From Rutstroemia sp. NJR-2017a BVV2 (Eukaryota > Ascomycota > Leotiomycetes > Helotiales > Rutstroemiaceae): DNA of 64,000 bases. Under the pieces are notes generated by a model, which was given only the letters and a program-made list of their open reading frames with translations, searched no databases and was not told where the DNA came from. The first letter of the stretch is position 1; each line of letters opens with the position of its first letter. This document shows positions 1 to 64,000 of the stretch, in pieces. Both the position numbers and the translations under genes were made by a program. Location of the stretch: positions 310,001-374,000 of the forward strand of contig NJPS01000024.1 of the NCBI GenBank assembly GCA_002946415.1, in the 5' to 3' direction.

Positions 1-710
1 TTCGCAGCCAGATATATCGCCGCCACCGCTAACGCACACGGCTGATGCGTCAGGTACAGCATCTGCGGACTCAGGAGCGCTGAGTTCAAGTACTGCAGTG
101 TGCGTTTTGCGACCGCTTTCCCTGCGCCCTTTCTATGCGAAGGGGAGAATACATCGAGGATCTGGAGATACGTGATCGCGAGAGGATGTGGCAGCGCAAC
201 ATGTGTATTGAAGCCCAGAGCGTTCAGGACTTGCCCTTCGATATTCAGGAGACGTGTGCGGTAGGTTATGTATGCGGTTTCGGAGAGGTAGTAGGAGGAT
301 GGATCGTTGTCGGCTACAGGGGATAAGAGGGAAGAGCTGCGGGATAGGAGGTAGGCGTATACGTTTGTGATGCTGCGGAAGGAGCGTGGGGATGCGGATA
401 TTTTTGCGGTGAGGTAGAGGGTTGCGGCGGATATATCCTGAGGCTGGTTAGCATTGAGTGGTTAAAGTGGGCGTTGGGAGGGTTTATGTACGCTGAACTC
501 ATATTGCATTAGGTCATCTACGAGCCAATATCTGAAGAGAAGAACATTTGCTTGAGCTGTGATGTCTTGTGGTAGACGGAGTAGAATGCCCGCGGCTTGT
601 GTCAACCGTGCGGTGTAAAATCGAATGCTATCTTGCAGTTCCACCGGCAAGTTCGATGCATTTTTACATAATTGATCGGAGGTCGCCAATGGGTTGTATA
701 GATGCGACAT
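1..710 (-). CDS. Cyclin-L-like cyclin, 3'-truncated by window edge
   Basis: Two exons are visible: 710-492 (73 codons from ATG) and 437 to the window edge, separated by a 54-bp intron (491-438, gtacat...ctcag, phase 0) that joins EFS to DISAATLYLTAK. The product begins MSHLYNPLATSDQL and carries the first cyclin fold: RLTQAAGILLRLPQ, then LLFRYWLVDDLMQYEFS, then a second stretch ending in QPCALAVAAIYLAA. By family this is a transcription-type cyclin (cyclin L/Pch1-like) that partners a CDK acting on RNA polymerase II or splicing; the exact subfamily is inferred. The C-terminus lies outside the window. I am confident of a cyclin, less so of cyclin L. Confidence 0.8.
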
Positions 711-1045
711 GGTTGTTAATTATCATGGTGTACGATGTCAAGCTTGGTTTGGTTTTGAGCTTCACTGTTGTTGCCTCGTGCGCAAGGCAACAACCATTGA
801 TTTCAGAACGTCTCACGATTGGTAATAAGATATGTGTATTTATGAGTATGTATTGGTAAAAAGAAGGCGTGTTTTTGTGATTAAATCATCTGGAGACATC
901 TTTTGGATGAGTTCAGTTGTCATCTAGTAAAGAGAAAGAAATTTTGAGCTTTCCTGATGACCGCATCCCAAGCCCATCTGGCTCCACACAAACGATGAAG
1001 TTTCAATGAAACAACACGACATTCGCGCCAGGCAGCATGAAAAGA
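711..1045. other. Intergenic, cyclin promoter side
   Basis: This 335-bp stretch lies between the cyclin start and the stop of the kinase gene; both genes are on the minus strand. It should hold the cyclin promoter and the kinase 3' end. I see no supported gene in it. Confidence 0.5.
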
Positions 1046-2236
1046 TTACTTTTGTAATTTGGATCTCAACACCCCAAGGATTACTTCAACGGCCCAATGA
1101 ACAGTGTCCTTGATACTAGCATCGACGGCCCTAACAAAGACGCCGTTCACTTCTCTTTGTCCAGCCTTCGTTAATAGCCAATCAAAGTCTTTCTCGTATC
1201 CACGCCAGACAACATCTTCGAAATACCCTTCGGTCTTCCACATCTGACCTAGCTTTCTGCGTCCAATAGGCTCGTCGACGTAAGGCAGTCTTGTCAATCT
1301 GCGTTTCTTTGCAACCTCCTTGCTCGTTGGAAGGAACAGCTTGATATCGAAAGTATTCATTAAAGTTCGTTTGGCGATGGCTCCTTCTTGGCTAACTTGC
1401 TTCGCTTCCGCTTTGAGTCGCTTGACCTCGTCCTTCACAGCTGGCTTCAAACGCTCGTCAACCTCAGCGTAGAGATCTTCGTCAGACTCATCAGTCTCTT
1501 CTTCCCAATCTACATCGTTAGAAGTCACATCTTTGCTGAACAGCAAGAATCCTTCGACAAATATCCAGTGACTGTATGTAAGCTCCGCGGTTTTTTGGCC
1601 CTTCGATTCACCGTAGCTGACCTGTGTTTCACCATTCATAGCTGTTTGTGGTCTACAAAAGCTCGCGACTTTCTCTCTCATGATATGAATGAGGTCTGCA
1701 TGGTCCTCCGCAAGCTTTTGTCGATCTGCATCTTCGCCCTTAAATGATGGCTTGAGCTCTGGTACTAGACACCCACTCTGTGTACTTTGTACGCTAGAAA
1801 GAAGACTTTTGAAATTAACAGCTTCCCGGCAATCAGTATTGGGTCCTATGATGCGTATAGACTCGGAACTCTGTAAGTTTAAGCCGCTCCATGAATAAAA
1901 GTATGTCGCGTTCTCATCAATTTTTTGAATGCTTGCTCGAATATATGGTTTCTCACCTGGAGTGCTATGGAAAGAAACCAACGGGCAGAGCGCCTTCGGG
2001 AGGAAGAATGCATCCTGGTGAATGGTACTAGTCGAAGGGATTGTGCTTCTTTCTTCGATTGGTGGTTTTTCCGAATTTCCAGCTTGACGAGATCCATCGA
2101 ACCGACGCTGCGGGGAAGGTGAGAAAGGAGCAAATATTTCGGAAAGGAGCAGAGCTAGTACTGTTTTTCCACTTGAGGTACAGCCACTAATCCCGATCGT
2201 CCAGACATCCAAGCTACGCTCAAATTCTTCACCCAT
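1046..2236 (-). CDS. NRK1: Nicotinamide riboside kinase (NRK1-like)
   Basis: Single-exon, 396-residue P-loop kinase. A Walker A motif lies at residues 18-25 (GCTSSGKT) right after a short beta strand (DVWTIGIS), followed by IHQDAFFLP, where NRK enzymes bind substrate near the Asp, and TDCREAVNF, the counterpart of the family DWDxPEAxD motif. Near the C-terminus come DIKLFLPTSKEVAKKRRLTR (lid) and the YVDEPIGRRKLGQMWKTEGYF block typical of fungal NRK1. The family phosphorylates nicotinamide riboside to NMN in NAD+ salvage. The protein is much longer than yeast Nrk1 (about 240 aa), because of inserts after the P-loop and a charged Glu/Lys-rich middle section. A gtgaga...cag segment inside could mimic an intron, but removing it breaks the frame. 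Confidence 0.85.
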   Translation of the reverse strand: MGEEFERSLDVWTIGISGCTSSGKTVLALLLSEIFAPFSPSPQRRFDGSRQAGNSEKPPIEERSTIPSTSTIHQDAFFLPKALCPLVSFHSTPGEKPYIRASIQKIDENATYFYSWSGLNLQSSESIRIIGPNTDCREAVNFKSLLSSVQSTQSGCLVPELKPSFKGEDADRQKLAEDHADLIHIMREKVASFCRPQTAMNGETQVSYGESKGQKTAELTYSHWIFVEGFLLFSKDVTSNDVDWEEETDESDEDLYAEVDERLKPAVKDEVKRLKAEAKQVSQEGAIAKRTLMNTFDIKLFLPTSKEVAKKRRLTRLPYVDEPIGRRKLGQMWKTEGYFEDVVWRGYEKDFDWLLTKAGQREVNGVFVRAVDASIKDTVHWAVEVILGVLRSKLQK

Positions 2237-3390
2237 TGTTGCAGTTGGATAATTTGGATTGGGAGAAGAGATTGGTCAAGACCTACAAAGAGAATGGTGA
2301 GGGTGCAAAACAGAGATCCTGAACAGGTGCTTTCCCTTTGTAGGCTGTTGTTGTACATTGTTCACAAAATAAACAGTTGATACCAACTCTAATGGGCAAA
2401 GAAAAGGCAGCTCTTTGAAGCACTATGATGAGTGAATCCCTAGAACTGACAGTGTCGAAGGTAACCAGGGCGTTTCGGGTTGTGCGTCTGCATAGATGGT
2501 ATCCAGACACCATTGGGTAGTAGAAGGGAGTGAATATTATCTGTGATTGAACCGACAAGGTGGTGCGAAAGAGATACATATCGACAACTTCTTTTCGAGC
2601 CTACCTTGATGTCCCCCAGTGATTCATTAATTCACGCAAGCGGGAATGAATCTGATTGAAAATATGGCAGACACTACTGCTATTCGATAATGCAAACTTA
2701 CAAAGAGGACTAGAGACCAGAACATGACCAGTGAGGCCGGTGAACGAAGATGGAAAGTGATACTACTCAACTGGGCCTTCCCGTCATCTGTTAATAGAGG
2801 AACTGGAGCTATTCCATCATGATAAACTCGGAGTGGTTCTGTCCCGAGTCGTTTCCTGGCACTCTGTCAAAGGCTTTTTGTAAAGCGTCCAACCATTGAT
2901 AGTTCAGAAAGCATCATGAGTGCTCATTGATTGCGGCACAATCGAACCCCATGATTTGAGCGATATCCGGTGGGTGTGATTTTCGGAAGTGTCCTGGTTT
3001 AGCTGCCAGGGAAGAACGCCATGGCCTGACAATGAGCGACTGTCTCTGATTCCTCAAGATTAGGTGTTGGAATCTGTTGGTTTTCAGAATCATCGTGAAG
3101 GCGAGATATGTTACCAGAAGTGAATAGGTAGATCGACTGAAGTTTAAGGTGGCGGTGGATCTCAGAAATGGGGAGAGTCATCCATGGCTGTTGTTGGTAC
3201 GAAAACAGAACGAGGACAAACGCATTTGCTCATATGAGAGCATGTTTCTGCCTAAGGCACCAAAGACACATGCCGAGGGAAAACATGGGGTAAGCTTAGG
3301 CCGAGCGAAACCGGGACCCTCCATCATCAATTGCTTCATTCTCAAATTCCTCACCACACCAAGCAATTGACAACCAAAAGAGCAGCTAAC
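2237..3390. other. Divergent promoter region NRK1/ETFB
   Basis: About 1.15 kb between two divergently transcribed genes. It holds only short ORFs without recognisable domains or splice-linked extensions. I read it as promoters and 5' UTRs of both genes and see no other feature. Confidence 0.5.
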
Positions 3391-4345
3391 ATGTCCGCTC
3401 TACGTATTCTTGTTCCTGTAAAAAGGGTCATTGACTATGCTGTATTTGCCCCGCATTCCCTCTTCCCTCAGATCTCGCACCACATTCTTGAGTCAATCAA
3501 AAAAGAATCTAGGCTAATCAAAAATCGCAAAGGTCAAACCCCGCGTCAACAAAACCCAAACAGCCGTCGAAACCAATGGCGTAAAGCACAGCATGAACCC
3601 TTTCGACGAGCTCTCGATTGAGGAGTCTGTTCGAATCCGCGAGAAGAATTCTGCCCCGGGGGGCGTTGAAGATATTCTTGCATTTTCCGCCGGACCTACC
3701 AAATCACAAGATACACTACGCACAGCGATGGCTATGGGGGCAGATCGTTCTATATTGGTGGAGATGAAAGATGGTGAGGAATTAGAACCATTAGGGGTGG
3801 CAAAGCTGTTGAAGAAAGTTGTCGAGAAGGAAAAGAGCAATCTAGTGATCTTGGGAAAGCAGAGTATCGATGACGATGCAGCACAGACTGGACAGATGTT
3901 GGCAGGCTTACTGGGTTGGAGTCAAGCCACTCAGGCAAGTAAGGTAGATTTCAAGGAAGGGGATGTGGTAGAGGTTACGAAGGAGGTAGATGGAGGGACA
4001 GATGTGGTGCGAGCAAAGTTGCCCATGGTTATTACGACAGATTTGAGATTGAACGAGCCAAGATACGCAAGTTTACAGAGTATCATGAAGGCGAAGAAGA
4101 AGAAGTTGGAGAAAACGTCATTGAGTGATTGGGGTCTGGATGCTTCGAAGCGACTTAAGACTCTGAAGGTTATTGGTGAGTCAATCCCTTCTTTTGGTTA
4201 TTTCCAGATAGCGCTCTTCGCGGCTGAGATGATTCACGCATAATTGCTAACAATCAAAATAGAACCACCCCCGAGACAAGGGGGCGGTAAGGTCGAAGAC
4301 GTGGACAGTATGATATCCAAGCTGAAAGAATTGGGTGCCTTATAG
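3391..4345 (+). CDS. ETFB: Electron transfer flavoprotein beta subunit
   Basis: Three exons: 3391-3441, 3533-4175, 4263-4345 (258 residues). The short first exon encodes MSALRILVPVKRVIDYA and the second resumes with VKPRVNKTQTAVETNG and NPFDELSIEESVRIREK, the conserved N-terminal half of ETF-beta. Further on are a GADRSILVE strand, the ADP/AMP-binding LVILGKQSIDDDAAQTGQML and the DLRLNEPRYASLQSIMKAKK recognition-loop signature. The last exon gives EPPPRQGGGKVEDVDSMISKLKELGAL. With ETF-alpha it carries electrons from mitochondrial acyl-CoA dehydrogenases to ETF-QO. Length and motif order match the family fully. Both introns have standard GT...AG ends (3442-3532 and 4176-4262). Confidence 0.95.
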
Positions 4346-4871
4346 AGCGATAAATCGGTTACAAAGAGGCCGCTCGGGCCGTACTATGTATGAATTACAG
4401 ATAACGAAGCCGTGTTTAGAAATACATAGATGTCCCGCTCCTTAATAGACGGCTAGACCACAATTTCCTTCAACAATACTCCGAGACCTGTCAACCTAGG
4501 AGGCGGACAGGTCTGGAACCTCCGAATGGCCTATATTTACGGTATGGGAGATGCAGGCTAGATGCGCACTCCCTATCCACCCATGCTACTTGGCACGTCC
4601 CAAGCCACGGCACGGCGAATATGTATTGGCAAACGCTTTCGCTTTCAATTTCCACCAGCAGGTACAGTACTGCCGTCATGAATCGCAGTGAGAGTGGCGA
4701 TAACGTGAAGAAACCCAAAGCCGTAGATTGAGCAACGCGATTGGCGTTAACCCTAGCACTTTATATAACCATCGAGTCTCGAATCCCATCTCCGCATTGC
4801 ACCAACGCGACGAAAACCCAACAGCCCATCCGCGCACTGACTTCAGCTCCGTTCCCAAACTCCCTTATCAC
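4346..4871. other. Intergenic, no clear feature
   Basis: About 0.5 kb downstream of ETFB. An open frame runs through its right part into the next hypothetical gene but lacks an ATG before 4872. I see no repeat or RNA gene. Confidence 0.4.
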
Positions 4872-5606
4872 ATGGCAAACAAACCCATATTCTCTTCTCC
4901 GTCAAAACCCTCCTGTCCATCACTAGGACATGCATGCAAAGAACATTCTTCGCACCTTCCATATTCCAACACATCATACGCTTCGCACGGACATACCATA
5001 CCGAAGCAGCCTAGCACCGCCCATCCCTTCCCCTTGACAACTCGCTTAGCCTTAAACCCCCATCCTGGTCCTAGTATGTCCTCGTACGACGAAAGTGAAA
5101 CATTTGGCCTTTTCGAGTTTCGCATGCAAAGAATCGCGACAGCTGAATGGCTGGATGAGGCTCGTTTGCATGAATTGCGAGATTTTCATGAATCAGTACT
5201 GTACGATACGAATGCTAAAGACACCAGCGTCAAGCAAGCTACCGGCCGTGCTGTGGGCAGTGGAGCCATACAAGTAAGTATTATGGACTTGAACAGAACG
5301 GAGCGACAGACAGTGGAGAATTCCCACACAGTTTCGTTCACATTCTGGGGACTGGGGAAATAACACCAACATCACATCACGTCACACCATCTAATAAACT
5401 TTGCTCAGCATCCTCCCGACCTTCCAGAAGCAATTCACGTCTTCGGATCGGCAGCCCATCACAATTTTGCGCCGCGGATTGCGCGGACAATTCAGACGGG
5501 CCGTTTGCTTGCTGCAACGGAACTTTCCCCGCTCGCCACATGGAATTGGTTACACACATACAGTAAGGTTAGTTCTATTCCATGTCCCGTCATAGCGAGA
5601 GTTTGA
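4872..5606 (+). CDS. Hypothetical protein, doubtful two-exon gene
   Basis: Tentative model: exon 4872-5273 (ATG, MANKPIFSSPSK), intron 5274-5408 (gtaagt...ctcag with a taata-type branch site), exon 5409-5606, giving 199 residues. The N-terminus is Ser/Pro/His-rich and disordered. The more ordered part starts at the internal Met of MSSYDESETFGLFEFRMQ and spans EWLDEARLHELRDFHESVLY; after splicing it continues HPPDLPEAIHVFGSAAHHNF and ATWNWLHTY. The good donor and the protein-like composition on both sides of the intron are the only support. A further intron at 5572 is possible, which would change the C-terminus. I do not recognise a family. Confidence 0.35.
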
Positions 5607-6249
5607 CAACCCTACACGCATACCCTGCCCAACGCATACCAAGTACACGATTCTATCATTGCGCCAACCAGTACATGCGCAGGTACTGTACAGTGTCTTT
5701 TGCCCCTGGATATGATATGTCGCTCTATGGCATGATTTTATGAAGCTAAGCTTTTCTTATTGTATATGCTTTTTACCAGCATGCACGCATGCCTTATGTG
5801 AACTTTAATCGATAGTTTCTCTTATTTGATGTCCTCTTCCTTATCTTCCTTCATCTTGAACCAGAACCACGAACCACGAACCACGAACCACGCAACCCAC
5901 CATCTGCGTCTCCGCTCAGCCTTTTCCCGTTCTGTGCTGCTACAAACTCTATCTTATCTAAATTAACGCAATACGAGCTTAGTACTTGTACTCTAGCCTA
6001 CCCGTCGCAGGCCCTCGATCTGATGTCGTCTCGTCTCGTTTGATTTGATCTGAAAGAAGCAGAAAGCATGTTGGTATGCATATCATCCATCTATCCACCA
6101 CCACTACCACTATTATGACATTTCGATTCCCACTTCCTGCCCCGTATACCCATACCCCACCGTGTATGGAACGAACAAACAAACAAGCAAGGATTTTGAC
6201 GCAGAGAATCGTATAGAACGCCCGGAACGGCGCGGAGACACGCGGGACG
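5607..6249. other. Upstream region of SAT4 gene
   Basis: This 640-bp AT-rich stretch precedes the SAT4-family gene and presumably holds its promoter. Apart from a short tandem repeat of gaaccac (5858-5892) nothing stands out. Confidence 0.4.
5858..5892 (+). repeat. Short tandem repeat, 7-bp unit gaaccac
   Basis: About four to five head-to-tail copies of gaaccac (the first imperfect) lie in the region upstream of the SAT4-family gene. This is ordinary simple-sequence expansion. Confidence 0.7.
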
Positions 6250-8002
6250 ATGCTGTCGCTGCAGGTGGAGAGTTGGACGTGGTATTCGATTGCGGCGGTG
6301 TTGTTGGTTCTTAGATAGTATGTTGTTATGGATTCCTAGATTTGGTGCATGAGTGATCAAAAGGATTGATGTGCTGACTCCGAGGTCACATAGTGTGTCG
6401 AGATGGATTGGATTGGGGTCAATAAAGAGATATCAGTTGGAGGATTATCTCATGATTCTTGTATTCGTACGTATATTGAATCCTCCAAACTTTTGGTCCA
6501 ATTGTACGAATAACTGACCTGACAAAAACAGCTCTTCTATACCGTGCTGGTAATTACCATGAATATCGTATACCACTACAGTACGAATCTCATCCTGCCA
6601 GCCGACATCCCAAATGTGCGTATATACCGGCGACCTCATCCACCAACCACCTCAACAACGTCTTGAACTAACGTGCGCCAATAATAGCTCACCCCTGAAT
6701 CAATCAAAATTCGTGTGACAGGAAGCAAACTTGTTCTTGTAGTCGAACAGTCCATGATCATGACGATCTGGGGATGTAAAGCCTGCTTGGTATGCATGTA
6801 CATGAAATTGACGTAAGTCTCCAATGCACTTTTCTTCCATGTTGAGAAGCTGACGAAGATGTAGCAAAGGAATACAGCCACACGAAACTATCGTGAAAAT
6901 CGTAGCTGTGTATGTAGGAGTAAGTTTGGTGGCTATGGAGATCTTGTACTTCGGTGTTTGGTGCCGACCTTTCTCGAATTACTGGGCTGTGCCGACCCCA
7001 AATGGTTTGTCTTTCACCTCCCGTTAGCAGCGCGTGATATACTGACGAGACGCTAGAACAATGCTCTACGGCTTTGCATCATCTGATAGTCAATGCGACG
7101 TTCAACATAAGCTCTGATTGCATAATGTTGTTCATACCAATGCCTTTGGTTCTGAAGACGAAGCTTCCCACTTACAAGTAGGTACTTACCTAGCAATTTG
7201 ATTCATAGTCGCGGGAGTCACCGGCTTGGTGCTTGTATCAGAGTATTGACTGACCATGTGGACTACTAGGAAGGTACTGCTTCTAGGTCTTTTCTCCCTC
7301 GGGTTATTCGTCATACTCAGCGCCATCCTCAACAAATACGAATCTTTCACCGATCCATTCTCTGTAACGTGGACTTACGTATGCTCTTCTGACCTTTTCT
7401 CTGTGTTTATGCAGCTAACACAATACTACAGTGGTATATTCGAGAAGCGTCAACTGCAATATACGTAGCCAACATTCCCACCTGCTGGCCGCTAGCAAGG
7501 AGGCTCTTTGGGTTGAGATCATGGAGCAGTTCCGATGAGACGAGATCGCGAACAAGAACGAAGCCTAAATCGAAGAGTTACGCGAGCGCTGTGCGAAGGG
7601 AGGGAACGAATTCTTCCCGATTTCCACCTCGGAAGGAGGTACACAGAACCGAAAGTATGCAAAATATAGTTGAGCGATCAATAGATGGAAAATCAGAGGA
7701 AGCAGTTGGGTAAGTTTTCCACTTATACTGTTATACCCAAACTGCTGGAGAAGTTTTCGGCGGGAACTCTCATCGCCAGATAATGGAGGCTAACATGAAG
7801 AAATAGACTCGAAATATGGGAGAGTAGAGAAGTAAGAGTGAGCAAAGGAGCGAGGATAGATCTCGAAGAACGGACTCTACCTAGGAATGAATATGTGACG
7901 CAAACTATCGTCACTGCGTTGGGTTCGACAAGTGGTTCGAGTAACCATTCAAGGAGTGATTCGGAGTCAGATCATCATCATGATCCCGGACGAATGGTAT
8001 AG
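6250..8002 (+). CDS. SAT4-family (rhodopsin-domain) integral membrane protein
   Basis: Nine exons, all with GT...AG introns and a consistent frame: 6250-6317, 6394-6466, 6532-6615, 6688-6812, 6865-7004, 7057-7177, 7270-7378, 7432-7709, 7807-8002; 397 residues. The start gives MLSLQVESWTWYSIAAVLLV, the first membrane helix, followed by LRYVSRW and QLEDYLMILVF. Family hallmarks follow: VVEQSMIMTIWGCKACL, VWCRPFSNYWAVPTPNEQCS, HHLIVNATFNISSD, KVLLLGLFSLGLFVILSAI and WYIREASTAIYVANIPTCW. The last 130 residues are a Ser/Arg-rich cytosolic tail. It is a seven-helix fungal plasma-membrane protein of the 'Rhodopsin domain' Pfam family. The biochemical role is generally unknown; some relatives carry CFEM domains and act in plant sensing, but this one has no CFEM. 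The exon walk is read directly, the function is not. Confidence 0.88.
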
Positions 8003-8465
8003 AAATAATATTGCAGATAGAAAAATGGTCCATTTCCGAAGAACATTGTTATCTTCGTCAGTTTGTCTGAGGATATTGCTCCTAGTCATTAACATTTGGC
8101 AGCAAGTGAACGTGAAGTGCTGACGGTTCCTCCGTTTTGTTGTCAGAGGGCGTTGTTGGTGCCTTGATTAACAGGCATAAATTGATCCGAGCAAGCATTC
8201 TGCGGCCGCCCTGAATGCGGACGTGACCCTGACGCGTTGATTTTACTAGATCATAGGCACGGAACTTCAGTAAATTTGTTTGCAGAAGCCAAAGTCAATC
8301 CCGCTTTGGTTCAACCCTCAACCCTTCAACCATAAAGCTCAATTGACCATAAATTCCAAGATCCCTCAACTTTGGCTTTGACGAAAGCTGACTCCTTTAC
8401 TATTGAAAACATTTGCATCTTGGTTGGAGATGCGCTTTAGCCCAGTTTGCTCAATTAGTTAAACA
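8003..8465. other. Promoter region of Acinus-like gene
   Basis: About 460 bp between the SAT4 stop and the next ATG. It contains caacc-rich direct repeats near 8310-8330. No ORF of note; presumed promoter and 5' UTR. Confidence 0.4.
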
Positions 8466-10376
8466 ATGACTGATTGGAATAAATTGAAGGTCGTAGACCT
8501 CAGAAATGAGTTGAAGAAACGAGGACTTGCCCAGGCCGGGCTCAAACCTGCCCTTGTTGCTCGCCTCACACAAGCAGAGAATGAAGAAGGATCGGAAAGT
8601 GACAAGACAATTCAGGACGATGCCAGCAAAGTAAACCCGGACCCTGCGACCTCGCCCGATACCATCTCTGCTGCACAACCATCCCCGGAGGCCATCGCAG
8701 AGCCTATTCAGGAACCGATTTCTGAAGCCATCCCGGAAACTATTCCAGAGGCGATCCTCGAAGCTTCTGATAATGCGGTGGAGATAGTTGATCAGGTTGC
8801 GGCGCCTGAGGAAGCACAAAATACAACCAAACTCGCAGAAGAGCAATCCGAACCGCGACCATCGCAACCCTTAGACACGATAGAAGTTTCACGACCTCCT
8901 TCGCAGGCCGTGGAGCAACCTTCTGAGCCTCGAACCGCCGAAACCTCTGTTGAGCCACAAGAAGTGGTTGACGACCGGCAAAAGAGAAAGCGCAGATCGC
9001 AGAGTCCACCGCCAAATTCTCTCGAGATCGCACGAAAACGAGCGAAGCCGGATGAGACCATCGAGGAAATTGAAACAACAAAACAGGATGCAGAATGGGT
9101 AGAAAAACACAACGCTGTGGATGCGGCCGGTGTGAACGAAGAATCAAAAGAAGTGGCACCTACCAGCGAAAATGGACCTTTAATTGTCGATGATTCTAAA
9201 GAAGAGGTAGTGGTTGAAAAGCCTGGGGAGGATGAGACTGTACAGGAGAATATTGATACCAAAATGGATATTGATACAGAAGAATCGAAGCCCAACGAGG
9301 AAGGCGCGACTACTTCACCAGAAAACTCTCGCCCACGCGACTCAAGATTTAAGGATTTATTTTCAACTACACAAAAACAGGAGGATATAGAAATGGCACC
9401 ATATTTACAAGAACCCGTAGAAGATGAAACGTCATACAGCTCAGTCAGTCCTGCGATCCACCCCGCGACTTCTGCACTCTACATTCGCAATTTCGTTCGA
9501 CCGCTTCAAGAATCTCGACTCCACGATTACCTTACCAGTCTCGCGACTGCGCCTGGAAATGATCCCGACTCAGATGTCATCGTCAACTTCCACATCGACC
9601 GTCTGCGCACGCACTCCTTAGTCCAGTTCACCAATCTTTCCGCTGCAGCACGCGTACGCAATGCCATGCACGACCGCATCTGGCCCGACGAGCCCAATCG
9701 CAAACCGCTATGGGTGGATTTCATACCCGAGGAGAAGGTCAAGGACTGGATCAACCAGGAACAAGCTGCAGGCACCGGACGGAATACGAAGAAATGGGAA
9801 GTGGTTTATGAAGAAAATCAAGACGATGGTGGAGGTCGTGTGACTGCTGTTCTTCAAGAGGCGCTGGGCGATCCGCAGGGTTCGTCAAGTAGGAAGCAAT
9901 CGATTGCGCAACCTCCGCCTTCTGGACCGAGAGGTATTGAAGGCGCACCGTCTGGTCCGAGGAATTCCAGTACTGCAGGACTCCAGCGACCGACGGGGAA
10001 TGTGAGGAATCTGAATGAGATTTTCAAAGCGACTGCGACACAGCCTACGTTGTACTGGCAACCTGTTGCGAAGGATCTAGTAAATCGAAGACTTGATGCA
10101 ATGGAGAGTATCACAACCAAGGACCTTTCTCGCCATACGGGCTCGGAGATTAATAGATATACCTTTGAAGACGGCGACAGATTCGTGGATCGTGGGCCTG
10201 AGATATTTGCGGGGATTAGACCTCCTCCTGGTCATAGAGGCGGGAGAGGAGGGGGTGGAGGAAGAGGAGGTGGGGGGTATGGGGGACGAGGGGATAGAGG
10301 GTTCGATAGACCGTATGACAGAGGCTACGATAGTTACCGGGCACCGCCAAGGGATTCTCGGGATAGGCGTTACTAG
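8466..10376 (+). CDS. Acinus-like SAP/RRM protein (ASAP complex)
   Basis: Intronless ORF of 636 residues from an ATG after a short AT-rich leader. Residues 1-37 form a SAP domain (LKVVDLRNELKKRGLAQAGL). Residues about 40-330 are acidic, Pro/Glu-rich and disordered with a basic KRKRRS patch. An RRM-like fold spans about 334-430 (SALYIRNFVRPLQESRLHDY, then SLVQFTNLSAAARVRNAMHD, LWVDFIPEEKVKDW). At about 514-540 lies LNEIFKATATQPTLYWQPVA, which matches the RNPS1-SAP18-binding (RSB) motif of Acinus. From about 587 a Gly/Arg-rich RGG tail ends the protein. Acinus homologues scaffold the ASAP complex linked to exon junctions and splicing. The order SAP-RRM-RSB-RGG is what supports the call. Confidence 0.85.
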   Translation: MTDWNKLKVVDLRNELKKRGLAQAGLKPALVARLTQAENEEGSESDKTIQDDASKVNPDPATSPDTISAAQPSPEAIAEPIQEPISEAIPETIPEAILEASDNAVEIVDQVAAPEEAQNTTKLAEEQSEPRPSQPLDTIEVSRPPSQAVEQPSEPRTAETSVEPQEVVDDRQKRKRRSQSPPPNSLEIARKRAKPDETIEEIETTKQDAEWVEKHNAVDAAGVNEESKEVAPTSENGPLIVDDSKEEVVVEKPGEDETVQENIDTKMDIDTEESKPNEEGATTSPENSRPRDSRFKDLFSTTQKQEDIEMAPYLQEPVEDETSYSSVSPAIHPATSALYIRNFVRPLQESRLHDYLTSLATAPGNDPDSDVIVNFHIDRLRTHSLVQFTNLSAAARVRNAMHDRIWPDEPNRKPLWVDFIPEEKVKDWINQEQAAGTGRNTKKWEVVYEENQDDGGGRVTAVLQEALGDPQGSSSRKQSIAQPPPSGPRGIEGAPSGPRNSSTAGLQRPTGNVRNLNEIFKATATQPTLYWQPVAKDLVNRRLDAMESITTKDLSRHTGSEINRYTFEDGDRFVDRGPEIFAGIRPPPGHRGGRGGGGGRGGGGYGGRGDRGFDRPYDRGYDSYRAPPRDSRDRRY

Positions 10377-11684
10377 GGGGCAAGCATTTAAGATCATATA
10401 AGATGCGGAGACAGAAACACCACACGGGAGAAAGGGCTCAGTCTGGTTTGTAAGATCACATTTGGCTGCAGATGGGGTGCAGGTGGGTAGATGGGAAACA
10501 TATGGAGCAATTCCAAAAGCAAGCAAGCAAGCAGGAAAATAATAAGCTACCATAAGAAAGAATCTTTAATACGAATCTTTGTACTGTGCCTTCGGTTGGT
10601 AGTGTGGGCGTTTCTTTGAGGCTTGATCAATATCGTTGCGAGAATAAGGGACGGGACGAAGACGGGCTGTGATTTAGACAGGCTGACTGACGTAGGTGGA
10701 GATGCTTTACAATCCATCTACTTGACTTCTCTGCATGGAATATATCTACCTGCCACCTACAATGACAACCTAGTAGCGCAACGAAGCCACGCACATACTT
10801 CTGACCACAAGTACATAGTGATAGCAATAGCGACGGTAATTCCGAGCTCATAAAGAAATTTCGTAATCCATCACGCCTCATTCGTTCCCTGCAACGTAAA
10901 TGCAGCATGCAAAAATACCCCGCCAACGATGTGGGGGTGTGATCTAGGGTTTTCTTGTCGACCCCTGAATTTGTGCGCTTGAGCCTTGAGGTAAGCAAAG
11001 GTGTTTCCGTAGAGCTGGATACGTGTGATGGCAAGGAGACGTCGATGCATTATGTATCATGTCGAGGGAAGAATTTTCTTGCTGTGTGCTGGGGCTGCTT
11101 CTTTGATAGATGATAGATGACAGATGATAGATGACGAATATAGGTGTTACAGTAACATTTCTCCTCATATCTTTCTACAACCGTGGCCGGACCCCGACTC
11201 CGTGCCCTCTCATCTTATCTCATCTCATCCATCTATCTCATCATCCCAACTACGCCGCCATCGGCCTCCCTCTCCCTCTCCCTCCCCTCTCCTCTTTTCG
11301 TCACCCTTCGCTTATGAAAATTTTGATTTTGATTTTGCGTCTTGCTTTGGCCGATCTTGGCCCCCGCCTCGAGAACACCTTATCGACCAATCAAAAGCCA
11401 CCAACACAATCTGAGCCACGATTTAATGAACAAAGCGGCACTCAACATTTTTCCCTTCTTCTCTCCTGCACCAACTTTTTCTTCTTTTTTGCATCGTCAC
11501 TCTGTCACTCTATCGCACTAACAGCTAAACCACTCCACACTCCACTGTTTTTTGACTTCACCTGAACAAAAACTCCTCCTGCCTTAGTCCAATTCCTATA
11601 CATCCAACAAAATCCAACCACAACGTTTCGACTTCCTGACCTCTTATTCTGATCTATCAGCTACGAATAGACAAAGTCGCGCGT
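10377..11684. other. Intergenic plus CPA1 promoter/leader
   Basis: About 1.3 kb. The right part (11200-11640) is CT-rich (runs of ctccctctcc) as in strong fungal promoters and leads into the CPA1 5' UTR. Open frames here are low-complexity and overlap each other, so none is called. A short GATA-containing repeat lies at 11105-11135. Confidence 0.5.
11105..11135 (+). repeat. Short gatagatga tandem repeat
   Basis: Four loosely repeated copies of gatagat/gacagat lie in the region upstream of CPA1. The repeat contains several GATA cores, so it could bind a GATA factor, or simply be microsatellite slippage. Confidence 0.5.
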
Positions 11685-12047
11685 ATGAGTGGGCGCTCGT
11701 CAGTTTTTACATCTCAGGTATGTTCTTGACTCGGTGCTGTTGCTTCCACTCCTTTGTCTCCGCGATGTGTCACTCAATTGAGTTCACCACCTCTTATCTC
11801 TGCCCTCGAGGATCAACCTGCCATTGCTGCTAGTGGCGGATAGTTACCTGCCCGTCCTCGTCATATCAATTTTCTTCTTTCATTCACTTCAATTGAGCTT
11901 CTAGAATACTCTCAACTAACATTGCCGTCACAGGATTATATCTCAGGTTCGCAACCCTCCTCTTGAATGACCCCTCTAACGATGCCCTGACCGCCGATAT
12001 CCTAACCCCTCTCTCTAGATCACATCTGGAAGGCTTCAGTCAACTGA
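11685..12047 (+). CDS. Arginine attenuator peptide (AAP) uORF of CPA1, three exons
   Basis: A 24-codon uORF upstream of CPA1 assembled from 11685-11717, 11934-11946 and 12019-12047; introns 11718-11933 and 11947-12018 are both GT...AG. Exon 1 encodes MSGRSSVFTSQ, exon 2 DYIS, exon 3 HIWKASVN after a split Asp codon. It has the same length as the Neurospora arg-2 attenuator peptide and keeps its core: VFTSQD, the essential Asp12, Tyr13, Asp16-His17 and Trp19. By family knowledge the nascent peptide stalls the ribosome at its stop codon when arginine is high, which blocks scanning to CPA1. The uORF stop lies 60 nt before the CPA1 ATG. It is too short for routine gene callers, and its interruption by two introns hides it in genomic DNA. 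Confidence 0.9.
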
Positions 12048-12107
12048 AATAGCCTTCGAATACCTACCGCTTAAAATTCTACTATCAACCTAAAACTCCA
12101 CTCCAAA

Positions 12108-13604
12108 ATGTTCTCCCGATTCATCAAGCCTGCGGCTTTCAAGCCCACCGCACAAGGCGTCCAAGCTCGATTCGCACAACAGACTCGATTCCTCGCTACA
12201 GTTGAAGGAAGTGCTGGTCGTGCCATGCCATTTACTCGTCCGCGTGCTACACCTATCTCCCATGACCGAGCTACATTCACGATTAGGGTATGTTGGTTGG
12301 TTGGCGGTTGATGGTTGAATGAGTCAGAAGACTGACAGTGACACAGGATGGCCCGGTCTTCCACGGCAAATCATTTGGCGCAAAGTCCAACATTTCTGGT
12401 GAAGCCGTTTTCACAACCTCTCTTGTTGGATACCCAGAATCCATGACCGACCCTTCTTATCGTGGACAAATCCTGGTCTTCACTCAACCTTTGATTGGAA
12501 ACTACGGTGTTCCTTCATCTGCTAGGGACGAGCATGGACTTTTGAAATACTTCGAGTCGCCAAACATTCAATGTGTTGGTGTGGTGGTCGCCGATTATGC
12601 TGAGAAGTACAGTCACTGGACTGCTGTGGAGAGTTTGAGTGAGTGGTGTGCTCGTGAGGGTGTGCCAGCCATCTCAGGTGTTGACACTCGTGCTATTGTC
12701 ACCTATTTGAGAGAGGTGGGATCCTCTTTGGCCAGAATCACCATTGGAGAGGAATACGATGCCGATCAAGACGAAGCCTTCATTGACCCCGAACAAATTA
12801 ACTTGGTCAAGAAAGTTAGCACCAAGGCACCATTCCATGTCAGCTCGGCAAATGGAGACATGCACGTTGCAGTCATCGATTGTGGTGTTAAGGAGAACAT
12901 CTTGAGAAGTTTGGTCAGCCGTGGTGCAAGCGTCACCGTTTTCCCTTACGATTTCCCAATCCACAAGGTTGCTCACCACTTTGATGGTGTCTTCATCTCC
13001 AACGGACCTGGCGACCCAACCCATTGTCAAGAGACTGTCTACCATTTGAGCCGATTGATGGAATCTTCTCAACTTCCAGTCTTCGGTATCTGTCTTGGAC
13101 ATCAATTGCTTGCTCTTGCTTCTGGTGCACGTACCATTAAGCTTAAGTATGGTAACCGTGCTCACAACATTCCGGCTCTTGATTTGACTACAGGACAATG
13201 TCACATTACTAGTCAAAATCACGGATATGCTGTTGATACTACCACTTTGCCATCGGAGTTTAAGGAATACTTTGTTAACTTGAATGATGGATCTAATGAA
13301 GGTATGAATTAGTTGAATTTCGCGTTACATTAAATTCAGTTAGCTAACAAAACATCCAGGTATGATCCACAAGACCCGCCCAATCTTCTCAACACAATTC
13401 CATCCTGAAGCCAAGGGTGGACCAATGGATTCCGCGTACCTCTTCGATATGTATATCGAGAACGTCAAGAGCTACAAGAAGAATCAGGCTGTGTACCCGG
13501 CTGGGAAGGATAACAGACCTAATCCTCTGTTGGTGGATATTTTGTCGAAGGAACGCGTGGGTGTGGCGCCTACTCCGGCGGCGAGACAGGCTGCTGCTGC
13601 TTAG
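12108..13604 (+). CDS. CPA1: Carbamoyl-phosphate synthase arginine-specific small chain, mitochondrial
   Basis: Exons 12108-12287, 12347-13301 and 13360-13604; 459 residues, close to Neurospora ARG-2. The first 40 residues are basic and Ala/Phe-rich ([20 protein letters not shown]), a mitochondrial presequence. [12 protein letters not shown] to about 150 is the CPSase small-chain N-terminal domain. A class I glutamine amidotransferase domain follows, with [11 protein letters not shown], the nucleophile Cys near residue 309 in [13 protein letters not shown], and the His-Glu pair in [10 protein letters not shown]. The enzyme releases ammonia from glutamine for the large subunit, giving carbamoyl phosphate for arginine synthesis. 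Control by the AAP uORF upstream is read from sequence. A TGAGTCA box sits in intron 1. Confidence 0.97.
12320..12326. promoter_or_regulatory. TGAGTCA, Gcn4/CPC1-type site in CPA1 intron 1
   Basis: The heptamer TGAGTCA is a perfect TGA(C/G)TCA site, the target of Gcn4/CPC1, the activator of amino-acid synthesis genes. It lies in the first intron of CPA1, an expected target gene. A 7-mer can occur by chance, so this is suggestive only. Confidence 0.4.
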
Positions 13605-13827
13605 GTAGGAAGTGTGAGGTGTAAGGGTGTAAGGATGGGATGGGGGAGATGATGGGGTTTGAGCGGAGATGAATGAGGGGTGGAGGGGAGGGGTAGGGGA
13701 AAATAGGAGTGAGATGAATTTGGGAAATTGTAGGGTGGGAATTAGTACATTGGCGTTATTATAGTGCTATTGATATGAAATTCAAATTTGAATTCAACTG
13801 AATTACAATTTGAAGTCTGAGTCCAAA

Positions 13828-16345
13828 CTAATAAGAACTATCAATCCAACTTTCCCAATCGTCTCCCAAGACCGCCGTGTTGCTTACGGCGGCTGTGGCT
13901 TTGGTTTCCTGTATGGTTGTGATGTATTAGCGATCCTGACGTAAATCAGGAAAGGGAAATGGAAAGGGAAAGGGAAGACGTACGTATACCCTAGCAGAAG
14001 TACTCGAGCCGGCGCCGGTGTTGGCGTATTCTTCGAAGATTCTGTGTGAGGGGAGGAGTTAGCGATTTGCTCTTTGTGTGTATCCTATCTCTATCCCGCC
14101 TCTTCTTTCATCAACTCCCATAAAAGGCAGAGTTTGGAAGATGAAAAGAGGGAGAGGAGTGAGATGTAGATGAAAACATAGAGTCGAGATATAAATAAAT
14201 AAAAAGGCCAGGAAGAATCAAGAATAAACAGCAATGTAAAAGAACGTAGTAAGAGAAGAAGAACTCACGGCGTAGCCCCATCCGCAAGGGTAGTCCAGCC
14301 TGCGGCGTTGATTATGTCGGTCAGGACCGAGTTTTGAAACATCACCCGCGCGAGGACGCGCCAGGGACGACCCAGGTAGACTTTGCTGGTTAGGGAGGTG
14401 GTGACGGAGGAGGCGGTTGTGATCTAAGGGAGGGGGAGGACGGGGGTGTTAGTAGAGGTTTGGTAAGTTGTGGGGGGTTGGAGGGAGGGGGGTAGAGGTG
14501 GAGTTTGAGGGGTGAAGTATTAAGAAGGAGTGTTCAATGGGGAGAGGATAAAGATACTAGGGCTGAGTATTGAGGGGGTGGGTAAGAACAGGGGTAAAAA
14601 ATAAGGATAGATAGGTCGAGAGATGGGTTTTGATAGGGCGGGGGTGAAGTATTGAGGTAGTCGGATAAGAGAGGAAAATGAGGAATAAGAAAGAAAGGGG
14701 AGGTGGGTCAGAGTTCGTAGGGAGGAGAGGAAAAAACGGAGGCGAGGAATTCGAAGAGATGACTTCCTAGAAGTATAGGGAGAGAGAAAGAAAAGGAAGA
14801 GAGTAAAAAGCAAGCTGGTTTCATAAAGGAATATAGTTTGGGTAGAATAGAGAAGGAAAAAGAACATACAGTACTACTATCAATCACAAACCATCCGGTC
14901 TCCGAAGCAGTAGTTCTCGAACTAGCTGTGATTGCTCCTCCTCCGTTGGAAGCAATTGTACCTAATCATGTCAGTTGGTAATCCTGAGATGCCCACTCAC
15001 GACTGCCCGCCCTTTGAAGTGAAGAGGTTGTAAAAGGGAAGAAACTTACATTCGCCAAACCAGACGGAGGCATCGCCGAATATGTAGTCCACAGCCCCTG
15101 GGGTGGTTGAAGTTAGTGTTTGTATCGAGTATTGGGAATTGACGATTTGAGAGTGGGGGGTTAAGGGAAGGAGGGGGGGGGGGGGAACAGAAATGAGGGC
15201 GAAATGAAAACAGAAATGAGCGAGAAAAACATACCTTCAATATAACAATTCGAATAATACTGTTTCCCAGCCTTGACATACAAAGTATCTTGATAACCCG
15301 TGAATGAACATCCGTAGAAGCCTTGTTTATCACCGTTGGCTGTCACTGCGACGGCCTTGGAATTGTCAGCACAGAAACCACATGTAAAAGTTTTTCCAAA
15401 GGCATATAAAATCAGAGTTGGGCACACAGTGAAATGCACCCAGGATTAAAATCCAAAACCTCTTCCAGCCAGGAATAGAAACACCATCCAGAAAAACCGT
15501 GGAATATCCACGATTTCCTGGGTGAAGATGCCATGCAAAAGAAGAAGAAAGAGAACTAAACATCGAAGAAGAGAAACACACCTGAGCTCCAGATCCATAC
15601 GTATTCTTGAAGATGATATTATACGCCTTGAAGTTCGCACTCACGATATTGGCGGTCGAACTCGCGTCGAGAGTTCCTGCTACGGGGGAGCTGATGCTGT
15701 GGGTGATGGTGACGGCGTTGTTTTTGTAGGATGAGGTGCTGTGGGGGTTGTTAGCTGTATGTCTAGCTTAACAGTATGCAAGTTTGATAGATGCGTGTGA
15801 TAGTGGTGTTGTTTTGGTGGTGAGGGTGGGTTTGTGAGGGGTGCTTTGGTGGGAGAGGGGAGATATTTGTACTGCTTTTCCATGCCATATACGATGTGTC
15901 TCCATCTAGGAAACGATACATAGCGCTTGGAATATAAACACAGCTGGGACAAGAACACAGCTAGAAAACATCCCCAACTCCCAAAACCAACCTCCGCACC
16001 TCCAAAACCCCCCCAAAACCAAAAGAAGATGAAAAAAACCTACTCAGTAGTATACCCATAAACCGTCAAAGCACCCTTATAATTAACCGTAATCTGCTCC
16101 TCGTACGTCCCGCTGTAGATAAAGATACACGCCGCAGCAGTCGACGAACCCAAGGCTTTCAACGCTGCTCCCACAGTGCTGTATTCCCCGGACTTGGTGC
16201 CGCTGCCCCGAACAGTTAGACACCCGCTGGGGGTGCTGGTGCGTGCTGTGCGCTTTTCGAGGAGGGGGGTTGCGGTTGCGGAGAGGGTGAGGGTGAGGAG
16301 GAGTAGGAGAGTGTGTGAGAGAGAGGGGAGGGAGAGGGAGGGCAT
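13828..16345 (-). CDS. Secreted pectin methylesterase (CE8), eight exons
   Basis: Exons 16345-16044, 15738-15582, 15355-15235, 15097-15050, 14961-14870, 14423-14269, 14041-13984, 13908-13828; 337 residues in a consistent frame. Residues 1-25 are a signal peptide (hydrophobic HTLLLLLTLTLSATATP) followed by a KR cleavage site. Carbohydrate esterase 8 hallmarks: CIFIYSGTYEEQITVNYKG, GFYGCSFTGYQDTLYVKAGK with the catalytic Gln-Asp, NCYIEGAVDYIFGDASVWF with the second Asp, and the substrate Arg in SKVYLGRPWRVLARV. It removes methyl esters from cell-wall pectin so that depolymerases can act. Seven introns, five longer than 130 bp (up to 446 bp), are unusual here. It stands head-to-head with the GH28 gene, suggesting co-regulation. 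Confidence 0.92.
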
Positions 16346-18018
16346 GGTTGTGGTGGGGGAGGTTGATGGTTAGATGGGAGAGGTGGGATGGTTAGATGGG
16401 AGAGGTGGGATGGGTGGGAGATGGATGGGTAGTTGGTTATATATATGTTTGCTCATAGATGTCACTCTGCGAAAGTGGTGTGACTTTTCTGTTTGCATGT
16501 GGAGAGAGAAGAGTGGATCTCCCTCGTTTTCCTCTGCAAAGGTCCAATTCGATAGATAAGAACTACTAGCGCACTATACGTACCCATATTAACATCGTAT
16601 TCTATACACTCCATCCTTCGCTTGCACGAGAATCCGTTGGAGTTCCTCCGGATTTCCGACGCTAAGCTGGTGCTGGGTATTTCTATCCCAGTCGCGCCAG
16701 TACCGGTCGTACGAATACAGTAAGTTATCGAACGCTGACAGCTCCACAACTAAATCGGGAATGACCATTGGGATAAGAACGGATAAGAACCTCTTGGAAA
16801 ACTGCGGGGCAGACATAAATACGTATGCTTCTAACTGTATGTGCTTCTAAGTATATATACGTCTAACTGTAAACATACAGATTTTTACGGAGGGAACTTT
16901 TTTCAGTTTTCGCTCGCATGCAGGATTAGACGCTAGAGTCTTGAGATCAAAATGTTCGTTTCTTGGCTAGGAGAATATGTCACCGGTTCATGTTGTCAAA
17001 TATACGGCCTTGTGTGTGCTGGGGAGGGGTGAATCTAAGAGGTACATGGTGACGTTTACTTGCATATCAAAAATTGTGCGCACAGTGTAGTTTATTTGAT
17101 TAAAATTCAGATGCAGCACAATGAAATTTTGATTATCTGTAAGTTGAGAGATAATCTGTAGATATTAACGTACCATTCGCATGTTCGTATGTATTGTAAT
17201 AATAGTAGAGTACTTAAGAACAGCCTTTTTGTGCTTGATATTCGACTTCGCTGTGGTACTAGGCACTAGCACTGTAAAGGGCTAACTACCAGGAAAACGG
17301 CTACCCGGCATTAGCGCTACCATCACCTCCGATGAATGAAGGTTATTTTCTCTACATCGTGCTATCTAAAACTTTAACTTTTCTTCATAGGGAGTATAGC
17401 ATAAAGAGCCACGAGGTACTGACACGGTAATTGAGACGCCTGTACGAAGACCATCTACCTTATATAACACAGTTCCCTCGGAAATGAAAGGGGGGTATCG
17501 TATCGCGCGCAGACCACCACGTGGCCACACAAGCGCGCATTCAGGCTGAACTGATTCCAAGCCCGCAAGATTAAGTGCTGATGACCCGCCAGCAAGCCCG
17601 AACCGGGAACTCGGGCGGCATTAAACTTCGAGCTAGTTTCCCATTTTGTCCCAAGTAAACAAAAACCTGGGGATGAAACGTACCTATTTGGGCGCTTGAC
17701 CAGGGTGTCATGAGATATACCGACGGAACTACTTCGTAGGTACGCTGCGACGGTTAAATATAGCGTCAGGGGATGCCATACGTGGGATTTTGGAAACGAG
17801 TAAGGATATGGGGGGGAGAGACGATCTTGGACTATTACACTACTCCTGACGGAAAATATCTCCCCGTCGGTATAAAGTGAATGATGAATTGGACTTCCAA
17901 GGCAATGTAGAAAAGTAATTGAAGTAAGTGACCAGAAAACAGCCACCATCGCGTTATTTCTCCTATCGTGATTTTCTTTCCTTGCTGTTGATACTGTCGT
18001 CGTCGACCGCTTGTCAAT
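16346..18018. other. Shared upstream region of PME and GH28 genes
   Basis: A 1.67-kb region between divergent pectin genes, presumably with both promoters. Near 16380-16440 there is a purine-rich run of gatgggagaggtggg repeats. A 75-codon minus-strand ORF (16816-16589, starting MSAPQFSKRFLSVLIPMVIP) looks protein-like but has no partner exon that I can see and may be a gene remnant. Another minus-strand ORF (18039-17455) is not supported. Confidence 0.45.
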
Positions 18019-19257
18019 ATGTTCTTCACACCCAATCAAGTGGCACTAGCCATATCACTCCTTTCCACCACAGTCTATTCCTCACCCACTCCCATCCTCA
18101 ACGAAATCACCCCCGTTCTTGCCAAACGCGCAACTTGCACACCTGCATCCGCCGGCTATTCCGGTACCGACGACGTCCCTGCGATCACCGCAGCCATCAA
18201 ATCATGCGGCAGTGGCGGCACCATCGTCTTCCCAGCCGGCGTCCAGTACACGATTCGCAGCACTCTCGACTTCACCGGCTGCTCCGGATGCACATTCAAC
18301 ATCGAAGGTACCCTCAAAGTATCCGACGACCTCGACTACTGGGAAGGTAAAAGAGCCATCTTCTACATGAACGGCATCAAAACCGCCACCATGCAATCCC
18401 TCACCGGAACCGGCGTTATCGACGGCAACGGCCAAGCCGCATACGACTACTTCGCACAGAACAGTTCCTACGCGCGCCCAACCCTGCACTACATAACGGG
18501 CAGCTCATCAGGTATAACGATCAAAAACCTGCAGGTCAAGAACCCCCCAAACGTCTTCTTCAGCGTAACCGGCAGCTCCACGAACATCGTCTACTCGGGC
18601 CTAACCATGACCGCGAAATCCAAATCCGACTACGCACCCAAAAACACCGACGGTTTTGACGTCGGCGCCACCACCAACGTCATCCTGAGAAACATCGTCG
18701 TCTCCAACCAAGACGATTGCATTGCGTTCAAGCCCGGTGCGAATTACGTCACTGTGAACAGCATCTCCTGCACCGGCTCGCACGGTATCTCCGTCGGGTC
18801 ACTGGGCGGCGGGGCTGGGTCCACCGATACTGTGAAGAATGTATACGTCTCCGCAGCCACAATGATCAACTCCACCAAAGCCGTCGGCATCAAGCTATAC
18901 CCCGGGGGCAGCGCGCACGGCACCGCAGTCGTCAGCAATGTCACCTTCGACGGCGTCACAGTCAAGAACTGCGACTGGGCGGCGCAGATCCAGAGTTGTT
19001 ATGGGGGGAATACATCCTATTGCTCGAGTTATCCGAGCACGGCGTCGGTGACGGGCGTGTATTTTAAGAATTTCAAGGGCACGACTTCGTCGAAGAACAC
19101 TCCGAGTGTGGCGAATTTGGATTGTCCTTCGGCGGGGACATGCGATATTAATTTCTCGAATTGGGCGGTGACGCCGACGAGTGGAAGTGCGAAGTTTTTG
19201 TGTGCGAATGTGGATTCGTCGACGGGTTTGACTTGTACTTCTGGGGCTTCGGGGTGA
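18019..19257 (+). CDS. GH28 pectinase, xylogalacturonan hydrolase-like
   Basis: Intronless, 412 residues. A signal peptide (about 1-21, VALAISLLSTTVYSSPTP) is followed by a pro-region ending in LAKR. The beta-helix GH28 motifs are NTDGFD (209-214), the catalytic Asp pair in NQDDCIAF (232-233) and GSHGISVGSLG with His255. The fourth motif, RIK in classical endo- and exopolygalacturonases, reads GIKLYPGG here (Lys292), which I associate with the xylogalacturonan hydrolase (XghA) branch. The enzyme would act outside the cell on substituted galacturonan. Subfamily is inferred; family membership is certain. An AATAAA lies about 70 bp after the stop (19325). GC content is visibly higher than in the flanks. 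Confidence 0.9.
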   Translation: MFFTPNQVALAISLLSTTVYSSPTPILNEITPVLAKRATCTPASAGYSGTDDVPAITAAIKSCGSGGTIVFPAGVQYTIRSTLDFTGCSGCTFNIEGTLKVSDDLDYWEGKRAIFYMNGIKTATMQSLTGTGVIDGNGQAAYDYFAQNSSYARPTLHYITGSSSGITIKNLQVKNPPNVFFSVTGSSTNIVYSGLTMTAKSKSDYAPKNTDGFDVGATTNVILRNIVVSNQDDCIAFKPGANYVTVNSISCTGSHGISVGSLGGGAGSTDTVKNVYVSAATMINSTKAVGIKLYPGGSAHGTAVVSNVTFDGVTVKNCDWAAQIQSCYGGNTSYCSSYPSTASVTGVYFKNFKGTTSSKNTPSVANLDCPSAGTCDINFSNWAVTPTSGSAKFLCANVDSSTGLTCTSGASG

Positions 19258-19891
19258 TGTGGAGGTGCTGGCTTTTTAGATGTAGATATTTGTTTTTCCA
19301 AATGTATATGGTTTCGGTAGGTTTAATAAAAATGTAAATATTTGAAGAGAGGGTGTTTGTACAATGAAAATGTGAGATGTTTTAATATATTTGTGGTCAT
19401 CTCAAAAGTCACGCTATATCTCGGGTAGTTTCGGTGGTTTCGGGCTCAACCTAAGTGAGTTAACCGCTATTTTTGGGGCGCCACCTCCCTGTGGCTGGAG
19501 TCTACACTTATGTATTATGTTAATGTTCAAACTCTTCGGTCTGTATAACTGTACATGGTGAGTGCTATAGATTCTTCGATTAAAGGCCAATTGTTCTTCT
19601 ATTCATAAAATGGGAACAAACAATTCGCGATCCAGGATACTTGAGAACATCGTGCATGTCCTGGTAAATAGTGCTGTCCGAAGAGGTACCATTTGCCCGC
19701 TGAGACCTGCCCCTCAATTTGATGATGTCGAACTTAAGTGGATTCTCAGTAACAAGGATCGTATTGATGTATCTACCGGCAAATCGCCTGCCATGACGAA
19801 TAGAAATATTTAATTGCAAGCGCCTAATCCATAAACGCAGCAAGCACACCTATTGCCCTCTCGAAGGATACAACCAAAAAGTTATTCCAAG
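19258..19891. other. 3' intergenic between convergent genes
   Basis: Some 630 bp between the stop codons of the GH28 gene and the next minus-strand gene. It contains AATAAA at 19325-19330, likely the GH28 polyadenylation signal. No further gene seen. Confidence 0.45.
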
Positions 19892-20769
19892 TCAAAACGG
19901 CATAACACCCAGTACGTCCGGCCCGTGGATCCCCCCAACCCTAAAGTCGTTCCCATCGTCCTCTAAAAGGTATCGATCTTCTGCAGCTTCCGACGATACC
20001 TCAACCTTCTGCAACTTCGTACGATACACCGTAACCCACAGCACATCCTCAAAGTCTCTCAACCCCGCCCTATTCAATCTAAATTCCCTCGGAATATCGA
20101 AGCGCTTCACAAGCGGACCATCACTACCGCATCCCACCAGTATAACCAGAACCTTCGTCTTTGGAGGGAAAACCACAGCTGGACTCAAGACCAGATCGCG
20201 ACCCCACGAATGAAGCGTCTCCGCGGCGCCTGCTCTCCCCATCGCGAACTTCATTCCCCCAATTGCCCTTCTGATTTTTAAGCTTTGAGTATCCATTGAT
20301 TGGGGGAAATAGAAGACGGCGATTTCTGCGAGGCGGGACAGAATGGTTTGAGGGTCGGCGGTGGGTTTGAAATGGACGGTGATGCTGTACTTGCGTCGGT
20401 GCGGGTTGAGGAGCGGGGCCAATTTATGTTGGTGCCATTGGTGGGAATGTCTAGAAGTGGTATTAGTAGATGGAGATATGGCGGGACGGGAGATAGTATG
20501 GTTGCTTACTCTATTAGGGACCCCCTGTGATTGTAACGTACTGGCGAGCCTTTAAACACGGCAAGATCGGTGAGGCTATCCCATAGTGTGTAATATATGA
20601 ATACCTTAGGGTCCTCGATAGCTGGGCCGTAATAAACTCCCTGGCATCCTTTTGCTGTTGAAGCGAAAGTCAGGTATTGAAGGAGGATTTCCAAATAACT
20701 TATTCCTTGGATACGAGATTCGAGTGTTTGGGCCAGATGAACTATGTTCAAATCTGTGATAACGTCCAT
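19892..20769 (-). CDS. Dimeric alpha/beta-barrel (ABM-like) protein
   Basis: Two exons: 20769-20510 and 20450-19892, intron gtaagc...ttctag; 272 residues, ATG in MDVITDLNIVHLAQ. Residues 35-85 show ASTAKGCQGVYYGPAIEDP, VFIYYTLWDSLTDLAVFKGS: the strand-helix pattern of stress-responsive or ABM-type dimeric alpha/beta barrels, where Trp and Asp in 'WDS...F' are typical. A second, similar half begins KYSITVHFKP and ends WVTVYRTKLQKVEVSSE, so this may be a tandem two-barrel protein. Function is unknown; relatives include small monooxygenases and ligand-binding proteins. It is the last of three co-directional genes with a flavin monooxygenase and an MDR reductase. Confidence 0.6.
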
Positions 20770-21105
20770 GATTGATGTAGAAATAGAATGTTCTTGAGAC
20801 GATATCTGGAGAAAGTGTAGGAGAATCTTTTGAAGGGTGAATATCAATAACAGTTGAGAAGGCTCTTTCCACAAATGCCAGTCGAATTAGACGACACCAT
20901 TGAGCCGTGTAGTTCCTACCATGAACGAGTGAATCAAACAACTTCAACACTTGGTGGGCGAGGTGACTTCCACATCAGAAGTAAGAACTGTCGATGCGCG
21001 AACAATTATTTTGTAGAATCCCAGAAAACTAGAGCTATGTTATACAATATCAACAAATCCCAATGAAAATAAACAAAACAATAAAAAGGAGTCTGATGCG
21101 AACCA

Positions 21106-22566
21106 TCAAGCTTCACGAGCTTGTGGCTTCGCTCGATACACGTCGCCAGTCCTTCGAATCTCATCTTCAGCATCCTTACCTCTTCCTTCCTTTTCTAGCT
21201 TTCGCACTAACGGCAATACTTTCTCGCCGAAATCCTGAATATCGTCGTCGTAATGTAGAAATGCCAGCAAGACAATGTCAATACCTAAACTCTTCAGTAA
21301 GAGAATCCGGTCTGCGACTTGCTCCGCAGTGCCAATCAGCTTCGTCTTGAAGCCATCATTGTACTGCACCAGATCTTCGAACTTGCTATCCGCCCACATT
21401 CCCTTCTTGTTACTCGTTGATGATCCTGCTTGTTTTACCGCATCGCTGAACGCAGCAACGGCATCTTTGTCAGCTTTACCCTGGATCTCCGACAACAGCT
21501 GGATCGCTTCCCACTCAGTATCTCTGACAATTGCAAATCCATTGACTGCAAAGTGAATTTGATCTTCGCGACCGAACTTCCGAGCTCGCTCCTTGACATC
21601 GGCGATTTGTTCTTGGAATCCTTCAAGCGTATTTCCATTCATAAAGTAATAGTCTGAGACTTGAGCACCATTATCTCGAGCGTCAATTGAATTGCCTCCT
21701 TGAAAAATTAGAGGATGTGGCCGACCTGGGAGTTTCAGCGGCTTTGGAGAGAGCGGATAGTCGTGGAACTGATAGAAATCGCCTTTGTATGAGAACTTGG
21801 GAGACGTCCAGATTCCTCTCAGACATTCAATAAATTCTTTACTCCTTCTATAACGTTCAGCATGCTCAAGCCACCATTGTCCAATACTCGTAAACTCCGC
21901 CTTAAACCACCCAGAGACGACGTTCACCGATATCCTTCCGTCCGTATATTGGTCGATGCTTGCGATCTGCTTCGCTGCGATTGCTGGATTCCAAGGACCA
22001 GGTAATAGAGCCGCAATAACATTGAGCTTTTTGGTACTGTGAAGGAGCGCTTGAGAGAAGGATACGGATTCGTGCTGGTTCTCCTAAAAACTGTGAGTTG
22101 CAGCTTGTGGGAAAATTCAGACATCGGACTCACTGCCCCATACCCCGCCATAAATCGAATTTGCGTGAGAGCATATTCGAACCCAACGTCTTCTGCGGTC
22201 TGCGCGTATCTGACATTGGATTTGTAATCCCAGCTATTCTGTTTGAGCACTGAAGCGCTGTATGACTGGACTAGGCGATACTCACTCCGTTCTCTGTGGG
22301 ATTTTGGAAATTACCAAGCCTCCAGAAACGTTCGGAACCCAGTAGGCAAATTTGACGCGATCAGGCGCATCGTTGATGTCTGAAGCGGCAGAGAACCTTG
22401 AGCTATGTCCGTTTGTCAGAATTCCATTGGTATACTCTCTCGAGTTTTCAAGGCTGTGGCCATTGATGTGGTCGCTGGACTGCCCGTTTGTGAAGCCATT
22501 GGTATGCCCCTCAGAATGTCGAATGACAAGAGGGCTATCGCTGCTAATTGTAATCGTGGTAGTCAT
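21106..22566 (-). CDS. Luciferase-like FMN-dependent monooxygenase (SfnG/SsuD type)
   Basis: Exons 22566-22286, 22233-22134, 22083-21106; 452 residues. The first 65 residues are Ser/Asn/Gly/His-rich and disordered. The TIM-barrel then starts at VKFAYWVPNVSGGLVISKIP, spliced in frame to DWDYKSNVRYAQTAEDVGFE and FMAGYGA, then ENQHESVSFSQALL. Further hallmarks are VIAALLPGPWNPAIAAKQIA, TDGRISVNVVSGWFKAEF, HAERYRRSKEFIECLRGIWT and HPLIFQGGNS. These match bacterial dimethylsulfone monooxygenase SfnG and alkanesulfonate monooxygenase SsuD, which use FMNH2 and O2 to release sulfite from organosulfur. Substrate here is inferred only. A separate flavin reductase would be needed and none is adjacent. 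Confidence 0.85.
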
Positions 22567-23201
22567 ATTCAATTGAATCCGCTTGCCAATGATGATTGGC
22601 TCGCCCAGAAATACAAATAAAACCTATCGTGAGCAATGAACTGGTATGAAATGTGGGATAGCATATATCACAACGACTGGCTGCGTCTGAGTAGCTCTGC
22701 ATCACCTACCAACGTCATACAAACCGGTACATCTTCAAGTGTGCAAGTCTTACAGAGAACCTTTGGATGGAGAGGTCCCATGCCACATAGCGGCCACGGC
22801 AGTTGGCGATATTCTTATCGCTCGGATGAGGGGTACGATGGTGCAATCTGAGCTCCATCTTATGCAAGAGGGCACTTGTGTGGCGGCCATGGATCTGTCG
22901 CGCGCATCACCATGTGCGCTGTCCTGGGTGAACAACATGCAGATCATCAACATGGAGATCTAGTCCCTACGAGCATGGCGCATCGATGGACAGTTTGGGA
23001 GCAAAACTTAATGTGAGAATGAGGAAGATGTTGTTGAATCATGTGAAGTGCTGAGCTAGGTCAACAAGGGATTAGGTCATGATTGAGCCACAATGTGAAA
23101 GCCACAGCGCGAAAGCCACCATCCCGTGTCAGAATTCGCATCAAATACTTCGTACAAGACTGGGGAAAACCAAGTTGATGGTCGTATCTTTCTTCAATCG
23201 A
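22567..23201. other. Intergenic, monooxygenase promoter side
   Basis: About 635 bp between the MDR stop and the monooxygenase start (both minus). No supported gene or repeat; presumed promoter of the monooxygenase. Confidence 0.4.
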
Positions 23202-24686
23202 TCATGCTGGCTGTGCTAACGGCACAACAATTCTTGGGCCATTTACCGACCCGTTTCTAAGTCTATCAAGCGCTCTATTTATCCCACCCAGCCCGCCCTC
23301 AGCTACCTCAATGTCCGGCGTTTCTATCGACTTTTGCGCGAGCAACGTTTCTAGCCATAACATCATCTCATCTCCAACTCTTGGCGCTTCATGAAACAGC
23401 TTGATAGGTACAGAGTGGTAGGCTATTCCTGCCGTCGGTATCTTAGGTACTCCAGTCAATCCAACGACGTGTGCCCTCAAGTCTGATTCGTCTCCCACTT
23501 GCATTGATTGGGCAAGCAGCCCCGCGCTCTCCTTCCCTCTAGTATCCAGCCCGAACCTCAACTTGCCCCGGGTGACATTTCTGACTATAGATACGGCTCT
23601 ATCTGTGTCTAAGCGGTCTACCAACAAGTCTGCACCATGTTTGAGCATACGTTCACCACTTCGCGCGACATCTATGATTGCAATGACTTTCAGCCCAGCA
23701 AGCTTGGCAAGCTGTACTGCACAGCAGCCTGTGGCGGAAGATCCTATCTCGATCAGTATCGTTGATGATGATCGTGGTGATCGACTCACCTCCCCAAATT
23801 GCTATCCAATCGCCTACTTTTATCCTCTCATCCTCTCTTATGCTCTCGAAGCATTCACTTCTAATGTCCTGTGGGAGGGAGTTCTGTGACATGGATCGGA
23901 CTGTTCGGAAAATATCTGGACCACGGACGGTCCCATTGCACGACTCAAAATTCAATCCTAAGCATATTCCCAGTCCCAAGGCGGCTGCGACGAAAGCAAC
24001 TCCAAGTGGAGCAGCTTCCTTTGGAGACAGATGTGGTGGAAGTTTGCACGCATTGAAATCTGATACAATCGCATACTGCTGATACGCAGATTTTCTTGAG
24101 TCTCTGTAATCGGTGGAAATACCCATGACCTTAATTATTAGTCTCCGTCGCATGTTCATGGCAAAGTTGCTTACAGTGTCTCCAACTTTGAACCTACAGG
24201 CTGCACGCGCCGGTTTCACAACCTTTCCTGCGAGATCCCTACCACTGATGCAAGGCAACGTGGGTAAACCGAACCCGAAATCCCTCGGAAATGTCAATCA
24301 AGTTGGATTTTGTACAGCGGAGATACTTACGGTGCTTTCCAGTCAATTGGGTTAAGACCTATGGCCTCGATGGCAACTAACATCTCTCGATCATTTTCTG
24401 GCTGTGGGATTGGCTGATTTAAAATATGCGTGTAGGGTTGCTTGGGCCCATGCAGAAGAAGTGCTTCCTGAACCGATAGGGCGAAGGGCGGTTCTTGCGT
24501 TCCATGAATGCCATTATTCCCAAAGCTATGGCTGCCTCCTTGATCACCACGCTCAATTTCGGGCTCAGTTTCTGGTTCGGGCCAGTTATGGAAGACCGCT
24601 TTGGTGGTCTTTAGCTCGGGAGTCTTGGGAGGCGTTAATGACAGATCGATTGACTGAGAGATGTATCCTCTAGTTGACGACTCCAT
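23202..24686 (-). CDS. Medium-chain dehydrogenase/reductase (MDR, quinone/enoyl reductase-like)
   Basis: Exons 24686-24331, 24283-23790, 23743-23202; 463 residues. The N-terminal 75 residues are extra and low-complexity. The GroES-like domain starts around FALSVQEALLLHGPKQ with MLVAIEAIGLNPIDWKAP, DFGFGLPTLPCISGRDLAGK and CRFKVGDTV. Intron 2 is only 46 bp (gtgagt...agatag); its removal restores the Rossmann motif as IWGGSSATGCCAVQLAKLAG. The C-terminal part has DVARSGERMLKHGADLLVDR and ends in GPRIVVPLAQPA. No structural zinc Cys cluster is visible, so this is the zinc-free NADPH-dependent reductase type. Substrate unknown. The same-strand neighbours suggest work with the monooxygenase. Confidence 0.8.
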
Positions 24687-26137
24687 ACTAACTCACTCCA
24701 AAGCTCCAGGCTATGTAACTTGTTAGTTTTGACATCGCTTCTGCCTGTCGATATATATCAGCTTTACTAAAGTTCCTTTACAACACTAGGTTGCGTAACA
24801 CGCCGATTTCGCGACAAGAAGTACGCTGTTGCGTGATGATTATTACCGTATCGAATGCCGACCGATCTACTTCTCATTATCGTCGAGCGATAAGCTTTGT
24901 TTCCTTGGAGGAGATTCGTCGAATTGTTACTTTGGGGGTTTGTACAATATGCACGAATTATGACGTGACGGGATCTAGCGAATACTAGAGCAGTGTACTG
25001 CAACATCTCAACTTTGACTATGGAAAAATTCCGGCACCTCACTACAAGTGCGTGTGGTCTGTGCCTTTGCGGGGTCGATGGTATTTAGCTCCGGAGGACA
25101 CATATCGATGGTTCCTCATGCATTATTACATATGCCAGAACGAAACGTTTGTTGACCGGCTCATGAAAACCGATTGGGCATGCCCTTTTTATTTCTAAAG
25201 TTGTGGGAGGCCTAGGCCATGAGCCGTTGAACTGGATACGTCTTATAGGTCTCGCGTCCCTGGATCATGGAGGCCGGACACCACACTATGCACCTCTGCA
25301 TCAAGGCTTTGACTCGTGGTTAGTAACAGAATCCAAATTCTTGGTAACCGCAATTGATTGGCTGTTCAGAGAGCCATCCTCCCAAGTGGATGTGGATGAA
25401 CCTCTTCTAATGTTAGATATTAGAAATATAACAGCAGTCACATACCCAATGATAGCAATACTAGCAGTTCTCTCACATGTCTTTCATTCCATATCCCGTG
25501 GTCGCTTTCGGAGAAGTTGCCTAGTGGTGATTTCGAATTTATATGGGAACCATCAAAGTACAGTTCAGCGCAGATGAAGTCTGGATAGCACATATATAGA
25601 ACATACTACATGGAATCCACTAAACAAAACGTTTGTGGACCTGTACCGGAATGGTTGAACAGAAGTTTCTGTGTGTCAGTTCCAGCACAAGCTGGTGCTG
25701 GAAAAGTTCTGGAATGGAAAAAATTACCGAGCAGCGAGGTCATTTCCTTTCACCTTCGTACTTCGTATTTCGCACATCGCACTTCGTATAATTAGCAGTC
25801 GCAGGCGTTTGGTGTAGTTTAGCCTAGCATTCCCGAAATTTTATATCGGCAGATGAAACACGGAGCAATTGCGGGTCAGAAATACTTTATTCGAAGCTTG
25901 GGGATCCTTTAAAGGTGGAGTTACCGCTTGCTCGCTACTTTACCAGCTTGTAATGGGCGTTAAGGGGTTCGCTTGGTTGGAATATAAAGCCTTCAGATTC
26001 TACTTCATCAATCATCCACATATCAGCCGGTCTGAATTCCTTCTTTATCTACCAATTAATTCATTTGGAAGGATATACCATACGCGCTTAGTCATAGACG
26101 GTCACTACCTCACTTTCACTTCCTTCCCGGCAGCAAA
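24687..26137. other. AT-rich intergenic, no supported gene
   Basis: About 1.45 kb. A 124-codon ORF (25203-25577, no ATG at its start) has no recognisable domain or intron partners. Near 25756-25792 the motif cttcgtat/cttcgcac recurs about five times in tandem. A perfect short hairpin (ccagcac...gtgctgg) sits near 25682-25701. The region may be decayed mobile DNA. Confidence 0.4.
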
Positions 26138-26815
26138 ATGCATTCACAATCCATCCTCCTCGCCGCATTAGCAGCCACAGCCAACGCCGCCAACCTACTT
26201 CGCCGAGACAGCTGGGGCGGTGCCCTCTCCCTCGGCCCCACGACCTCTCACATCCTCACCGCCGAGACCGTCCTAATCCCCGGAACCGCCCCCTCCACCC
26301 AAAACGGCGAGCTCTTCCTCTGGCCCGGCATTTCCAACGGCACCGGCGACCTCATCCAAACCACTCTCGAATCTTGGCCCTCCAACGACTGGTGCGGTGC
26401 CACCACAGGCCAATGGTGCGTCCGCGCCTCTCTCTTCGGCTCATTCGGCCAACTGGACGGCGCCTCCGCTCCTGTCTCTGGCACCGATCAAGTACGCATC
26501 AACTATACTTTAGAAGCGACAGGCAACTGGACGCAAACTGTTACGAATGCGTTGACGGGGGCGGCACTCAGTAGTTTTAGTCGGGAGAGTGGACCGATGA
26601 CGGGGTGGGGGACGGGCACGGAATGTGATAGTGAGTGTACGGGGACGGTGGCGGCGCAGGTGTATTTGAATACGACGATTGTGTTGGCGGGTGCGGATGA
26701 GGGGTTTGGGACGACTTTGAGTTTGAGTGGGGGGACGACGCATAGTGGGGTGAGTACGGTGGATGGGGGGAAGACTTGGAAGATTGAGAGGATTGAGGTT
26801 CCGGCTATGTCTTAG
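26138..26815 (+). CDS. Small secreted protein of unknown function
   Basis: Intronless, 225 residues, ATG right after a short leader. Signal peptide 1-18 (SILLAALAATANAANLLRRD, with a following basic site). The mature part is Gly/Thr/Ser-rich with NGELFLWPGISNGTGDLIQT, four Cys in two close pairs (DWCGATTGQWCV; ECDSECTG), several N-glycosylation sites (NGT, NYT, NWT, NTT) and a C-terminal GGKTWKIERIEVPAMS. The beta-rich pattern resembles concanavalin-like or eqolisin-like secreted folds, but I cannot assign a family. Third-position GC is high in the first half and purine-biased in the second. Likely an extracellular or cell-wall protein, possibly effector-like. Confidence 0.7.
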   Translation: MHSQSILLAALAATANAANLLRRDSWGGALSLGPTTSHILTAETVLIPGTAPSTQNGELFLWPGISNGTGDLIQTTLESWPSNDWCGATTGQWCVRASLFGSFGQLDGASAPVSGTDQVRINYTLEATGNWTQTVTNALTGAALSSFSRESGPMTGWGTGTECDSECTGTVAAQVYLNTTIVLAGADEGFGTTLSLSGGTTHSGVSTVDGGKTWKIERIEVPAMS

Positions 26816-27195
26816 GGGAATGAGGGTTGTTGTTTGGCTTCTTGTCTATGTGTTTAGCTTCTTGTATATGTTTTTTTTTTGTCAGGTATATAGGTTTGTA
26901 GAGTTGCTGGGGGGATCTTACCTAGCTGGACTAGAAGAATATGTGTTTTAGATTTCAGAGACTTTTGGGAAAGCACGAGTACATATCATTTCTTTCATTT
27001 CTATTGTTATAAGTGAGTAGTATATTAAGTCTATCAAGAATGATCTCGAGTGAGTCGCAGCCATGTCCTATCTAACCTTGAGATGACATATTAGGTTCTC
27101 CGAATTCGTCGCACCCAGCTAGCTCTTGATATAATTCGAACAACACAAGATAACAGCTATTTTGAGAACAAAATGTTTTACCAAACACCAGAATT

Positions 27196-27404
27196 AGGCT
27201 GCGAACCTACCCACCGGGTTGGAGCACCTTTAGGTGGGTTACTCTGGCTAACAGCTACCCATTTGGTAGGTAGAAGGGTATATTGGCTACTTATTGGCTG
27301 TGGAAGGTTTGAACCAAGTATATAACCCCTAACTTGGTTTCTGGGTAGGTTATGATTGGTTGAAGAACTAGAAAACTCACTCGAGGGTACCCATTTCGCA
27401 GCCT
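27196..27404. mobile_element. MITE-like element, about 209 bp
   Basis: The segment begins aggctgcgaa and ends ttcgcagcct, a perfect 10-bp terminal inverted repeat; a few further bases inside (ccc at both sides) pair after a short mismatch. Inside are hairpin-forming pairs: acccacc with ggtgggt, ctacc with ggtag, and aaccaagt with acttggtt. No coding capacity. Size, AT content and nested hairpins fit a miniature inverted-repeat transposable element, non-autonomous. I cannot find a convincing target-site duplication in the flanks (ccagaatt and ggttagaa), so family is open. Confidence 0.5.
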
Positions 27405-27737
27405 GGTTAGAATAGAGAGACGTAAGCTCGAAGGCGGACGTTAGTGGTGATCAGAGTTGGGCATCCTATTCCACCCAGGACTTTTTGAGCTCCAGGAATG
27501 GTGTTCCAACCTAGTATAAGTCGGCTGGATGGTACCTAAAAATTTGTGGAATAATCCGGAATACCCCGGATAATTATCATGTGATTGCACCAAAATGGGG
27601 TTGAGGCCGACCTAGCTTAGTTTGAATTGCCTATTTAGGAAATAATAACTTGTTGCTATATACTTCTGTCACAGAAATAGCCTCACGTGCTTATAGAGTA
27701 AAGCGCCCGTGATCACTATCGGTACGGCTGAGCATTA

Positions 27738-27846
27738 CCGAGCATATGGAGATGCACTGTTGCGCATACTGAATCGTATTCTCGTGCGTACTAAGTCGTA
27801 TTATCGTATGTACGACTCAACCCCATATGCTTGGTGAGCATATGGG
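27738..27846. repeat. Palindrome cluster
   Basis: At 27822-27846 cccatatgct and agcatatggg form a perfect 10-bp stem with a 5-nt loop. Just upstream agtcgta pairs with tacgact, and another gagcatatgg copy lies at 27738. Such closely packed palindromes could be a hairpin-type element, a replication-slippage product, or protein-binding sites. Confidence 0.55.
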
Positions 27847-28264
27847 AGAATCATGTAACTAGTAGAATAGAAATTTCACTGTTCGCCCACCTTCTTAGAA
27901 ATGAGGCTCTGGACCTCAAGCCTATAAATGGCAGCCCAGGAGCTCATTTCCAAGAAGGTCAATCAACTCTTACTTTATCATTTTTCATGCCTAACTATTC
28001 ACCGAGCGTAATCTTGGGTAACTATATAATTGGTGGGTACAGTTCAAACAGATGGTCACATTATAAATAAGACCTTATATTTATATTCTGATCAAGTTAT
28101 ATCAATCTAGTAATAATTTTACAATTCCCTGCTAGCACCGTCTAACACTTTATACCAAGGTCGTATTCCGAAGATACTTTCTAGAACAACTATAGTCAAA
28201 GCCTCGCGCTACAACCACAGTCGTGTAAAGCGCGATCTCTGATGGCTCGATGGCACTCATCTCC

Positions 28265-29299
28265 CTAGCTCATGCTAACGAAATTTGCAAGGGCCGTATG
28301 AGTAGCATAAAACTCACTCTTGGGGTAGTACGACTCATTAAACATCAATGGCTGTGCACCAGGCACCCAGGTATAGGCATGTTTATCCGTGAAGCCCCAG
28401 AAGCTAATGTCAGTGATTCCTGCTTTTAGAGCCTCCTCCACAACGGCGCCGTAGATATCGGTCTCGAGTGTGTTGTTGAGTGTGTGTACATCCATTTCAG
28501 CGATCGTCGTTTCCAGTCCTAGCGCCTTGTAGGAATTTGCTATATCCGTGATCACACCCGGTAGCGGAGCTACTTCGGTGATATGCATTTGCAGGGCGAT
28601 TCCGTCGATTGGGACACCGTTCGCCACGAGTCCAGAGACCAGGTCGTAGAGTTCCTGACGCTTTCCAGGAAGTGATTCGACGAGATTCTCATTGATGAAA
28701 AGCTTGGCGTCTGGGCTTGCTGCTCGGGCAATACGGAAGGCATCTTCGATGTAGCCAGGACCGAGCACATTATAGAAATCGTTGTTGTTCAGGCCACCGC
28801 CCTGCGTCTTAAGAGCTTCGGTGACGACGTCCCACCGATCCAACTTGCCGTCGTACCGGTGCATTACCGCTTCGAAATGAGCCGTCATCGCAGTACGAAA
28901 CTTTGTGGGGTCGGTGATATTGACTATATAGTCGGGGTTGCAGCAGCTCGAGATGAGCCCGTGTCCCTTGACCACCATGTCATTATCTTTGGCAAAGTCA
29001 ACAAGACGGTCGATAGTGTCCCAATTGTATTGCCCTTCGGCCGGGTTAATGAACGACCACTTTAACTCATTCTCGGGAGAGAGGCTGTTGAACTGATCGG
29101 CCAGGACAGCGGCGAAGTCAGGATCATCGAGATAGGTCGGGTTGATCGCCCCAGACCCAATGAGAATGTCCTTCTTAGCCGCCTCGTCTCTCAGTGAGGT
29201 GACTCCGGTAGAGGGGATCGCGTTGGTTCCTTGGATAGCAGCGAGAAGAGTGGTGATGAGTGTTGCGACGCTAATGGCCTTCATGGTTCTGCCTGACAT
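28265..29299 (-). CDS. GH10 family protein with altered active-site residues
   Basis: Intronless, 344 residues, signal peptide about 1-27 (ISVATLITTLLAAIQGTNA). The GH10 TIM barrel is clear: ILIGSGAINPTYLDDPDF, FNSLSPENELKWSFINPAEG, FRIARAASPDAKLFINE, GIALQMHITE and ISFWGFTDKHAYTWVPG. Both catalytic acids appear kept: Glu161 in WDVVTEAL (acid/base) and Glu268 in TTIAEMDVH (nucleophile). However, the Asn preceding the acid/base Glu in xylanases (WDVVNEA) is Thr160, and the HTLVWH loop is replaced by HGLISSCC. Family members are secreted endo-beta-1,4-xylanases. The replaced residues normally contact sugar in subsite -1, so specificity or activity may differ. Confidence 0.88.
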   Translation of the reverse strand: MSGRTMKAISVATLITTLLAAIQGTNAIPSTGVTSLRDEAAKKDILIGSGAINPTYLDDPDFAAVLADQFNSLSPENELKWSFINPAEGQYNWDTIDRLVDFAKDNDMVVKGHGLISSCCNPDYIVNITDPTKFRTAMTAHFEAVMHRYDGKLDRWDVVTEALKTQGGGLNNNDFYNVLGPGYIEDAFRIARAASPDAKLFINENLVESLPGKRQELYDLVSGLVANGVPIDGIALQMHITEVAPLPGVITDIANSYKALGLETTIAEMDVHTLNNTLETDIYGAVVEEALKAGITDISFWGFTDKHAYTWVPGAQPLMFNESYYPKSEFYATHTALANFVSMS

Positions 29300-30378
29300 G
29301 ATCTTTGGATTTCTTTGTTTAACTAGTATTTAAAAGCAAATCTTGTTCTACTACTATCTTAACATCGTCGAAGTTTGGGGTTTATATATTGGTCGTTGTG
29401 AGAAAATCGAGGAGGCGGTGTCATAAGGCCGCCGTGTAGATAGTATAAACCCTAATCTCTACTATAACACCAAAGCAGAGGCTAGTTGAAATCTTTGGTC
29501 GGGAATAATACTCCGCTCTGCGATCGCTAGAGCGCTAACAGAACGAGAATATGAACGAAGAACGAAAAAGTAGCATTTAGTATAGACACTATACTCCTTT
29601 TGTTCGTATTGTCTCCGTATTTCGGATTGAGTACGAATATGTTCTTCCTCAGACCCGTTATTATGGAACCTGAAAGAAAAAAGCTTAGCGCTATTATTTC
29701 CCTATGAACCAAATACCTTAAGAACTCTCCTATCTTCATGATAAATGGTTGTACACCTTCGGGATTGTTATCGTTAAAGCCATCATTTTCATATTTGGTC
29801 ATCTCTCGTTATCGAACTCTCGTCGAATCAATAGTTTATAGCAAAACTATGAAAGTTGACTTGGTGAGATTGTGAAACATATCAGATACTGTTGAGATTG
29901 ATGCCTCAGCCACAGAATATATTTATTTATTTCGAGCTAAGGCTCGCTTGTTGAAACAACCTGGGAGGGACCACAATTCAGTTCCACAATAATATCTCAT
30001 CCTCCCAAATGGATACTTTTCTGTACGTTTTCTACCGTATACGTATTTCGTATATCGCTTTCCGTATTTCGTATCCGCTAGCTTCTATCCCACACTAGCC
30101 ACAAAGCTTGATTTCCATAGAGGGCTGTGCTAGGAGATTGATACGCTATGCCCGGCTCCGGAAGTAAACCTGACATCCCAAAATCCTTGTATAACAAGCA
30201 AAAGCGCACAAACCATAGTACTAGTTAACCTTATAGGGTTGTCTATATCGGAAATTACCCATATGATACTTAGGTAACTCACCAGTACTCTCAAATCAAT
30301 ATATATACCACCACTTTGCTACCTCTAGAATATTATCAATCTTTATTCGAAAAGCTGAGCATCCTGAGCATCCTGAGA
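29300..30378. other. AT-rich intergenic region
   Basis: About 1.1 kb. A minus-strand ORF at 29802-29527 has no recognisable domain. At 30030-30085 the motif cgtatttcgtat is repeated, like the one near 25760. No gene is supported. Confidence 0.4.
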
Positions 30379-30711
30379 ATGAATCCTTATCCGTTTGATA
30401 CTCTCGGTACCATCCCTAGCCTTGCTATCACAGTGGATGATATCAGTACTGCCAAGAGACAAGTCTGCAAACCAGCCAACGTTTCGCTTTCTCCATTCTC
30501 ACTTACCCAAATCAACAATGCCGCGGATGAGTTATGCCATACTATCAGCTCGGACGAATTGAAGTTTTATTTGGCTGCAGGAAAGGACAGGTGGAATAAC
30601 TATAGTACTTGGTATCCTATCAATCAGCGTGGAAAACACTCGCATAGGTCTGAAATTCCAAATTGGGAAACCAAGATGAATAAAGTTTATGGAGAGATAA
30701 TGGATGAATAA
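30379..30711 (+). CDS. Small hypothetical protein
   Basis: A 110-codon ORF from ATG (MNPYPFDTLGTIPSLAIT) to a TAA. The composition is protein-like: TVDDISTAKRQVCKPANVS, then LTQINNAADELCHTISSDEL, KFYLAAGKDRWNNYSTWYP. There is no signal peptide, membrane helix or known motif, and no obvious further exon. It could be an orphan gene or a remnant at the edge of the AT-rich island. Confidence 0.35.
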   Translation: MNPYPFDTLGTIPSLAITVDDISTAKRQVCKPANVSLSPFSLTQINNAADELCHTISSDELKFYLAAGKDRWNNYSTWYPINQRGKHSHRSEIPNWETKMNKVYGEIMDE

Positions 30712-30897
30712 GAAACGAGTACGATATCATAAGTAGAAGCCATAGGTCGATGGAAAGTGAGACATGTCGAGATGCAATGCGAGGAGGCCAGAATACTGCC
30801 ATTAAATACGCACAATACTGCTAAATGTTCGTGTTAAGAACGATTGAGCAGGCCTATTTCAACGTGTTACCCTTGCAGCTCCAACCAGCGAACCCAA

Positions 30898-32859
30898 TCA
30901 TGCCATACTCTCCCATTCAACATATCTCTCAGATCCCGTGTGATTTGAGGCCAGAATATCATCGAAATCTTCCTGTGACGATCCTGGAATAAGCCTCAGA
31001 GGCCACTTCTCAATCAGGGTATTATTTTTCTTGATCCTTAATCCTGTTGCCTCACTGAGCTGCTCCAAGGAACACTCCTTCATGAATCGATCGAACAGCA
31101 TATCATAATCCCTGAAGAAGGCCAAAGCGTTAACGAATTTGACGGTATCGGCGTTGCCGGGAGTCCTATTTGTAAGACTATCCCGGCTTATAGGCATGTA
31201 TTTCATCACTTGCTGCGATTCTACTGGCATGAACATGAGTTCATCCCTAGTAGTTAAACATTCACGTGCGGCGTTGAGGAATAAACCAAGAATAGTAGCA
31301 TGAGGATTCTGAGACTTGCGTTTGAGAAGAGGAGAGAAAGTTTTGAGGAGCTTCTCGGGGCCAAGATAACCACGGTCTCCGATGTTTGAGACCTATGTCG
31401 AGTCAGTCTAAATTCAATTACAGGAAAGTGCAGACTAGAATGAATAGGAGTGTACCTCAATCCGATCGAAGTAATGGTGGCTTATGCCGCGCATCGCCAT
31501 GGTGTGCGGTAGATCCATGACATTGAGCTCGAAGAATTGAAAGCGAATGTGAAGGTGCTTAACGCGGCGACAGAATGACTGGATCAATCCTTTCAAGTAG
31601 TAGTAAAGACTACCATTGATGTCATTTCGAGCTAGCCGGGGCACAGATGTAAATTCTTTGACCGACCATCCCTCGATAGGATCCGCTGAATCCATCATTG
31701 GCCAAAAGTTAACGTTCTGGAAGAAGGTGCTGTGCAGAAACAGTTAATTTGAGGGCCTTACAAAGAGGAACGTGTGCCACTTACGGATTTGGTACGTTGA
31801 ACTCCTTGCGAGATTGGCCAAATGGGAGTAGGATACCGTCTGTTCTAAATTTTTTAGCGCAGACGCGCCACGCCGGTGGACGATTAAAGAATGCTCGATC
31901 GATGTAATCTTTCCTGGAGGGAGCCAGTGTAGTTTTCATCATCAATGCTTGAGCTTTAGTCTTTGAAAGACCATCAGGAACCTTCAAGTACGAAGGCAGC
32001 CGATCCCATGATTTTTTGGACAACACTAAACTCAGAGTCTGAGTCCCAAAAGTCCAGGTTTTGGATTGTATAGAATCTTCCGGCCGGCTTCGAATCTTGC
32101 TGCAGACATCCTCGAATAGTGGAAGTACCCGGTCGTGGAGATTTTCTATGGTACTCTCGGTGATGAACGCTGAGTACCAGACATGCAGCATCATGTCCGC
32201 AGCTTCTATGGGATCGAAAATTAGAGCGATGAGAAGTAGAATGATATTCCGTGCCACTATATCAAAATCCCTGTCGTTGATCACAACCTCGCATCTACCA
32301 TTATACGTGTCGGGAAGACTGACTAGAGTCTTAATAATATTTCGGATATCCCCCGATGCTTCAAAGATAGTCAGCTCAGCTTCAGTATCGGAACAGCTTG
32401 TCGCACTAACCAGCAAACAGGAAATGAAGTTCTTCTGGGATATTCAATCCCTCATTCTTTGAATACTTAACAACATCGATAGCCGGGACGTTTCCCCAAA
32501 GATACTTCATCATGCCATACCTTTCAGAGGGGGTGCTCGAGGACTCGGGTGTGCTGTTCTGGTCGATGAAGGCAGGCGTTCGTTTCTCGATGTCATACTG
32601 GGGTCTCCATGTCGTCTTCATCAGAGGGGACTTGCAATCATTTTTGTGTATCGGCCAGTGCGCTCCTTGGCATGCGTTGCTACAATACTTCGGATAGCTG
32701 TCAGCTAAATGCCATTGCCTTCTGTGGCTCAAAACCGACCTGAACCAAGAAACAACCATTGCACACTTTTGAAGCGTGTTGTTTGCATAATGTTGGATTA
32801 CCATCGATGATTTGTTCGGTATTGGCGCAAGTGAACTGCTCTCGCGATGGTTCACTCAT
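30898..32859 (-). CDS. MYND-finger protein with DUF4470 domain
   Basis: Five exons: 32859-32740, 32687-32411, 32358-31785, 31729-31456, 31392-30898; 579 residues. An N-terminal MYND-type zinc finger spans about residues 11-58 (FTCANTE, CNGCFLVQ spliced to YCSNACQGAHWPIHKNDC). From about residue 85 comes the fungal DUF4470 domain: WGNVPAIDVVKYSKNEGL, ELHFLFAASGDIRNIIKTL, VVINDRDFDIVARNIILLL. The rest is a long helical region ending GSERYVEWESMA. MYND fingers bind proline-rich partners; DUF4470 proteins are expanded in fungi and of unknown function. Every splice junction restores the frame, which supports the model. Its start is about 560 bp from the divergent RBR gene. Confidence 0.85.
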
Positions 32860-33418
32860 ATTGCTGAATCCACTGGCGTCTAAAATAGAGATATCAGGGG
32901 CGGACGGTGGAATCGTGGTTGAAAATTATCTCAATGTCTTGGAAGATGTGAGTTGAACTCATTTATTATTCTACTAATTGGGTGGGAACTGAGCCGCTCT
33001 GCTACAGAAAGGGCCGGTTACGGAAGTTTAATGCGGCACAGAAAAGTAATAAAAAGTACCGCAGATAAGAAATGATTCTATCCTTTCGTCCCATATTCAC
33101 AGAAGACTTCAGACTGAGCAAATTATAGAGCAAACAATTAACAAGAAAACCAGCCAATAGCGAACAGAAACCATGAAAACAGCAGTTGCATGTACGTGAA
33201 GCAAACGAATGCGGGAGTGAACGTATCTTCAATCTGATTCAGGCCAATGAGAAGATCCGCGTGATGGTTACACTGCGGCGTAGCGCAACCATTATGCACT
33301 TCCAAACATCTCAGCCTTTTGGAAAGCGAACAGAAATCACAAGAGCAACAAATCACTCTTGCGATTTTGCGACCTAGCTTGATTGCTGTCGTTACTGTTT
33401 TGTGCAGGGACAGCAAAT
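32860..33418. other. Divergent promoter MYND gene / RBR ligase gene
   Basis: About 560 bp between two divergent genes. Only shadow ORFs; presumed bidirectional promoter. Confidence 0.4.
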
Positions 33419-36028
33419 ATGCCTTCTTGCAGGTTCTTCGCTACCCCCGCGGGCTGTATGAGGGGCGATACGTGCCACTTCAGTCATGAAAAAACAACCA
33501 ACACCTCGGCAACTGTGAATGCTACTACGGCGACCGGTAACCTGCATGGGAATCTCAATTTACCAAAACATGCGCCCTCGGCTCCTCCTTGTTTCTTCTT
33601 CTCTAAAGGAAACTGCCGAAATGGGGCTTCTTGTGTCTTCAGTCATGCGGCCGAGCATGTTTCATCTGCAAACACAGACTCTTCCTTAAAGCCTTGCATT
33701 TACTTCCAGGCTGGACGTTGTCAATTTGGAGCTACATGTAAATTCCAACACTTGGTTGATAATGGTGCAGCTCCGACGGAAGCCGGAACACAGAAGGTAC
33801 GAATTAAATTTATCTGATCACGAGGAATTTGACTGATCATCATTCAGGATGACGCGGTATTGGATTCATATTGTCGAGAGCTGCTGGGAGCTACAGCAAA
33901 ATTCACAGCTGGCGGTCAAGTCTCGAAGGTGTCTCTTCCATCCGACTTTTCTTCCGTTAGGATAACTGGTCTACCGCTGGATGCTTCGCCCAAATCTGTC
34001 GCAGAATTGATCACAGAAATTGGAGTGAACATCCTTGACACATGCGTCAGAATCGCTTCTCCCAACGGCGATTCTAAGACCCTAGCAGCAGACATCCGAG
34101 TCGAAGATCCTCTCTTCGCGACTTCGCTTTGCCATAATTTGGAATCATTAGGAGGAAAACGAGCCCTGTTTCTGAGTCGCCATGGAGTACCTCATCTGTC
34201 GGTTATTCCAACAACTTCAGCAGCACTGGGTGGAGTCAGTTCGCACAGCATCGATTGCCGGAAAGTCATCTGCTCATGGCACAAGTCAGCTCGTCTTGCC
34301 TGGGTTAACTTTCGTAGGGATGAAAGAGCGATGACGGAATTTTGCGACCGTTCGTTCCTAGTAAATGGAAGAACGATCAAAGGAGAACCAAAGGTCAGCT
34401 ACAATAGCTACACAGCATTACTGAAAGATCTCCCTGGCCAAACTACAAAGAGAGACTTGAGTAGTGCCATGAGAATCTCAACAGACCAAATCGAGCTCGG
34501 TACCCCAAGCTACACAGCAACTGATGAGGACACTATTACAGCCGTGAATTCTTTGATGTCGAAATATGGTCCTATCGCGCTCTGGGATGCCAGCACAACT
34601 CCTAGTGCAAAGAGAATCAAAGTCAAAGTCCGCTTTCAGTATGAAGTCGACGCCAGAGAGGCAGTCAAGCAATTGGACAAGAAGAACTTGCCAATCCTCA
34701 GCAAAGGAAAGCTGTCGGTACAGCTCATGATCTCAGCCAAGTTTAAGATTACCACTGATATATTCGACATTGTGAGACCTCAAATCATGTCAGCGAACAA
34801 ACTATGGGCTCAGAACCACGTTCATCTGAGCGAATATCGTAACACTGACATAGCTCAAAGATTCACTACCCTTAGACTTGAGGGAGAAAGCGGAGAGGAA
34901 GTCGCTTCTGCTAAGAATGCTTTGGAGAATATAATCAAAGGCACGGTAGCTGAAGATACTAGCGGACTTATCTGGAGTGAATCGTTCAGGAATCGCAGCG
35001 GACAACACAAATTAAAGTCTATTGAAGAGGCTACTAAAGTCGTCATTGTCTGCGATAAAGTAGCGTCACGGCTTCGCGTGTATGGTTCACCTGAGAAGGT
35101 TGAAGAAGCTCAGCGATTGATTGCTGACTTGGCTAAAGCTGAATCTTCAACAGTTCATGTAATCAAGCTTGAAGTTAATGAATTCTGGCGGGCGAAACAT
35201 GGTGCATTCCAGCGCATCGTGTCTGCACTGGGAAGACTCGTTGCTTCAATCGATATCATCTCCACGACGAAAAGAATACTTATCACGGGATCTACGGAGC
35301 AGTATGAGAAAGCACTGGCAATCATGGATGGAGCTCAAATCGATGGTTCTGACGCACCTATAGAGGAATCGGTGGTCGATCAAGACTGTACGATCTGCTG
35401 GACTCCTGCCGAAAAGCCAATTCGAACTAAATGCAATCACCTCTACTGCCTCGAATGTTTCGAAAGTATGTGTTCTTCTGCCTCAACATCCAACAATGAG
35501 TTTTCGATTTGCTGCCAAGGAGACGCGGGTAACTGCAGCAAATCTTTCCCGTTGGAAGAACTTCAAGATCACTTGTCGTCGAACACATTCGAAGATATGC
35601 TTGCGGCGTCATTAAAATCGTATATACGACGTCGTCCACAAGAGTTCGCCTATTGCCCGAATCCAAACTGTGATCAAATCTACCGCTTGGGTGGTGCCAC
35701 CACAAATACTCGTACGTGCCCGAAATGTCTGCTGCAAATGTGCATTGCATGTAAATCTGCTCACGCAGGAATGACGTGCGCGGAATACAAGTACGCGTCT
35801 TCTGCAGAAGGCCAGGCATTCGAGAAGTTCAAGAAAGAGAAGGGTTTTAAAGATTGTCCGAGATGCAAGACAACGATGGAGAAGACTGAGGGGTGTAATC
35901 ATATGACGTGCTCGGGATGTGGTACGCATATTTGCTGGGCTTGTTTGGCCAATTTTGATGTTGCGCAGGAGTGTTACGATCATATGAATAAAGTGCATGG
36001 TGGTATTGGATTAGGTGAAGGGTGGTAG
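33419..36028 (+). CDS. CCCH zinc-finger plus RBR-type E3 ubiquitin ligase
   Basis: Exons 33419-33796 and 33848-36028; 852 residues. The N-terminus has three CCCH fingers: CRFFATPAGCMRGDTCHFSH, CFFFSKGNCRNGASCVFSH and CIYFQAGRCQFGATCKFQH. The middle (about 150-630) has RRM/KH-like RNA-binding-type stretches such as FSSVRITGLPLDASPKSVAE. The C-terminus is an RBR module: RING1 from about 637 (DCTICWTP...CNHLYCLECF), IBR about 715-780 (YCPNPNCDQIYRLGG, CPKCLLQMCIACK) and RING2 (DCPRCKTTMEKTEGCNHMTC) with the presumed catalytic Cys809 in EGCNHMTC. RBR ligases pass ubiquitin through that Cys. RNA-binding fingers joined to an RBR suggest ubiquitination linked to mRNA or ribosomes (inferred). Confidence 0.92.
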
Positions 36029-36505
36029 ATCGTGATCCTTTTGCGCGTCTTTTTGGCAGGTTTGATGATTTGGTTGGTTAGCATCCATGGTAAATAAAAC
36101 CATTGCCGAAATTACACGATGGAATAGGAAGAAAAGCAGGATAAGCAGGTGGATCTATAGGAACTAAGTGACTCTATCGGCCCTAGAGCGATCTAAGGAT
36201 AACAAACAGATTCAAATTATCTACGGCTTCGGCTGCTAGGTACTAGGTGCGGTACCATTTACATCTTGTATGCTCCATGAGAGGAGTCATAGTTTAGTTT
36301 CAAACGCGTTTATTGAGTTGGCACTAATGCCTCGATGCTTCAAAGACCTGTACTGCGTGTGTAATAAAAGATAGCATGTTCGATACATTGCTCGAGTAGC
36401 CATCCTCATATTGATAAAATGGTCAACCAGTGGGTATTCACAATACAGATCTTGAGGCACGGATAAATCTTAAGAACGCAACGGCTTTCTATCTATTACT
36501 CTTAA
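36029..36505. other. 3' intergenic between convergent genes
   Basis: About 480 bp between the stop codons of the RBR gene and the aldolase gene. I see nothing coding in it. Confidence 0.4.
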
Positions 36506-37510
36506 CTAACTAGTCTGAGAAGATAAAATCTTTGTCTCTCTTGCATTTGCCTCCGTCATTGTATTTCTAATTCCGTCTTTTATGGCAGCGCTAGGCTCCA
36601 AATAAGGTCTCCTCGGTCTAAGAAACTCCACAGCATTTTCTATACCAGCTCTTGGTGCAGTGAACACAGCAGCAGCATACTTCGTGTTGGCTATTCCTGC
36701 TTTTGTCGCAGATTCAGCCAACGCAATAACATTCTGCAAATCCTTTGCCTCCTCATACTTCCCCTCCATCCAAAGATTATAAACCGCCGCCACAGCATTC
36801 GGAAAAATATTAGCAAACGCTGCAATGCATCCCGCACTCCCAGCTGCAAGTCCCCCAATCAAAAAGTCCGACTGTCCACCAAACACCGTGAAGCGCTCAA
36901 CCGGGAATGTGGCCGATAACCGCTGGATCTTTGCCACCGACCCACACGTCAACTTGACACCTACGACCTTGGGATCCTGGGCGATCTCCGTAATGATGGT
37001 AGAGTCGAGATCTAGCCCATTGCAGACAGCCGGGAAGTTGTAGATGACTATAGGCAATGCCGATTTCTCGGCAACCTGTGCGTAGAACGCCTTCACCACC
37101 TCGGGGGTCGTCTGTTTACCAAAATAGGCGCAAGGTAGGACGAGAGCGAAATTAGCTCCAGCTTCGTGCGCATCAGAGATATATTCGAGGACTTGGCTGG
37201 TGGAATGCCCGCTGACGCCTGCGATGATCGGAGTTTCGCTCGGCACTGATTTTCGGGCCAGTAGCAGGAGCTCTTTACGCTCGGCGCGGCTGAGCAGAAA
37301 GGTTTCCGCGTTGGTGCCGAGGATCACTAGCCCTTTCAGCTTGGTACTTGCCAGGTATGCAAAGTATTTGGCTTGTTTTTCCGGGCAGAGTTGATCGGTT
37401 TCTGGATCGAAGAAAGTCACTGCCGGAACGTAACAGCCGGGTTCAGGCACAGGATACGTGTGCTGGAGTTTCGCTTGGCGAGCATCCGTAGGGGGGCGTT
37501 GTGAGTTCAT
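36506..37510 (-). CDS. DapA-family aldolase (dihydrodipicolinate synthase-like)
   Basis: Intronless, 334 residues. Class I aldolase TIM barrel of the DHDPS/NAL family: YVPAVTFFDPETDQL, LVILGTNAETFLLSRAERKE (the GTTGE position), PIIAGVSGHSTSQVLEYISD, Tyr157 in PIVIYNFPAVCNG and the Schiff-base Lys186 in VVGVKLTCGS, then GGQSDFLIGGLAAGSAGCIA. Fungal members include 2-keto-3-deoxy-L-galactonate aldolase (LGA1/GaaC) of D-galacturonate catabolism and 4-hydroxy-2-oxoglutarate aldolase. With pectin genes 20 kb away the LGA1 role is attractive, but the motifs alone do not decide. There is no targeting signal, so it is probably cytosolic. Confidence 0.82.
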   Translation of the reverse strand: MNSQRPPTDARQAKLQHTYPVPEPGCYVPAVTFFDPETDQLCPEKQAKYFAYLASTKLKGLVILGTNAETFLLSRAERKELLLLARKSVPSETPIIAGVSGHSTSQVLEYISDAHEAGANFALVLPCAYFGKQTTPEVVKAFYAQVAEKSALPIVIYNFPAVCNGLDLDSTIITEIAQDPKVVGVKLTCGSVAKIQRLSATFPVERFTVFGGQSDFLIGGLAAGSAGCIAAFANIFPNAVAAVYNLWMEGKYEEAKDLQNVIALAESATKAGIANTKYAAAVFTAPRAGIENAVEFLRPRRPYLEPSAAIKDGIRNTMTEANARETKILSSQTS

Positions 37511-39054
37511 GTCTATTGGTGTGCGGTTGGTTTCTCGGCATGCGATGAGCTATTCAGTTCGACTTTATAGATGAGGTTGAAGCATCGTGTGAGGGTCAGC
37601 CGTGAAATTGAAGGTGGCGGGGTAATCGGCATGTATTTCCGTACCCCGCTCGCCGAAAGTGGGATCTTATTGATAATACGAGACCATGAAAAAACTGGTC
37701 GTCTACAAAAGGAATATGCAATGAGAAGGCCTTGACAGTTTAAGAATTCTTCTAAATAGTATATTAAGAGTCCGCGTGCTGGTAGCAACTACAAATCTTT
37801 ATGTGGCAATACCCGAAGGTGTATGTATATATCATGAATCATTTGCACTCTTTCACTGATTTCCACTCTATCAATCATTTGCAATCTTCCACTCGTTTGC
37901 ACTTTTTCAATCATTTGCATCGTCTTTCAGGGATTAAGTATCTACCCCAAGGCCAAGCACTCGTACGCACGCAGACTGAAGTTATTGCGAAGCTATGAAC
38001 TGTTAGACTCACCTATTGGTGAAGTACGTATGGTTTCCATTGTTGTCTGAGATGCAGCTTTGTACACCACCACTAGCTAATACTGTACAACGTATGAGAA
38101 GCCATTCCCCGTAGTGATAGCTTCCAAAACTCCGCTGCCATTTAAGGTTGACAGAAGTATCTACGAATCTATAGTATCATATTCTGCGTCCAAATTAGTC
38201 TTGATTTCGCAATCTTTCAAAAAGAACCTCATATTTTATATATGCCAAAGGAGTGGAATCTTCTTATCAACCTTATCGTCACTAGCCGAAAGCTCACTCA
38301 TATCAATTAAGGTGCCATATCAGTGTAACTATTTCATGCCTCCACAATTATCTTCTACAATCAAACGGGGCGCGTAGGATTCAAACTGCATGCAGAATCT
38401 GTCCTCGCAATGGCTGTCTCCTGTGACTTTGAGCGCATAATGCCATCATCAGCCACATCCGCAGCCACATGATTGCAGCATAATTTAGGCTTGATTCTAC
38501 TCGCGATGCAACTCCTATATGGCTCATGTGTTCTGCATTACCCCCTTCATTCAAGGAAATCAGTTCGAAACCATTATCAGGCGACCCTGGCGCGGCGGTT
38601 GAGTCCAAGGGCATCAAAATCCATTTTCGTGGCAGTGGCTCCAACGGTCCAACCATTAGGATTTAACACAACTAGCTAGATACGTTCATCTTATCTCCCA
38701 GTTTCAAATGGTTATTCACAAGTGTCTTTGAAACTCATTGTGAAAAGAAGCCTACAAAAAATAGAAACACGAGAAGGAATAGAACAGAACAAATAAGTTT
38801 AATTATTCTGCTAGACTTCTAGATAGATTGACACTAAACGCCGTTAGATTGTAGCTACCTCGAATGAGTCCCGCTTTTTAAACTGAAGGCCGCATCTATC
38901 GTGTATTTCATTTATTCAATGTATTAATAAAGCTTTTGCCCCGAACAACCATTGCTGGTGTCGATACCTGCCGAATCTATCTCTCCTACTCCAAGCGCCA
39001 TTCTTATCCCGGATCCCTTTAAAAACGCTAAGCAAATAAAAATACCCAACACGA
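37511..39054. other. Intergenic with one minisatellite
   Basis: About 1.5 kb, AT-rich. Contains the 36-bp tandem repeat at 37837-37922. ORFs at 37801-37998 and 38114-38377 are repeat-derived or lack an ATG. No supported gene. Confidence 0.45.
37837..37922 (+). repeat. 36-bp minisatellite, about 2.4 copies
   Basis: Units start with aatcatttgca at 37837, 37873 and 37909, exactly 36 bp apart. Each unit itself looks like two diverged 18-bp halves (tttgcactctttcact and similar). It lies upstream of the DapA-family gene. Confidence 0.75.
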
Positions 39055-40203
39055 TTAAGAATCGTCTTCTTCATCTTCATCTTCGTCTTCATCATCATCC
39101 ATCTCCATCTCCTCTTCCTCGCTCTCCTCTTCTCCCTCCCCCGTCTCATCCCCCTCCCCCTCATCCATCCCCTCCTCCTCCTCATCCTCCAACCCCATCC
39201 TCCCCCACTGACTCACCGCATGCAACTCCGCCGGCCACCTATTCCTCAACCTCCTCGCAATCCTTTCCTCCCTACTTGCCCTCGCCTCCCACAACCCTGT
39301 GACATCGTCCCTATCCAGATTCGTTCTCGGCTTAATACACCACATATCCGGAGTATATTTCTTCATCCCCAGCACCAAGACTTCCACCAAGGGAATATAC
39401 CACTCATCTTTCCCTTTCCCATTACCCCTATCTTTCTCATCCCCTTCACTCCCATACCCCTCATCATCTATTAAGTTCCCCATTTCCTTATCCACCCACC
39501 CCTCCCACGCCTCCTCCACCCCCACCTCAATCTCCAACGGCTTCATCCCCAACAACTGACTCATCGGCACATTAAGCGGCTCATAATACACCACCCTCGT
39601 ATCCGGCATCCCCATCCACTGATCATACGGCTCCACCAACAACGTGACAGACCTCAATTCCGGGAGCCGTCTCAACCACGGCATCAACCATCTTCCCTCT
39701 TCCGGCTCCAGATACAGCCCTCGTGCTAACCAAACATTAAGCGGCAGCGCAATATGCCTCACCACTCGCATAAACCCGTCATTTACCCAATTTTCCGGAA
39801 TCCCATTCTTCCCCTCCCCCTCCCCCCTCCCCAAAAACTCCCCCAAAACCCCATTCGTCCACGCCGCGCTCGGCGGCAAGTACACGGTATCGACCCTCGG
39901 ATCCCAATAAAAATTCCTCCCATCAGCATCCAGCGCCGGGCCAAGCCCCAATCTGTAGATACTGAGCCCCACGCTCCGAGACTCGGCGCATACGTGCATG
40001 ATGGATGGGATCGGGGCGAAGGGACCGAGCAGCTCGGCGTGTGCGGAGGAGTAGGCGTCGATTTTTACTTTGAGGGTGCGCGGGGAGGGGAGGGCGTGGC
40101 TCCAGATCTGGAGTCGGAGTTCGGCGGGGAGGAGGGGGAAGAGAGGGAAGGTGGTGGGGGTGTGGAGAGGGGGAGGGGCGGGTTGTGCGGCGGGGAGATC
40201 CAT
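39055..40203 (-). CDS. 2EXR-domain protein with acidic tail
   Basis: Intronless, 382 residues. After a Pro-rich start comes the 2EXR signature FPLFPLLPAELRLQIWSHAL, followed by PSIMHVCAESRSVGLSIYRL and a region ARGLYLEPEEGRWLMPWLRR with ELRSVTLLVEP. The last 45 residues are nearly all Asp/Glu (coded by a gat/gaa/gag tract), so length there may be polymorphic. 2EXR proteins are a large fungal F-box-like family of unknown function, often numerous in plant-associated species. The acidic tail suggests a nuclear or chaperone-like context, which is inference. Confidence 0.8.
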   Translation of the reverse strand: MDLPAAQPAPPPLHTPTTFPLFPLLPAELRLQIWSHALPSPRTLKVKIDAYSSAHAELLGPFAPIPSIMHVCAESRSVGLSIYRLGLGPALDADGRNFYWDPRVDTVYLPPSAAWTNGVLGEFLGRGEGEGKNGIPENWVNDGFMRVVRHIALPLNVWLARGLYLEPEEGRWLMPWLRRLPELRSVTLLVEPYDQWMGMPDTRVVYYEPLNVPMSQLLGMKPLEIEVGVEEAWEGWVDKEMGNLIDDEGYGSEGDEKDRGNGKGKDEWYIPLVEVLVLGMKKYTPDMWCIKPRTNLDRDDVTGLWEARASREERIARRLRNRWPAELHAVSQWGRMGLEDEEEEGMDEGEGDETGEGEEESEEEEMEMDDDEDEDEDEEDDS

Positions 40204-41374
40204 CTTGTGTGTGGGATGTGTGAGCTATAGTTCTGGTTTCGATTCGATTCGATTAGTTCTGCAGTGAGAATTCTGCACCGAAAGTAATATCCGCTCTAAT
40301 CTGATCTGATCTAATCAAAATAACAACTCCCCTCCCTCCCCGCGAACCATCGATACTTTTACATCTCCCCATCGTGGCTCATACGCAGCATCCCCAACTC
40401 ACATCTCCAACCACCCGCGCGCCTGTCGCGGCCGGCCACCAATCTTCGCGGTCGGGTTCGCTGCGGTCTCTTACCTAAGACCCTTCACTAAACTACCTCA
40501 CGCAGCAGCCCGACCGGGATGCTAACCCAAGGCCGGAATGCTAACCCGAGGCACATGACAATACACGCAACCCCACCAAAAAAACCCTCAGCGTCACGGG
40601 TCGCGACCCCCGATGCTATTTTCGTCCTGGGGAGTATAAGGTTGACTGGGGGAGGGAGGTCTGGAAAGGGGCTGCGGTGGATAAAGTTTAAGATATACGC
40701 AGATATAGTTTAAGATGCACACTGATATACACGCGGATTGCGGGTCGGTCGGGGGGGAGGTGAGTGTGAAACGGGGGACCTAGGGGAAGAGGGGGTGAGG
40801 TATAGGGTTTGGTAGTTGCCTGGTGTGGTCTGGATTGAGGCTTTTTGAGTGGGTAAGAGAAGAGAAGAGATTGGGAGATCCGGGTTGGTGAGATAAGGAA
40901 GAATATAGTAGGGAAGTTTGAGAGTAGGAAAGGTCAAAGGTTCATGTCTTGAGTAACAGGCACGCTAGCATCTAGTAGTAGGGCAGACATCTTAGTTCAA
41001 AGTAGACCGACTAAAACTAACCTTCTTGTAAAAACAAAACGCATCTTGATATCTTATTCCAGCTTCTAGAAAACCTAGAGCTCACCTCGTTAAAGATGTT
41101 GGTTGGCGTTGGTAGAGACGAGGACGTGGAGGATTAGACGATAGACGTTGGAGCAATACGGACACCGACATCTTCCAAAGCCGCATAATCATCTATCACG
41201 AACATGATACTAGTGAACGTACGAAAACTTGACGTCCTATATGTTTTAATAATTATACTCAAATATTTTCAATTGCTTATCAGCGTATATAATCGAAACC
41301 CTACTTCTTCTCACCATCTAATATGTGTACAATGACCCCCCCTCTTACCCAGTTCCACCTCATCAATTAACTAC
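40204..41374. other. Intergenic, no supported gene
   Basis: About 1.17 kb upstream of the 2EXR gene and downstream of the ArfGAP gene. The part around 40310-40350 is C-rich; gattcgattcgatt and tctgatctgatct microrepeats occur near 40240-40315. No gene seen. Confidence 0.4.
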
Positions 41375-42748
41375 CTACCAGCTATTATCCCAATCATCTT
41401 CTTTCTTTCCCGCTCCACCCATTCCACTTCCACTCCCACTGCCCCCCGCCTTCTTCACAGCCGATGTCCCAATTGCTGAATTCTTCTTTGGCGCGGCACC
41501 GCCAAAACTACCCCAAAAATCATTCTTACCCTCCTCACCGGGCGCATTCTTCTGCTCCCCTCCATTACCTTCCACAAATCGATTAAATCCATCTGCAGCC
41601 GTCTTTGCGCCAGCTTGTGCGTTCTTAGCGACTTGCGCAGCAGCGAGTCGAGCTTGAGCCGCAACGTCTGATTCAGCGATCTGTGAAATAGAGTGTTAGT
41701 GAGTTGTTAAACATGTAGGGTCGCATTGCGGGAACAGGCATAATTGTAAAGAAATTCGCCTACCTTGGCCGCGGTGGGCTGTATATAACCTTCATTAACC
41801 GTCTTCGCCGTCTTCCCGACCGTTGTTGTAAACCATCCGAATCCTTTCGTCAACGCAGCCACTGGATCCTTTTGCAAATCCTCGAAGCCTGGTAACTTTG
41901 GTTCGGTATTCTCTTTCTGAACTGGCTGACTTCCAAAACCCGAGTATTTTCCTCCCTGAGATGGTGGTAAATGATCAGGTCTTTCCGCATTGACTGCTCC
42001 CATTTTGGCAAAGTATTTATCATCTACCACAATTTTTCCGTTCGAAGGACTTGAAGCGCGTGCGCCGAGAGGAGTTTGAGATCTAGAGTTGCTGGAACTA
42101 GTATTGGAAATGGATGTTACGTTGTTGGCAGGTTTCGATACCGGCGCTTTCGGGACTGGAACATATTCTCGTTTCTCGACCTTAGCAGTGAGTCGTTCCT
42201 TGTATTCTTCTCCTACTTCGCCTGAATATCTCTCCGCTATTGTTGCGTCGTCCCATCTGCCCGCCGATTAGCTTTGCGCACTCCAGCGGATCATGAGCCC
42301 TTTCGCCAGGCGTAATGAACGACAGAGAGTCCACCTACGTAATGCCACTCATAACATTGCGCTCATCCTCATTGAAGAACTTCTTCCACGTATTATTCCC
42401 ACCTTCCCGCATCCGCTCAATCTCCTGCGCCTTGAAAGCATCCATCGTAATACTCCTCACAAAACTGATATGCACTCCCAGTCCGCGATGAACACCGGCA
42501 CACGTTAAACATATAAAAACACCAAACTTGGGCGACGCCCATTGAGGTGAAGGCGCGCCACAATCCGCGCATCGATCGTTTCCGTTTGTTTTAGAGATAT
42601 CTAGGAGCTGAAGTCTCTCTCGTCAGAACAATTCCGGTCGCACAATGTAGGGCCATTATCGGCAGATGAGTATGGGATCAAGATCTGGAGAGGAAGTTAC
42701 CTTTGATCTCGTCTCCGGATCAACTTCCCACATAGCCTTGGCCGCCAT
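41375..42748 (-). CDS. GCS1: ARF GTPase-activating protein (Gcs1/ArfGAP1-like)
   Basis: Exons 42748-42701, 42607-42339, 42256-41764, 41680-41375; 371 residues. [16 protein letters not shown] starts the protein. The ArfGAP zinc finger (C-x2-C-x16-C-x2-C) is [19 protein letters not shown] ... [20 protein letters not shown], with the catalytic Arg in [22 protein letters not shown] leads by a split Thr codon into [20 protein letters not shown]. The C-terminal half has [20 protein letters not shown], an amphipathic ALPS-like helix for curved membranes, and ends in Gly/Lys plus DDWDNSW. It turns off Arf1 on Golgi/COPI vesicles. Paralogue choice (Gcs1 rather than Glo3) rests on the ALPS-like stretch. 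Confidence 0.92.
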
Positions 42749-43402
42749 CTTTGGAAGCTTCCTCTTAACTTGTATGCGAACGTCGGGGTAGTTTCTTCTA
42801 CCTTTGCAATATCGTTTCGTTCGAACCGGCTCACAGGTGCTCACTTATAATAATTTAGTATTTCGTCACGATAGTTTGCAGCAATTGATTGTGAAAATGT
42901 AGATCTTTTAACGGTCAATGTACAGTAATGTCGTTTGCGCTCAAAATATGTAGTGGGGCCGTGGTCTCAGGAGAATTGCATGCTAAATTTGGGGTACTTG
43001 TGCATTTGAGGCTAAAGTGCGCTAATAAAGAGTCTAGACCAATCAGTGGGAATATCGATGCCAAGATAAGGGGGGGAAGGTGCAAGGCTACGATTTCCTA
43101 CCGCGGCTTTGAAAATGCGCAAACAAATATGTTCTATGTAAGTTATCCTAGATATAGTAAAGTTCGAAATCGGCTTCAGTTCCAACTCTTAATGATTTTA
43201 TTTATGACCTACATTTTATGCCACACTAACCATTTAAAGTGTCACGTGTGGGTTGGAAATCTTACTTTGTATAAGAAGCACTGATAATACATGCGACGAC
43301 AAGGGTGCCTCCTCAGCCGCAAAAGCCTTAGCCTCGACCGGAAACAACGTTCGAGCATGGCCCTGATGATAATCCACATCTCAACTCTACAATCACACTG
43401 TC
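42749..43402. other. Divergent upstream region ArfGAP / ankyrin gene
   Basis: About 650 bp. It contains the left arm of the inverted repeat (43151-43236). A 118-codon ORF (42928-43284) overlaps that repeat and is not supported. Confidence 0.45.
43151..43236 (+). repeat. Left arm of 85-bp inverted repeat flanking the ankyrin gene
   Basis: The segment from gatatagta to accattta reappears in reverse complement at 47577-47661. A core of 27 bp (ttcgaaatcggcttcagttc and on to caactct) is identical; the remaining 58 bp differ at about a dozen positions, many of them C/T or G/A transitions. Similarity stops sharply on both sides. It sits 167 bp before the ankyrin ATG. Confidence 0.8.
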
Positions 43403-46400
43403 ATGGATCCATTAAGTACGACTGTAAGCATTATTGCTGTGCTTCAGCTTTCGAGCTCGGTTTTGAAGTACTTAGTCGATGTAAAGGGCGCGCCGAGAGA
43501 TCGCAACAGCCTTATCCGCGAGATCAGCTTTACCCGTGGAATTCTTAGCACTCTTAACGAGAACGTGAATAATGCAGGAGTATACGACAAGACTTGGTCT
43601 GCGACTATTCGATTGCTTGAAGATCCAGACGGCCCGTTATGTACGCTGACAAGGACACTACAACAATTAGCAACGACACTTCAAGCTTCAGCTTCGGCAA
43701 CAGGCTTCCAAAAAGCAGCGAACTCACTTCAGTGGCCCTATAAGCAGAAAGAGGCGGAGAAGATCCTGAGAATTATCGAACGTCAGAAATCTATGTTGCT
43801 TTCAGCTCTAGACAATGATCATATCGCAATTCGAACTCCACAAGTCGATCAAACGTAAGTTTAGGTTACAAATCCTTATTTCCTAACCTATAAGCCTTGA
43901 TTGCTAACGAACGGCCTTATTTCTGCAGTCCGGAGACGCCGCTATGGTGGGCGGCCCGGAACAGCAACACGGCTATGGTTAAGCTACTACTCGAGGCCGG
44001 TGCGAATGTCGAGTCGAAGGATAGCAATAGTCAAACGCCGCTATGGTGGGCAGCCCGGAACAGCAATATAGCTATAGTTAAGCTACTACTCGAGGCTGGT
44101 GCGAATATCGAGTCGAAGGATAGCAATGGTCAAACGCCGCTATGGTGGGCAGCCCGGATCAGTAATACGGATATGGTTAAGCTACTACTCGAGGCCGGTG
44201 CGAATTTCGAGTCGAAGGATAGCAATAGTGAAACGCCGTTATGGTGGGCAGCCCGGAACAGCAATATAGCTATAGTTAAGCTACTACTCGAGGCTGGTGC
44301 GAATATCGAGTCGAAGGATAGCAATGGTCAAACGCCGCTATGGTGGGCAGCCTGGATCAGTAATACGGATATGGTTAAGCTACTACTCGAGGCTGGTGCG
44401 AATATCGAGTCGAAGGATAGCAATAGTGAAACGCCGCTATTGCGGGCAGCCCGGAACAGCAATATAGCTATAGTTAAGCTACTACTCGAGGCTGGTGCGA
44501 ATATCGAGTCGAAGGATAGCAATGGTCAACCGCCGTTATGGTGGGCAGCCCGGAACAACAATATAGCTATGGTTACGCTACTACTCGAGGCTGGTGCGAA
44601 TATCGAGTTGAAGGATAGCAATAGTCAAACGCCGCTATTGCGGTGGACCAGGAATGTGGATGCCTTACGGAACGCAGTCGAACGATTCGACGTACAAGCA
44701 GTGCAAAATTTACTTACCCAAGCTTTCACCGACGTAGCAAGAGATAATTTTAAATGGCTCCACGAGCTTGTAGAAATAGGCTACAAGTACCAAGATATTG
44801 CAAACCTCCTCATGGACGAGAAGAAAGACTCACCATGGATCTTAATCGAGCCTCCAGAAAGATCCCAGTCCACCATTATAGTGGACCTCCACCAACCATT
44901 TTGCGTTCATCAAGGCGGAAATGAACTCACCTTCTCGCCGAAATTGGTTGCCGAGGATGAAAGTATTCTCCACACAGTTGACTGCTCGAAATCCGATCTA
45001 CCGGGACTAGACTCAATCAAGCGAAAGGTTGCGGCCTCTTGTGGGCTTGCTGGAGTTATCCCAGTCTCAAGCGACCGTCAAGAGTGGATAGGTTCTGTGG
45101 CATTTGATGTCGATGATTCAGCGGTCGCATCTGTGGCCTACGAGCTTGATCTATCTCATACCCCGTCTACTATTCAGGACTGCTTGCTACGGGTAGAGGC
45201 GGCGCTTAATCGACTAGTCCACATCATTTCGTTGCTTCAGCAGAATGGGTTGTGCTGCAACAGTTTCACCACATTGAAGTTATTAGCAGAAGTAGAACGA
45301 GTAGAAGTCATTCGGGTTCCATTCTCGCTTATTTCACATCTTGTTGAAATGGTTTCATGCCTTCAATCAACTGAAAGGAAGCGAGAAACACTCATTTCGG
45401 CCTTAGAGGTTGCACAGGAAATTCTGGGTCTGGTCTACGGCGTGGAAAGAGACGAAGTAACCCCTTTCGATTTGCAAACCCTGGATATGGAAAGTGCGGA
45501 GAGAAGTACAGTTCACAACTGCGCTCTGGCCACTCAAAGCCTGTGTCTTGGACTTCTATCATATAGTAATGCACACGCTGGTCCGATACAGCCGTTCTTT
45601 CTCAACCACGCGCTGAAAAGGGTCAAGCTCCTAGGGATCGCAATGCATCTCCCGAATAAACAGTGCCTTTCCGCGGAACTTGTGGAGCTCACGTGTTTTG
45701 GCCAAATGATTGGCAATGCCGTAGTGGCCTTTGCTTGCACCAAGAAGCCTATACACTCTCGAAAATATGATCTCTTGGCCTCACCAGAAGACCTCATTGA
45801 CACCTGGGGCCCTGGACGCTTCGTTATAGATCGTTCATCAACCGAAGTCAAGCGGCTGCGTGCCGTCGAAATCGGAGGTGGCATAATCCGGCCTACAGCG
45901 GAGAACGCAAATCTCTTCCATTGGGACAGGGCCTTCCTTAATTATGAAAATTTAAGAACTCGATTTGATTTCCATACCAAGATAATCATCGCCGCCACAA
46001 AACTGAACGAATCATGCCCACTTGATCAATCTCAAATATGGAAAGGTTGCATCGCTCTCAAAAATCTAGGAACCTGTCAAGATTACTGGCGACTCGCTGA
46101 GATACAAGCTGGCTCTCAAGCCGGCCAGTACGTTATTCTTCAATTCAATAAAACGTGGGTGAAGCAAGATGGCATTACATTAAAAGATTGTCAATTGAAC
46201 GCTGCTCCTGGTACAATCTATCTACCATTTCTGGAATCCTTCTGGGGGCTTCAAGTAAGCCTTTGCACTGGTATAGCGCGAAGAGTACTCGTCCGAGAAA
46301 TGTTGGCCGACGTCATGACAGCATACGTTGAGAATCGGCTTCCTGTCCCAACACTGTGGAAAGACCTGTTGAAAGACCACAATATTTTGGGTCATTTCCG

Positions 46401-47064
46401 GAAGCCTAATCTAAAGACCTGGTTTCAAACACTGTCTCCCGAATTGCAGACGCTAGTTGTTCAAATTGTTCGCTATATCCTTGGGATCTTGGGAGACACG
46501 GGATATAATAGACAGAACGATGAGCTTGTCATTGCTTTCCCGTCCCCAGAGGATCCCTTCCGCTGTTTTCGGATTCCATGCAAAAATGATCAACACCTTT
46601 GGACTAGAGCACTCGCCGACTCTGAAGTCTGTGCGACATATGCGTACATTACACCAAATTGCTTGGAGACGGATAAGCAGAAGTGTCAGAAGTCTTCTGT
46701 TGCGCGGTGGCGAAATCGAGCTGTTTCGCTTGACACCGCAGTGTGTCAGCACAAATCAAGCAAAGAAATTCAAGATCAAGCCGTCACTTGGAATCTCAAA
46801 CCCGGCATTCTATATTGGATAGGGAAACCCGGCACAAATCTCACAGCGAAAGTTCTGATGCCCACCGCACAGTTGGAGATGCTGCCCACTGCACAGTTGG
46901 AGATGCGACTGTCTATTACTCGAAGCTTGATTCCAGAGAGCTTTCTAAGGAGAATTTCAAGCCTTCAGAAGATCCCGATGCAAAGAATTCGTGAGAAGCA
47001 GCAAAGCACGGATATTAATGCAACCCAGGTTTTAATCTTACCAGCACAAAAGTCCGATTCCTAA
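43403..47064 (+). CDS. Large ankyrin-repeat protein with fungal STAND-type N-terminus
   Basis: Exons 43403-43854 and 43929-47064; 1195 residues. Residues 1-150 (MDPLSTTVSIIAVLQLSSSV, VKGAPRDRNSLIREISFTRG, LLSALDNDHIAI) match the helical N-terminal domain common in fungal NLR/STAND and ankyrin proteins. Seven almost identical 33-residue ankyrin units follow (TPLWWAARNSNIAIVKLLLE, AGANIESKDSNGQ), then a unique 800-residue C-terminal region with WGPGRFVIDRSS and WKGCIALKNLGTCQDYWRLA that I cannot name. No NB-ARC/NACHT P-loop is seen. Such proteins are linked to fungal incompatibility or immunity by analogy only. The gene lies between two arms of an inverted repeat. A 24-bp in-frame duplication occurs near the end (46858-46905). 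Confidence 0.85.
43936..44628 (+). repeat. Seven tandem 99-bp ankyrin-coding units
   Basis: Seven contiguous 99-bp units each start at acgccg(c/t)ta (the last at ccgccgtta). DNA identity between units is very high, including synonymous positions (aagctactactcgaggc is almost invariant). Units alternate between a 'NSNIAIVK' and an 'ISNTDMVK' version, giving a 198-bp higher-order period. This points to recent duplication or gene conversion rather than old repeats. Confidence 0.92.
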
Positions 47065-48236
47065 TTCTAGTGCTACAGGATTAGTATTTCTTAGTCTGTT
47101 AGGGCCAAAAGTTGACTTCACTAACACGTTACACCGTGAAAGTGTAGCGCGCATCCATGAATAGAGCTAACGTCTTGGCAATGTGGCTTAGCTTCAAATT
47201 CCCAAACTATTCAAGGCGGAAGCCGATTCGCCAGCGACTATACTGCAGAGTACACAGGAGGAGTTGTCAGCGCCAAAAATAGATTAGGTGGTCTGTGCAT
47301 ACCTTTCCGTTTATGCGAATTAGGACGAGGCCGATGTTTGCAAGTAACTGTATTGCTCGGGTGGTATTCTGAGCTTGCCGTTCTCCTATGGAGCAGCACA
47401 ATGCGCAAAGGGGCACAAAGGTGGATGACACAATTAAAGAGCCGGAATCTGCCTTCGGTCAGCCGAATAGCAGGAGTCAGCGTATCTGCCGACATCGGTT
47501 GATCCTTGTGCAGAAGCCTTCACATTCATACCAGTAAGGAGATAAGCTAATACAGGGTCTGGTAGTAAGCTAGCCATAAATGGTTAGTATCACATAAATG
47601 TGGGTCGAAAATAAAATCATCGAGAGTTGGAACTGAAGCCGATTTCGAATTCTACTGTATCAATCTGACAAGAGACAAGATGTAAGAGGTTTACATAGTT
47701 ACAAGTAACATCATCACGTATAAATAAGTATGCACAATCACAAGTTTTCCAATCCCAATACTATTGTCTACTCCACCATCAATCATAACGATAGGTATCA
47801 TCAATCATTAATCAGTAACTTTTCCATTCCTCCATCCCATGGAAGCACATCAGAAAGAAATCTAGTGTACACACCAAAGAATGCCAGTGAAATGGTAATA
47901 AGACATGGTTTTGGAAAAAGTGTCGTAAAGAACTATGAAACCCTACTCGGGTTGAAAAGTTAAGTCTGTCAGGATAAGAAAGAGCATGAGAGCTCATAGA
48001 TCTATTTAGACGCCATTAACAAGTCCGCCCAGAGTGTGATGACATGTCCACCTAAAATGAAAATCGTCGAGTAGTCGGTCGGTTCCCTGGTAAAATCCCA
48101 ACAAACGATCCACCTTCCACTCCTAAGTGCTCCCACAAACCGCCGACAATGGTCCAAAAGCAACGCATAGCAATGCATCTGTTTACTGCCTGCGACTGCA
48201 GCACTTTCGTCATATACATCGTACAATGACCTCCAC
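47065..48236. other. Intergenic downstream of ankyrin gene
   Basis: About 1.17 kb between convergent genes. Contains the right inverted-repeat arm (47577-47661). A minus-strand 85-codon ORF (47495-47238) starts about 80 bp inside that arm and could be a remnant, but it has no recognisable domain. Confidence 0.45.
47577..47661 (-). repeat. Right arm of 85-bp inverted repeat flanking the ankyrin gene
   Basis: Reverse complement of 43151-43236 with about 85% identity and a perfect 27-bp core. It lies about 510 bp after the ankyrin stop. The arms and the DNA between them span about 4.5 kb. Confidence 0.8.
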
Positions 48237-49592
48237 CTAAGCGGCGGTGGTCTCGGTACCGTTGGTTGGATCTTCAGCAACAGTCTCGGAAGATTGAGCG
48301 TTAGCGTCGTCATCGGTCTTGTCTGGGCTGTCAATAGCGACCTTGACAGCAATTTCACGTCCCTCGATTTCCTTTCCGTTCATCTCAGCCACAGCCTTCT
48401 GTTGTTGTTCCTCACTTGCGAGAGTAACGAAACCAAATCCACGGCCTTTACGAGGCTCACCACGGGCTTGGAGCTTCTTGACCATGAAGCGGGGGATAGG
48501 GCGGAGAGCAATCTTAGCAGAAACGGGCTCATAAGCTTCGAAGAGTTCCTTGAGCTGGATGGTGTTAGCTAATGAATTTCTAATTCTACTCATAATTGCA
48601 TACCTTATCTTCTGCAAGATCGTATGGCAGGTTGGCAACCATAACCTTGGTCTTTGATGGAATTCCATCAGCTGGAGGTCCTCGCTCACGACGCTCACGG
48701 GGAGCACGGTTGGTTTGTGGCTTGGCATCCTTAGTTTCTGTGGAAGCTTGGTTGGTAGTATCGGTCAAAGGTAGAGGCTCTGTAGTGGCAGGAGGCTCAG
48801 CAGCACCCTCTTCGGTTGAGCGAGCCTAATATAGAATTAGTGATGATTCACACAAAAAATCTCAAGCTCTTATACTTACAGCATTGCCGCGGCGCCCCCC
48901 ACGTCCGCGTGCACGGCCACGTCCTCGTCCAGATTGTCTACGGCGTCCGGTACCCTCACCACCAGATTGACCCTCACCTCCGCTAGCACCTTCGGTCTTC
49001 TCGTTGGATTCTGGCTTACGAGCGAGTTGAACCGAGACCTTACGGTCAAGAATTTCCTTGCCAGAAAGCTCTGAGATAGCACGCTCGGCCTCAGTTGGAG
49101 TAGAAAGGTCGACGAAAGCGTATCCGACTGGGCGGTCAGTGCGTGGGTTCTTAGGGATGGAGGTGGATTCACTGTGAGTTTTTATTAGCATATGGCTCTG
49201 TGAATGTACGTAGCTTCTAGGTTTGGGTGGAGCAGAACCATCTTGCTCGTGGGAATATCGCAGGCACTCTATGCAGTTGAATGCAATTGCACAGATAGAG
49301 GCCACGCAGCAAAAATAATAACACAAAAAGGTGCTCCGGGGCCAGGTCCTTACATTAAGTAACCCTTGAAAAAGGATTGCAACTCCCCCTCGGTGGTCGC
49401 GTACGCGAGGTTACCGATGTAGAGTCTTCTTCCCTCTGCAGCGCTGGCCAAAACCGCCTCCTTGTCGGTGGCAGAGTTGGATGCCTTGTCACCCGAAGTA
49501 GGCTCGGCAGGCTTGTCAGAGATGGATGTGTTGCCAAGAGAGGCAGTAACGTCGTTGACGGCGTCAGTAACTTTCTCCACGATGCTAGACAT
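48237..49592 (-). CDS. Two-RRM RNA-binding protein with RGG linker
   Basis: Exons 49592-49354, 49171-48880, 48825-48604, 48554-48237; 356 residues. RRM1 has RRLYIGNLAYATTEGELQSF (RNP2) and, across the first intron, TDRPVGYAFVDLSTPTEAER (RNP1), ending SVQLARK. An RGG/GRG-rich linker (SGRGRGRARGRGGRRGNA) and a Pro/Glu/Thr stretch follow. RRM2 has TKVMVANLPYDLAEDK and, after intron 3, RKGRGFGFVTLASEEQQQKA. Each intron keeps the frame. This is a conserved fungal RNP-domain protein, likely in mRNA handling; no closer role can be given. Its acidic Thr-rich tail ends in TNGTETTAA. Confidence 0.9.
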
Positions 49593-51128
49593 GATGATAG
49601 ATTGAAGTTGTGGTGTGGTAGGTTGGAACTGAGTAGAAGCTTGAAGTTGTGTGTAAAATTGATCGACGTTCGCTGAAAGATTTTTGAATTTCTCTCTGAA
49701 CAAATGGGGGAGTTGTTGAAAGGGTAGCTAGGTGCCCTAGTGGTCTGGTTTTTGGGGGGAGGGAGGTTGGGTTGAGGTTGTTGTTGTGGGTTGGCACGAT
49801 CTTGTTCTCGAAATTGGGATGTTGTCAAAAGGAAAGGGAGGGAGGTTTCGATTGCGCGTGCGGTAAGAATATATCGAAATTACTTAGCATGAGAGCTGCC
49901 GCAGTTTAGCGAGGGCGCACTTTACCGTAAGCGGTTTAAGGCGGTGGATTAAAAGCAGGGCTGGAACTCGAAATTTGCCTTATCTTGAGGGGGGCGAGAG
50001 GGTCGAGAGGGTTATCGAGCCCATTTGTGTGGAATCCGAGTAAAAATCTCACTAAAAAGCACGAATATTTACCAAATATTTACCAAACATTTACCGAATA
50101 AAGGTGGCACGATGCTTCGATAGTCCTATTATTCTGGGTCCGGAGCATAGGAAGATACAGCATGATAGGATGGCTGCGATCGGACGAACCTGAAAAGTAT
50201 GGGGAAATTGGGGAAGGAGTCACTGTCGCCAAGGCCGGCCAAAGATAGGACCATCAGTAGATTTACAACAATGCTCACTCCGGCAGCCAGGTACGAGAAC
50301 AGAACAGCGAACAGAGAACAGCGACCAGAGAACGGAGAGCAAAACAGAAAACAGAGAACAGAGAACAGACAGCAGAACAGAAAACATTAGACTTCTCATT
50401 CCCATTCTCAAGACAACGAGTACATACATGCAATCTATTCAGCGCCCAATCATGTGTTATCTTGCTTCACCGTCTCTAGTCCATGAAATACTCATCTCTT
50501 TCCCCAACGTTAAAATTCATGCAGGAGAAATTACAGCTGGCTCTCACCGTACCACTGTGGCTTTCTCGACTTCAGAGTGCGTGCTGCGTGCATATCTTGG
50601 GTACATCATCATGTGTCACCGTTACACTCTGAATATTTGATTGTAACACCTCTGCTAATGTTCCTGCCCATTCTCTTTGTCCTCGGGCTCTTTTGTTTCT
50701 GCTTCTCGCACAATGCATTGTCCCAGCACCAGTGTCACTGCGCAAGGCTATCTGGTTTCAAGGTTATGGTTGTCGATGCCACCTGGGATTTTCCGTGGCC
50801 TTCGGAAATATTTCGAACAGTATCCATGACCTTCAAGGGCCAAGCTCCTGCTCGCCACGCCCGCTCTGTAAGGGGTTCTTCGGGTAAGCACGACAATGCT
50901 GTGACAAAGCAAAAGGGGAAATTCGCAGCCTTGTGGGCAATCTCGTGACTGCCAATGTTGTGTTTCTTTGATGACTGATGACACAAACGAGAAAGAACGA
51001 AGAAAAATTGATTTCTTATCGGCGACTTATCGGAGCTGAGCTGCCACAGGACGTGGTTTCCCACAACCAACATCCGGCGACAAGATATCTGTAACAATTA
51101 CTCGAAAGAGATAGAATACCAAAACCAG
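49593..51128. other. Divergent upstream region RNP gene / TAH18
   Basis: About 1.5 kb. Besides a minisatellite at 50295-50386 it holds only overlapping short ORFs. The strip 49590-49800 is the RNP gene leader and is GT-rich. Confidence 0.45.
50295..50386 (+). repeat. gagaacag minisatellite
   Basis: About 90 bp of degenerate copies of gagaacag/aaaacag in tandem, in intergenic DNA. Ordinary simple repeat expansion. Confidence 0.75.
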
Positions 51129-53628
51129 ATGTCTGCATCTCCGAATGGCCAACGACATGATAGAACCGCGCTCATATTGTACGGCTCGGAAACGGGCAAT
51201 TCCCAAGATCTTGCTGAGGAATTGGGCCGTGTGGCGGAACGACTTCATTTCATGACAAGGGTGTGTGAGATGGATCAACTCATTGACCTTGTATGTCACT
51301 GTTCCACATTCGTGCGACCCTGCTAGGGCACATGATATAAAATGAAGATATACTCACCGAAGCTCCTTACCTACGACAGAATGAATTATCCAAATACACT
51401 TTTATACTTTTTACAGTCTCCACCACAGGACAAGGAGAATTCCCCAGAAACTCACGGCAATTTTGGAAAAGTCTTCTAAGAAAGAAGTTACCTCCTGACT
51501 GCTTGAATCACGTATCTTTCACAACTTTTGGTCTTGGAGACAGTTCTTATCCAAAGTAATTGGGATGGAAAATATCTTCGCTTGCGAAAAGTGCTGACCG
51601 TGCACTAGATTCAATTTTGCGGCTCGAAAGCTGCACAAAAGGTTAGAACAACTCGGCGCAAACGAAATATATCCTCGTGGAGAGGCAGATGAACAACATG
51701 AAGACGGGTAAGCAAGTCTTGCAACGAACAACTCAATAATTTTATCAGTTTCTTTCACATGGATTCACTGCTATGAGAATATAGCTTCTACTCCTTCCAT
51801 GCTCTACCTGCTGTTCCTTCGAAAACTCTAACATCAAACGAATAGTATTGATGGGACCTTCCTGTCCTGGTCTGCTGATTTCAGAAAGACCCTCCTCTCA
51901 ACGTACCCTTTACCGGATGGTTTATCGCCGATAGCCGATGATATCCTTCTACCTCCAAAATATAGTCTCCAGATAAATGAAGAGTATTCCGAGAGTATCG
52001 AGAAACCCCAATCACCCTCCAAAATCGATCTCGGCGTCGAACTTGAAGGTAATGGTGAACGTGAAGGTGAATTAGACCAGTTGGACTCGGTCAGGAAGGC
52101 AGAAGACAAACCGAATGCCACTCTCAACTCCGATCTTAGCAGCCACCAAGTTGAATCAAGCACTGAACCGCTTCGAGAGAGATCTGCTGACGAGGAAGAA
52201 ACTATGGCGACAATGATTACAGAGCCAGGCTGGCAGGGGCCCAGACCACTTCAGCAATTGAAAGGCGATTGTAATGACCCACCAAACAGCATTGACAATG
52301 ACTTCCCAAAAAGCGCGCATCTCGAATTCGATGATTCGATCGTAGCGAAAGTCGTTGGCAATGATCGCGTCACTCCTACCGACCATTGGCAAGACGTCCG
52401 AAAAATCACCCTCAAAATGCCACTGGCAGACCCCAGCCTCAATCCAGGAGATACAATCACAATCTGGCCCAGGAATTTTCCCAAGGACGTTCAAACGCTG
52501 ATCGATCTCATGGGCTGGAACGAAGTAGCCGATAAACGCTTAATATTCAAACTAGAAGGCCCTCGCTCCTTCAATGACCCCTTCTTCATGTCCAAAGCGC
52601 CCGGTCTTATGCCCGTCAAAAACTCCACTCTCCGCGACCTCCTCACCCACAACCTCGACTTCAACGCCATCCCCAAACGCCACTTCTTCTCCATCATCGC
52701 GCACTACACCAACGACCAAATGCACAAGGAGCGACTCGAAGAATTCCACAATCCCATCTACACCGACGAATTCTTCGACTACACCACTCGCCCCCGCCGC
52801 AGCATCCTTGAAGTCCTTCAAGACTTCCCCAGCGTCAAACTCCCCTGGCAAAACGTCACCACCATCTTCCCGCCCATCCGCGGCCGCGAATTCAGCATCG
52901 CTAGCGGCGGCATCCTGCACAAACAACTCCCTGGCCGCCACAAAATGATGACCGTGGAACTCCTCGTCGCCATCGTCAAATACCGCACCGTGCTTCGCAA
53001 AATCCGCAACGGGCTCTGCTCCCGCTATCTCGGCGCCATCCCCGTAGGCCACGAAATCACCATCCAGATTAAAGAAAACACCCTCTTCAACCACATCCCC
53101 AAAAACGAGCCTTTCCATCCCCTCATCCTCATCGGCGCCGGCACCGGCGTCGCACCACTACGCTCGCTGATCTGGGACCGTGCAGAGAGGCGCATTGCCG
53201 CCGCGCCGGGTGTGAAATATGGCCCCACGATGCTGGTATATGGGAGCCGGAACCGGGACAAAGATTTCTTCTTCCGAGACGAATGGCCGCGGCGGGAATT
53301 ATTCGTCGGCAAAGTCCTGACTGCGTTTTCGAGAGACAACGAGGCCGCGAGTGGGAGGAAAGTATACGTGCAGGATGTTATACGCAGAGAGGGGAAGCTG
53401 ATAGCGGAGTATTTAACGAATGGCGCGATGGTGTATGTTTGTGGGAGTTCGGGGAATATGCCGAAGGCGGTGAGGGAGGCGTTGGTGGAGGTGTTGATGC
53501 AGTGGGGGGTGAGGTTCGCGGCGGGGAGCGATGGGGAGAGGGTGGTGGAGAAGTTGGATCGGGGGACGGCGGAACATCATATTGCGATGTTGGAGAAGTG
53601 GAAGAGGTATATACAGGAGACGTGGTAG
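51129..53628 (+). CDS. TAH18: NADPH-dependent diflavin oxidoreductase (Tah18/Ndor1)
   Basis: Exons 51129-51290, 51380-51555, 51609-51707, 51846-53628; 739 residues. The flavodoxin domain has ILYGSETGNSQDLAEELGR, the spliced LFTVSTTGQGEFPRN and FTTFGLGDSSYPKFNFAARK (FMN loops). A long acidic linker (about 195-270) is larger than in yeast. The FAD-binding part has REFSIASGGI, the position of the usual R-x-Y-S/T-[SI] motif. The NADP domain has HPLILIGAGTGVAPLRSLIW, LVYGSRNRDKDFFFRDEW and VYVCGSSGNMPKAVREALVE. The C-terminal Trp (YIQETW) stacks on FAD in this family. Tah18 gives electrons to Dre2 for cytosolic Fe-S assembly. Confidence 0.95.
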
Positions 53629-53950
53629 ATGGGTAGATAGGTGTGAAGGGAGGAAGGAAGGGTATGGATTGTTAAGAAAAACACAGGTGTGATACGATTC
53701 ATTCATATTCACCGTTCGTTGATTCAAAAGTCTTTAGAGAAAAATTGGAATAGAATGATATGTCGTATTCATTTTATATCGTTTGAATTCTGTCTCTTGG
53801 TTGATTAGTTGCTGCTGGTATGTGAGATACAATGAACCTTTCAAAGCGCGGGCGTGAAGCATGCTCAACTGAGCAAACAGATAAACATCAGCGAAAAGTT
53901 CCAGCATACCCTTCTAGACAGAATTACTTCTCCTTTCCCAATCCTATCCC
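53629..53950. other. Short 3' region between convergent genes
   Basis: About 320 bp between the TAH18 stop and the GH36 stop. Nothing coding; AT-rich centre likely carries both polyadenylation signals. Confidence 0.4.
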
Positions 53951-56900
53951 TCACCTCGCCGGCATCATCCCATCCATCCAAACCCCCACCTCAACCATTA
54001 CCCCTTTCCTCCCTCCTCCATTCCCTCCCCCATTCCCTCCCTCTTCCTCCCCCTCAATCCCAACCCCCCTCCCCCGCATCTCCTCCACCGCCGCCCCCAT
54101 ATCCACATCCACCACATACGCGCCCCGCCCCCTCCCCACCTCGCTATCGAACCTGATCCGCGCAGAGCAATCCGAGAGATCGGTGCCGTTAACAACGATG
54201 CTGCAGATCTGCGGGTCGAAGGGGATATTCGCTTGGGGGGAGAGCAGGCAGAGGGTGAAGGTGCCGTGGAGGGGGAGGAGGGTGGTGTGTAGGGAGAGGA
54301 GGGGGGTTTGGTTTGGTGGGGGGTGGAGGGTAGTGGTGAGGAGGGATGAGGAGGGGAGGAGGAGCGTGGTGTGTCCTAGGGGAGTGGTTTGTAGGAGCGG
54401 AGAGCTGGGGGAAGAGGGGGGTTGTTGGGTACTGAGGACTGGGTGCGCGGTGAGTATGTCCCAGCCGGCGGGGGGGAGGGTGATAAGTATTTTAGTAGAG
54501 GGGGAAGAATCCACAGACAACGCCTGGGTAATTTTGCTTGATGCGAAAGACCGAATGATATATTCCTTCGCAGGATCAATCTCGGGAAAATCAGAAAGAC
54601 TTAGAATTTCAGAAATCGGTTTAGACGGATACGGATTAAACAGCCCGAGAACAGGCGTCCCGGAACAAATCGTCGTAGTGCTGATTTTCAAAATTCGATG
54701 TTCTTTGTCGCCAGCGTACGCGTATGCGGTTTTGCCGGGCCGGACGGGGAGGGTAATTCCAGGGGTTTTGGAGCCGGGGAGGGAGGATAGAGGGGGCGCG
54801 ATGATGGTGGAGAGGAGGTTGTTGTTGTGGTGGTTGGGAGTATCGGTGATGGAGATGAGGCCACCGGACAGGCAGCGGGCGGCGGCGTGGTAGGTTGAGA
54901 AGTCGGGATTTTGAGATTCGGATGGAGATGGAGCGGGCTTCATAGATGTGGTTTGGAACATGTCCCAGTCTGGGGTGATGCCGTCGAGATGGGTGGTTAG
55001 GAGGGAGGTGTGGGAGTTGGTGTGGATGTGCCTGGTTGTGTTAGTGGCAAGGAGGGGGTGGTGTGGGGGAGATGAGGTACCATGGGTGGGAATCGGGTTG
55101 GTTGGGCCAGAAGTCGTCGGAGTTGCGCATGGCGATTCTGTGCGTTGTGGATGATGGGTTCGAAGATAATAGAATTTCGGGAGAGAAGATGTTGGATGGG
55201 TACTGAGCCATACATGAAATCACCTTGTTCCCGAAATGCTTTGTTGCAGAGGCGTGAATAGCCGCTTGATAGGCAGGTATTAAGTCTCGTCTATCGGCTG
55301 AGTTCTTGATGTCGTCCAGTAACCCTTGGGTGTCTAGTTTGACTGCATTAACTCCGCAGTCAACCAGAAAGCTACTACGCATTAGCTTGAGGGCTTCGCT
55401 GTAGGAGCATGCAGCCCAAACTTACGAATAAAAGTCATCATAAAACCTCTGAACATCCACACTATCAATTACCCAGATTCCTTCCCCTTTCTTCATATCG
55501 ATCGATCTCAGTTTGTACTTCTTTCCAATCTCACTGTCTGGCTCAATCCCTCCCCAGTAACCGAAAACGCCGTGCCAGACGCCGATATTTTTTACCCAAG
55601 GGAACTCCTTTTTGATCTCCGATACTAACATTTTGAGGCTGTCTGGGAATGATTTCGAGGAGGCTTGAATGCTTGCCAAGCGGTGCTGGAAGATAGTGGA
55701 GCCATAAGGAACAACAGACTGCCAACCATCGTCTATGATAATTGTGGAGGGGTAAATGTCTGATGCATTCAGGTCATGGAGGGCAGCCATGAATGAGCTA
55801 TACGTCAGCTCAGGACCAAGTGAGTTCCAGGTACAATATATGAGTCCATTATGAAAGTCATCTTGCGTCAGAGACTCTGCCTTGATTCCCCCTTTCAGAG
55901 GGTAGCCTTTGTCTGAGCATGGCTTTGTTGCTGCGCCTTGACTTATCAGCGCTTTTGTTCGTGCCATCACCATTTCAATGCCTTCTTCTATCGTGTCACC
56001 AATTGCGCATATCAAGAGCCCGTCTTTTGGGGTCATTTCATCATTCCTTCCTAGTGCAATGATGTTCCCTGCGTCATCTGACTTCACAGTCATCACAACC
56101 CCGTCGGTGCTCACAGCTAGCACCACGAAATGATAACCATCATTTCTCAAGAATGAGAGGAGAATTGCTTCTTCATCCAGATCCAGTTTTGAAAATCCAT
56201 GTCGAGGACATAACCAGAAGTTCGATTGTCGGACAAGCGCAAAGTACCTGGTGAAAGAGGTTGGGAGACCAACAACGAATTGCTCAAAGAAAGGCTCCTG
56301 GGACGACGATGCTGGTATTGGAATGGAGATTGTCCATAGCGAGGCCGTTGATGAGTCGGGTACATGTGTTTCAATCCTACAGCCTGGGGAGATGCCATGG
56401 ATATAATATCCCAAGGGGGTGGTCAATGCAGTTGGAGTTGATGGACGTTTAAAAATGAGCTCCCCATCGCCCAATTCGTCAGGGCCATCTTTCACCCATA
56501 TCCAATCCGCCTCTCCTTTTCGCCGATACTTCACCGTGAAATTGAAGCAATTGCTCCTATCTGTCCAGTTGAAAAGAGTATTGGTGAAAGTAAGTGGTGG
56601 TTGCTCGTGATGCGGGGTGTTGGCTTCGAAGGATGACGTAATCGGATTCGGATGGCTGTCATTGAGCTTCGTTCTTCTCAGTACAGTTATCCAAAACAAT
56701 TCGCGTGCATGTTAATACTTACTACTTCGATTAGTCCATCCGTCTCGTTAAGGTCCAATTGTTCCCATTCTCGACTATGGGTGCCGTTGTGCCAAAGAGC
56801 CACGTCCCAGCCTGTCTCTTCGGCGCCGCCCTCGGGGAACAAAACGACTGTGATAGGCAGCTGTGTACCACGTTAGCAGGACGGCCTTTCAAATCGGGAT

Positions 56901-56990
56901 GATGATCGCCAATGCTAATATTCGTACCGAGTCATCATCATGAATGGTTGTTTGTCCTAAGATTGGATCACAGACGACTCGAGCGGACAT
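53951..56990 (-). CDS. GH36 raffinose synthase/alpha-galactosidase (Sip1 family)
   Basis: Exons 56990-56928, 56860-56723, 56666-55426, 55371-55081, 55031-53951; 937 residues. It starts MSARVVCDPILGQTTIHDDD without a signal peptide, so it is likely intracellular. The N-terminal beta domain includes GWDVALWHNGTHSREWEQLD. The catalytic barrel has GLIYCTWNSLGPELTYSSF, IIIDDGWQS, NIGVWHGVFGYWGG, the nucleophile Asp in AVKLDTQG and, across the last intron, the presumed acid Asp in GITPDWDMFQT. The C-terminal domain is Ser/Pro-rich and ends with a Gly/Glu tract. The raffinose synthase family cleaves or transfers alpha-galactosyl groups; here a galactosidase role on plant oligosaccharides is inferred. 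Confidence 0.9.
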
Positions 56991-57688
56991 TATCCGTTTA
57001 TCCTGATCTGTCCCTTTTGGTGCAGTTGGTCATTTGTATATCATAAACGCGGAGTCTAAGGTCGGTCTTTCGGTAGGAAGAATCATCACAGCCTAAGTGG
57101 GCTAGTCTTTTTCGATCCCACTCCTGAGTTCTGACCCCGCCCCCGGCTCCGCCCCGCTAAGATAATAATGGGTTCGAGAAACACAGAGCGACGACTGTGA
57201 CCTCGCGTACAGTAAGACAGGAGTTTAGGGGTTCAAATCTACCATAGTGATATTGAGCAGAGGTACAGCACCATTCCATACACTGTCGGTCAGCTATTCG
57301 TCACACATGGAAGCAGCATTCTTCGTTGTTAGTTTTCTAGCACAAGCAATACTTAATTTCTCGCACGACGGGGCTTCACTGAAGGCTCACTTTCTTGTTT
57401 TATCCAGCCGGTTACTATCACCACCATATGTTTGGTACTGTTCTGGAAGGTTACTGTCTACTTTCTCCTTGATGCTTCTGAAGGTGGTTTTAAAAATCTC
57501 GCATTTAATTGAATTTGCTAACTTAGGAATATGTGTGTAAAATCACGCTCTAACTCAATCCCCTTTCAGGAATAAGGTTTATCCAGAAACCATCTTAAAC
57601 GTGTAATTACCTCCCTCTAACTGAATATTTCATATCAGATGTGCGAGTTGCGCACTCCACCGCTGGATACGGTCCTCTGCCGGATTTT
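56991..57688. other. GH36 promoter side, no supported gene
   Basis: About 700 bp. Contains a GC-rich strip (cgccccc...ccgcccc, 57140-57158) likely in the GH36 promoter. A 97-codon ORF at 57247-57540 does not begin with ATG and is hydrophobic without known motifs. A tRNA-like segment was checked and rejected. Confidence 0.4.
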
Positions 57689-58321
57689 CTACATGTTTCG
57701 GGGTTGCCGCAAGCCAAGTTTTTTTTTTGACTGGGGTAGTTCCATGGTATGAATGACATGGAAACCTGCATCTTCGAATGCTCTTTGGTCTTTAACATTC
57801 TCGACATCAGCAAATACAAGCTCCTCTGCGCCAAATTCTACAGTGGGTTCGTATGATGGACGGGGTGCGAGATGACTCGGATCTTCTGGCAGGCTCCACC
57901 AAAATTTCATAAAAGCTTGTATGAGCTCAGTAGAATATGTACTCTCTTTCATATCGGGGTTAAAAGCGCTTGTAAACATAGGCCAGCTTTTCATGAATTT
58001 CAACCCAATATCGCCGATAAATTTGTCCGGGTCCTCGGTTCCGTCGTCTTTTCGACCAAAAACGGCCAGGACGATTCGAGAAATGTATTTTGGTGCATTA
58101 ATTTCGATCTTGAGACTTTCCACGTTCTTGCTGACAGTTGCTGGATTCAACTTCGAGGTCTCCTTCAAAAACTGTTCGTATTTCTCAACATCAGAGGATC
58201 GGTATGGGCGAACGATGAAGTGCTCGGTGATGATAGGTAGAGGAAGATCGCTCTTGATAACTTTGCGGGGTGAGGTACGGATGACCGGAGCACGAGGATG
58301 AATGTGAACCTGAGGAGGCAT
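57689..58321 (-). CDS. GNAT-like acetyltransferase, divergent
   Basis: Intronless, 210 residues. The GNAT pattern is visible: LPIITEHFIVRPYRSSDVEK (strand 1), KFIGDIGLKFMKSWPMFTSA (strands 3-4), ELIQAFMKFWWSLPEDP (helix after the CoA loop) and ENVKDQRAFEDAGFHVIHTM (last helix-strand). The acetyl-CoA pyrophosphate loop, usually R/Q-x-x-G-x-G/A as in 'GQGYATE', reads MKESTYSTE here and lacks both glycines. CoA binding may be altered or lost. The substrate is unknown. Upstream the leader carries a 40-bp-spaced direct repeat. Confidence 0.65.
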   Translation of the reverse strand: MPPQVHIHPRAPVIRTSPRKVIKSDLPLPIITEHFIVRPYRSSDVEKYEQFLKETSKLNPATVSKNVESLKIEINAPKYISRIVLAVFGRKDDGTEDPDKFIGDIGLKFMKSWPMFTSAFNPDMKESTYSTELIQAFMKFWWSLPEDPSHLAPRPSYEPTVEFGAEELVFADVENVKDQRAFEDAGFHVIHTMELPQSKKKLGLRQPRNM

Positions 58322-58851
58322 TTTGGACTGCTTGAACGAATATTGAGGAGTTGCTTGACTGTTTGGCCTGCTTGAACGAATATTGAAAAGTTGCTTGAAT
58401 GTGAAAAATAAAGATTGCAGATATGTCTATAGCAACTAAAGCGAAGAAGGCCAATTTATAGGCCATCTTGAGGCATTTTTGATACTTCGTGACGTGACGC
58501 AGGGACGCTGATTCAAAGGAAAACAAGACATACAGGAAACAGCACTGTGATTGACTTGCCAACACTTTTCTGTAGTGAATCATACGCGAAAAGTTTCTTT
58601 GTTTGATGAACTACTCCTAAACAGAATCTTTTTTCTGTGGTCAAATAAAAGACGTTTCTCTGATGTAGAATGACCTGAAGTACCGCTCGTGCTCTACGAG
58701 TCACACTTCTTACATATCTCATTTTTCAGCCTTTTTAATTATTCACAGTCAATTATTTTCGTTTGAGGGGCTCACTGAGAAAGTACAACCACGAGAGTAG
58801 AGAGCCCGGCTGAGAACCCGAACTTCTTCTGAGCTTCATACACGAACAGTT
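58322..58851. other. Divergent upstream region with direct repeat
   Basis: About 530 bp between the GNAT-like gene and the next plus-strand gene. Contains a 29-bp direct repeat (58330-58398). No gene supported. Confidence 0.4.
58330..58398 (+). repeat. 29-bp direct repeat with 40-bp spacing
   Basis: gcttgaacgaatattga at 58330 returns at 58370, and the following gttgcttga is also repeated, with two mismatches between the copies. It lies just ahead of the GNAT-like ATG, in its leader. Confidence 0.8.
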
Positions 58852-59613
58852 ATGTCACCAACCCAAGAATTTCAGTCCGAGGAGGTTAGAAACGGAGAGT
58901 CAACAGGGTTACTAAAATATACCAAGGACTGCAACCGTTATCAACAAGCAATCATCAAGCGTAAAGAGCTACTGAATGAAGCTGAAAGCTATATATCGAG
59001 GCACAAGATCTGTCTCATGGACAGATTAACACGGAAAAAGAACGAAATGAGAGACTATATCGAGGAAGCCATGTTAGAATTGATGGAAAAAGCGATAATA
59101 GACTTGGATCTTACGATGGCCGAGTTCGTCGACAGAATAATGTGGTGGCGGTACATTGCACGGTTGATAGCAGAGAAATATATGATTTCAAATCCTAGTG
59201 GTCCTAAATTGTCATTTGGAACAAGTGACCTTTCTCTTTCTTGGCAGAGGCTGCAAGTCATACGCAAAGCACCTGAATGGTCGAGATATACAGGGCAGTT
59301 TCCTATAGATGCAAAAGAGTTCTGGAATATTGCTTGGAGGAATCACAGGAAAAACATCCTACCAGAAATGACTGAAGCGACGAAATGGCTCATTTTCGCC
59401 GATATTGACAACTTTACCACGAAAGAACTGGTTAAGAAAGATAAGATCTCATTTCAGATAACCTCAGAAGACTGCTATGCGATTGCGGTTGGTATGGATT
59501 ACAGAGATTTGGAGAACAGCGAGAAATTCTTACCTTGGATTAATACCCCTGCCGCTGATGTTGACGACAAAGCTTTCGATGAACACATGGCATTTACTTT
59601 TGACTTCGAATGA
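58852..59613 (+). CDS. Orphan protein, helical, with local paralogue
   Basis: Intronless, 253 residues, ATG in MSPTQEFQSEEVRNGESTG. Highly charged and predicted mainly helical: KRKELLNEAESYISRHKICL, LTRKKNEMRDYIEEAMLELM, TMAEFVDRIMWWRYIARLIA. The C-terminus has FQITSEDCYAIAVGMDYRDL followed by ENSEKFLPWINTP. No signal peptide or membrane helix. I do not recognise the family. The last part resembles the protein encoded at 60625-61460 (ITMEDRLALMHAADYRTMEN PRKFLDYI), so the two are probably diverged tandem duplicates. Confidence 0.65.
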   Translation: MSPTQEFQSEEVRNGESTGLLKYTKDCNRYQQAIIKRKELLNEAESYISRHKICLMDRLTRKKNEMRDYIEEAMLELMEKAIIDLDLTMAEFVDRIMWWRYIARLIAEKYMISNPSGPKLSFGTSDLSLSWQRLQVIRKAPEWSRYTGQFPIDAKEFWNIAWRNHRKNILPEMTEATKWLIFADIDNFTTKELVKKDKISFQITSEDCYAIAVGMDYRDLENSEKFLPWINTPAADVDDKAFDEHMAFTFDFE

Positions 59614-60624
59614 TGGGTCAGAAACTATTAATTGATTACCTTTACATTTGAACTTAAGAACTACCAATGGAATTACGCGTTGAAGCTTATGCTATAACGT
59701 TGACTTGCAAGATGACAGTCTCGGAACCAGCGATGACTTCTGTCTAATGACTCCTGAAGCCTGAATTCTTGACCTTCAACATGAATCAGATCCATTTTAT
59801 TTCGGGAGAAAAGCCATCCATATCTCTAAGCTACAGGAACCTTAAAATAGCATTATAGCACATGGTTTCCTCACACTCGTTACCACATACTTCCTATATC
59901 TCATGCAATCACCTCTAGAATATGACCATCTTTCAAACACAGAATGATTCGCACAAGTTCCATGATAGCCTATATACTCTTTACAGAAACTTCAACCCAA
60001 TGGATATGAAGAATGGGTTCTTTATATCCATTCCGTGAGTCCGTTGCACATCGAGCACCGTGCATGATGCATGGGGGAGGGCAGCTGAGTGGGATATCTA
60101 ACATCCCTTTCGGACTTCTCGCTGCATCTAATCACTTAGTTTATGATATATGACGTCTTTGAAGTACTTGATTGGATAACATGCATCTAGTAGGCAAACT
60201 GTCCACTAACTTTTCTCACATTCACAGCTAGGTATTCAACGCATTCTCCGAACAACAGCGAGTGGAATTGCTCAATAAAGAATCAGTCAACAGCAACATG
60301 TTCATTCACAGAATAAACAATAAGTAGCACCCTTGTATCTGAGCGGTAGAAGACTATTAGAGGAGCAGCTTTCGCCTTTGAGATATGTTTTATTGATCCA
60401 TCACCAGCTCAACTTGAATATCAAACTACCAACCACCTGCACACCGCGGGAAGTTTTCCATAGCATTAGTCTGGATCATTACCAACGCGATTATCTCTGC
60501 TACCGCGCGTTAGGACGACAGCAGTACTTCTATCCAGCTCAGAAGTTAATTCAGCTTTCAACCTCGTTCTCTGAATCGCATAAGCGGTCAAAATAAACAT
60601 TCCAGTTCCAGCGGCGTCGGACAC
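59614..60624. other. Intergenic between orphan paralogues
   Basis: About 1 kb, AT-rich. An 87-codon ORF (60333-60596) lacks an ATG start and does not join the next gene in an obvious way. The missing first exon of the next gene may lie here. Confidence 0.35.
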
Positions 60625-61460
60625 TTGCAGTCGCAAGAAAATCCGTACATTCCGCCGTACAAACTTGAAAATGAGGCGGCGATCGAATCGATTCGCCGTG
60701 ATTTAGAAGAACGCGAGATTGAGATTGAAGAAGCACGTTGCGGTAGTGTCGAGGAGATAGATCTACTTCTATTTCTCGACAAGTATTATTTACCTGTTCT
60801 ATATACTGAGTTAGTCTTGTGGGAGGTTAGGCCGGAAGACGCTATTCCCCGCTTGCCTTTTTCATTTCAGACTAGGTGCGCAAATACCTTAACCAGGATC
60901 TACCAGTTCCTCCACCTAAAGAATCCAATGCTGATACGTTTTCGCGACTTGGCGCCTCGATACGAAGTTTTATTACCCCAGCGTGACTACGCTGCTAAGA
61001 GAGCAAGCTTCAAGCGGTACATCGAGAGTGCTTGGACGGAAGCCACTGAAAATTTGCCGTATGATATCCCAACTGCTATGGAGGATGTTAAACTATGGGA
61101 AATTGCACGAGTGTTATCATATACCGCACCAGATCATCTTCGTGCTTCATATAGCACCGAGGACGGCTATCCATATTTCATGCCTCCAATGATTTCGTAT
61201 AGTTCAAAACTATCGTCAGTGAGGACTTCCCAAAATGAAGCGACGTGAAGAAACCTTCGAAGAAAATAACTATGGAGGATCGCCTAGCACTTATGCATGC
61301 TGCAGACTATCGAACGATGGAAAATCCTCGCAAGTTTCTGGATTATATTCATTCTTCTGTTCACAATGCTGGAGAGACAACTCAGACAGGTAGAAGCGAC
61401 AATCTTGAGACATTCTCAATAAATCGTTTTTTGACAAGACTGTCTGACTGCTTCTCATAA
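60625..61460 (+). CDS. Orphan paralogue, start unresolved, possibly decayed
   Basis: An open frame from about 60550 (after a TAA at 60547) to 61248 has no ATG until deep inside; the boundary given is nominal. It encodes PYIPPYKLENEAAIESIRRD, LWEVRPEDAIPRLPFSFQTR and IESAWTEATENLPYDIPTAM. A second frame (61245-61460) continues KKITMEDRLALMHAADYRTM, matching the C-terminus of the 58852 gene. Removing a 44-bp gtatag...tgaag segment would join the two frames, but that intron would be shorter than most here. So this is either a gene with an undetected first exon and a tiny intron, or a paralogue broken by a frameshift. Confidence 0.4.
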
Positions 61461-63122
61461 CTACTACGGTCCATGGCCGTTGAAAAGACGAGTAGATGCC
61501 ACGCTGTTGGAACACTCTCAATAGCTCGTCTCTCTCACTATACTATATGGCTTCTTGTCACACCTACTACCCTCGTTATTTTTTTCATTGGGTAAGATGC
61601 TCAATTCGCTGTTAGGTAGTTGTTTGTAGGAACTCCAAAATCAAGTATGGATTTATATATACTGCCCTATCCCTATTCTTACACCTTCAGATCAGTATAA
61701 TAAGATCGGTTAATACTCTTGAAAATGGGCCGGGAAAGCCCTTCCGTCTTCTGTATATTACGAACATTGTACTGAAACCACTGGAACCACTCGAACCTCC
61801 GAACCAGTATCTCTGTGATCATATCAAAAGCAAATCATCGAATGCCGAGACGACGCATCCGGCTATGAACACCCCTCGACCAACAAATCGCAAAGGGGCC
61901 GAAGCAGTATTGCTAACAGGTTAAGAAATTTCGATACCCCACCAGTCCTACTGATATCTCCAGGTAAATGGTCAATACTTTGAGCATAGTTGACCACCGC
62001 AAGCCAGCAAATTGTTACAGTGACGAGGAGAAATTCTGCTTCGCCGACGGGAAGCTCTAGATTAAGCGCATGAAAGGCTATTCAAGTGAATACCAGGTCA
62101 TTGCCGAGCACCTTTATATCAATTCTTTATCCAATACATTGGCTTGTGCATGACAACGACGACTACAAAGAAGTAGCGAGAACGAGGGCTGCTCACTCGT
62201 TCAGTAGAAACACGAACCTCAGAAAGAAGTATTAACCTGAGTTATTTGTTTTAAAAAGGGGGCAAACAATGATTGTTTCTTCACCATCAACAGACTGTGA
62301 TGATCATGCTAATCAGACCAGTCTTGGAAACGTGATCCGCGAATGAAGGTTTGAACTGTAGATGAAGGTGACTTGATTCGCCCGTGAATAGATCCAGATC
62401 TGATCCACAATTATTAAATAACGCAGCTATTCGGGAAGACACAGTGAGAACTAAAGGTTGGTATTGAGAAGAAAATCACGACTTGCGAGCTCATCATTGG
62501 CGGGATTTTAAACCTACGATACTGTTGTGTTATATCGCAGGCTGTTGTGTAAATTATTAGTAGGGACCTTCGATATGTTCGCCGCCAGGGGTGTACCTGT
62601 ACTGTAGGCTTCAGCAGAAATATTTACGGGTTGTGCTAGTACTAAAATGATGGTATTGTTTTCTGTGGACGAGGAAGCCTAGAATTCAACATTAAGTGTG
62701 TCCCTTACTGGTTCAGGTTAGTTGAGCCTTTCAATCCGGAGGAAGAAGATGAACCTCTATGTCGGCAACCTCTTCCGTTGTCGTAGTCTATCTGAGTGCA
62801 TTTGTACCGCAAACATCATCTGCTTCCGCAATTTCATTGGCTGAATCCGATGCTTTTCATTCATGTGCACAACAAATTCTAGGAATTGTTCGGTAATTGT
62901 TGCGACGACGAGAAAGTATTCACTTGCTCCTAAACTTATATAAATATAGCCAATCCCCCCTTTAAGTTTGTAGAAGTTCCAACAGCATATTCCACTAAAC
63001 GGATCCTCAAAAAGTTCCGACACCATCGATATTCAAATATATCTTACCAGGCCCTTTAGTCTTTGCAACTCACAGACGTTCTCGATTTCAAGTAGACCCA
63101 CTTCTTACTACCAAGTATTCCA
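61461..63122. other. AT-rich intergenic, no supported gene
   Basis: About 1.66 kb. A minus-strand 89-codon ORF starting at ATG 63026 (MVSELFEDPFSGICCWNFYK) is weakly protein-like and could be a small gene or remnant, but nothing else supports it. No repeats were noticed. Confidence 0.35.
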
Positions 63123-64000
63123 ATGCCTACAGGTATAGCAACACCCGGCCTCTATTTCGTGAGGGAAAACCTGCTTAGTTGTATGGAATCAGAGGTTCGT
63201 GCTCGAAATATCCACCGCTTCCAATTTTCTGAATATACCCTTCAAAGAGGACTTAGCAATGCCTGTGCCGAGAGGCTATTGGATAAATGGACCAGCTTGA
63301 CTCATGAGAAGAGTACCCCAGCCCTGGAATTCTCTGCCAGATTCTTCAGGGTTGAATGGGGGAGAATGATTAAAAAAAGAATGAAGGTAAAATCAAAGTC
63401 GAGAGAGGATGTACTAGGCGATATATACGATAGCTTCTTCGGAATGTTTCATGAAAAGGCCGAGAATGCTGGACTGGCTCAAGAGAACAGTATAGCTAAC
63501 AACATATATGATAATACCCACTGGCAGCAGTATATCTCAGCCTGGGAAGATTCAGATCTACCTGTCGCCAATACTTACGGAAGTGTGCAGGATCAATCTG
63601 GTTATCAACAGAAACCGAATGATGCAGGCGACGCTGAAGGATGGTCAGATAATGATCAGACCTGCTTCTTCGAAGATGCATATGAAGCTGGGGGATACGG
63701 GATTCCAACAGAGCCGAACATCCCTACTTCAAATAAGTCAGTTGCTTCTGTTCCCTTGGAGACCCTCTATCATCCTGAAAGTAACCCTGGAACAGGCCTT
63801 TCGTCTGAAACCTTGAACTACTGCCCGGGTACCCCAAACCATGCATCATCACTTGATATACCGACTTCAGGTGGTGCCAGTGTCGAAATTCAGAGTATGG
63901 ATGCTTTGTTCCATCAAGGAGGCTCTATGCCTTTACAAGCTCCACCAGGATATGGAGGCTTCCAAGGCGCAATGCTATGGCCAAGCGAATTGGCGAGTCA
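63123..64000 (+). CDS. Orphan protein, 3'-truncated by window edge
   Basis: An ATG at 63123 opens a frame that stays open for 292 codons to the edge of the window. I read it codon by codon and found no stop. It starts MPTGIATPGLYFVRENLLSC, has a compact charged part (RFQFSEYTLQRGLSNACAER, EFSARFFRVEWGRMIKKRMK) up to about residue 125, then a Ser/Pro/Gly/Asn-rich, acidic, disordered tail (SDNDQTCFFEDAYEAGGYG). No signal peptide. I recognise no domain; a basic folded head with an acidic disordered tail would suit a nuclear regulator, which is speculation. Confidence 0.65.
   Translation, partial: MPTGIATPGLYFVRENLLSCMESEVRARNIHRFQFSEYTLQRGLSNACAERLLDKWTSLTHEKSTPALEFSARFFRVEWGRMIKKRMKVKSKSREDVLGDIYDSFFGMFHEKAENAGLAQENSIANNIYDNTHWQQYISAWEDSDLPVANTYGSVQDQSGYQQKPNDAGDAEGWSDNDQTCFFEDAYEAGGYGIPTEPNIPTSNKSVASVPLETLYHPESNPGTGLSSETLNYCPGTPNHASSLDIPTSGGASVEIQSMDALFHQGGSMPLQAPPGYGGFQGAMLWPSELAS

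What the first reader, a model, noticed from the sequence alone, without database searches (positions are those of the whole stretch)
43151..47661. Ankyrin gene enclosed by an 85-bp inverted repeat
The two arms (43151-43236 and 47577-47661) share a perfect 27-bp core and about 85% identity, and similarity ends abruptly at both sides. Between them lies exactly one gene, an ankyrin protein with a STAND-type N-terminus and recently expanded repeats. This could be a cargo-carrying non-autonomous element, a duplicated promoter pair from an inverted gene duplication, or two copies of a short dispersed repeat. Many mismatches are transitions, as RIP leaves. A mobile immune-like gene would be a notable case.
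Basis: partly seen in the sequence, partly recalled or inferred. Interest (0 to 1): 0.75.

Follow-up and report, generated by a model that had tools for sequence, protein, structure and literature searches.

The report
Ankyrin gene inside short transposon ends
In a fungus (Rutstroemia), a single ankyrin gene sits between matching transposon-like ends, and the same kind of ends lie around or beside other, unrelated self-recognition-type genes in the genome, which suggests, but does not prove, that small DNA transposons carry such genes one at a time.

Summary
The inverted repeat is real: 73 of 87 aligned bases match, with a perfect 27-bp core, and each arm ends in CAGT (left TAGT) with TA outside, like ends of a Tc1/mariner-type element. 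The genome is Rutstroemia sp. NJR-2017a BVV2. The arm is not a high-copy repeat: it finds 4 non-redundant places, forming two inverted pairs (a lower bound). The general terminus finds 24 non-redundant ends at 20 loci, control 0. Three pairs (window, C39, C14) have TA on both sides and hold one gene each: ankyrin, kinase, HET. A fourth, untidy pair holds another ankyrin gene. Several single ends point at HET, HET/TPR, TPR, HET-ankyrin or NACHT-ankyrin genes. But two ends close after 257-260 bp without a gene, and 14 of 20 loci have no partner found. No transposase with these ends, no empty site and no second copy of a cargo was found. Best reading: an old, non-autonomous TIR element carrying a whole ankyrin gene, in a family that often bounds immune-like genes. 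Biased insertion of short elements beside such genes is a serious rival. Movement of the gene is inferred, not shown.

The parts
43153..47659 (.). whole element with its TA on both sides (element proper 43155-47657)
43153..43154 (.). TA outside the left end (presumed target duplication)
43155..43236 (+). left terminal inverted repeat; first 23 bp (43155-43177) are the conserved terminus
43403..43854 (+). exon 1 of the ankyrin gene (N-terminal region, weak PigL_N-like match)
   Evidence: junction supported by P0001
43855..43928 (+). intron (GTAAGT...CAG)
43929..47064 (+). exon 2: ankyrin repeats, then about 800 residues without a Pfam match, and the stop codon
43936..44646 (+). 99-nt tandem ankyrin units
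47577..47657 (-). right terminal inverted repeat; first 23 bp (47635-47657) are the conserved terminus
47658..47659 (.). TA outside the right end (presumed target duplication)

Best explanation
The interval 43155-47657 is an old, non-autonomous DNA transposon about 4.5 kb long. Its ends would be recognised by a Tc1/mariner-type transposase supplied from elsewhere, or now lost, that cuts the unit out and pastes it at TA. Instead of a transposase it carries one complete two-exon ankyrin gene of the kind found in fungal self/non-self recognition repertoires. It is one member of a family in this fungus: other pairs of the same kind of ends hold a HET gene, a protein kinase gene or another ankyrin gene, and further ends lie at the edges of NLR-like genes. 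Shown: the paired ends, TA on both sides of three pairs, a different gene in each pair, and more immune-like genes at the ends than a rough background predicts. Inferred: the type of transposase and its action in trans, that the unit moved together with its gene, and that the gene works in recognition.
For: Inverted pairs with TA on both sides around different genes: window ankyrin, C39 Pkinase (E 5e-19), C14 HET (E 3e-32); a fourth pair on C25 with another ankyrin gene. Terminus pattern 30 matches at up to 2 mismatches, control 0. TA outside 15 of 22 non-redundant matches of a pattern that does not spell TA. Conservation drops after position 23. None of the eight outer arms of the four pairs has an inner partner within 900 bp (P 0.05 to 0.98), against two short copies that do (P < 0.004). 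Under random placement of 24 ends, three or more inward pairs within 6 kb occurred in 0 of 20,000 simulations. One gene fills each of the three clean pairs.
Against: No empty site, no autonomous copy, no transposase with these ends (only the two transposase genes near ends were read), no second copy of any cargo. 14 of 20 loci have no partner found, also where 6-10 kb inward were read. The arms of the pairs are 84% alike or less, so the copies are old and a decayed arrangement can mislead. The C25 pair has TT, not TA, on one side and an extra end inside.
Confidence: 0.56

Rival explanations
1. The ends belong to short MITE-like elements that insert preferentially in repeat-rich, fast-evolving neighbourhoods where immune-like genes lie. 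The ankyrin gene was never cargo: two such elements landed on either side of it and their inner ends decayed.
For: Two of 20 loci are such short copies (257 and 260 bp, TA on both sides), one with HET genes within 2.5 kb on either side (C31). Most other ends are single. LINE ends lie 4-12 nt outside five ends. The genome is rich in HET, ankyrin and TPR candidates (247, 615 and 277). An HET gene lies on the outer side of the C72 end.
Against: It needs the inner ends lost at both arms of the window, C39 and C14 pairs, while the outer ends, the inverted orientation and TA are kept; no such inner ends are seen. In the eight loci with 1.5 kb seen on both sides, immune-type Pfam domains are inside in 5 of 8; outside, ORFs read by eye showed none in 8.
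Confidence: 0.33
2. The terminus is a host sequence, such as a boundary, regulatory or recombination signal that marks the edges of recognition genes, not the end of a transposon.
For: It lies near different genes of related function and mostly singly.
Against: It occurs upstream as well as downstream of genes, is followed outward by TA, and also bounds 257-260 bp units without a gene.
Confidence: 0.06
3. The arms are a duplicated promoter or gene edge left by an inverted gene duplication.
For: Only the inverted similarity of the arms.
Against: No further similarity beyond about 85 nt, and the same kind of ends surround unrelated genes elsewhere.
Confidence: 0.02

Closest known systems
Non-autonomous Tc1/mariner-type elements and MITEs of fungi (mimp, miniature impala)
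   Same: TIRs that begin with CAGT (recalled for impala/mimp; the impala-like copy in L076 also begins CAGT), TA on both sides, no transposase inside, and a link to a functional class of genes: mimps lie in promoters of Fusarium effector genes (PMC3599309, title and start of abstract in the listing).
   Different: The window copy is 4.5 kb and encloses a whole gene, and the linked genes are immune-like, not effectors. Two relatives are short and MITE-like.
Starships (giant cargo-carrying elements of Pezizomycotina)
   Same: Carry ankyrin, HET and NACHT genes as cargo (PMC9594970, passages read).
   Different: Starships are far larger, up to about 700 kb (PMC12134995, start of abstract in the listing), and are defined by a DUF3435 tyrosine recombinase. 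The window unit is 4.5 kb with one gene and TA-flanked TIRs.
Pack-type elements (for example Pack-MULEs; recalled, no call)
   Same: Host gene sequence between transposon TIRs without a transposase.
   Different: Here a complete gene rather than a fragment, in a TA-inserting family, and repeatedly from immune-like classes.
Fungal HET/NLR/ankyrin recognition repertoires (such as HNWD genes of Podospora)
   Same: Same gene classes; repeats of high identity within the gene (HNWD family and RIP: PMC1805685, passages read).
   Different: The window protein has ankyrin repeats but no NACHT or NB-ARC domain. The passages read describe no TIRs around such genes.

Membership tests
Tc1/mariner superfamily (non-autonomous member) | terminal inverted repeats with a sharp outer limit | tested here: met
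Tc1/mariner superfamily (non-autonomous member) | TA target duplication | tested here: met
   TA on both sides of the window, C39 and C14 pairs; one side only in the C25 pair
Tc1/mariner superfamily (non-autonomous member) | an autonomous relative with DDE transposase between the same ends | tested here: inconclusive
   23 DDE_1 and 26 DDE_3 matches listed; the two near an end have other TIRs; the ends of the others were not read
Tc1/mariner superfamily (non-autonomous member) | empty sites or presence/absence between strains | not testable with these tools
   no relative's genome is held for this fungus; protein lists only hint at patchiness
MITE (mimp-like) | short and without coding capacity | tested here: not met
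   window copy 4.5 kb with a 1,055-aa open frame; two relatives of 257 and 260 bp do fit
Starship | DUF3435 tyrosine recombinase captain and large size | tested here: not met
   4.5 kb with only the ankyrin gene among its long open frames and no recombinase in the Pfam scan of that gene
NLR/STAND protein | NACHT or NB-ARC domain in the window protein | tested here: not met
   Pfam finds ankyrin only

The most novel reading that the evidence does not exclude
Rutstroemia has a family of small TIR transposons, moved in trans, that act as single-gene shuttles for immune-like genes of unrelated kinds (ankyrin, HET, HET-ankyrin, HET/TPR, NACHT-ankyrin, kinase). They would spread and reshuffle the fungal self/non-self repertoire one cassette at a time, perhaps between species: a small-scale counterpart of bacterial defence cassettes and of Starship cargo.
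Probability: 0.28. Interest if true: 0.85.

Novelty: new variant of a known kind. Interest (0 to 1): 0.6.

Why it matters
How fungi assemble and renew their large, patchy sets of HET, NLR and ankyrin genes is open. Starships are known to carry such genes in bulk. A TIR family that bounds single genes of several unrelated immune-like classes would be a second, much smaller vehicle and could explain presence and absence gene by gene. It is directly testable, because it predicts TA empty sites in sister strains. If the link is only insertion bias, the ends would still be a useful landmark for immune-like genes, as mimps are for Fusarium effectors.

Tried and rejected
Rejected: high-copy dispersed repeat (4 non-redundant places for the window arm, 2 further-related pairs of places for the C25 arm; both lower bounds by the tool's own note); inverted duplication; chance (reversed-pattern control 0 + 0).

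Withdrawn on the way: I first counted the aegerolysin gene (C50, 17 kb) and the C31 HET gene as cargo; two searches showed that those ends close after 257-260 bp, so both genes are outside. The DDE_1 gene next to the end at C12:198584 and the DDE_3 gene at C34:1270835 were tried as autonomous partners; the ends read beside them are of other kinds. I hoped that a LINE cut by an end would give a paralogous empty site. The LINE similarity stops a few bases before the end and the search listed no resumption on the other side; in nine other stretches fetched at the LINE's 5' end, read by eye, no such end lies beside it. No empty site is claimed. A 2.7-kb partner at C43 (TATAGT...AAATCGGTCTC) was considered and not accepted: the gapped scan gives it no support.

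Led nowhere: AlphaFold2 model of the C-terminal region (mean pLDDT 32; no fold search was run); relatives in viral contigs (none confirmed). Ten paper searches: searches gave 0 papers; others gave listings in which I saw no title or abstract start about single-gene TIR carriers of fungal HET/NLR/ankyrin genes; two papers were opened at passages. Absence from print is claimed only for these searches of an open-access library.

Full report
WHAT IS THERE. The window is C17:310001-374000 of a 43.4-Mb assembly in 79 contigs, which holds the 6,001 nt around the element a second time, base for base, on C75. The best match to the ankyrin protein is labelled Rutstroemia sp. NJR-2017a BVV2, with a contig length of 433,555 that equals C75; the taxon lies in Helotiales. 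The two arms agree in 73 of 87 aligned bases (11 transitions, 3 transversions, one gap) and contain the perfect 27-bp core. The right arm ends in CAGT, the left in TAGT, each with TA outside. One two-exon gene fills the space: its ATG is 248 nt from the left end, its stop 593 nt from the right end. It encodes ankyrin repeats and about 800 further residues that match no Pfam family. Its N-terminus resembles PigL_N only below threshold. Pfam finds no NTPase domain.

THE ENDS ELSEWHERE. The 86-bp arm finds eight places, four after removing duplicate contigs: both ends of the window element and both ends of a second inverted pair, C25:626286-631462. The 20-bp core with up to 3 mismatches gives 17 matches against 5 for the control. 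A 23-bp pattern without TA gives 26 against 2. The pattern TACAGTNNNNTNNNAAATCGGCTTC gives 30 matches at up to 2 mismatches against 0, and 74 against 28 at up to 3. The 30 reduce to 24 ends at 20 loci once six matches on the duplicate contigs C74 and C75 are dropped. Conservation falls off sharply after position 23 (18 ends). Of the 22 non-redundant matches of the pattern that does not spell TA, 15 have TA outside.

PAIRS. Long inverted pairs: the window (ankyrin, 4.5 kb), C39:90607-94304 (Pkinase, 3.7 kb) and C14:99112-101700 (HET, 2.6 kb), all with TA on both sides; and C25 (ankyrin, with a tail that reads like CorA by eye, 5.2 kb) with TA left, TT right and an extra end inside. None of their eight outer arms has an inner partner within 900 bp (P 0.05 to 0.98). 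Short pairs: C31 (257 bp) and C50 at 17.5-17.8 kb (260 bp), both with TA on both sides.

SINGLE ENDS. At the other 14 loci no partner was found, though at several only 1.5-4 kb inward were read. Domains on the inner side: HET and TPR at C12:198584 and at C17:384188 (10 kb past the window); HET at C43; HET and ankyrin in one 664-aa frame at C78; TPR at C4 and C77; NACHT_N, NPHP3_N and ankyrin at C50:639940. A three-mismatch end at C51:120935, not among the 20, also has HET inside. Not immune-like, or unclear: C73 (ABC transporter), C54 (alpha/beta-hydrolase-like, E 0.08, below cut-off), C12:313450 and C29 (no Pfam match in the frame tested), C6 (AT-rich interior, GC 23% overall, no frame of 110 aa), C72 (interior GC 12%, no frame of 110 aa; a HET gene on the outer side); C11 stops at the contig end. 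No partner was found in 6-10 kb at C12:198584, C43, C78 and C17:384188, nor up to 645.5 kb at C50:639940.

HOW STRONG IS THE LINK TO IMMUNE-LIKE GENES. Of 20 loci I dropped four: the window (it prompted the search), the two short pairs and C11 (no data). Of the 16 left, 8 have HET, ankyrin or TPR within 3 kb on the inner side (C25, C14, C12:198584, C4, C43, C77, C78, C17:384188). The background of 4.6% is my rough upper figure (about 500 loci x 4 kb / 43.4 Mb), guessed from the candidate counts, whose lists are capped; it is not a permutation. At 4.6% P is 2e-7, at 15% 1e-3. In eight loci where 1.5 kb is known on both sides (C12:198584, C4, C12:313450, C43, C50:17 kb, C54, C77, C78), an immune-type Pfam domain is inside in 5 of 8; outside, ORFs read by eye, without a Pfam scan, showed none in 8. 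Against this, HET genes lie on the outer side at C72 and on both sides of the C31 short copy, so part of the link may be neighbourhood.

MOBILITY. Nothing shows a jump. No transposase with these ends was found: 23 DDE_1 and 26 DDE_3 matches are listed, the two near ends were read and belong to elements with other TIRs, the rest were not read. Relatives of the ankyrin protein over most of its length are a metagenome protein (84%) and proteins at 63-71%, of which only the lichen Xylographa is named (P0002-P0019). Rutstroemia WRK4 and Clarireedia appear among the 120 listed with matches over 22% of the query only, and Rutstroemia BBW does not appear, while a flanking aldolase is 89% identical in BBW and 86% in Clarireedia. 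That fits movement or loss, but it is weak: the strain's own HET protein of the C14 pair is also missing from the list of its relatives, so these protein lists are incomplete.

VERDICT. I think it about 85% likely that the arms are ends of a TA-inserting TIR family, and 56% likely that the window interval is one non-autonomous copy that carries an entire ankyrin gene. The rival that short elements settle beside immune-like genes keeps a third of the weight, because most ends are single and short copies exist. What would be new is the combination: small TIR units with one gene each, from several unrelated immune-like classes.

Noticed in passing
L067:6597-9882 (C17:380597-383882), 10 kb past the window end: A gene with HET and TPR domains lies on the inner side of another copy of the terminus (C17:384188, minus), on the same contig as the window element.
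   Followed up: partly
L009:3777; L056 about 1490; L071 about 50; L057 about 1529; L069 about 54: LINE sequence stops 4-12 nt outside five of the ends (two different LINE stretches). Nine other stretches at the LINE 5' end show no such neighbour, so a LINE with a taste for these ends is only a guess.
   Followed up: partly
L074 (C31:140869-141123) and L057 (C50:17545-17800): Short copies of 257 and 260 bp with degenerate inner ends and TA on both sides: MITE-like relatives without a gene.
   Followed up: yes
L057:457-975 (C50): An aegerolysin-domain gene lies just beyond the 260-bp copy.
   Followed up: no
L009:7995-8963: An extra end inside the C25 pair, 0.97 kb from its right end; the right end lacks TA and borders another repeat, so this locus is probably nested or rearranged.
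   Followed up: partly
C6:68314-72000 (L069) and C72:479800-483460 (L072): The inner sides of these two ends are very AT-rich with RIP-like dinucleotide indices and no long open frame.
   Followed up: partly
C17/C75, C25/C74, part of C50/C74, C8/C37: The assembly holds matching stretches twice, so raw match counts are inflated.
   Followed up: partly
L076:173-1540 (C34): An impala-like Tc1 copy (TIRs beginning TACAGTGCCCC, DDE_3 transposase in two frames); an end-like match of our terminus lies 70 bp outside it.
   Followed up: yes
window 50281-50386: Imperfect 12-14 nt purine-rich tandem repeat (GAGAACAG-like).
   Followed up: no
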